Of a stretch of 38,840 bases of DNA, positions 1 through 38,840 are shown piece after piece. Made by a program: the position numbers and the translations under genes. Below the pieces are notes generated by a model, which had not been told where the DNA came from, made no database searches, and was given only the letters and a program-made list of their open reading frames with translations. The DNA comes from Gammaproteobacteria bacterium (GTDB lineage Bacteria > Pseudomonadota > Gammaproteobacteria > Steroidobacterales > GCA-2729495), in assembly GCA_021773815.1 (NCBI GenBank), contig JAJFJS010000118.1:1-38840 (forward strand), given 5' to 3'. Numbering within the stretch: position 1 is the stretch's first letter; every line of letters begins with the position of its first letter.

Positions 1-30
1 GTCCCCTTAATTCCCGATCGTCGGGACTCC

Positions 31-292
31 GAAATTGGTGTCTGACACCACTGCTGTCCCACAACCTTGCACATCCTGTCAGGCTGGCATGACGGAGCGG
101 CACCTTTCCGAGACTGTGGCCCGCAGGGACGCGGGCCCCAAAGCCCACATGGACGTGTTCACGGCGTGTCTCGGAAAGGTGCCGCTCCGTCATGTCGGCC
201 CGTTCCCGATCTTTACGCATGATCGATTCCAGCTATGCTTCAGGTGAAACACCGGTGACGGGATGGGACAGCAGTGGTCTGACACCAATTTC
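31..292. repeat. Nested inverted-repeat element (outer arms 31-61/264-292, inner arms 88-114/168-194)
   Basis: The inner arms, 88-114 and 168-194, are perfect reverse complements over 27 bp (GACGGAGCGGCACC... against ...GGTGCCGCTCCGTC). They could continue to 82/200 with two G-U pairs if transcribed. The outer arms, 31-61 and 264-292, match over 15 bp at one end and 12 bp at the other, with a small mismatch and 2-nt gap between. The centre holds a further 7-bp stem, 118-124 with 131-137. No convincing gene lies inside. The element sits downstream of sspB, so it may also end that transcript. The nested form suggests a non-autonomous mobile or REP/MITE-like element; that identity is inference. 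Confidence 0.75.
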
Positions 293-303
293 TGACGCCA
301 ATT
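278..303. repeat. 13-bp tandem direct repeat (TCTGACACCAATT / TCTGACGCCAATT)
   Basis: Two adjacent 13-bp copies, 278-290 and 291-303, differ at one base. The first copy belongs to the right outer arm of the nested inverted repeat. The word GGTGTCTGACACC also occurs in the left arm at 38-50. Confidence 0.7.
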
Positions 304-322
304 TGGCAGGCATTTTCTCGCG

Positions 323-751
323 CTATTTGACGATCCGCAGGTGCGACTTGCCCGGACCGGCCGGCGGCGGCGGTTTGGGATCGGTGTCGTCGTCGCCGGC
401 GTCGCTCGCCGGTGCATCGGGCACGTCTTGCGTGTGCTCGCCGAACAGCATGCCCTGCCCGGATTCGCGCGTGATGATGCCGAGCACGGCGGTAACGGGC
501 GCGACGATTCGGTGCGGCGTGCCGCTGAAGCGCGCCTCGAACCCGATCTCGTCATTGCCGAGCACGAGATTTCGTGTCGCGGAATAGCTGCAGTTCAGGA
601 CAATTTTTCCGTCATGCACATGCGCGACCGGAACCTGCACACCGGGAACCGAGGCATCGAGGATCAGGTGCGGCGTCGTACCGCAATCCGTCATCCACTC
701 GTGCATCGCCCGAATCAGGTACGGCCGCTGCGAAGAATCCGCCGATACCAT
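323..751 (-). CDS. sspB: SspB, ClpXP adaptor (stringent starvation protein B)
   Basis: SspB binds the ssrA tag of proteins from stalled ribosomes and delivers them to ClpXP in the cytoplasm. The N-terminal fold is clear, starting RPYLIRAMHEW and continuing with TPHLILDASVPGVQVP. An acidic, proline-rich linker follows. The C-terminus SHLRIVK matches the ClpX-binding tail of the family. The product is 142 aa, slightly shorter than the E. coli protein because of a shorter linker. I chose the ATG at 751 because GGTGAG lies 7 nt upstream and the distance to RPYL matches E. coli. A GTG at 763 would add four residues. It follows sspA at about 40 nt, the usual pair. Confidence 0.93.
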   Translation of the reverse strand: MVSADSSQRPYLIRAMHEWMTDCGTTPHLILDASVPGVQVPVAHVHDGKIVLNCSYSATRNLVLGNDEIGFEARFSGTPHRIVAPVTAVLGIITRESGQGMLFGEHTQDVPDAPASDAGDDDTDPKPPPPAGPGKSHLRIVK

Positions 752-791
752 CGAACCGCTCACCGTCGCTAGCCTGCCTTCTTCATGAAGG

Positions 792-1421
792 CTAGGGGCG
801 CATTTCCTGCTCGAGCTCCGTCAGGCTGTCCTGAAAGGAGCGACGCGAAAACACATCGTTCATGTAGTTCTTGATCGGCTGCGCCCTCGACTCGACGTCG
901 ATGCCGTACGAAGGCAGCCGCCACAGAATCGGCGCAATCGTGCAGTCCACCAGTGAGAACTCGTCACTGAGGAAAAACCGCCGGGCCCTGAACACTTCGG
1001 AACTCGCCACGATGCTCTCCTCGAGCATCTTGCGCGAACGCGCCGCCTGTTTGGAATCCGACGCCGCCTCGAGCTGATCCGCCAGGCTGTACCAATCCTT
1101 CTCGATCCGGTACAGGGCGAGGCGAAACTGTGCCCGGGTTACGGGATCCACGGGCATCAGCGGCGGATGCGGAAAACGTTCATCCAGGTACTCGATGATG
1201 ACCCGCGAATCGTATAGCACGAGGTCGCGGTCAACGAGCGTCGGGACCGTGTGATAAGGATTCAGATCGAGCAGATCTTCGGGCAGCTCCGGACCCTCGA
1301 CCTTGACGATCTCGACACTGATATTCTTTTCAGCCAGTACCAGCCGTGTCCGATGGCTGTGGAAACAGGTCGGACTGGAAAATAGTGTCATTATTGTGTG
1401 CCTGCTCGCCACGATGGCCAT
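792..1421 (-). CDS. sspA: SspA, RNA-polymerase-associated GST-fold regulator
   Basis: SspA binds RNA polymerase-sigma70 and alters promoter use in starvation and acid stress. It has a glutathione-S-transferase fold but no known transferase activity. The N-terminal thioredoxin-like half starts MTLFSSPTC at residue 11. The surface PHP motif needed for polymerase contact in E. coli is at residues 84-86 (PHPPLMP). The helical C-terminal half contains FFLSDEFSLVDC. Its 209 aa are close to the family's usual 210. The ATG at 1421 has GGGGGA about 9 nt upstream, and the N-terminus aligns with E. coli from the first residue. It lies 59 nt downstream of petC, as in Pseudomonas-type genomes. Confidence 0.95.
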   Translation of the reverse strand: MAIVASRHTIMTLFSSPTCFHSHRTRLVLAEKNISVEIVKVEGPELPEDLLDLNPYHTVPTLVDRDLVLYDSRVIIEYLDERFPHPPLMPVDPVTRAQFRLALYRIEKDWYSLADQLEAASDSKQAARSRKMLEESIVASSEVFRARRFFLSDEFSLVDCTIAPILWRLPSYGIDVESRAQPIKNYMNDVFSRRSFQDSLTELEQEMRP

Positions 1422-1480
1422 TTATTAATCCCCCAATTCACGTCTAGCCTCTCCCTGAAATTGTTTTCTTGAAAAACTGT

Positions 1481-2281
1481 CTACTTTATGTCCCGCCAGA
1501 TCTCGCGCTTCAGCGCCCAGGACAACAGTCCGAATACCAGTAAAAATATCAGCACCCAGATACCGACCTGTCGGCGCTGGAGCTGGGCCGGCTCCCCGAT
1601 ATAGCCGAGGAAATTAACCAGATCGGATACGAATTGATCAAATTCTTCGGCGGACATACTGCCCGCGGTCACCGGCTCGAAACCTTCGAACACGGCGCCG
1701 TGATCGCCTTCGGCGAATACGGCTCGTTGCGTACCCTGGAGCTGCCAGAGCACGTTCGGCATGGCGGCGCTCTCGAGAACGAGATTGTTGAAGCCGGTTG
1801 GCCGGCTGTCATCGACATAGAAGGACCGCAGAAACGTATACAGGTAGTCCGCGCCCCGACTGCGCGCGATCAACGACAGGTCCGGAGGCGGTGCGCCGAA
1901 CCAGCGCTCCGCATCGGCGGCCGGCATCGCAACCTGCATCGTGTCATGCGGCTTTCCGCCGGTGAACATCAGGCTTGCGATCAACTGCTCATCACTGATC
2001 TGCAGGTCTTTTGCCAGCCGATTGTAGCGAACGTATTGTGCCGAGTGGCAGCCCATGCAGTAGTTGACGAAATTCCGTGCACCCCGCTGCAGAGAGGGAA
2101 TATTGCTGACATCGGTCAGCACATGCTCGAGCGCAATGCCGTCGCCCGCGCCCCAAACCGGTGCCACGCTGCCGAACGCCATCATCAGCGCAAGCACCGA
2201 TCCGGCAATACCGCTGCGCATCGAAAACTGCGGAATTCGCGCCGAATGGCGTCGCTGTGCACTTGCTGATCGTATAAGCAT
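1481..2281 (-). CDS. petC: Cytochrome c1 subunit of the cytochrome bc1 complex
   Basis: Cytochrome c1 takes electrons from the Rieske centre and passes them to soluble or membrane cytochrome c on the periplasmic side. A signal-peptide-like segment (hydrophobic core IAGSVLALMMAFG) precedes the mature protein. The haem c site CMGCH is at residues 75-79. A methionine in AMPNVLW is the likely sixth haem ligand. A C-terminal helix, GIWVLIFLLVFGLLSW, anchors the protein. The start is uncertain: I use the ATG at 2281, just past the petB stop. A TTG at 2296 overlaps that stop, and an ATG at 2221 would give a more compact signal peptide; none has a strong ribosome site. Confidence 0.93.
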   Translation of the reverse strand: MLIRSASAQRRHSARIPQFSMRSGIAGSVLALMMAFGSVAPVWGAGDGIALEHVLTDVSNIPSLQRGARNFVNYCMGCHSAQYVRYNRLAKDLQISDEQLIASLMFTGGKPHDTMQVAMPAADAERWFGAPPPDLSLIARSRGADYLYTFLRSFYVDDSRPTGFNNLVLESAAMPNVLWQLQGTQRAVFAEGDHGAVFEGFEPVTAGSMSAEEFDQFVSDLVNFLGYIGEPAQLQRRQVGIWVLIFLLVFGLLSWALKREIWRDIK

Positions 2282-2292
2282 AGCCGGCCCCG

Positions 2293-3570
2293 TCAATGGT
2301 GGTAGGTGACGCGCTCAGGCACCGGCCTGGTTTTCTCGAAACTGGTATAGATCGGCATCAGGATGAAAAATCCGAAGTACAGCGCGGTGAAAACCCGGGT
2401 TATCGTTATGTAGGGCTCGACTGCCGGCTGTAATCCCAGGTAACCGAGTGCCACGAAACTGATGGCAAACACGGTCAGTGCAACCTTGAACGTCCAGCCG
2501 CGATAACGTATCGACTTGACCTTGCATCGATCCAGCCACGGCAGGAAAAACAACAGCACGATGGCCATCGCCATCAGCAATGCGCCGATACCCTTGCTCG
2601 GCACGGCGCGCAATATGGCGTAAAACGGCGTGTAGTACCAGACGGGAGCGATATGCTCGGGCGTCTTCAACTGATTGGCAGGCTCGAAGTTGGCATGCTC
2701 CAGGAAATAGCCGCCCATCTCGGGGGCGAAGAACAGCGCGATGGAGAAGAACGCGGCGAAAATCACGATCGCGACGAGATCCTTCGCCGTGTAGTACGGA
2801 TGGAACGCGATGCCGTCGAGCGGAATACCGTCCGGCCCCTTGTGCTCCTTGATTTCGATCCCGTCGGGATTCAATGAACCGGTCTCGTGCAACGCAAGAA
2901 TGTGCATGACCACCAGCATAATCAGCGCCAGCGGGACGGCGACGACATGCAGAGCAAAGAACCGGTTCAACGTGATATCGGAGATGAAGTAGTCGCCCCT
3001 GATCCATTCGACGAGTTCCGGGCCGATGCCCGGCACGGCGCCGAATAACGAGACGATGACCTGTGCTCCCCAATACGACATCTGGCCCCACGGCAGCAGG
3101 TAACCCAGGAAACCCTCGGCCATCAGGCACAGGTAGATCAGCATGCCGATGATCCACAGCAATTCGCGCGGCTTCTTGTAGGAGCCGTACATCATGCCCC
3201 GGAACATGTGCAGGTAGACGACGATGAAGAACGCCGATGCTCCGGTCGAATGCATGTACCGGATCAACCAGCCCCACTCGACATCGCGCATGATGTACTC
3301 GACCGAGGCGAAAGCCTTTTCCGCATCGGGCTTGTAACTCATCGTCAGAAAAATACCGGAGAACAGCTGGATGATCAGCACGACGAAGGCCAGAACACCG
3401 AATACGTACCACGTGTTGAAGTTCTTGGCCGCGTAGTATTCCGTCGCATGCTCCTTGAGCATCTTGGTCATCGGAAATCGGGCATCGATCCAGTCAACGA
3501 GGTCCGCGCCGCGGGCGGCGAAACGATCCATCAGGCCGGCATCGACCGCGTCCCGTCGCGAGGCGCTCAT
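2293..3570 (-). CDS. petB: Cytochrome b subunit of the cytochrome bc1 complex
   Basis: This is the membrane core of complex III, which oxidises quinol at Qo and reduces quinone at Qi. Haem-ligand histidines are visible at 107 and 121 on helix B and at 208 and 223 on helix D. The helix D pair has 14 residues between its histidines, one more than helix B. The Qo motif reads PVWY (309-312), not the mitochondrial PEWY. At 425 aa it carries a C-terminal domain with [12 protein letters not shown]. Its start overlaps the petA stop by 4 nt (ATGA), implying translational coupling. Confidence 0.97.
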
Positions 3571-4163
3571 GCGCTGACTCCCGCATCGTCACCGATCAGG
3601 ATCAGGTCTTCGCTGAGGAACCGGTAGGGCGGCACTTCCATGTTTGTCGGCGCCGGAACGCCCGCATAAACCCGACCCGACAGATCGAATTTGGACCCGT
3701 GGCACGGACAGTAGAAACCGCCGACCCAGTCCGGACCAAGGTCGGCCGGCGCGACTTCGAATCGCTCGATCGGCGCGCACCCCAGGTGCGTGCAAACGCC
3801 CAGGATCACCAAAATCTCCGGCTTGATCGACCGCGTCGCGTTCCGGGCGTAGTCCGGCTGCTGTTCGACGACCTCAGAATCCGGATCGGCCAGCTTGGCT
3901 TTGCTGTCTTTCATTGTCTGCAGCATCTCCGGTGAGCGACGCAGGACCCAGACCGGCTTGCCCCGCCACATCACGCGCACCATCGCGCCCGATTCAAGCT
4001 TGCCGATGTCGATCTGCACCGGCGCGCCGAGTGCCTGCGCACGGGCGCTCGGCTTGAACGACATTGCGAACGGCACGGCGGCCATGATCACGCCGGCGGT
4101 GCCGGTGACGCTGGTCGCCACGGTCAGAAAGTGGCGGCGGTTCATACCCGAATGTTCAGCCAT
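3567..4163 (-). CDS. petA: Rieske iron-sulfur subunit of the cytochrome bc1 complex
   Basis: The Rieske protein carries the high-potential 2Fe-2S centre between quinol and cytochrome c1. The N-terminus [13 protein letters not shown] is a Tat-like signal that stays as the membrane anchor, as is usual for bacterial Rieske proteins. Cluster motifs are CTHLGC (124-129) and CPCHGS (152-157). The ligands are C124, H126, C152 and H155, and C129/C154 form the expected disulfide. It is 198 aa and heads the petABC operon. A candidate promoter lies at 4311-4340. Confidence 0.96.
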
Positions 4164-4310
4164 CGAGCGGTTATCCTCGTCGGTGTTGAAGATTGTCGTT
4201 CAGCGCGGCCGAAGACCGGCCGGTTCGCCCGTCACCCTTCCCGGCCGACGGCACGGCCATGAGTCGCGCCCGGAAGACACGGCGTGGCGGGCGCGGGAGA
4301 ATCCGGGCGA

Positions 4311-4340
4311 ATTATACACAGGCACGGACGAGGTTGCCTA
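4311..4340 (-). promoter_or_regulatory. Candidate sigma70 promoter for petABC-sspAB
   Basis: On the minus strand, TATAAT (4316-4311) is a perfect -10. TAGGCA (4340-4335) is a 4/6 -35 match at 18-bp spacing. Transcription would begin near 4304, giving a leader of about 140 nt before petA. Seen by eye only. Confidence 0.5.
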
Positions 4341-4394
4341 CTGCCGCCGCTCAAACAACAACTATTACAAGAAGTTACGACGGTTCCGGCGGGC

Positions 4395-5886
<1,492 letters not shown>

Positions 5887-5932
5887 GGCTGTCCTTTGCG
5901 TCGACGCACTACTATTCGTTCAAAGCCCGTCA

Positions 5933-5939
5933 TTATAAT
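5933..5939. promoter_or_regulatory. Palindromic -10 (ATTATAAT) shared by divergent ibaG and yrbG
   Basis: ATTATAAT reads the same on both strands, giving TATAAT at 5934-5939 on + and at 5938-5933 on -. On + the predicted start is about 5946, only 2 nt before the antiporter ATG. On - it is near 5926, leaving about 40 nt before ibaG. Neither -35 is good. Confidence 0.45.
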
Positions 5940-5947
5940 CACCCCCT

Positions 5948-6913
5948 ATGCTCTTGTATGCCGCCTCGCTCGTTGTCGGAATCGCCCTGTTGATCTGGGG
6001 CGCGGATCGTATGGTGATCGGCGCCTCCGTGACGGCGCGGCAGTTGGGCGTATCGCCAATGCTGGTCGGCCTGACGGTCGTCGGTTTCGCCACCTCGGCG
6101 CCGGAAATGGTCGTCTCGGCCATGGCCGCTATCGACGGCGTGCCAAATCTGGCGATCGGCAACGCGGTCGGCTCGAACATCGCCAACATCGGCCTGATCG
6201 GCGGCGTGACGGCGCTGTGCTGGCCGTTGCTCGTGGAGTCGCAAACGCTGCGGCGGCAATTTCCGGTCATGGTCGCCGTCAGCGTCCTGCCGGTCATCCT
6301 GATCCCGGACGGGATGCTCGGGCGGGTCGATGCACTGATCCTGCTGTGCGCATTCGTCGCCTTTTTCTATTGGATCACCCGGCTCGGCATGAAGACCCGC
6401 GGCCACGACACGATCGAGGCCGAATACGCAGCGGAAATCCCGGTCGACATGAAACCGGGTCTCGCTATCCTCTGGATCGTTGTCGGCCTCGCCCTGCTGA
6501 TCGTCGGTTCCAAGGCGCTGGTCTGGGGCGGAGAGAACATCGCCCGCGCGCTGCAGGTATCCGACACGGTACTCGGCGTCACGGTGGTCGCCATCGGCAC
6601 GAGCCTGCCGGAAATGGCCGTATCGATACTCGCCGCTCGCAAGGGCGAACACGGCCTCGCCTTCGGCAACATCATCGGCTCCAACAGCTTCAACATGCTG
6701 GCGGTCATCGGGATCGTCGCATCGATCCACCCGACCGTACTGGACCCCGAGACCCTCGTCCTGCATTTCCCGGTCATGCTGGGATTCACGGTTGTATTCT
6801 TTTTCATGGCGTACAATTACACGGGAACCATTCGCGTCAGCCGCGCCGCCGGCGCGATCCTGCTGGCCGGCTTCATCGCCTATCAGGGCTATGTCGCTTT
6901 CGAGACCTTCTGA
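5948..6913 (+). CDS. yrbG: YrbG-type calcium/sodium:cation antiporter (CaCA family)
   Basis: This inner-membrane exchanger of the CaCA superfamily probably moves Ca2+ or a similar cation against Na+ or H+. The two inverted alpha repeats are plain. The first has GFATSAPEMVVSAMAA with GNAVGSNIANIGLIGG; the second has AIGTSLPEMAVSILAA with GNIIGSNSFNMLAVIG. About ten hydrophobic segments fill 321 aa, the family's usual length. No ribosome site precedes the ATG, and the -10 box sits 8-14 nt upstream, so the transcript may be leaderless. It heads the kdsD-lpt-rpoN run and ends 4 nt before kdsD, as in many gammaproteobacteria. The ion is not decided by the sequence. Confidence 0.93.
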   Translation: MLLYAASLVVGIALLIWGADRMVIGASVTARQLGVSPMLVGLTVVGFATSAPEMVVSAMAAIDGVPNLAIGNAVGSNIANIGLIGGVTALCWPLLVESQTLRRQFPVMVAVSVLPVILIPDGMLGRVDALILLCAFVAFFYWITRLGMKTRGHDTIEAEYAAEIPVDMKPGLAILWIVVGLALLIVGSKALVWGGENIARALQVSDTVLGVTVVAIGTSLPEMAVSILAARKGEHGLAFGNIIGSNSFNMLAVIGIVASIHPTVLDPETLVLHFPVMLGFTVVFFFMAYNYTGTIRVSRAAGAILLAGFIAYQGYVAFETF

Positions 6914-6917
6914 GCCG

Positions 6918-7901
6918 ATGCCCGACGACAAGACAGTCAGATCGACAACCCAATGGGGCCGGCGCGTGCTGGAGATCGAGGCGCGCGCGATCGAGGCGCT
7001 GATACCCCGCATCGACGAACGCTTCACGGCGGCCTGCCGGCTGTGCCTGGACACCGCCGGCCGAGTGATCGTCACGGGCATGGGCAAGTCCGGGCATATC
7101 GGCGGCAAGATCGCCGCCACGCTGGCCAGCACCGGCACGCCGGCATTCTTCGTCCACCCCGGCGAGGCCAGTCACGGCGACCTCGGCATGATTACGCCGA
7201 AGGATTCGGTCATCGCGATCTCCCATTCCGGCGAAACGGCCGAGATCATCACGATTCTTCCGCTGCTCAAACGCCTCGGCACGCCGCTGATCACGATGAC
7301 CGGACACTGCGAGTCAACCCTCGGCACGGCAGCGTCGGTCGTACTCGATACCTCGGTCACGGAAGAAGCCTGCCCGCTGAACCTCGCGCCCACGGCGAGC
7401 ACGACGACGGCGCTGGCCATGGGCGATGCGCTGGCCGTCGCGCTGCTGGAAAGCCGCGGCTTCACGGCCGAGGATTTTGCGCTGTCGCATCCGGGTGGCT
7501 CGCTGGGCCGCCGGCTACTGCTCAAGGTCGAAAACCTGATGCACACGGGCGACGAGATCCCGCGCGTCGCGACGACGACTTCGCTCGCCGACGGTCTCGT
7601 CGAGATGTCACGCAAGGGCCTGGGCATGACGGCGATCGTGACCGCCGACGGCCGGCTCGAAGGCGTGTTCACCGACGGCGACCTGCGCCGCACGCTCGAT
7701 CGACCCATCGATATTCACAAGACGACCATGGCCGACGTCATGACGCGAAAATGCAAAACCGTGCACCGCGACCAGCTCGCAGCGGAGAGCGTACACGTCA
7801 TGGAAACGCAGAAGATCACCGCGCTGCTGGTGGTCGACGACGACGGGACCCTGGTCGGCGCACTGAACGTCCACGACCTGTTCCGGGCAGGCGTGATGTA
7901 G
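6918..7901 (+). CDS. kdsD: KdsD, D-arabinose 5-phosphate isomerase
   Basis: KdsD converts ribulose 5-phosphate to arabinose 5-phosphate, the first step toward Kdo for LPS inner core, in the cytoplasm. The N-terminal SIS domain has GMGKSGHIGGK (about 54-64) and SHSGET. Two CBS domains follow, the first near HTGDEIPRVATTTSLADG and the second near MADVMTRKCKTVHRDQLAAE. It is 327 aa. I start at 6918, 4 nt after the antiporter stop; the frame is open further upstream but that part lies inside the previous gene. Confidence 0.97.
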   Translation: MPDDKTVRSTTQWGRRVLEIEARAIEALIPRIDERFTAACRLCLDTAGRVIVTGMGKSGHIGGKIAATLASTGTPAFFVHPGEASHGDLGMITPKDSVIAISHSGETAEIITILPLLKRLGTPLITMTGHCESTLGTAASVVLDTSVTEEACPLNLAPTASTTTALAMGDALAVALLESRGFTAEDFALSHPGGSLGRRLLLKVENLMHTGDEIPRVATTTSLADGLVEMSRKGLGMTAIVTADGRLEGVFTDGDLRRTLDRPIDIHKTTMADVMTRKCKTVHRDQLAAESVHVMETQKITALLVVDDDGTLVGALNVHDLFRAGVM

Positions 7902-7914
7902 CCGGAGCGCCACG

Positions 7915-8430
7915 ATGAACAACCGGCCCATACCCTCTCCCGATACCCTCGCAGCCATTCGTCTGCTGGTACTCGATGTCGACGGCGTCATGACCGACGG
8001 GCAACTGCACTATGACGCCAAGGGCCGCGAAGCGAAGGTCTTTCATGTTCACGACGGGTACGGCATCAAGCAGGCCATGCGCGCGGGCATCCAGGTCGCC
8101 GTGATCTCGGGCCGTCGCAGCGTCGCCGTCGAAACGCGTCTGGCCGAACTCGGCATCGAACATGTCCGGCTCGGTCAGGAAACCAAGCTCGGCGCCTTCA
8201 CGGATCTCGCGACGCAACTCGGTATGCCGCCGGAGGCCTGCGCCTGTATCGGCGACGACGAACCCGATCTGCCGATCATGCAGGCGGCCGGCGTCGGCAT
8301 CGCCGTTGCCGATGCCCGTCCGGCGGTCCTGCGCCAGGCCGACTGGCAAACCGCGCTGGGCGGTGGCCGGGGCGCCGTGCGCGAAGTCTGCGATGCACTG
8401 ATCGCCGCACGCACCAAAGCGCACAGCTGA
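7915..8430 (+). CDS. kdsC: KdsC, 3-deoxy-D-manno-octulosonate 8-phosphate phosphatase
   Basis: KdsC removes phosphate from Kdo-8-P to give Kdo. It is a C0-type HAD phosphatase without a cap domain. Motif I is VLDVDGVMTDG, with the nucleophile and acid at D21 and D23. Motif II is VISGRRS, and the Mg-binding motif is CIGDDEPDLPIM. It is 171 aa, the family size. It lies 13 nt after kdsD and 3 nt before lptC, in the standard order. Confidence 0.97.
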   Translation: MNNRPIPSPDTLAAIRLLVLDVDGVMTDGQLHYDAKGREAKVFHVHDGYGIKQAMRAGIQVAVISGRRSVAVETRLAELGIEHVRLGQETKLGAFTDLATQLGMPPEACACIGDDEPDLPIMQAAGVGIAVADARPAVLRQADWQTALGGGRGAVREVCDALIAARTKAHS

Positions 8431-8433
8431 CGC

Positions 8434-8991
8434 ATGGAAGCGACGCATTGGCCAAAACTGCTGTTGCTGCTGGTGGCCGCCGTGGCCAGCGGTCTGCTGG
8501 TGTTGCGCAGCGACGGCGACGCCCCGAACAAACCTCGCGCACCGACACTGGGCATCGGCTATTACATGAAAAATGCCGAACTGGTCGTGACGGGAGATTC
8601 GGGCCGGGCGCTGTATCGGCTCCAGACCGAACATGCGACGCAAATCGCCGAAAATGGCGTTATCGAACTCGAACCGGTGCGGGTCAGCTATGACCCGCTG
8701 CAGGAAGCGCCCTGGGATCTGCTGGCCAGCAAAGGGCATATCCTGCCGGATGGTAATATCATACGGCTGACGGGTGACGTCATTGCGATGACGCGCGGGG
8801 ACATACGACCGTCAATCAGAATCGGCACGGAATTTCTGGAACTGGATACCGACACGTACATCGCCAGCACCGACAAGGACGTCGCAATTGATTACACCAA
8901 CAACAAGGTATTCGCCACGGGTTTGCGCGCGTATCTCAAGGAAGACAGGCTGCAACTGATCTCGAATGTAAATGGCGTCTACCTCCCGTAA
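8434..8991 (+). CDS. lptC: LptC, LPS export protein (inner-membrane bitopic)
   Basis: LptC receives LPS from the LptB2FG transporter and hands it to LptA. A single N-terminal membrane helix (WPKLLLLLVAAVASGLLVL) precedes a periplasmic beta-jellyroll. YYMKNAELVVTGDSG is the usual start of the jellyroll. It is 185 aa. Its last 20 nt overlap lptA. Family similarity is modest, as is typical of LptC, so position in the cluster supports the call. Confidence 0.92.
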   Translation: MEATHWPKLLLLLVAAVASGLLVLRSDGDAPNKPRAPTLGIGYYMKNAELVVTGDSGRALYRLQTEHATQIAENGVIELEPVRVSYDPLQEAPWDLLASKGHILPDGNIIRLTGDVIAMTRGDIRPSIRIGTEFLELDTDTYIASTDKDVAIDYTNNKVFATGLRAYLKEDRLQLISNVNGVYLP

Positions 8992-9616
8992 CCTGCTGAT
9001 ACTCTGTATCGCCTTGCTGCTCGGCCCGGCGGCATCGGTCAGCTACGCGCAGGAAGTTCCGGATCTGGAGGTGATCAGCAAGCTGCCGATCGATCTCGAT
9101 GCCGAATCGTCCGAGTTCGATCGCAAAAAGAACCGACTGTTTTTTCGCGGCCTGACGATCCGGCAGGGTCCACTCAGCATCACTGCCGACGAAGCGACGG
9201 CAACCCGCCTGGATTTCGAAAACACGCGCTGGGAATTTACCGGCAACGTGATTTTCGAGAATGCCGGCACCAGGGCCTATTGTGACTTCGCCGACATCCT
9301 GTTCCTCGAACACCGAATCCGCAACGCCATCATGCAGGGCAAACCCGCCTACTTCGAAAAGATTCATGTCGGTAACGGGCGCGAGACCGAGGGCAGGGCC
9401 AACCTGATGGAATACGACATGGACCGGGGCGTGATCAGCATGTCGGACGAAGCCTGGCTCAGCGACGGTGCCAATGAGGTATCCGGCAACAGGATTTCGT
9501 ATGACCTGAATCGCGAGTTCATCATTGCCGCCGCCGACGACGACGGCCAGGTACGAATGAAGATCATCCCGCCCGAGAGCGACCTGCCCAAAATCGAGGA
9601 TCAACTGAAACCGTGA
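8972..9616 (+). CDS. lptA: LptA, periplasmic LPS transport protein
   Basis: LptA subunits form the periplasmic bridge carrying LPS to LptD. A signal peptide ([20 protein letters not shown]) should be cut after SYAQ at about residue 27. The mature part holds the OstA-like domain with repeated beta strands; [19 protein letters not shown] and [11 protein letters not shown] are typical. It is 214 aa, a little longer than E. coli LptA. It overlaps lptC by 20 nt and lptB by 4 nt, so translation is probably coupled. Confidence 0.95.
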
Positions 9617-10338
9617 GCATCCTCAGCGCAGAGAATCTCTCCAAACGCTATAAGTTCCGCCAGGTCATCAAGGATATTTCACTGGAGATACGCAGCGGCG
9701 AGGTCGTCGGCCTGCTTGGGCCGAACGGCGCCGGCAAGACCACGGCGTTCTATATGATCGTCGGCCTGATACGGGCCGACGAAGGCCGCATCGTGCTCGA
9801 TGGCCGGGACCTGACGCCGCTGGCCATGCACCAGCGGGCGCGAATCGGCCTCGGCTACCTGCCGCAGGAGGCATCCGTCTTCCGCAAGCTGTCGGTCGAA
9901 AAGAACATCATGGCGATATTGCAGACACGTGCCGATCTCGATCGCGTCGGCCGGGAGCGCATCCTGGAGGAATTGCTCGATGAACTGCATGTTCATCACG
10001 TGCGCACGAGCCTGGGCATCAGCCTGTCGGGCGGTGAGCGCCGGCGCGTCGAAATCGCCCGCGCACTGGCGGCGGAACCGCGCTTCATCCTGCTCGATGA
10101 ACCGTTTGCCGGCGTCGACCCGATATCGGTACTCGATATTCAGCGCATCATCCGGCACCTGGCCGAAAGGGATATCGGCGTGCTGATTACCGACCACAAT
10201 GTCCGGGAGACGCTCGGCATCTGCCAGCGCGCCTATATCCTCAGTGACGGCATCATGATCGCGCAAGGGTCACCGGAAACCATACTGAACAACCAGCAGG
10301 TTCGTGAAGTCTATCTCGGCGAGGGCTTCAGCCTGTAA
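9613..10338 (+). CDS. lptB: LptB, ATPase of the LPS export ABC transporter
   Basis: LptB is the cytoplasmic ATPase that powers LPS extraction with LptF and LptG (not in this window). Walker A is GPNGAGKTT (36-44), the signature LSGGE (138-142), Walker B ends ILLDEPF with catalytic E163, and the switch histidine is H195. It is 241 aa. The start is GTG, overlapping the lptA stop (GTGA). The stop overlaps the rpoN ATG by one base (TAATG). Confidence 0.98.
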
Positions 10339-11753
10339 TGAACGGCATGAAACTGTCGCTGGACGTAAAGCTTGGTCAACAACTGACCATGACGCCGCAG
10401 CTACAGCAGGCGATCCGACTGTTGCAGCTGCCGGTACTCGAACTCAGCACACAGATCGAGCAGGCGCTGGCGGAAAACGTCATGCTCGAACGCGACGAAT
10501 CCGCTGAATCCAACGAATCCGCCGAGCCGGAGCCGGAGCTCGCCGAGGCGGCCGTCATTGCCGACGAGGGTGACGACCCGGCGCCGTGGAGCGAGATGTC
10601 CGGCGCGGGAACCCGCAGCGACAACTGGAGCGACGATTCTTACCGCTCCGAACTCGCCGACCATAGCGATGAAACCCTGCGGGACCATCTGCTATGGCAA
10701 CTCGAGATGGAGCATTTCTCGCCACGCGAAGTCGTGATCGGCCAATCGATCGTCGATTCGATCAACGAGGACGGCTACCTGACCGAATCGCTCGACGAGA
10801 TTCGCGGCACGCTGGCCGCCGAGGCGGAGTTCACGCCGGCCGAGGTCGAGGCGACGCTGATCAAGATCCAGGCGCTCGATCCGGCGGGCATCGGCGCGCG
10901 CGACCTTGGCGAGTGCATTGCCATTCAGCTGCGACTGCTCGATCCGCAGGTGCCCGGGCGTGACGATGCGCTGCGCATCGCGTCCGCACACCTGGACCTC
11001 GTCGCCGAAAAACAGCATGCAGCGCTGCGCCGCCACCTGGGTATCTCCGAGGAAGATCTCGAAGCGGCGATTGCACTGGTCCGGGCCTGCCACCCGCGGC
11101 CGGGCGCCGCAATACAGACATCGACGGCCGAGTACATTATCCCCGACGTGTACGTGCGCAAGCAGGACAGCCAATGGGTCGTTGAGGTCAACCGCTCGAT
11201 CGCACCGCGACTCAAGGTCAATCAGACCTATGCGGACATGTTGCGCGGCAGCAGCGGCCACGCCGACCTGCGCACCCAATTGACCGAAGCTCGCTGGCTC
11301 GTGCGCAGCCTGGAGATCCGCCACGATACAATGCGCAAGGTCGCCATGTGCATCGTCGAGCGTCAGATAGATTTCCTGGAGCATGGCGAAGAAGCCATGA
11401 AGCCGATGGTGCTTCGCGACATCGCGGAGGCGATTGAGATGCACGAATCGACAATATCCCGAGTCACATCAAACAAGTACATGCATACGCCGCGAGGCGT
11501 CTTCGAGCTGAAGTACTTCTTCTCCAGCCAGTTGGCCGCCGCCGACGGCTCGGAACAGTCATCGACGGCGATCCGGGCAAAAATCCGGCGCCTGGTCGGC
11601 GCGGAGAACCCGCAAAAACCGCTGAGTGACAGTAAAATCGTCACCCTGCTGGCCAAAGAAGGGATTACGATTGCCAGAAGAACGGTCGCCAAATATCGCG
11701 AGGCGCTGCGCATCGCGCCGTCCAGCGAAAGACGGCAACGACCCGTACACTAG
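10338..11753 (+). CDS. rpoN: RpoN, RNA polymerase sigma-54 factor
   Basis: Sigma-54 directs polymerase to -24/-12 promoters and needs enhancer-binding ATPases. The glutamine/leucine-rich region I (QQLTMTPQLQQAIRLLQL) is present. It is followed by an acidic region II (about 50-95), the core-binding domain, and the DNA-binding part with the RpoN box ARRTVAKYREAL (446-457). It is 471 aa, normal. The start shares a base with the lptB stop; an in-frame ATG three codons later is also possible. I found no clear -24/-12 promoter by eye in this window. Confidence 0.98.
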   Translation: MNGMKLSLDVKLGQQLTMTPQLQQAIRLLQLPVLELSTQIEQALAENVMLERDESAESNESAEPEPELAEAAVIADEGDDPAPWSEMSGAGTRSDNWSDDSYRSELADHSDETLRDHLLWQLEMEHFSPREVVIGQSIVDSINEDGYLTESLDEIRGTLAAEAEFTPAEVEATLIKIQALDPAGIGARDLGECIAIQLRLLDPQVPGRDDALRIASAHLDLVAEKQHAALRRHLGISEEDLEAAIALVRACHPRPGAAIQTSTAEYIIPDVYVRKQDSQWVVEVNRSIAPRLKVNQTYADMLRGSSGHADLRTQLTEARWLVRSLEIRHDTMRKVAMCIVERQIDFLEHGEEAMKPMVLRDIAEAIEMHESTISRVTSNKYMHTPRGVFELKYFFSSQLAAADGSEQSSTAIRAKIRRLVGAENPQKPLSDSKIVTLLAKEGITIARRTVAKYREALRIAPSSERRQRPVH

Positions 11754-11789
11754 AACTTCATCCAGGGATTTATTAAGGAGGATAACTCT

Positions 11790-12110
11790 ATGCAACTCAC
11801 CCTGACGGGCCATCATGTCGAAATTACCCCCGCTCTCAAGGAATACGTCAACAACAAGCTGACCCGTCTCGAGAGGCATTTTGACAGCGTAACCAATGTC
11901 ACCTGCATACTGACCGTTGAAAAATTACGTCACAAGGCCGAAGCGACGGTCAACGTCAGCGGCGGAACGCTGTATGCAGATGCCGTCGAGAGCGACATGT
12001 ATGCATCGATCGACGGGCTGATCGACAAGCTTGACAGGCAGATCGTCAGGCACAAGGAAAAGCTGACGGATCATCATGCCCGCGAGTCACAGAAGCGTGA
12101 TTATTCCTGA
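11790..12110 (+). CDS. hpf: Hibernation-promoting factor, short form (HPF/YfiA family)
   Basis: HPF binds the 30S decoding channel and helps store ribosomes as inactive dimers in stationary phase. It is 106 aa, with only the N-terminal S30AE domain (MQLTLTGHHVEITPALKEYV onward), so it is the short gammaproteobacterial type. A near-perfect ribosome site, AAGGAGG, lies about 9 nt before the ATG and is the strongest in the window. It follows rpoN by 36 nt. Confidence 0.96.
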   Translation: MQLTLTGHHVEITPALKEYVNNKLTRLERHFDSVTNVTCILTVEKLRHKAEATVNVSGGTLYADAVESDMYASIDGLIDKLDRQIVRHKEKLTDHHARESQKRDYS

Positions 12111-12134
12111 CCCGTTGCACGGCGGCCGGTAGCG

Positions 12135-13010
12135 ATGCGCCTCGTCATTATCAGCGGCCTGTCAGGCTCCGGAAAGAGCGTGGCGCTGAATCTGCTCGAG
12201 GATATGGATTTCTACTGTATCGACAACGTCCCTGCGGCGTTGCTGGATACGGTGATTTCCGAACTGGTCGCGACGGCCGATCCCATCTACGACAACCTGG
12301 CAGTCGGCGTCGATGCGAGAAACCGCGGGGCAGACCTGCATTCATTGCCGGGACTCGTCCGGAACCTGCGCGGCCGTGGCATACATTGCGAAGTGATCTT
12401 CCTGCACGCGGAAGACGAGATCCTGATGAAACGATACTCGGAGACCCGGCGCAAACATCCGCTCGGCGACCGGGGGCTCAGCCTGGCGGATGCCATTGCC
12501 AGGGAACGGGAGTTGCTCGGGCCGATTATCGACAGCGCCGAACTCGTGCTCGACACGACCCGAACCAATGTGTACGAACTCAGAGACGTCATTCGGGATC
12601 GCATCGGGCAACGCAAGGATCCCGAGCTGTCGATCCTGATCGAATCGTTCGGATTCAAACACGGCCTGCCGAGCGATGCCGATTTCGTCTTCGACCTGCG
12701 CTGCCTGCCGAATCCATATTGGGAAACACAGCTCAGGCAACTGACGGGCAAGGATCAGCCGATTATCGATTACCTGGACGACAAGGACAGTGTGCAGCGG
12801 ATGTACCGCGACATCCTCGGGTTCCTGGAAACATGGATTCCCGAATATATTGGCTTCAATCGCAACTACCTGACGGTTGCAATCGGCTGCACCGGCGGAC
12901 AGCATCGTTCGGTATACCTCGTCGAGAAAATTGCCGCAGCCCTGAAAAACCGGTTCGACCATGTTTTGACCCGTCACAATGAATTGCCCGACGATGTCAG
13001 CGACACCTGA
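12135..13010 (+). CDS. rapZ: RapZ, RNase adapter / nucleotide-binding protein
   Basis: In E. coli RapZ binds glucosamine-6-phosphate and the GlmZ/GlmY small RNAs and guides RNase E, so it controls GlmS and amino-sugar supply for the envelope. Walker A is GLSGSGKS (8-15). The C-terminal domain has the conserved GCTGGQHRSVYLVE. It is 291 aa, full length. It follows hpf by 24 nt; ptsN, usually between or beside these genes, is missing, and mgtE comes next. Whether the GlmZ/GlmY pathway exists here cannot be seen. Confidence 0.97.
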   Translation: MRLVIISGLSGSGKSVALNLLEDMDFYCIDNVPAALLDTVISELVATADPIYDNLAVGVDARNRGADLHSLPGLVRNLRGRGIHCEVIFLHAEDEILMKRYSETRRKHPLGDRGLSLADAIARERELLGPIIDSAELVLDTTRTNVYELRDVIRDRIGQRKDPELSILIESFGFKHGLPSDADFVFDLRCLPNPYWETQLRQLTGKDQPIIDYLDDKDSVQRMYRDILGFLETWIPEYIGFNRNYLTVAIGCTGGQHRSVYLVEKIAAALKNRFDHVLTRHNELPDDVSDT

Positions 13011-13075
13011 CCACGGGTTCTCCGTGGACGTTCCGACGGTTCCCCGCTAAACTCGCCCGCGGCGCAACGCGCCGC
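13011..13075 (+). promoter_or_regulatory. Two hairpins between rapZ and mgtE
   Basis: Arms CCACGG (13011-13016) and CCGTGG (13022-13027) pair around a 5-nt loop right after the rapZ stop. Arms GCGGCGC (13059-13065) and GCGCCGC (13069-13075) pair around a 3-nt loop. No T-run follows either. They could slow or end transcription or lie in an mgtE leader; which one is not visible. Confidence 0.4.
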
Positions 13076-13134
13076 CCCGTATTCGTCCCACCGCGATCCG
13101 TTCGGGTCCGGAATCGACGCCGATGAGGTGCATC

Positions 13135-14478
13135 ATGGAATCTGCAAAGAAATCCCATCTCGCCGACGTGCGTGCCGCACTGGCGAACAACGATGTACGT
13201 GGGGTACACGGAACCGTTAACGCGCTGCACCCCGCGGATATCGCCCTGCTCCTCGAATCGCTGCCGGTACCCGAGCGCGATGCCGTGTGGCCGCTCATCG
13301 ACGACGATATCGAGGGCGAGATCCTCGTCGAACTCAATGACGAGGTTCGCCAGGGCCTGCTCGAGACCATGGATGTCGCAGCGGTCGTGGCCGCCATGCG
13401 GGACATGGAACTCGACGATCTCGCGGATGTGGTCGCTGACCTGCCGGCGACGATGTCCGAACGCGTCATCGCGGCGCTGCCGGCACAGGATCGTGAGCGG
13501 CTCCGCTCGGTGCTGGCCTACGACGAAGACAGCGCCGGCGGCATCATGGATCCGGACGTTATCTCGGTGCGCTCTGACGTTACGCTCGAGGTCGTGATGC
13601 GCTACCTGCGACGCGCGGGCGAGATGCCCGACGGTACGCCGGCGGTCTTAATCGTCGATCGCGATCACCGGTTCGTCGGCATGCTCTACCTGACCCGGCT
13701 CGTGACGCAGGATCCGGAGGCCCGGGTTGCCGACGTCATGGACGCGACGGCGCAGCCCATTCCGGCACACTGGTCGGCCGGCTCGGTCGCACAGGAGTTC
13801 AAGAGCCATGATCTGCTGCTGGCCGCCGTCGTCGACGACGACGGACGTCTGATCGGACAGATCACGGCCGACGACGTCATGAGCGTCATACAGGAACAGG
13901 CGGACCACGACTTCCTCGGCATGGCCGGACTCGACGAGGAGGACGACATATTTGCGCCGATCGTCACGAGCGCACGGCGCCGGGCCATCTGGCTCGGCAT
14001 CAATCTGGCCACGGCATTCCTGGCCGCGGCCGTCGTCGCGCTGTTCAAACCGGCGCTGGAGAAAATCGTGATTCTCGCGGTGCTGATGCCGGTGGTAGCC
14101 AGCATGGGCGGCATCGCCGGCAGCCAGACACTGACACTGATGATCCGCGGCATGGCCCTGGGTCGCGTTCAGGATTCCAATGCGCGCTGGCTGTTGATCA
14201 AGGAGGTCTCCGTGGGCCTGCTCAACGGTCTCGGCTGGGCCATCATCGTTGCCTTCGTGACACTGTTGTTCTTCGGCACCTGGCAAGTCGCATTCATCAT
14301 CGCCGCCGCGCTGATCGTGAGCCTGCTGGCTGCGGCGCTCGCGGGCTTTTCCATCCCGCTGCTGCTGCGCAGACTGCGCATCGATCCGGCGCTGGCCGGC
14401 ACGGTCATCCTGACGACGGTGACCGATGTCGTCGGCTTCGCCGCTTTCCTCGGACTCGCGACGCTGTACCTGCTGTAA
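13135..14478 (+). CDS. mgtE: MgtE-type magnesium channel/transporter
   Basis: MgtE is a Mg2+-gated channel of the inner membrane. The order is classic: a cytoplasmic N-domain of helical repeats, two CBS domains (about 135-250; AYDEDSAGGIMDP marks the entry), a plug helix, then five membrane helices from IWLGINLATAFLAAAVVALF to the C-terminus. The pore-lining segment has GIAGSQTLTLMIRGMALG. It is 447 aa. I chose the ATG at 13135 because GAGGTG lies 5 nt upstream; an ATG at 13123 is in frame but has no site. It stands 124 nt after rapZ in the same direction. Confidence 0.95.
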   Translation: MESAKKSHLADVRAALANNDVRGVHGTVNALHPADIALLLESLPVPERDAVWPLIDDDIEGEILVELNDEVRQGLLETMDVAAVVAAMRDMELDDLADVVADLPATMSERVIAALPAQDRERLRSVLAYDEDSAGGIMDPDVISVRSDVTLEVVMRYLRRAGEMPDGTPAVLIVDRDHRFVGMLYLTRLVTQDPEARVADVMDATAQPIPAHWSAGSVAQEFKSHDLLLAAVVDDDGRLIGQITADDVMSVIQEQADHDFLGMAGLDEEDDIFAPIVTSARRRAIWLGINLATAFLAAAVVALFKPALEKIVILAVLMPVVASMGGIAGSQTLTLMIRGMALGRVQDSNARWLLIKEVSVGLLNGLGWAIIVAFVTLLFFGTWQVAFIIAAALIVSLLAAALAGFSIPLLLRRLRIDPALAGTVILTTVTDVVGFAAFLGLATLYLL

Positions 14479-14613
14479 TCGCGCGCGCCGGAAAACGGGC
14501 CGGCGGCCTGCTGAACAGGTCCCGGGTGAGCGCAAGACAGGAACGGGGCAAAAGCGCGCAGTACACGCCAGTGCATGAGCCCCGGGAATGGATAAGGCTC
14601 AGGTATTCTCCGT

Positions 14614-14650
14614 GCACAATTGTGCCGCCTGAGGTTTTTCAACCGGCGGC
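14614..14650. terminator. Hairpin at the convergent mgtE / patatin junction
   Basis: GCCGCC (14624-14629) pairs with GGCGGC (14645-14650), and GGTT with AACC closes a 4-nt inner loop. The hairpin touches the patatin stop codon. Just left is a perfect 12-bp palindrome, GCACAATTGTGC (14614-14625). No clean T-run follows on either strand, so a bidirectional terminator is likely but not certain. Confidence 0.4.
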
Positions 14651-15927
14651 TAGCCGTCTTCGGCAATATCTTCCAGCTTGAGCGTCGGCAAGCGCTGGGA
14701 ATATTCATCACTGAGATCACGCCAGCCGACAATGCCGCTGGGCACATCGAGCGGTACGCCGCTCAGAAAATCGCGCAATTGCGCGCGGCGCGCCATCGCG
14801 TCGGAATAACCGAGGCGGATCAGTTCACGGGTATAGCCCGCCTCGAACAGCAGGTAACTGACGAGTTGCCGCCCGCCGTAATTCAGCGCGCCGAGCGCAC
14901 GCATCATGATGCGCACGGCCCGCGGCATTTCGTGTACGTAGCGTAGCGCTATCTCGCGCACATCCTGACTGGGATACATGATCAACGCGTCGATCGACCG
15001 CAGGCTCTCAAACTGTCCGTGCAATACACGGCCCGGTTGCTCGTTGACGACGTGGTTCAATCGCGCGAGACGCTCGAGATCAGCGGACAGGCCGTCCATC
15101 AACAATGCATCGAGCATATACCCGGCAACGCGGCCGAGGCTCGGGTAGGGCACCGGGTCTTCCGGCCCGGGTTCGGGATCGGATTCCTCATTGCGCACGC
15201 CGATCACCAGGATGCGCCGGGCGCCGAGATGCACAGCCGGCGACAGCGGCGTGGCCTGGCGCATGGCGCCGTCGCCGAAGTATTCCCGACCGATCTGCAC
15301 GCCGGGGAAGATCAGCGGCGCCGCGATGCTCGCCATCAAATGGTCGATTCGCAGCGAGGTCGGTACGCCGCGGCGCCGCACGCGCTTCCAGGGCTCGAGT
15401 TCCGGCCGGCCCTGGTAGAAGGAGACGGACTTCGCCGACCCGTAGCCGGCCGCCGTCACGGCGATCGCATCGAGACAGCCTCGATCGATCGAGTCCTGCA
15501 CATTCGCCAGTTTCAAGCGGTGGGTCAGCAGTTGCCGCAGCGGCTCGTTATCGAGCAGCGACCTGGGCGAGGAACCCAGCATACCGCCGGTCGCGATTGA
15601 CGCCAGCCAGCGGGCACTGGTGTTGACGATGGCTTTTGTGTCGCTGCGGAACACGTGCCAGGTCCGGAAGTTACCCCAGACCTTTTCCAGCTCCGCGATG
15701 GCGTTTGTGAAGCGCCGCGCGCGCGCCGCCAGAACGATCGAATTGATGGCCCCGGCCGAGGTGCCGCTGATAACCGGAAACGGGCATGGCGCACCCTTGG
15801 GCAACATCTCGCCGATCGCCTTCAGGACGCCGACCTGATACGCACAACGAGCGCCGCCGCCCGGCAGTACGAGCCCGATGTCGCGCTGGACGGGAGCAGG
15901 ATCGATGACTACTTGCTTGCCTGCCAT
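14650..15927 (-). CDS. Patatin-like phospholipase family protein
   Basis: This is a serine lipid acyl hydrolase of the patatin/RssA-like family, acting on phospholipids or other acyl esters. The oxyanion loop GGGARCAYQ (23-31), nucleophile motif GTSAG (Ser57) and catalytic Asp in the D219-G220 pair (YFGDGAMR) are all present, so the Ser-Asp dyad is intact. There is no signal peptide, so it is probably cytoplasmic or membrane-associated. It is 425 aa; the C-terminal ~130 residues beyond the patatin domain are not recognised. It is transcribed alone, divergent from the peroxiredoxin gene. The substrate is unknown. Confidence 0.88.
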   Translation of the reverse strand: MAGKQVVIDPAPVQRDIGLVLPGGGARCAYQVGVLKAIGEMLPKGAPCPFPVISGTSAGAINSIVLAARARRFTNAIAELEKVWGNFRTWHVFRSDTKAIVNTSARWLASIATGGMLGSSPRSLLDNEPLRQLLTHRLKLANVQDSIDRGCLDAIAVTAAGYGSAKSVSFYQGRPELEPWKRVRRRGVPTSLRIDHLMASIAAPLIFPGVQIGREYFGDGAMRQATPLSPAVHLGARRILVIGVRNEESDPEPGPEDPVPYPSLGRVAGYMLDALLMDGLSADLERLARLNHVVNEQPGRVLHGQFESLRSIDALIMYPSQDVREIALRYVHEMPRAVRIMMRALGALNYGGRQLVSYLLFEAGYTRELIRLGYSDAMARRAQLRDFLSGVPLDVPSGIVGWRDLSDEYSQRLPTLKLEDIAEDG

Positions 15928-15983
15928 AAGTGGCCGATGTTAACCACATCCTCCGACACGCGACAAGGGACCCGCGCACGCCA

Positions 15984-15992
15984 TGCTAAGAT
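15984..15992 (+). promoter_or_regulatory. Possible extended -10 promoter for the peroxiredoxin gene
   Basis: TGCTAAGAT at 15984-15992 resembles an extended -10 (TGn plus a 4/6 hexamer). It lies 28 nt before the chosen ATG. No convincing -35 is seen. Confidence 0.3.
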
Positions 15993-16020
15993 CGACACAG
16001 ATCCACCGGGAGAGATGACC

Positions 16021-16554
16021 ATGGCAGGACCGATTGGCCGGCTACTGACGGCAATACTCGTTTTCCTCGGTCTGGCGACGCCGGCCGCCGCGGGCGTCGA
16101 GGTCGGACAATCCGCGCCGCCGTTCCGCCTCCAGGACCAGAAAGGCGACTGGCACTCGCTGGAACAATACACGGGCCGATGGGTCGTGCTGTATTTCTAT
16201 CCGAAAGACGACACGCCGGGCTGCACAAAAGAGGCCTGTGCGTTCCGCGACAATATTTTCGCCTTCGAGGATATCGGCGCGGTCGTGCTCGGCGTCAGTC
16301 TCGACGACGTGGCCTCACACGCGGCCTTTGCCGAAAAATACAGTCTGCCGTTCTCGTTGCTGTCCGATGCCGATGCCGCAACAGCAACCGAATACGGCGT
16401 ATTGAGAACCATGGGGCCGCTCAAATTTGCCCGGCGGCAATCGTTCATCGTCGGGCCCGACAGTAAGATCGTCCGTCACTACGAAAAGGTGGATGCCGAA
16501 CGGCACACCGCCGAAGTGCTCGCCGATCTCAAGGCGCTACTGTCGCAGGGCTGA
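16021..16554 (+). CDS. Exported peroxiredoxin, BCP/PrxQ type
   Basis: This is a thiol peroxidase that reduces hydrogen peroxide and organic peroxides. The active site TPGCTKEAC has the peroxidatic C68 and a second cysteine at 73, the five-residue spacing of atypical two-Cys BCP/PrxQ enzymes. An N-terminal signal peptide (LLTAILVFLGLATPAAAG, cut about residue 24) is unusual for a family that is mainly cytoplasmic and implies a periplasmic enzyme. It is 177 aa. GGGAGAG lies upstream at a distance fitting the ATG at 16021; an ATG two codons earlier is possible. Its periplasmic reductant is not evident nearby. Confidence 0.9.
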   Translation: MAGPIGRLLTAILVFLGLATPAAAGVEVGQSAPPFRLQDQKGDWHSLEQYTGRWVVLYFYPKDDTPGCTKEACAFRDNIFAFEDIGAVVLGVSLDDVASHAAFAEKYSLPFSLLSDADAATATEYGVLRTMGPLKFARRQSFIVGPDSKIVRHYEKVDAERHTAEVLADLKALLSQG

Positions 16555-16568
16555 CCGCCGACCGGATC

Positions 16569-16588
16569 CCGCGCGTTTATGGGCGCGG
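16569..16588. terminator. Small GC hairpin between convergent peroxiredoxin and carrier genes
   Basis: CCGCGC (16569-16574) pairs with GCGCGG (16583-16588) around an 8-nt loop. It overlaps the stop codon of the minus-strand carrier gene and lacks a T-run. A weak candidate for a shared terminator. Confidence 0.3.
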
Positions 16589-17908
16589 CAACGGGCTCAC
16601 CGGCTCGGCGTCCGCGGCCGGTTGCGGATTTTGCCGATCGAACATGCGGCCCAACATGCGGCCGGTCCAGGCCCAGACACCGGCGATCACCGATCCGACG
16701 ACGGCAACGGCGGCCAGCCCGAATCCCAGCCCATCCGTCAGCCCCGCGAACGCGAGACTGCTCAATGCGTCACCGCCGCGGTATACGACGATGTCGATGA
16801 CCGGCTTGGCCTTGAAACGCGTTTCGCGATCGACCGCCGTGAACAGCATTTCCCGCGCCGGGCGCGTAATCGCATAGTTGCCCGCTCGTCGCCCGACCTG
16901 GAACGCGAGCAACACCGTCAGGATCGGCGCGAACGCCAGGATCAGCAGGCCCGCGGCAACGAATACGGGAACCATGACCAGCGTCGCCGTCATTCCGAAG
17001 CGCTTGACGATGCGGCCCGTTGCGAACATACCGATCGCGAATGTCAGGCAGTTCACGGTGAAATCGACGCCACCGAGGATCTGCGTGCGGGTCTCGCGAT
17101 CGAATTCAGCCAGCAGATTCTTCTGCTCGAAATAGGCGAATGAACCGATCGATGTATACAGCAGGATGAATGCGCCGATCGCCAGCAGGTACGGGTTCGA
17201 GAAGAACATTTTGAAGCCGGCAAACGGGTTGCCGCCGATCCGGGCGGCGCTGAGATCCGCATGCACGTCTTCGTTGTGCAGGTCGATCATCTTGAGCCGC
17301 TCGAGCCAGAGCACGATCGGGATAATGGTGATCAGTGCAACCGACGCGATCAGCAGCAGGGTATCGGTGCTGATCGCACCGGCGAGCAGCGTCGGCACCA
17401 GCGGGCCGATCAGCGCCCCGGCACTGGCACCGACGGCGATGAAAGCGAACAATCGGCCGGCCTGCTCCTTGTTGAACAGATCCGACATGAAGCTCCAGAA
17501 AACCGAAATATGAAAGAGGCTGAAAATACTGACCCAGACATAGAACGTCTTGTCGATCAGTGTCCGATTCTCCAACAGCCCGACGCCGAAGTAGAAAGCC
17601 ACGAAACTAATCGCAAAAAAAGCATACATGCCCGGCACGAGAATCCGGAACCGGACTTTCGATATCGCCAGCCCGTAAAACGCGACGACGACAATGCTGA
17701 TAAAGAAGTTCAGGTTCCATAACAGACTGACTTCCGTGTCGGTCCAGTCGCTGGCCATCGCGTCGCGCACGGGGCGCAGGATGTAATAAGCCGCCATCAA
17801 TATGAAGACGAGCAGGAATGACAACAGGACCGACTTGATCTCGCCAGGTTCGATTCTCGACGCCGACTTCATCATCCTTGCAAGCAAACCGGGGTTGTTG
17901 GTATTCAT
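16577..17908 (-). CDS. ATP/ADP-translocase-like MFS membrane carrier
   Basis: A polytopic inner-membrane protein of 443 aa with about twelve hydrophobic segments, distantly related to the nucleotide (ATP:ADP) translocase family within the major facilitator fold. The N-terminal AAYYILRPVRDAMASDW (39-55) is the hallmark of the free-living branch annotated as NTP/NDP antiporter-like or simply MFS. The mid-protein SDLFNKEQAGRLFAFIAVGASAGALIGP resembles the same group. In Rickettsia and chlamydiae homologues import host ATP. A free-living bacterium has no such use, so the substrate here is unknown. It ends convergent to the peroxiredoxin and starts 4 nt after the SDR stop, so it is probably co-transcribed with that gene. 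Confidence 0.8.
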   Translation of the reverse strand: MNTNNPGLLARMMKSASRIEPGEIKSVLLSFLLVFILMAAYYILRPVRDAMASDWTDTEVSLLWNLNFFISIVVVAFYGLAISKVRFRILVPGMYAFFAISFVAFYFGVGLLENRTLIDKTFYVWVSIFSLFHISVFWSFMSDLFNKEQAGRLFAFIAVGASAGALIGPLVPTLLAGAISTDTLLLIASVALITIIPIVLWLERLKMIDLHNEDVHADLSAARIGGNPFAGFKMFFSNPYLLAIGAFILLYTSIGSFAYFEQKNLLAEFDRETRTQILGGVDFTVNCLTFAIGMFATGRIVKRFGMTATLVMVPVFVAAGLLILAFAPILTVLLAFQVGRRAGNYAITRPAREMLFTAVDRETRFKAKPVIDIVVYRGGDALSSLAFAGLTDGLGFGLAAVAVVGSVIAGVWAWTGRMLGRMFDRQNPQPAADAEPVSPLPRP

Positions 17909-17912
17909 CGCG

Positions 17913-18704
17913 TTATTCCGCCGGCACCCCCGACGATGCCTGGTCCTCCGCGAGGGCGCCGAACGCCGCCGTGAGATCCTGCGCGGCCGCCGACTTGCCG
18001 CTGTTGACTTCGAACGTCTTGTTCAATGCCGCCGGCGTGCCGAGCGCCGCGACACAGACACGGGCAACATCGGCCCGCGGAATCGCCCCGGTGCCCTCAT
18101 CGCCCTGGGCGAACACAACCGCTTTCTTGCCGCCCTCATCGTTGATCAATCCTCCGGGGCGCACGATCGTGTACGGTACGCCACTGGACCGCAGCGCCTC
18201 CTCGCCCCGGAATTTCCACTGCAGGACGTTATCGAACATCTTGTTGAGAATATGGTCTTCGTGCGTGACGCCCATCGATGACACGAGCACGAACTGACGC
18301 AGCCCGGCGTTGGCAGCCGCCTCGGCCATGTTCTTCACGCCACCGTAATCCACGAACTCCGGCCCGTTGGCCGGATCGCCGCGACCCGAGCCGATCGCCG
18401 AAATCATCGCATCGACACCGTCGAGGGCCGCATCGATCGTCGCGCGATCGCGCACGTCGCCGACCGCGTATTCGACATTGTCACCAAACTCCTCGCGTGC
18501 CTTGTCCGCATCCCTGACGAATGCGCGCACACGGTAACCGTCCGCCCGCAACCGGCCGACGATCTCGTGCCCTGTGCCGCCAGTGGCGCCCGCGACGAGC
18601 ACGAGTTCACTGCCCGCCGGAGAGTCAGCAGCCGCGATGCCGACCGCGAACGCGGCCAACAGGATAAACCGACGGCTGAATCTTGCTCTTGTGGTCGTGT
18701 GCAT
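17913..18704 (-). CDS. NAD(P)-binding atypical SDR (NmrA-like) with N-terminal Tat-like signal
   Basis: The body is a Rossmann fold of the atypical short-chain dehydrogenase group. The nucleotide loop is GATGGTG (39-45), and VSSMGV and YTIVRPGGL appear in the usual places. No classical Tyr-x-x-x-Lys pair is obvious, as is common in this group. Residues 1-30 look like an export signal, with FSRRFILLAAFAVGIAAA carrying a twin arginine. Export of a folded cofactor-bound protein would fit Tat. It is 263 aa. AGGAAG lies 8 nt before the ATG. The carrier gene follows within 4 nt. The substrate is unknown. Confidence 0.82.
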   Translation of the reverse strand: MHTTTRARFSRRFILLAAFAVGIAAADSPAGSELVLVAGATGGTGHEIVGRLRADGYRVRAFVRDADKAREEFGDNVEYAVGDVRDRATIDAALDGVDAMISAIGSGRGDPANGPEFVDYGGVKNMAEAAANAGLRQFVLVSSMGVTHEDHILNKMFDNVLQWKFRGEEALRSSGVPYTIVRPGGLINDEGGKKAVVFAQGDEGTGAIPRADVARVCVAALGTPAALNKTFEVNSGKSAAAQDLTAAFGALAEDQASSGVPAE

Positions 18705-18803
18705 GGTCGATCTTCCTCAGTCTGGTTTTTTTCCGTTCCCCGCAGCAGGCGGAGACCGAATCAGGAAAGAACAGGACATCCGACATGAGCGACCCCGGCC
18801 GCA

Positions 18804-18856
18804 GCGGGTCCCGTCGTCGGACCGGCGATCATAATACCGGCCGACTCAGGACCCGC
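18804..18856 (-). terminator. Large imperfect hairpin downstream of pyk
   Basis: GCGGGTCC (18804-18811) pairs with GGACCCGC (18849-18856). Inside, GTCGG (18816-18820) pairs with CCGAC (18841-18845), and CCGG (18822-18825) with CCGG (18837-18840), leaving an 11-nt loop. That makes 17 base pairs over 53 nt, 19 nt past the pyk stop. No T-run follows on the minus strand. It is the likely end of the tkt-pyk operon or a 3' stabiliser. Confidence 0.55.
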
Positions 18857-18874
18857 CCGGCGCTTCAGCTTTAT

Positions 18875-20308
18875 TCACAGGCCGGTCACGGGCAGGATGC
18901 GCATCTCGTTGGTGCCACCGGTCAGCCCGCGCCGCGAACCCTTGGTAAAGATGACGAGGTCGCCGGGTTGCACGTGGTGCTGGTCGATCAGTAACTGGCA
19001 GACATCCCGGAAAATCGGCTCGGTATGCTCGTGCACGTTCTCATAAGCCACCGGATAGACGCCGCGGTACAGAGATATACGCCGGCGCGTGCTCTCGTGG
19101 TTCGTGAAGGCGAAGATCGGGATATCCGATCGAATGCGCGACATCCACAAGGCCGTCGTGCCCGATTCGGTCAGCGCGATGATGGCCTCGACATCCAGAT
19201 GGTTCGCGGCATACATCACGGACATCGCGATCGCCTCGTCGACGGCGCCGAACCGGTCGTCCATGCGGTGCCGGCTCATGCGCGAGGCGCTCTGGTGATA
19301 CGTCTCGGCACCGATGCAGACTTCGGCCATCGCCGCCACGGCCTTCACCGGATATTCACCGACCGCCGTCTCCGCCGACAGCATGACCGCATCGGTACCG
19401 TCCATGACGGCATTGGCGACGTCGGAGACCTCGGCGCGCGTCGGCAACTGACTGTGAATCATCGACTCCATCATTTGTGTCGCCGTGATACACACGGTGT
19501 GCCGCCGACGCGCCAGCTTGATGATCGTCTTCTGCATACCGGCAAGTCCGGCGAATCCCATCTCGACGCCGAGATCGCCACGCGCGACCATGACGCCGTC
19601 GCTGGCGTCGATAATCGCCTCCAGATTCCCCATGGCCTCGGCGCGCTCGATCTTGGCGATAATATGCCCGGTACCGCCGGCGTCCTCGAGCACCTGCCGC
19701 GCACGGTGGATGTCGTCGGCGTCGCGCACGAAGGACACGGCAATCCAATCGACGCCGGCTGCTGCCGCCCGGCGCAAATCGTCGAGATCCTTGTCGGACA
19801 GCGCCGGAGCCGACATCCCGCCACCCTGACGATTGATGCCTTTCTTGTCGCTGAGCGTGCCGCCGACCGTGACGCGGCAGTTGATTCGCGTACCGCTGAC
19901 CGACTCCACGACCATCGCGATCTGCCCGTCATCGAGCAGCAGGACATCACCGGCAGCGACGTCCCGCACGAGCTGTTCGTAGGCGACACCGACCTCATCG
20001 ATCGTACCGGCCTCCGGGTCGAGCGCGCTGTCGAGCGCGAACGACTGCCCCTCCGTCAGGCGCACGTAACCGTCGCGAAAACGGTTGATGCGAATCTTCG
20101 GCCCCTGCAGGTCACCGATAATGCCGATGTGCCGGCCGCAGCGTTTCGCCACCGCATGCACCCTGTCAATCTGACGCTGATGATCATCCCAGGTGCCGTG
20201 GGAAAAATTCAGCCGAACGACGTCGACGCCGGCCTTGAAGAGTTTCTCCAACTGCTCCGGCGATTCGCTCGCCGGGCCCAGTGTCGCAATAATCTTGGTT
20301 CGTCGCAT
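18875..20308 (-). CDS. pyk: Pyruvate kinase (PykA-like)
   Basis: Pyruvate kinase converts PEP and ADP to pyruvate and ATP. TKIIATLGPAS begins the barrel; the metal/PEP site is VMVARGDLGVEMG, and ITATQMMESMI and SDVANAVMDGTDAVMLSAETAVG follow. It is 477 aa and resembles E. coli PykA more than PykF along its length. At residue 71 (GDLQGPKIR) a lysine stands where K+-dependent enzymes have glutamate, which in this family marks K+-independent catalysis. The ATG at 20308 starts directly at the conserved MRRTKIIATLGP; a TTG at 20326 would add six residues. It is the last gene of the operon. Confidence 0.96.
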   Translation of the reverse strand: MRRTKIIATLGPASESPEQLEKLFKAGVDVVRLNFSHGTWDDHQRQIDRVHAVAKRCGRHIGIIGDLQGPKIRINRFRDGYVRLTEGQSFALDSALDPEAGTIDEVGVAYEQLVRDVAAGDVLLLDDGQIAMVVESVSGTRINCRVTVGGTLSDKKGINRQGGGMSAPALSDKDLDDLRRAAAAGVDWIAVSFVRDADDIHRARQVLEDAGGTGHIIAKIERAEAMGNLEAIIDASDGVMVARGDLGVEMGFAGLAGMQKTIIKLARRRHTVCITATQMMESMIHSQLPTRAEVSDVANAVMDGTDAVMLSAETAVGEYPVKAVAAMAEVCIGAETYHQSASRMSRHRMDDRFGAVDEAIAMSVMYAANHLDVEAIIALTESGTTALWMSRIRSDIPIFAFTNHESTRRRISLYRGVYPVAYENVHEHTEPIFRDVCQLLIDQHHVQPGDLVIFTKGSRRGLTGGTNEMRILPVTGL

Positions 20309-20335
20309 CGCCGAATTATCCCACAACGCGCGCAG

Positions 20336-21622
20336 TTACACCGGCCCGGTACCGGCGGTCGGATCCGTGACGAGAATGACGCGCAGATCGTTCACGTTCG
20401 TCCGCGTCGGGCCGCTGACCACGAGGTCGCCGAGCGCGGCAAAAAAATCCCAGGCGCGGTGGGCCGCAAGCAGCACCGCCGGATCGATACCCAGGGTCCG
20501 GGCGCGGGCCAGGCTGTCGGGATACAGTCGCGCACCGGCATTGTCCTCGGTACCGTCGATGCCGTCCGTATCCGCGGCAAGCGCATGCACCCCGGCCGCA
20601 CCGTCGGGGGTCAGGGCGAGCGCGAGGGCCAGCAGGTACTCGCTATTGCGCCCGCCCCGACCGCCGGCGCCGGTGACCGCCACCGACGTTTCGCCGCCGG
20701 AAATCAGCGCGACCCGGACCCCGGGTCGTTGATACCGGCGCACGATATCGGCATGCCGCTCGGCAAGCCGATGCGCCGGCTCACCGCCGGCGGCACCGAG
20801 CAACACCGGCTCGAACCCGGCGGCCACCGCCGTAGCGGCCGCCGCGGTCATGGCATCGTCGGCGCGTGCAATCACACGCACCGACACGTTCGCAAATGCC
20901 GCGGCATCGTCGGCTGGACCGGTCGGGTCGGCACGCAAGGTCGCCGCGACCGCGGCCGGCACGTCGATGCCGAAGCGCCGCAGGATGTCGCGGGCCTCGG
21001 CGGCGCTGTGCACATCGGGGCTGCACGGACCCGAGCCGATGTCCGCGACGATATCGCCGGGCACGTCCGAGATCGCGAGCACGTGAACGCGCGCGGGCGC
21101 CGCCGCGCGGGCCAGGCCGCCGCCCTTGAGCGCCGACAGTTTCCGGCGCACGCAATTGATCGCCGAGATATCCGCACCGGCCGCCAGCAGTTGTCGATTG
21201 ACCGATTGCAGGTCGCTGAGCGTCAACCCGGGCAGCGGCACCTCCAGCAACGCCGACGCGCCGCCGGACAGCAACACGAACAGCAGGTCGTCGGCAGCGA
21301 GACCCTCGGCAAGCGCCAGGATCCGGCGACCCGCAGCCCAACCGGCAGCATCGGGCACCGGGTGGGCCGCCTCGATCACGTCGATGTCGCCGACCCGCGG
21401 CCGCCCGACGCCGTGCCCGTAACGGGTCACGACACATCCGGTCAGAACATCGGGCCACGCGGCAACCAGCGCTTCGGCCATGCTCGCGGCGGCCTTGCCG
21501 GCGCCGACGACATGGCCGGGACGACCGGTCGGGACGGGCAGATGCGGCGCGAGACAACGCGCGGGGGAAGCGGCCGCCACGGCCGCGGCAAAACAGGCGT
21601 CAAGCAGGTCCTGCTGGCGCAC
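20336..21622 (-). CDS. Glycerate 2-kinase (DUF4147/MOFRL family)
   Basis: This type II glycerate kinase phosphorylates D-glycerate with ATP, to 2-phosphoglycerate in characterised members. The N-terminal domain has [13 protein letters not shown] and [19 protein letters not shown]. The C-terminal MOFRL domain has [18 protein letters not shown] and [12 protein letters not shown]. The start must lie near the pgk end. The GTG at 21622 gives 428 aa, the family's length, and overlaps pgk by 23 nt. Sitting between pgk and pyk, it feeds glycerate into lower glycolysis. The gene is often called gckA, garK2 or ttuD; which pathway supplies glycerate is not visible here. Confidence 0.9.
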
Positions 21623-22799
21623 CGGCCCGCTGCTCCAGCACAGCGACGGCCGGCAGCGTCTTGCCTTCCAGGAATTCAAGAAACGCACCGCCGCCGGTCG
21701 ATATATAGGAGACACGGTCGGTCACGCCGTATTTCTCCAGCGCCGCCAGCGTATCGCCGCCACCGGCGATGCTGAACGCCGGACTCGCCGCGACCGCCTG
21801 CGCGAGACGTTCGGTACCGGCGCCGAACTGATCGATTTCGAAAACGCCGACGGGACCGTTCCAGACGATCGTACCGGCCGTGGCCAGCAATTCCGCATAC
21901 AGGTCCGCCGTCTGCGGGCCGATATCCAGGATCAGTTCATCGGGCGCCACGGCATCGACCGGACGAACCTGGGACGGAGCCGATTCGCTGATCTCGATGG
22001 CCACGACGACATCCCGCGGCAACGGAATTATCGCCCGCCCGTCGCCGCCGGCCGCGAGCCGCGCCGCCTCGTCGACGAGGTCAGCCTCGTACAGGGACTC
22101 ACCGACCGGGTATCCGGCTGCGGCAATGAAGGTATTGGCGATGCCACCGCCAACGATCAACTGGTCGACGATTGTCGACAGCGATTCGAGCACCATCAGC
22201 TTGGTCGAGACCTTCGACCCGCCGACGATGGCCACGACAGGTCGCGCCGGGTCGAGCAGAGCCTGACCGAGCGCTTCAAGTTCGCCGATGAGCAGCGGAC
22301 CGGCGCAGGCCACCGGCGCAAAACGGGCCACGCCATGCGTGCTGGCTTGCGCCCGGTGGGCGGTACCAAATGCATCCATGACGAACACATCACAGAGTGC
22401 GGCCATCCGCCGCGCCAGCGATTCGTCATTAGCCTTCTCGCCCGCGTTGAAGCGCACGTTCTCGCACAACACGACGTCGCCCGGCGCGACGTCGATGCCG
22501 TCGAGCCAGTCGGCGGCCAGGCGCACGGGCCGTTCGAGCAGCCCGCCCAGATGGTCCGCCACCGGCTGCAGCGAGAACTTCGGGTCGTATTCACCCTCGA
22601 CCGGGCGGCCCAGATGCGACAACAGAATCACGGCTGCGCCGCGCTCCAGCGCAAGACGAATCGTCGGCAGCGTCGCGCGGATACGCGTGTCGCTGGTCAC
22701 GACGCCGTTCTGCAACGGCACGTTCAGGTCGAGCCGGATCATGACGCGCTGGCCGGCCAGCTCCTGGTCGGACATCCGCAACACATTCAAGCCCGGCAT
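21600..22799 (-). CDS. pgk: Phosphoglycerate kinase
   Basis: Pgk interconverts 1,3-bisphosphoglycerate/ADP and 3-phosphoglycerate/ATP, used in glycolysis, gluconeogenesis and the Calvin cycle. The N-terminal domain has RLDLNVP (22-28) and SHLGRP (61-66). The nucleotide-binding C-terminal domain has VGGSKVSTK and [13 protein letters not shown]. It is 399 aa. It starts 11 nt after the gap stop and overlaps the glycerate kinase start, so the operon is tightly coupled. Confidence 0.98.
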
Positions 22800-22810
22800 G
22801 AAAACTTCCG

Positions 22811-23830
22811 TCAGCCGGCGTTAACGAGCGCCAGCGTCGTATCGAGCATCCGGTTGGAGAAGCCCCACTCGTTGTCGTACCAGGCGCACACCTTGACGAG
22901 ATCGCCGCCCATGACTTTGGTCATCGTCGCATCGAACGTCGACGAATCCGGGTTGTGGTTAAAGTCGACCGACACCAACGGGCCGTCGTTATAGCCGAGC
23001 ACCGCGCCGAGCGAGTCGTTGCCGGCGGCTGCGGCGCGCATGATGTCGTTGATCTCCTCGACCGACGTGTCACGGGACGCTGTGAAGGTCAGGTCGACGA
23101 GCGACACGTTGATCGTCGGCACGCGAACCGAAAAACCGTCGAGCTTGCCGTTGAGTTCCGGCAGCACGAGTCCGACGGCTGCGGCGGCGCCGGTCTTGGT
23201 CGGGATCATCGAATGGGTCGCGGAACGCGCGCGGCGCAGATCCTTGTGATACACATCCGTCAGCACCTGGTCGTTCGTGTAGGCATGAATCGTATTCATG
23301 ATGCCCTTCTCGACGCCGACCTTCTCATGCAGCGGTTTGATGAGCGGCGCGAGGCAATTGGTCGTGCACGACGCATTCGAAATGATCCGGTCGGTGGCCT
23401 TGAGGACACCCTCGTTGACGCCGTAGACAATCGTCGCATCGATATCGGTTCCGGCCGGCGCCGAGATCACGACTTTCTTCGCGCCCGCCTCAAGGTGTGC
23501 GGCCGCCTTCGTCTTGTTGGCAAAAAATCCCGTGCACTCGAAAACAACATCGACGCCGAGTTCACTCCACGGCAATTCGGCCGGGTTACGCTCGGCAAGC
23601 ACGCGGATGCGGTCGCCATTGACAACCATGTCACCGCCGTCGACCGCCACCGTGCCCGAAAACGGCCCATGCGTGGTGTCGAAACGCGTCAGGTGCGCAT
23701 TCGTCTCGGCGTCACCGAGGTCGTTGATCGCGACGATCTGCAGTTCGTCGGTCCGGTTGGACTCATACAATGCCCGCAGGACGTTGCGCCCGATGCGGCC
23801 GTAACCATTGATCGCAATTTTTACTGACAT
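22811..23830 (-). CDS. gap: Glyceraldehyde-3-phosphate dehydrogenase, type I
   Basis: This enzyme oxidises glyceraldehyde 3-phosphate with phosphate and NAD(P)+. The Rossmann loop is NGYGRIGRN (8-16), the catalytic cysteine C155 lies in SNASCTTNC (151-159), and [12 protein letters not shown] closes the catalytic domain. An aspartate in INDLGD (36-37 region) favours NAD+ over NADP+, by family knowledge. It is 339 aa. The ATG at 23830 shares a base with the tkt stop (TGATG). The frame is open upstream, but that is transketolase read in another frame. Confidence 0.97.
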
Positions 23831-25860
23831 CAATCTTTCTCCAAAAGGCGCAACGCCTGCGCCACGATATTTTCCGGCGTAAATCCGAAATGCTCGAACA
23901 ATTCCCCGGCCGGTGCGGACTCGCCGAACCGGTCGAGGCCGATAACCTGCCCCTGCAGACCGACAAATCGGTACCAGAGACCCGTCGCGCCCGCCTCGAT
24001 GGCAATCCGCCGGTCGACCGCGGCCGGCAGTACGGATTCGCGCCACGCTTCGTCCTGAGCGAGGAACGCGGCGGCGCACGGCATCGACACGACCCGTACC
24101 CGGCGTCCGGCGCCGGCCAGCGCGGCCGCCGCGGCCATGGCCGGCGCGACTTCCGAACCCGTCGCAATCAGGATCAATTCCGGATCGTCGACCTCGTGCA
24201 ACACGTAACCGCCGCGCCGAATCGAGGCCAGTTGCGCCTCGGTGCGCGGTTGATGCGGGAGATTCTGCCGCGACAGAACCAGGCTCGTCGGGCCGGTGTC
24301 GGTTTCGAGCGCGTCGCGCCAGGCCACGGCGGTTTCGACCGCGTCGCACGGTCGCCAGACGCGCATGTTGGGCACGAGTTGCAGGCTCGCGACCTGTTCG
24401 ATCGGCTGATGGGTCGGCCCGTCCTCGCCGAGGCCGATCGAGTCGTGCGTAAACACGTGCACGACGCGAATACCCATCAGCGCGGCCATGCGCAGCGCGT
24501 TGCGCGAGTAATCGGAAAAGGTCAGGAACGTGCCGCCGTACGGAATACTGCCACCGTGCAGGGCGAGGCCGTTCATGATCGCCGCCATCGCAAATTCACG
24601 GACACCGTACGACACGTAGTTGCCGCCCGCGTCGGCGCCGGAAATCAGGCGCGACCCGGCGTGATGCGTCAGGTTCGAGCCCGTCAGGTCGGCCGACCCG
24701 CCGAGCAGTTCGGGCAGGGCCGGCGCGAACGCATTCAATGCGATCAGCGACGCCTTGCGCGTCGCCACCGTCTCGCCCGCGGCCGCAATACCGGCCACCG
24801 CGTCGTCGGCGAATGTCGTCCAGTTATCCGGCAGCGTGCCGGCGTTGCGCCGCTCGAATTCGGCGGCCAGATCGGGGTATTCGGCCGCATACGCGGCGTA
24901 GCGTTGCCGCCACTGCTGCTCGGCCGCCTGGCCGGCATCGGTTGCATCCCATGACTCGGCGATGGCCGCGGGAATGACGAACGGCGGCGCATCCCAGTCG
25001 AGCGCTTTGCGCGCTGCGGCGATCTCGTCGTCGCCGAGCGGTGCACCATGCGTGGCTTCGCTGCCCTGCTTGTTCGGCGCGCCGAAGCCGATGATGGTCT
25101 TGCAGCAGATCAGCGACGGTCGGTCGGCGGTCGCGCGGGCCGCTTCGATCGCGGCCCGGACGGCGTCCGGGTCATGCCCGTCGACGTCGGCGATGACGTG
25201 CCAGCCGTAGGCCCGGAAACGGGCCGGCGTGTCGTCGGTGAACCAGCCCGCGACATCGCCATCGATCGAGATGCCGTTGTCGTCGTACAGGCAGATCAGT
25301 TTGCCAAGTTGCCAGGTTCCGGCCAGCGAGCAGGCCTCGTGCGAGATACCCTCCATCAGGCAGCCGTCGCCGAGAAATACATAAGTGTAGTGATCGACGA
25401 TCTCATGGCCGGACCGGTTGAACTCGGCAGCCAGGCGCTTCTCGGCCAGCGCCATGCCAACGGCGTTCGTGATGCCCTGCCCGAGCGGTCCGGTCGTCGT
25501 TTCGATGCCGATCTGCGGATCGTATTCGGGATGGCCAGCGGTCCGCGAGCCAAACTGGCGGAAGGCGCGCAGATCGTCCATCGTCAGCGGATAGCCGGAC
25601 AGATGCAGCAGGCCGTAGAGCAGCATCGAACCGTGACCGTTCGACAACACGAAGCGATCGCGATCCGGCCAGGCCGGATTGGCCGGATTGTGGCGGAGGA
25701 AATCATTCCACAGCACTTCGGCGATGTCGGCCATCCCCATCGGCATGCCGGGATGGCCCGACCGGGCTTGCTGCACCGCGTCCATCGCCAGAACCCGCAG
25801 GGCGTCCGCCCGCTTCCGGCGGGAAGACGGCGCGATCGAATTAACGGGATTCGTAGCCAT
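23830..25860 (-). CDS. tkt: Transketolase
   Basis: Transketolase moves two-carbon units between sugar phosphates with thiamine diphosphate, in the pentose phosphate and Calvin cycles. The N-terminal [21 protein letters not shown] is typical. The ThDP motif starts GDG (164-166) and ends at N195. The pyrimidine domain has SADLTGSN and [13 protein letters not shown]. It is 676 aa, near the usual 665. I chose the ATG at 25860; the frame stays open to 25962 but the extra residues look unlike transketolase. It heads tkt-gap-pgk-gck-pyk, with a good promoter 26 nt before the start. Confidence 0.97.
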
Positions 25861-25892
25861 GACGTCGGGGTTGTTCTCGTTTTGGGGCGCGC

Positions 25893-25921
25893 ATTGTCGC
25901 GTACTCGCTGGTGGCTGGCAA
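25893..25921 (-). promoter_or_regulatory. Candidate sigma70 promoter for the tkt operon
   Basis: On the minus strand TTGCCA (25921-25916, 5/6) and GACAAT (25898-25893, 4/6) are exactly 17 bp apart. Transcription would start near 25886, 26 nt before the tkt ATG. The position also supports the ATG at 25860 over longer versions. Confidence 0.55.
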
Positions 25922-26011
25922 TAAGGGGCTGCCGCGGCGGTGCACGGATTATGTCTGGCCATCCCGGGGATGCCGAACGGCTGGGGCAGAGCAAATCAAC
26001 TGACGGGCCGC

Positions 26012-26017
26012 TATAAT
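26012..26017 (+). promoter_or_regulatory. Candidate -10 box for metK-ahcY
   Basis: A perfect TATAAT stands 46 nt before the metK ATG, with a predicted start near 26024 and a leader of about 40 nt. No good -35 is seen at 16-18 bp. The leader is too short for the known SAM or SAH riboswitch classes. Confidence 0.5.
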
Positions 26018-26063
26018 GTCGCGTTCGAATTCAAACTTTCCCGATCAGACAGGCGAGACTTCC

Positions 26064-27224
<1,161 letters not shown>

Positions 27225-27270
27225 TGCACGCCGAACCGACTCGAAACCCGGACTTTATGGAGCACACCGA

Positions 27271-28689
27271 ATGAATACGAAAGCAGCCGAAGTCGTTGCG
27301 AACGACTATCACGTCGCCGACCTGGCGCTTGCGGATTGGGGCCGTCGCGAAATCGCGATCGCGGAAACCGAGATGCCGGGGCTGATGGCGATTCGCGAGA
27401 AATTTGCCCAGCAGCAGCCGCTCAAGGGCGCGCGCATCGCCGGCAGCCTGCACATGACGATCCAGACCGCCGTGCTGATCGAGAGCCTCGTCGCCCACGG
27501 TGAGGAGGTGCGCTGGGCCTCGTGCAATATCTTCTCGACGCAGGACCATGCGGCCGCAGCGATCGCCGCGACCGGCGTGCCGGTGTTCGCCTACAAGGGC
27601 GAGTCGCTCGACGAGTACTGGGAGTATACGCACCGCATCCTTGACTGGCCGGAAGGCGGGTTCCCGAACCGGATCCTCGACGACGGCGGCGACGCGACGC
27701 TGCTCGCGATCCTCGGTACCAAGGCCGAGGCGGATGCCTCGGTCCTCGACAATCCGTCCAGCGAGGAAGAGACCGCGCTGTTTGCAGCGATCCGCAAACG
27801 ACTGGCCGAGCGCCCGGGCTGGTACGGCCAGCTCAAGGCGGCGATCGGCGGCGTCACCGAAGAGACCACGACGGGCGTCATGCGCTTGTACCAGATGCAG
27901 CGCGACGGCGAACTGCCGTTCCCGGCCATCAACGTCAATGACTCGGTCACGAAGTCGAAATTCGACAACCTGTACGGTTGTCGCGAGTCACTGGTCGACG
28001 GCATCAAGCGCGCCACCGACGTCATGATCGCGGGCAAGATCGCGGTCGTCTGCGGGTACGGCGACGTCGGCAAGGGCTGCGCGCAGTCCCTGCGCGGCCT
28101 CGGCGCGACAGTCTGGGTGACCGAGATCGACCCGATCTGCGCACTGCAGGCGATGATGGAGGGTTACCGGGTCGTGACGATGGACGAGGCTGCCGGACAG
28201 GGCAACATCTTCGTGACGGCGACGGGCAACTTCCATGTGATCACGCACGACCACATGGCGAAGATGAAGGACCAGACCATCGTCTGCAATATCGGCCACT
28301 TCGACAACGAGATCGACGTCGCCGGGCTCAAGGACTACCAGTGGGAAGAGATCAAGCCCCAGACCGATCACATCATCATCCCCGACGGCAAGCGGATTAT
28401 CCTGCTGGCCGGCGGCCGGCTCGTGAACCTCGGCTGTGCGACGGGCCATCCCAGCTTCGTCATGTCGAATTCGTTCACGAACCAGGTGCTGGCACAGATC
28501 GAACTGTGGCAGCGGCCGGATGAGTACGGGAACGAAGTCTATGTGCTGCCGAAGCACCTCGACGAGATGGTCGCGCGCCTGCACCTGTCGAAACTCGGTG
28601 CGAACCTGACGACGCTGTCGAAGTTCCAGGCCGACTACATCAACGTGCCGGTTGAAGGGCCTTACAAGCCCGGGCATTACCGGTACTGA
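27271..28689 (+). CDS. ahcY: S-adenosylhomocysteine hydrolase
   Basis: AhcY splits S-adenosylhomocysteine to adenosine and homocysteine, removing the product inhibitor of methyltransferases. The N-terminus has [19 protein letters not shown]. The NAD+ loop is GYGDVGKG (262-269), and the C-terminus KPGHYRY closes the neighbouring subunit's site. It is 472 aa, including the roughly 40-residue insert seen in many bacterial and plant enzymes. GGAG lies 8 nt before the ATG. Having AhcY in place of the Pfs/LuxS route is common outside the Enterobacterales. Confidence 0.98.
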
Positions 28690-28704
28690 TATACCGCAGT
28701 TCGT

Positions 28705-28736
28705 GACGCACGGCGGCCGACCGGGCGCCGTGCGTC
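28705..28736 (+). terminator. 11-bp perfect hairpin after ahcY
   Basis: The arms 28705-28715 (GACGCACGGCG) and 28726-28736 are perfectly complementary with a 10-nt loop, 16 nt past the ahcY stop. There is no T-run, as is common for GC-rich genomes, so it may be an atypical terminator. Confidence 0.55.
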
Positions 28737-28798
28737 GCAAGCGGTCGCGGACATGCGCCCGCGCGAACTGCGTCAACGTTTCCGTCACGGCCGTACGC

Positions 28799-28804
28799 TA
28801 TAGT
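28799..28804 (+). promoter_or_regulatory. Possible -10 box for the CpdA-like gene
   Basis: TATAGT (5/6) stands 33 nt before the TTG start. It is followed by a GC-rich stretch, GCGCGC. No clear -35. Confidence 0.3.
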
Positions 28805-28837
28805 GCGCGCTGATATTCGGACGGATCCCGATACACC

Positions 28838-29602
28838 TTGAGCGCCGCGCAACCCGCATTCCGCCTGCTGCATATCACCGACCCGCACCTGCATGCGCAT
28901 CCGGAAAGCCGCATGCGCGGCGTCGTGACGTATGACACATTCCGCGCCGTCGTCGAGCGGGCGATGGCCGACCGGCTGCCGCCCGACGTTATCGTCGCGA
29001 CCGGCGACCTGGTGCAGGATGAAACCCGCACCGGCTACGAACGTTTTCGCGATGTGCTCGCCCCGTTGAATACGCCGGTTCTTTGCATCCCCGGCAACCA
29101 CGATGCGCCAAACATCATGGCCGGCGTCCTGAGCAGCGCGCCGTTTCAGGTCAACGGCTCGCTGCAGGCCAACGGCTGGTCGCTGATCATGCTCAGCAGC
29201 TTCGTCCGCGGCGACGACGGCGGTCGCCTCAGCAAAGCGGAACTCGACCGGCTGCAGGCGGAGCTGCGAGCGCACCCGAAACTGCACACGCTGATCTGCC
29301 TGCACCACCACCCGGTACCGATGGGCAGCCGGTGGCTCGACGGCGTTGCGCTGCGCCACGCCGGGGAATTTTTCGATATTGTCGACGCCACTCCCCAGGT
29401 TCGGGGTATCCTCTGGGGCCATGTGCACCAGGCTTCCGACCGGCACCGCGACGGCGTTCGACTGATGAGTTCGCCCTCGACGTGTTCGCAATTCCGTCCC
29501 AACAGCGACGATTTCGCGATCGACGCCCGGCCACCCGGCTTTCGCTGGATCGATCTGCATCGCGACGGCACCATCGAAAGCGAGGTTGTCTGGCTCGAAT
29601 GA
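28838..29602 (+). CDS. cpdA: CpdA-like calcineurin-type phosphoesterase (putative 3',5'-cyclic AMP phosphodiesterase)
   Basis: This metallophosphoesterase resembles CpdA, which hydrolyses cyclic AMP. All binuclear metal motifs are present: D15 and H17 in HITDPHLHAH, GDLVQDE, GNHD, LHHHPVPMGS and GHVHQA. It is 254 aa. The start is a TTG at 28838, giving a protein that begins eight residues before the first motif; no upstream ATG fits. The TraB-family gene overlaps the stop by 4 nt (ATGA). Activity on cAMP rather than another phosphodiester is inferred from family likeness. Confidence 0.85.
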   Translation: MSAAQPAFRLLHITDPHLHAHPESRMRGVVTYDTFRAVVERAMADRLPPDVIVATGDLVQDETRTGYERFRDVLAPLNTPVLCIPGNHDAPNIMAGVLSSAPFQVNGSLQANGWSLIMLSSFVRGDDGGRLSKAELDRLQAELRAHPKLHTLICLHHHPVPMGSRWLDGVALRHAGEFFDIVDATPQVRGILWGHVHQASDRHRDGVRLMSSPSTCSQFRPNSDDFAIDARPPGFRWIDLHRDGTIESEVVWLE

Positions 29603-30465
29603 CGACGATACTGCGCATTGCATGCCTGCTGACCGCGCTGCTCACCAGCGCCGCCGGCGCCGCGTTGCCACTCTGGGAAATCGAGGGCACCGCCAATCGA
29701 ATCCGGCTGCTGGGCTCGGTACATTTCCTGCGCGCCGGCGATTACCCGCTGCCGGCGGCGATCGAGGAGGCCTATCGTCAGGCCGATGTCATCGTCATGG
29801 AACTCGACCTGAACGCGATCAGACCGACCGACCTGCAGCGCGTGCAGCAGGAACTCGCCGTCGATCCCCGCGGCCGCAACCTGCGCGAAATCGTCGGCGC
29901 GACGGCGTGGCGCAGAGCCACCGGACTCGCACAGACGATCGATATCGATCTGGCGATGCTGCAACCGTTCGAGCCGTGGTTCGCGGCTTTGCAGATTACC
30001 CAGTTACGGCTGCTGCAGCTGGGCTTCGACGGCAGCTTTGGCGTGGACCTGCAGATCTCGCGTCAGGCCCGCGTGGACGGCAAACCCGTTCGCGGACTGG
30101 AGACACTCGACGAACAGCTCGGCGCGCTGGATGCGCTGACCGCGACGGCCCAACAGCGATTCTTCGTCCAGACCCTCGAAGACGCCGCGGCGCTCGAAGA
30201 CGAACTAACGGAGATCGTCACCGCCTGGCGTAATGGCGACATTGGGGCGCTGAACACCCTGCTGCTCGATGGCCTGGCCGACCAGCCGGAGGTCTACGAC
30301 CGGATCCTCGTCCGGCGCAACCGTCGCTGGACCCGGGCGATCATCGATATGACCGACGATGCACGGGACTACCTGGTGATCGTCGGCACGCTGCACCTGA
30401 TCGGCGAGGACAGCGTTCAGCGCATGCTCGGCGAGTCGGGAATCCGCACCCGCCAGCTGCACTGA
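29599..30465 (+). CDS. TraB/GumN family protein (Tiki-like fold), exported
   Basis: An exported protein of the TraB/PrgY/GumN family, whose fold is related to the Tiki metalloproteases. The two hallmark segments are present: GSVHFL (39-44) near the start and GTLHLIGEDSV near the end. A signal peptide (IACLLTALLTSAAGAA) should be cut at about residue 22, placing it in the periplasm. It is 288 aa. It is translationally coupled to the CpdA-like gene. No bacterial function is established; metal-dependent peptidase activity is only a hypothesis. Confidence 0.85.
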   Translation: MTTILRIACLLTALLTSAAGAALPLWEIEGTANRIRLLGSVHFLRAGDYPLPAAIEEAYRQADVIVMELDLNAIRPTDLQRVQQELAVDPRGRNLREIVGATAWRRATGLAQTIDIDLAMLQPFEPWFAALQITQLRLLQLGFDGSFGVDLQISRQARVDGKPVRGLETLDEQLGALDALTATAQQRFFVQTLEDAAALEDELTEIVTAWRNGDIGALNTLLLDGLADQPEVYDRILVRRNRRWTRAIIDMTDDARDYLVIVGTLHLIGEDSVQRMLGESGIRTRQLH

Positions 30466-30476
30466 ACCCGCGCCGC

Positions 30477-30659
30477 TCAGATTTCGACCATCTCGAACTC
30501 GCTGCGGCCGGCCCCGCAGTCCGGACAGCGCCATGACAGCGGGATATCGTCCCAGCGCGTGCCGGGCGCGATGCCGGCGTCCGGCATGCCGTGTTCTTCG
30601 TCATAGACAAAACCGCAAATCAAACACATGTATTGCCGGTAACCGGTCGCCTCGGTCAT
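30477..30659 (-). CDS. Rubredoxin
   Basis: A small iron-only electron carrier of 60 aa. The four iron ligands are C12 and C15 (CLICG) and C45 and C48 (CPDCG), with the typical W and P between (GTRWDDIP). It is the last gene of the minus-strand run with mpl and the LON-domain gene, 31 nt after the latter. Typical partners (alkane hydroxylase, rubredoxin reductase, oxygen or superoxide reductases) are not beside it. Confidence 0.95.
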
Positions 30660-30690
30660 GTGAACGCCATCCTCATCTCATCACCTTGCA

Positions 30691-31293
30691 TTATTGCGCC
30701 GTCTCCTCACGGATCGACCGCAGCAGCGGCCGCAGATACTCGAGCCGTTCGATCGCATCGTCAATCTCCAGGCAATGCTGCTTTTGTTCGAGCGAAATCG
30801 GCAATACTTCGGCAAAGCGCCGGCCGACCCAGGTCGCGTCATCGTAGTCGGTCTCGATATTTTCGTACAGCTTGCCCAGATCATTGATCACGACCTCGAG
30901 CAGCGTACACATCGAACGGAATTTTTCAGGCACGCTCTGTTGCGGTTCGTCCGCGATGGCCTCGACGCAGCCCACGTACAGACCATCGCGCTCGCGCTGG
31001 ATCGACTGAATGCGGAAACGCTCGGTACCGAGCGCAGTAATGCCGAGAATACCGTCGCTGCCCTGATACCAGTCGGTGATTTGCGCCCGTGTTCCGATCG
31101 TCACGGTCCGCGCATCGCCGACCTCCGACCCGGACAACAGCAGCAGGACGCCGAAGTCCCTGCCCTCTTTCATGCAGCGGCTGATCATGTCCAGGTAACG
31201 TGGCTCGAAAATACGCAGCGGCAGCGGTCCGCCCGGGAACAAAACGGTGTTCAGCGGAAAGAGTGCCAGTGTATCGGTCGCCAACGTCGCCAT
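30691..31293 (-). CDS. LON N-terminal (substrate-binding) domain protein, stand-alone
   Basis: About 200 aa carrying only the PUA-like N-terminal domain of Lon protease, without AAA+ or peptidase parts. ALFPLNTVLFPGGPLPLRIF begins the domain and EPRYLDMISRCMKEGRDFGV follows. Stand-alone copies are widespread in proteobacteria and unexplained; peptide or protein binding is a guess. I chose the ATG at 31293. A GTG at 31395, overlapping the mpl stop as TAGTG, would add 34 basic residues. Confidence 0.88.
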   Translation of the reverse strand: MATLATDTLALFPLNTVLFPGGPLPLRIFEPRYLDMISRCMKEGRDFGVLLLLSGSEVGDARTVTIGTRAQITDWYQGSDGILGITALGTERFRIQSIQRERDGLYVGCVEAIADEPQQSVPEKFRSMCTLLEVVINDLGKLYENIETDYDDATWVGRRFAEVLPISLEQKQHCLEIDDAIERLEYLRPLLRSIREETAQ

Positions 31294-31394
31294 GCCTGTT
31301 GCTGCAGTGAATTCACGGCCGGCGCGAGGGGCCGGTTGCCCGATGATGATGCGCTGCAATCCGTTGACGGTCAAACGCACCGCACGGCGCCGCA

Positions 31395-32762
31395 CTAACG
31401 CGTAAAACGTGCCGCGAGCGCTTTCTCCAGACGCGCGTGAATACCGCCGAAGCCGCCGTTGCTCATGACGACGATGCGGTCGCCGGGCGCCGCCGTCGTG
31501 ACGGCCGACGCCACGATCGCATCGATGTCGTCTGCAACCCGCACCCGCGCCAACCCGCTCAACGCGTCGGCAAGATCCCAGTCGAGACGGGCCGGGCGAA
31601 ACACCCAGACGTCGTCGGCATCGCCCAGCGCGGCGCCCAGCTCTTCACGATGGACGCCGAGTTTCATGGTATTGGAACGCGGCTCGAGTATGACCAGCAA
31701 CCGGCCTGCGTCGGATTCTCGGCGGATGCCGGCCAGCGTGCGCCGAATCGCCGTCGGATGATGCGCAAAATCGTCGTACAGGCGCACGCCGCCCCAGGTA
31801 CCGCGCAACTCGAGGCGACGCCGGACGCCACCAAACCGGCCGATGGCATCGATGGCCTGTTCCACCGGGACGCCGAGCTCACGTGCGGCAAGCAACGCCG
31901 CTACCGCATTCTCCGCGTTATACGCTCCGCTCATCCGCCAGTCCGTCCCGCCGCGAACCTGCCCGTTACGCAGCAATTCAAAGCGCCCCGGGTGGTCCGC
32001 GATACCGACCCAATCGGCGGCCGAATCCCGCTCGCTGGCAAACGTTTCCACCGGCGTCCAGCAACCACGCGCAATGACGGCCTGCAGATTGGCATCGTCG
32101 GCCGGCACGATCAGTCGTCCGTTACCCGGCAGCATGCGCAACAGTTGATGAAACTGCCACTGGATTGCCGCAAGATCGGCATAGATATCCGCATGATCAA
32201 ACTCGAGATTCGTGATCACCTGCACCCGCGGCAGGTAGTGCAGGAACTTGGCCCGCTTGTCGAAAAATGCGGTGTCGTACTCGTCGGCCTCGATCACGAA
32301 CACGGATCCGCCGCCGGCCCGGGCCGTGACATCAAAATCGACCGGCACACCGCCGATCAGATAGCCCGGATCGCGCCCCGCCTGATCGAGAATAAAGGCC
32401 AGCAGGCTGCTCGTCGTCGTCTTGCCGTGGGTACCCGCGACGGCCACGACCTCCTGCCGCGCGAGCACCTCGGCGGCCAGCCACTGCGGCCCCGACATGT
32501 AGCGCATGCGCCGGTTCAGCAATTCCTCGACGATCGGCATGCCGCGCGTCATGACGTTACCGACGACGACGACATCCGGGCGCAGGTCGAGTTGCTCCGG
32601 ATCGTAGCCGTCAATGACGTCGATACCGAGCTTCGCGAGCTGATCGCTCATCGGTGGATAGACGCCGCGATCCGCGCCCGTGACACGATGCCCGGCCGCA
32701 TGCGCGATGGCGGCAACGCCCGCCATGAACGTTCCGCAGATACCCAGGATATGCAGATGCAT
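31395..32762 (-). CDS. mpl: Mpl, UDP-N-acetylmuramate:L-alanyl-gamma-D-glutamyl-meso-diaminopimelate ligase
   Basis: Mpl recycles murein by joining the recovered tripeptide directly to UDP-MurNAc, with ATP. It is a Mur-ligase relative of MurC. The N-terminal MHLHILGICGTFMAG is the Mpl form of the UDP-binding loop, the ATP loop is GTHGKTTT (110-117), and YDDFAHHPTAI begins the C-terminal domain. It is 455 aa, the family size. It starts 3 nt after the stop of an unknown membrane protein gene. Confidence 0.96.
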   Translation of the reverse strand: MHLHILGICGTFMAGVAAIAHAAGHRVTGADRGVYPPMSDQLAKLGIDVIDGYDPEQLDLRPDVVVVGNVMTRGMPIVEELLNRRMRYMSGPQWLAAEVLARQEVVAVAGTHGKTTTSSLLAFILDQAGRDPGYLIGGVPVDFDVTARAGGGSVFVIEADEYDTAFFDKRAKFLHYLPRVQVITNLEFDHADIYADLAAIQWQFHQLLRMLPGNGRLIVPADDANLQAVIARGCWTPVETFASERDSAADWVGIADHPGRFELLRNGQVRGGTDWRMSGAYNAENAVAALLAARELGVPVEQAIDAIGRFGGVRRRLELRGTWGGVRLYDDFAHHPTAIRRTLAGIRRESDAGRLLVILEPRSNTMKLGVHREELGAALGDADDVWVFRPARLDWDLADALSGLARVRVADDIDAIVASAVTTAAPGDRIVVMSNGGFGGIHARLEKALAARFTR

Positions 32763-32765
32763 CGG

Positions 32766-33299
32766 CTACCCGGCCTGGTCGGCAACCCCGACCGGCACAA
32801 CCTCAAACAGCACCATCGTGTGCAGGAAGAAATAGGCTATCGCGATCAGCAGGCCGATGCCGTAGGGTCGCGATATCGCGCGCGCCACAATATGACCATC
32901 GATCGAGATCGACCAGAGCATGATCCCGAAAATAATCGTACTCGGCATCGCGACGCCCGAGCCGATATCCGCGGCGGCCTGACGCCAGACGCTGAACGGC
33001 AGCGAAATCGCACTGAGCAAAGCGCTGGTGCCAAGCATCGCTGTGACGGCGCGGCGGTAACGCGCACGATGTCCGGTCAGCACCAGCAGCGCCCACAGGC
33101 CTCCGAACAAGAGCACGAGACCGATCGCAACGGCACGCAATGAAGCCTCACTCGAGCCGTAGGCCATCAGTGCGAGCGGCGCCTGTGTGACAAGATAGAA
33201 GGCGACGGTCAGGCCGAGCAGGAAAGTCGAATCGGGCAAATCTTCCGGCCCGGATCTGCGTAACGCAATATTGAGCAGCGCCTGAACGTAAGCAAGCAT
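32766..33299 (-). CDS. Uncharacterised integral membrane protein (about five helices)
   Basis: I do not recognise this 177-aa protein. Five hydrophobic segments are visible: about 21-46, 52-76, 86-107, 119-140 and 147-172. Between segments 1 and 2 is a short loop, MAYGSSEAS; the N-terminus is MLAYVQALLNIALRRSG. The arrangement loosely recalls small Yip1-like proteins, but I would not name it so. It begins at ATG 33299 and ends 3 nt before mpl, so it is probably co-transcribed with it. The gene is divergent from rnd across 63 nt. Confidence 0.75.
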   Translation of the reverse strand: MLAYVQALLNIALRRSGPEDLPDSTFLLGLTVAFYLVTQAPLALMAYGSSEASLRAVAIGLVLLFGGLWALLVLTGHRARYRRAVTAMLGTSALLSAISLPFSVWRQAAADIGSGVAMPSTIIFGIMLWSISIDGHIVARAISRPYGIGLLIAIAYFFLHTMVLFEVVPVGVADQAG

Positions 33300-33362
33300 T
33301 ACAATAGGCTCTTGTCCGTCGCCGCAGCGCGCACGGCCGGAAGTTGAGGAAAGGTCAATAGT

Positions 33363-34472
33363 ATGCCAGTAAACGACGGTCAGCCACGAATGATCGACAC
33401 CCAGCCGGAACTGGATGCCTTCGTCACCAGGCTCACCGCCGCCGACAGTATCGGTTGCGATACGGAATTTGTGCGCACCCAAACCTACTGGCCGCACCTG
33501 TGTCTGGTTCAGATCGCTATCGGTACGGAATTTGCCTGCGTCGATGTGCTCGCGGATCTCGACGTGACGGGATTCCGGCGCGCACTGCTGGAACATCGTG
33601 CGCCGATCGTCCTGCATGCCGTCAAACAGGATCTGGAAGCCTGGTTCGCGACCTGGCACGAACTGCCGGCGGCCGTCTTCGATATACAGATTGGCGCCGG
33701 ACTGCTCGGCCTGCATCCGCAGATCGGCTACGCGAACCTGGTCCGCGAACTGCTTGGTGTCGAGCTCGACAAGGGCCAGACACAGACGGACTGGTCGCGG
33801 CGACCGCTGACGCCCGCCCAGCTGCGCTACGCGATCGACGATGTTGCCTACCTGCACGCGCTGCACGATCTCGTCAGCGAGCGGCTCAAAGCCTGCGGCC
33901 GTTATGAATGGGCGCTGGCCGACAGCGCGGCGCTCGTCGATGTCAGCCTGTACGACACGTCACCCGACGAGGCGTGGCGACGACTGTCCGGCGTCGTATA
34001 CCTGCCCGTCGACGTGCAGGCGCGCATCCGGGCGCTCGCCGCCTGGCGCGAAGCGCGCGCGAAGCAATCCGACCGGCCGCGACAATGGATTTTAGGCGAC
34101 AAGGCGCTGATGCAGATCGGTCGCGCGAACCCGCGCGATGTATCCGACCTGCGCCGCATCGAGGACCTGCCCGAAGCCGTCGCCCGCAAACAGGGCGACA
34201 AGATTCTGCAGGCAATCCGCGCGACCGCGGACGACCTGGCCCAGGGTCGGCTCGACGTTGCGCAGGTGCCCGTGCCGGCCCTGCCCGACAAAGCACACCT
34301 GCGCCGGCTGTCGGGCATCGTGCGTGAAACGGCAAAGGAGCTGGACATCGCCCCCGAATTACTGGCGACCCGGCGCGATATTGCCGGCATCGCGTCCGGC
34401 GACACGGATGGCCGGGCGCTGACGGGCTGGCGCCGCGATGTGATCGGTGAGCGACTGCTCGCGGCGTGTTAG
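33363..34472 (+). CDS. rnd: Ribonuclease D
   Basis: RNase D trims tRNA 3' ends and other small RNAs as a 3'-5' exoribonuclease. The DEDDy site is complete: DTEFVR (D33, E35), HAVKQDLEAW, and YAIDDVAYL with its tyrosine. An HRDC domain follows with DKALMQIGRANPRDVSDL. It is 369 aa, full length. AGGAAAGG lies about 8 nt before the ATG. Confidence 0.97.
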   Translation: MPVNDGQPRMIDTQPELDAFVTRLTAADSIGCDTEFVRTQTYWPHLCLVQIAIGTEFACVDVLADLDVTGFRRALLEHRAPIVLHAVKQDLEAWFATWHELPAAVFDIQIGAGLLGLHPQIGYANLVRELLGVELDKGQTQTDWSRRPLTPAQLRYAIDDVAYLHALHDLVSERLKACGRYEWALADSAALVDVSLYDTSPDEAWRRLSGVVYLPVDVQARIRALAAWREARAKQSDRPRQWILGDKALMQIGRANPRDVSDLRRIEDLPEAVARKQGDKILQAIRATADDLAQGRLDVAQVPVPALPDKAHLRRLSGIVRETAKELDIAPELLATRRDIAGIASGDTDGRALTGWRRDVIGERLLAAC

Positions 34473-34499
34473 GTTAGTTTCAATTCGGGCCCTGGCGAC

Positions 34500-35144
34500 C
34501 TAAAGACCGAGCACACCCTTGATCCGGGCGTAAACCGCATCCATGTCGCCGGCGCCGGCCACGGTCCGCAGCAAACCGGCCTGCTCGAAGTACGCAATCA
34601 GCGGTTCGGTCTGCTGCCGATACACGTCGAGGCGGTTGCCGATCGTTTCTTCGTTGTCGTCGGCACGCTGGATGAGCTCGCCGCCGGCCGCACCACAGGC
34701 ATCGAGTTCCGCCTGCGGTGAAAAGTAGACGTTCAGCAGCTTGCCGGTCTTCGAGCAGGTGCGCCGACCCGTCAGCCGTTTCATGAGAATGTCGAAATCG
34801 ACGTCGAGCAACACGGCCGCATCGAGGCGCTTACCGAGTTCGGCCAGCATGCTCTCCAGCGAATGGGCCTGCGACAGGTTGCGCGGAAATCCGTCGAGAA
34901 TGAAACCACCGTCGACATCCGGTTTCTGCAACCGGTCACGGATCATGCCGAGCACGATCTCGTCGGAGACGAGCTCGCCGGCGTCCATCGCCTGTTTGGC
35001 CCGGCGCCCAAGCTCGGTGCCGGCCGCTACCGCCTCGCGGAGCAGGTCGCCGGTCGAGATCTGGACCATCGAAAAATCCGCCACGAGGCGTTGCGCCTGC
35101 GTACCCTTGCCGGAACCCGGCGCTCCCAAAAACACGATTTTCAT
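34500..35144 (-). CDS. adk: Adenylate kinase
   Basis: Adk interconverts ATP + AMP and 2 ADP. The P-loop GAPGSGKGT (7-15) is followed by the AMP-binding domain (STGDLLREAV, GFILDGFPRN) and the long LID (about 122-159). In the LID, cysteines stand at 130 and 150, two of the four positions that bind zinc in Gram-positive enzymes; the others are Thr133 and Ala153. It is 214 aa, long form. It is convergent with rnd (27 nt) and divergent from the PPi-PFK gene. Confidence 0.97.
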   Translation of the reverse strand: MKIVFLGAPGSGKGTQAQRLVADFSMVQISTGDLLREAVAAGTELGRRAKQAMDAGELVSDEIVLGMIRDRLQKPDVDGGFILDGFPRNLSQAHSLESMLAELGKRLDAAVLLDVDFDILMKRLTGRRTCSKTGKLLNVYFSPQAELDACGAAGGELIQRADDNEETIGNRLDVYRQQTEPLIAYFEQAGLLRTVAGAGDMDAVYARIKGVLGL

Positions 35145-35212
35145 GGTCGGCGTAAGCTACGCGCTCGATCGAAGTTCGTCAATCAGGGAAAGCCGCGAAT
35201 CACGCCGATCCA

Positions 35213-35221
35213 TGCTATGTT
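35213..35221 (+). promoter_or_regulatory. Possible extended -10 promoter for the PPi-PFK gene
   Basis: TGCTATGTT at 35213-35221 fits an extended -10 (TGn plus a 4/6 hexamer), 40 nt before the ATG. No -35 is convincing. Confidence 0.35.
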
Positions 35222-35261
35222 CCCGGTCGGTTGAGTCAACAGGAATGCGACGGGTAAAGGT

Positions 35262-36527
35262 ATGCGACGTATCAAAAATGCTTTCTATGCACAGTCCGGC
35301 GGCGTCACCGCCGTTATCAACGCGAGCGCGTGCGGCGTCATCGAAACGGCGCGCCGGCACCGCGCGCTGATCGGCAAGGTCTACGCCGGGCGCAACGGGA
35401 TCATCGGCGCATTGACCGAAGACATGATCGATACGAGCAGGGAGACGGCCGCCGCGATCGCCGCCCTGCGCCACACGCCCGGCGGCGCGTTCGGTTCGGC
35501 GCGCTACAAGCTCAAGGACCTCGAGACCCATCGCGCGGAGTACGAGCGCCTGATCGAGGTGTTCCGTGCCCATGACATCGGCTACTTCTTCTATAACGGT
35601 GGCGGCGACTCGGCCGACACCTGTTATAAGGTGTCGCAACTGTCGAAGAAGATGAATTTCCCGGTCCAGGCGATTCACGTACCCAAGACCGTCGACAATG
35701 ACCTGCCGATCACCGATACCTGCCCCGGGTTCGGCTCGGTCGCCAAATACGTCGCCGTCTCGACACGGGAGGCGGCGCTGGACGTCGCATCGATGGCGAA
35801 GACCTCGACCAAGGTCTTCATTCTCGAGGTCATGGGCCGACATGCCGGCTGGATCGCGGCCGCGGCCGGGCTCGCCGGAAAAGACGCCGGCGAGGCGCCG
35901 CATATCATCCTGTTCCCGGAAATCCCGTTCGACAAAAAGCAATTCCTGAAACACGTCGCTGCCACGGTGCGCGATCACGAGTACTGCGTCATCGTGGTCA
36001 GTGAGGGCGCGGCCTGGCCCGATGGAAGTTTCCTCGCCGATGCCGGCAGGACCGACGCCTTCGGCCACAAGCAACTCGGCGGCGTCGCACAGACGATCGC
36101 CCAGATGGTCGGCGATGAACTGAACCTGAAATACCACTACGCCATCGCCGATTACCTGCAGCGCTCGGCGCGGCATATCGCATCTGCGGTCGACGTCGAA
36201 CAGGCCTACGCCGTCGGACGGGCCGCCGTCGAAATGGCGCTGGCCGGCCAGAATGCGATCATGCCGGCCATCGTGCGCAAATCGGACCGTCCCTACCGCT
36301 GGAAGATCGAGGCGGCCCCGCTGGCACGGGTCGCGAACCGCGAAAAGAAGATGCCGCGGCGATTCATCAGCAAGAACGGCTACGGCATCACGGCCGCCTG
36401 CCGCCGCTACCTCGAGCCGCTGATCCGCGGCGAGGACTACCCCCCGTACCGCGACGGATTGCCTAAGTATGTGAAATTAAAGGGCATTTCGGTGCCGAAA
36501 AAGCTGAACACCGATTTCGTGGTATGA
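35262..36527 (+). CDS. pfp: Pyrophosphate-dependent 6-phosphofructokinase
   Basis: This enzyme phosphorylates fructose 6-phosphate, probably with PPi rather than ATP and reversibly. PKTVDND (141-147) has a lysine where ATP enzymes have glycine (PGTIDND), a mark of PPi use. The phosphate-donor loop reads GGGDSADT (113-120), with serine where ATP enzymes have GGDG and many PPi enzymes GGDD. MGRHAGW (191-197) is the sugar-binding motif. It is 421 aa, longer than ATP-PfkA (320). The membrane PPase gene follows. ATP use cannot be excluded from sequence alone. Confidence 0.88.
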   Translation: MRRIKNAFYAQSGGVTAVINASACGVIETARRHRALIGKVYAGRNGIIGALTEDMIDTSRETAAAIAALRHTPGGAFGSARYKLKDLETHRAEYERLIEVFRAHDIGYFFYNGGGDSADTCYKVSQLSKKMNFPVQAIHVPKTVDNDLPITDTCPGFGSVAKYVAVSTREAALDVASMAKTSTKVFILEVMGRHAGWIAAAAGLAGKDAGEAPHIILFPEIPFDKKQFLKHVAATVRDHEYCVIVVSEGAAWPDGSFLADAGRTDAFGHKQLGGVAQTIAQMVGDELNLKYHYAIADYLQRSARHIASAVDVEQAYAVGRAAVEMALAGQNAIMPAIVRKSDRPYRWKIEAAPLARVANREKKMPRRFISKNGYGITAACRRYLEPLIRGEDYPPYRDGLPKYVKLKGISVPKKLNTDFVV

Positions 36528-36528
36528 T
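36520..36528 (+). promoter_or_regulatory. Possible extended -10 promoter for hppA, overlapping the pfp stop
   Basis: TGGTATGAT at 36520-36528 is an extended -10 (TGn plus a 5/6 hexamer), followed by the GC-rich stretch GCGCGCGC. It includes the pfp stop codon. Transcription would start near 36535 and give a leader of about 190 nt. Confidence 0.4.
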
Positions 36529-36546
36529 GCGCGCGCTTTCGCGACC

Positions 36547-36664
36547 GGCCTGCGGACGATAAGTCCTTATGGCCGTGCCGTCGGCAAGCATCAAATAGAC
36601 ACATCATTCGGCGGAAGGATCCCGATCGCGTTCTACATAGCGAAGGTGCAGCCCATCGCACCTT
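36547..36664 (+). other. Structured 195-nt gap between pfp and hppA
   Basis: No frame here looks coding. GGAC (36554-36557) pairs with GTCC (36563-36566), and outside it GGCC (36547-36550) with GGCC (36571-36574). Further on, AAGGTGC (36643-36649) and GCACCTT (36658-36664) make a perfect 7-bp stem with an 8-nt loop. It could be a leader with regulatory structure or an attenuator between the two genes. No match to a known riboswitch is evident to me. Confidence 0.4.
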
Positions 36665-36722
36665 GCAGCCCTGTGTGCCGCGCCCTCTCCCGCCGGACGA
36701 CAATGACGGAGTAACAATCAGT

Positions 36723-38840
<2,118 letters not shown>

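Follow-up and report, generated by a model that had tools for sequence, protein, structure and literature searches.

A predicted class II glycerate kinase gene between pgk and pyk in a conserved glycolytic operon of Steroidobacterales

Class II glycerate kinase genes lying next to pyruvate kinase genes are known from Pseudomonas, Methylobacterium extorquens and Agrobacterium vitis (excerpts of PMC2063504 and PMC12694930). The Pseudomonas pair is glxK/pykF (PA1499/PA1498) of the gcl cluster (PMC12694930, PMC2063504, both in excerpt), and the two functions are likewise co-organised in the A. vitis ttu tartrate operon and the M. extorquens gckA region (excerpt of PMC2063504). According to the same excerpt the characterized class II kinases seem specific for 2-phosphoglycerate, and Thermoproteus tenax GarK, of the same class, forms only this product (PMC2063504). 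The locus described here shares the adjacency of the two genes and differs in what surrounds them. In Pseudomonas, pykF encodes a second isozyme and shares a glyoxylate cluster with gcl, hyi and glxR, whereas the pyruvate kinase gene at this locus is part of the conserved tkt-gap-pgk-pyk operon of the order, with no above-cutoff gcl and no tartronate-semialdehyde reductase (TSR) found. The M. extorquens gckA gene lies among serine-cycle genes. The A. vitis genes are within tartrate utilization clusters (PMC2063504, in excerpt), whereas core glycolysis genes flank the kinase here. Thermotoga maritima TM1585 (structure 2b8n) matches our kinase over nearly the whole length; it and the T. tenax enzyme differ from the window kinase in genomic context and organism, and the window protein is known from sequence alone. 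A literature search, mostly without full texts, found no description of a kinase inside a tkt-gap-pgk-pyk operon. The enzyme itself is ordinary and well known; the gene order and the repeated gain or loss of the kinase are a modest novelty.

The window, that is, the whole analysed stretch of 38,840 nucleotides, carries the genes in the order tkt-gap-pgk-GK-pyk on its minus strand, with an SDR gene and then an MFS-type gene beyond pyk:

23830..25962, minus strand: tkt, transketolase (TIGR00232 above cutoff)
22811..23818, minus strand: gap, type I glyceraldehyde-3-phosphate dehydrogenase (TIGR01534 above cutoff)
21600..22799, minus strand: pgk, phosphoglycerate kinase (Pfam PGK, 456 bits, 9.3e-137)
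21600..21622, minus strand: overlap of the pgk 3' end and the GK 5' end, 23 nt (read from the sequence)
20336..21622, minus strand: GK, predicted class II (MOFRL) glycerate kinase, 428 aa, GTG at 21622 to TAA at 20336 (Pfam DUF4147 and MOFRL; closest structures 2b8n and 1x3l)
20315..20323, minus strand: extended -10-like motif TGnRATAAT, predicted promoter element, 6 nt before the pyk ATG and 12 nt past the GK stop
18875..20308, minus strand: pyk, pyruvate kinase (TIGR01064, 553 bits, 5.7e-166, scanned from an upstream TTG at 20326)
17913..18704, minus strand: SDR-type NAD(P)-binding protein downstream of pyk (Pfam NAD_binding_10); homologue behind pyk in several relatives
16577..17908, minus strand: MFS/ATP-ADP-transporter-like membrane protein (Pfam MFS_1 above cutoff, TLC weaker); homologue behind pyk in many relatives

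An earlier note on this DNA had placed a GTG start of the kinase inside pgk with a 23-nt overlap, which is exact (21622-21600), and had set the kinase within a tkt-gap-pgk-pyk block with pyk next, which profile matches for all five genes bear out. Its interval 20336-22799 covers pgk and GK jointly; GK by itself occupies 20336-21622. A similar pgk/GK overlap is readable in G194 of the same genus. The pyk ATG at 20308 is the conserved start and aligns with the starts in the family. The further claim that related operons continue with fba found no support: there was no aldolase among 10 proteins scanned near the 3' side of pyk in relatives (drawn from 22 loci; one of the ten, not the gene nearest to pyk, gave no Pfam match). 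Of 17 loci in the window's own family (f1), 16 have an SDR and/or MFS homologue behind pyk.

The DUF4147 (252 bits) and MOFRL (111 bits) matches of GK both exceed the gathering scores and together cover nearly the full length, and the best solved structures are 2b8n (putative glycerate kinase, E 1.4e-59) and then 1x3l. The only NCBIfam models matched, the glycerate 2-kinase equivalogs NF041176 and NF040791, score below their cutoffs (182 vs 550 and 124 vs 670); we read their names as pointing to archaeal groups (Thermoproteota and Thermoplasmata). Among 41 aligned kinases, from which L071 and L072 had been left out as too divergent, N156, R159, D186, E311, D351, D353, D356, N409 and D412 are among the residues that never vary; the kinases compared include some whose neighbors are TSR, tartrate-dehydrogenase, glucosylglycerate-hydrolase-like or hydroxypyruvate-reductase-like genes. 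The counterparts of GK K43 and R325 in the 2b8n chain are K59 and R337; we take these to be native K47 and R325, active-site residues. Position 325 is R in 33 of the 41 kinases and P in eight; the eight with proline in place of this GGRN-loop arginine are the four glucosylglycerate-linked kinases, L068 and three f2 kinases. The operon copies are under purifying selection (dN/dS ~0.12-0.20; six pairs, two triplets of close relatives). The genome (3.87 Mb, 149 contigs, 98.95% complete) holds a single MOFRL match, and the class I kinase family PF02595 has no match in it.

The genes beside related kinases elsewhere in the order also bear on function. In family f11, a kinase 57% identical to GK abuts a TSR gene (L037; score above cutoff), which lies directly upstream. 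Two kinases stand beside a D-2-hydroxyacid dehydrogenase gene, identified by scanning in L041 and by a dehydrogenase-query match in L039; near both, succinyl-CoA-ligase-like genes were recognised by eye. Further neighbors are a tartrate dehydrogenase (L046, above cutoff), a glucosylglycerate-hydrolase-like gene (L060; 352 bits, cutoff 550) and a guanine deaminase (L042, above cutoff), the last in surroundings that look by eye like purine-catabolism clusters. These contexts point to glycerate as the substrate. GK is probably an ATP-dependent D-glycerate 2-kinase of the GckA/TtuD type; on homology and the contexts of its relatives, 2-phosphoglycerate is the most likely product made from D-glycerate. 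The class II identity given in the earlier note, with glycerate entering at 2-phosphoglycerate, is supported by the same two lines of evidence. We note that such contexts are useful for annotating MOFRL proteins labelled hydroxypyruvate reductase.

A kinase match is present in 87 of the 196 genomes of the order. In at least 18 of these carriers the kinase adjoins pgk (7/8 in family f1, which has 40 genomes, and 11/11 in family f6), a comparison that leaves out the carriers G013, G051 and G142. The gene directly behind the kinase is pyk in 17 of the 18; the remaining case, G104, is linked to pgk by coordinates only. For comparison we fetched 40 loci of 39 other carriers, plus G083. Since the pgk-GK-pyk slot is occupied in six further f1 genomes and in 10 fetched f6 genomes, the position of the kinase is not due to chance. 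In all 17 operons the kinase runs in the operon direction and overlaps pgk or lies within ~210 nt of it, its immediate neighbors are pgk and pyk, and in none does a glycerate-producing enzyme stand there. In the other carriers the kinase and pgk are far apart or on separate contigs; in draft assemblies the latter does not strictly exclude adjacency, especially for fragments at contig ends. A class I kinase is no general replacement in relatives that lack GK, because PF02595 occurs in just three of the 196 genomes, none of them a kinase carrier.

The order tkt-gap-pgk-pyk is kept in all 18 loci without a kinase in the slot (12 families). Within the order this block is the ancestral arrangement, and GK, which sits in the gap between pgk and pyk, is accessory and does not supply a step that glycolysis requires. 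For the 17 f1 loci that have no slot kinase (16 genomes with no match, plus G159 with a divergent kinase elsewhere) the pgk-to-pyk spacing is -8 to 165 nt in 16 and 2128 nt in G150. Within the window's own genus the kinase is found in G000 and G194 and is absent from G168 and G171, whose pgk-pyk is intact; these two assemblies are 80% and 78% complete, but the sequence across the pgk-pyk junction was inspected directly in both. A tree of pgk+pyk from 52 loci nests G168 and G171 beside G000, and on the same tree the kinase-in-slot trait takes at least seven changes overall and at least five within f1 (24 loci). A search for kinase relics in the pgk-pyk gaps of the 17 f1 loci gave chance-level matches only (best E 0.13). 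A peripheral salvage enzyme thus comes and goes inside a core glycolytic operon otherwise fixed in order across the 18 loci and 12 families, which corrects the view that such operons form a single, invariable pathway unit. Other genes also occur in this gap: antisense ORFs, DUF839/PhoX-like by eye, in G109 and G195 of family f7 (L145:7195-8856, L159:4599-5966), and two ORFs of no assigned function in G150 (L102:5069-6950).

A kinase tree of 43 rows separates the operon copies of f1 (7 rows, 87/98) from those of f6 (10 rows, 100/99), and the latter group with four f7 kinases from operons with glucosylglycerate-hydrolase-like genes (99/94). A tree constrained to unite every operon copy is marginally rejected (AU p 0.033), and the operon copies plus those four f7 kinases fall, weakly (56/86), on one side of a branch. 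Two captures, or a single capture followed by relocation in f7, are both possible. We tentatively entertain, at rather less than even likelihood, that the slot was filled twice independently by different kinase branches, one in f1 and one in f6 related to glucosylglycerate-utilization kinases. If true, selection repeatedly puts the 2-phosphoglycerate entry step among lower-glycolysis genes.

Translation of GK is probably coupled to that of pgk, on a tkt-gap-pgk transcript whose structure is predicted. The motif TGnRATAAT was present within 100 nt before pyk in 7/7 kinase-bearing f1 loci and 5/17 other f1 loci, in 0/10 kinase-bearing f6 loci and in 3/18 other loci. Counted on both strands of the full set of compared sequences, it occurs 22 times in 1,347,718 positions (0.0016 per 100 nt), and 15 of those 22 are the pre-pyk sites themselves. 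The contrast within f1 has a hypergeometric value of 0.0023, which ignores relatedness, and the motif was noticed in the data before it was counted. In all four genomes of the genus it lies 6 nt before the pyk ATG, a distance that would fit a leaderless pyk message. A two-hexamer sigma-70 scan of the operon gave two sites vs 1.1 in shuffles and none before pyk, so the extended -10 motif is a separate observation. With this conserved promoter-like element separating GK from pyk, the latter may be transcribed apart from GK in f1, via a putative promoter. The earlier note had proposed a glycerate-to-pyruvate path under glycolytic control. Entry at 2-phosphoglycerate holds up; a single control unit is weakened by the motif before pyk and by the absence of GK from close relatives with an intact glycolytic operon.

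In the mechanism we propose, GK, as an accessory entry point set into a slot of an ancestral housekeeping operon, would salvage D-glycerate to 2-phosphoglycerate for onward use by enolase, pyruvate kinase and PEP carboxylase. Hydroxypyruvate appears the likeliest source of the glycerate, a reading to which we give slightly under an even chance: an AGT-type aminotransferase would convert serine to hydroxypyruvate, and a D-2-hydroxyacid dehydrogenase encoded directly behind ppc would reduce the latter to glycerate. The genome encodes a PRK06487-like D-2-hydroxyacid dehydrogenase (hydroxypyruvate reductase-like, HPR-like; 414.5 bits, cutoff 448), whose gene, at 74364-73381 of contig C127, has its first base in common with the final base of the ppc stop codon (L095:7379-11142), and an AGT/SPT-type aminotransferase-like gene with alanine-glyoxylate aminotransferase 1vjo as its best PDB match, below the NCBIfam cutoffs. 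With both genes present, a path from hydroxypyruvate through glycerate to 2-phosphoglycerate is possible. The hydroxypyruvate/serine origin named in the earlier note is therefore plausible in that homologues are present, and is held back by HPR and aminotransferase scores below the equivalog cutoffs. The ppc-dehydrogenase linkage recurs in all 14 relatives fetched (L128-L141). These were picked from genomes matching the dehydrogenase, and three of them (G168, G147, G015) have no kinase; the genes are adjacent in nine and within ~0.6 kb in five f6 genomes. At E 1e-40 the dehydrogenase query matches 138 of the 196 genomes, many without a kinase; it matches 7/7 f1 operon carriers and none of 6 of the 11 kinase-bearing f6 genomes, and those six need another glycerate source. 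As a dedicated partner of the kinase the HPR-like gene fails on co-occurrence, both in the GK-less genomes that have it and in these six carriers.

An origin from glyoxylate via glyoxylate carboligase and TSR, as in the Pseudomonas gcl-hyi-glxR-glxK-pykF cluster, is one other possible source, and the earlier note had included glycolate and glyoxylate among the sources. The clusters already known to pair a class II kinase with a pyruvate kinase (PMC2063504, PMC12694930, in excerpt) and the TSR gene upstream of the 57%-identical f11 kinase would suit it. The TSR model TIGR01505, however, has no match in this genome at E 1e-3 and none above cutoff in the 40 family genomes, and the glyoxylate carboligase model TIGR01504 has none above cutoff in this genome (best 267 bits vs 711), for which reasons we consider the route very improbable. 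Glycerate might instead come from a compatible solute or by a sugar-acid or tartrate route (glucosylglycerate hydrolase, tartrate dehydrogenase, non-phosphorylating Entner-Doudoroff). The f7 kinases adjoining glucosylglycerate-hydrolase-like and tartrate-dehydrogenase genes speak for this, as does the sister position of the f6 operon kinases to glucosylglycerate-type kinases (99/94); given that no such gene is among the immediate neighbors of the kinase in the window, we rate it as rather unlikely here.

Two other explanations concern the role of the kinase in the operon. It could, together with a 3-phosphoglycerate phosphatase, bypass a missing phosphoglycerate mutase, which would accord with the lack of a GpmI (PF06415) match in all 40 family genomes; PF01676, another phosphoglycerate-mutase-type family, likewise has no match in this genome. 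We rejected this bypass as next to impossible. A full-length GpmA is present in this genome (378 bits, cutoff 82), so the kinase does not replace the mutase, and GpmA has an above-cutoff match in 38/40 family genomes, whereas the kinase is matched in only 8/40. The kinase could also be an incidental passenger in a gap that tolerates insertions, with no functional tie to glycolysis. This is consistent with the other genes seen in the gap of G109, G195 and G150, with the promoter-like motif of pyk itself, and with the at least five changes of state of the slot copy among the 24 f1 loci. We nevertheless find it unlikely, since the operon copies are uniformly oriented and tightly spaced in 17/17 operons of two families and evolve under purifying selection, and the product of the kinase would lie on the path from the pgk reaction to the pyk reaction. 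The accessory entry point for D-glycerate is the reading we prefer.

Putative glucosylglycerate utilization operons were seen at L057, L060, L062 and L067 (proteins scanned in L060 only). They contain a sodium-solute symporter, a glycerate kinase, a glucosylglycerate-hydrolase-like protein, a PfkB kinase and a GlcNAc-epimerase-like gene.
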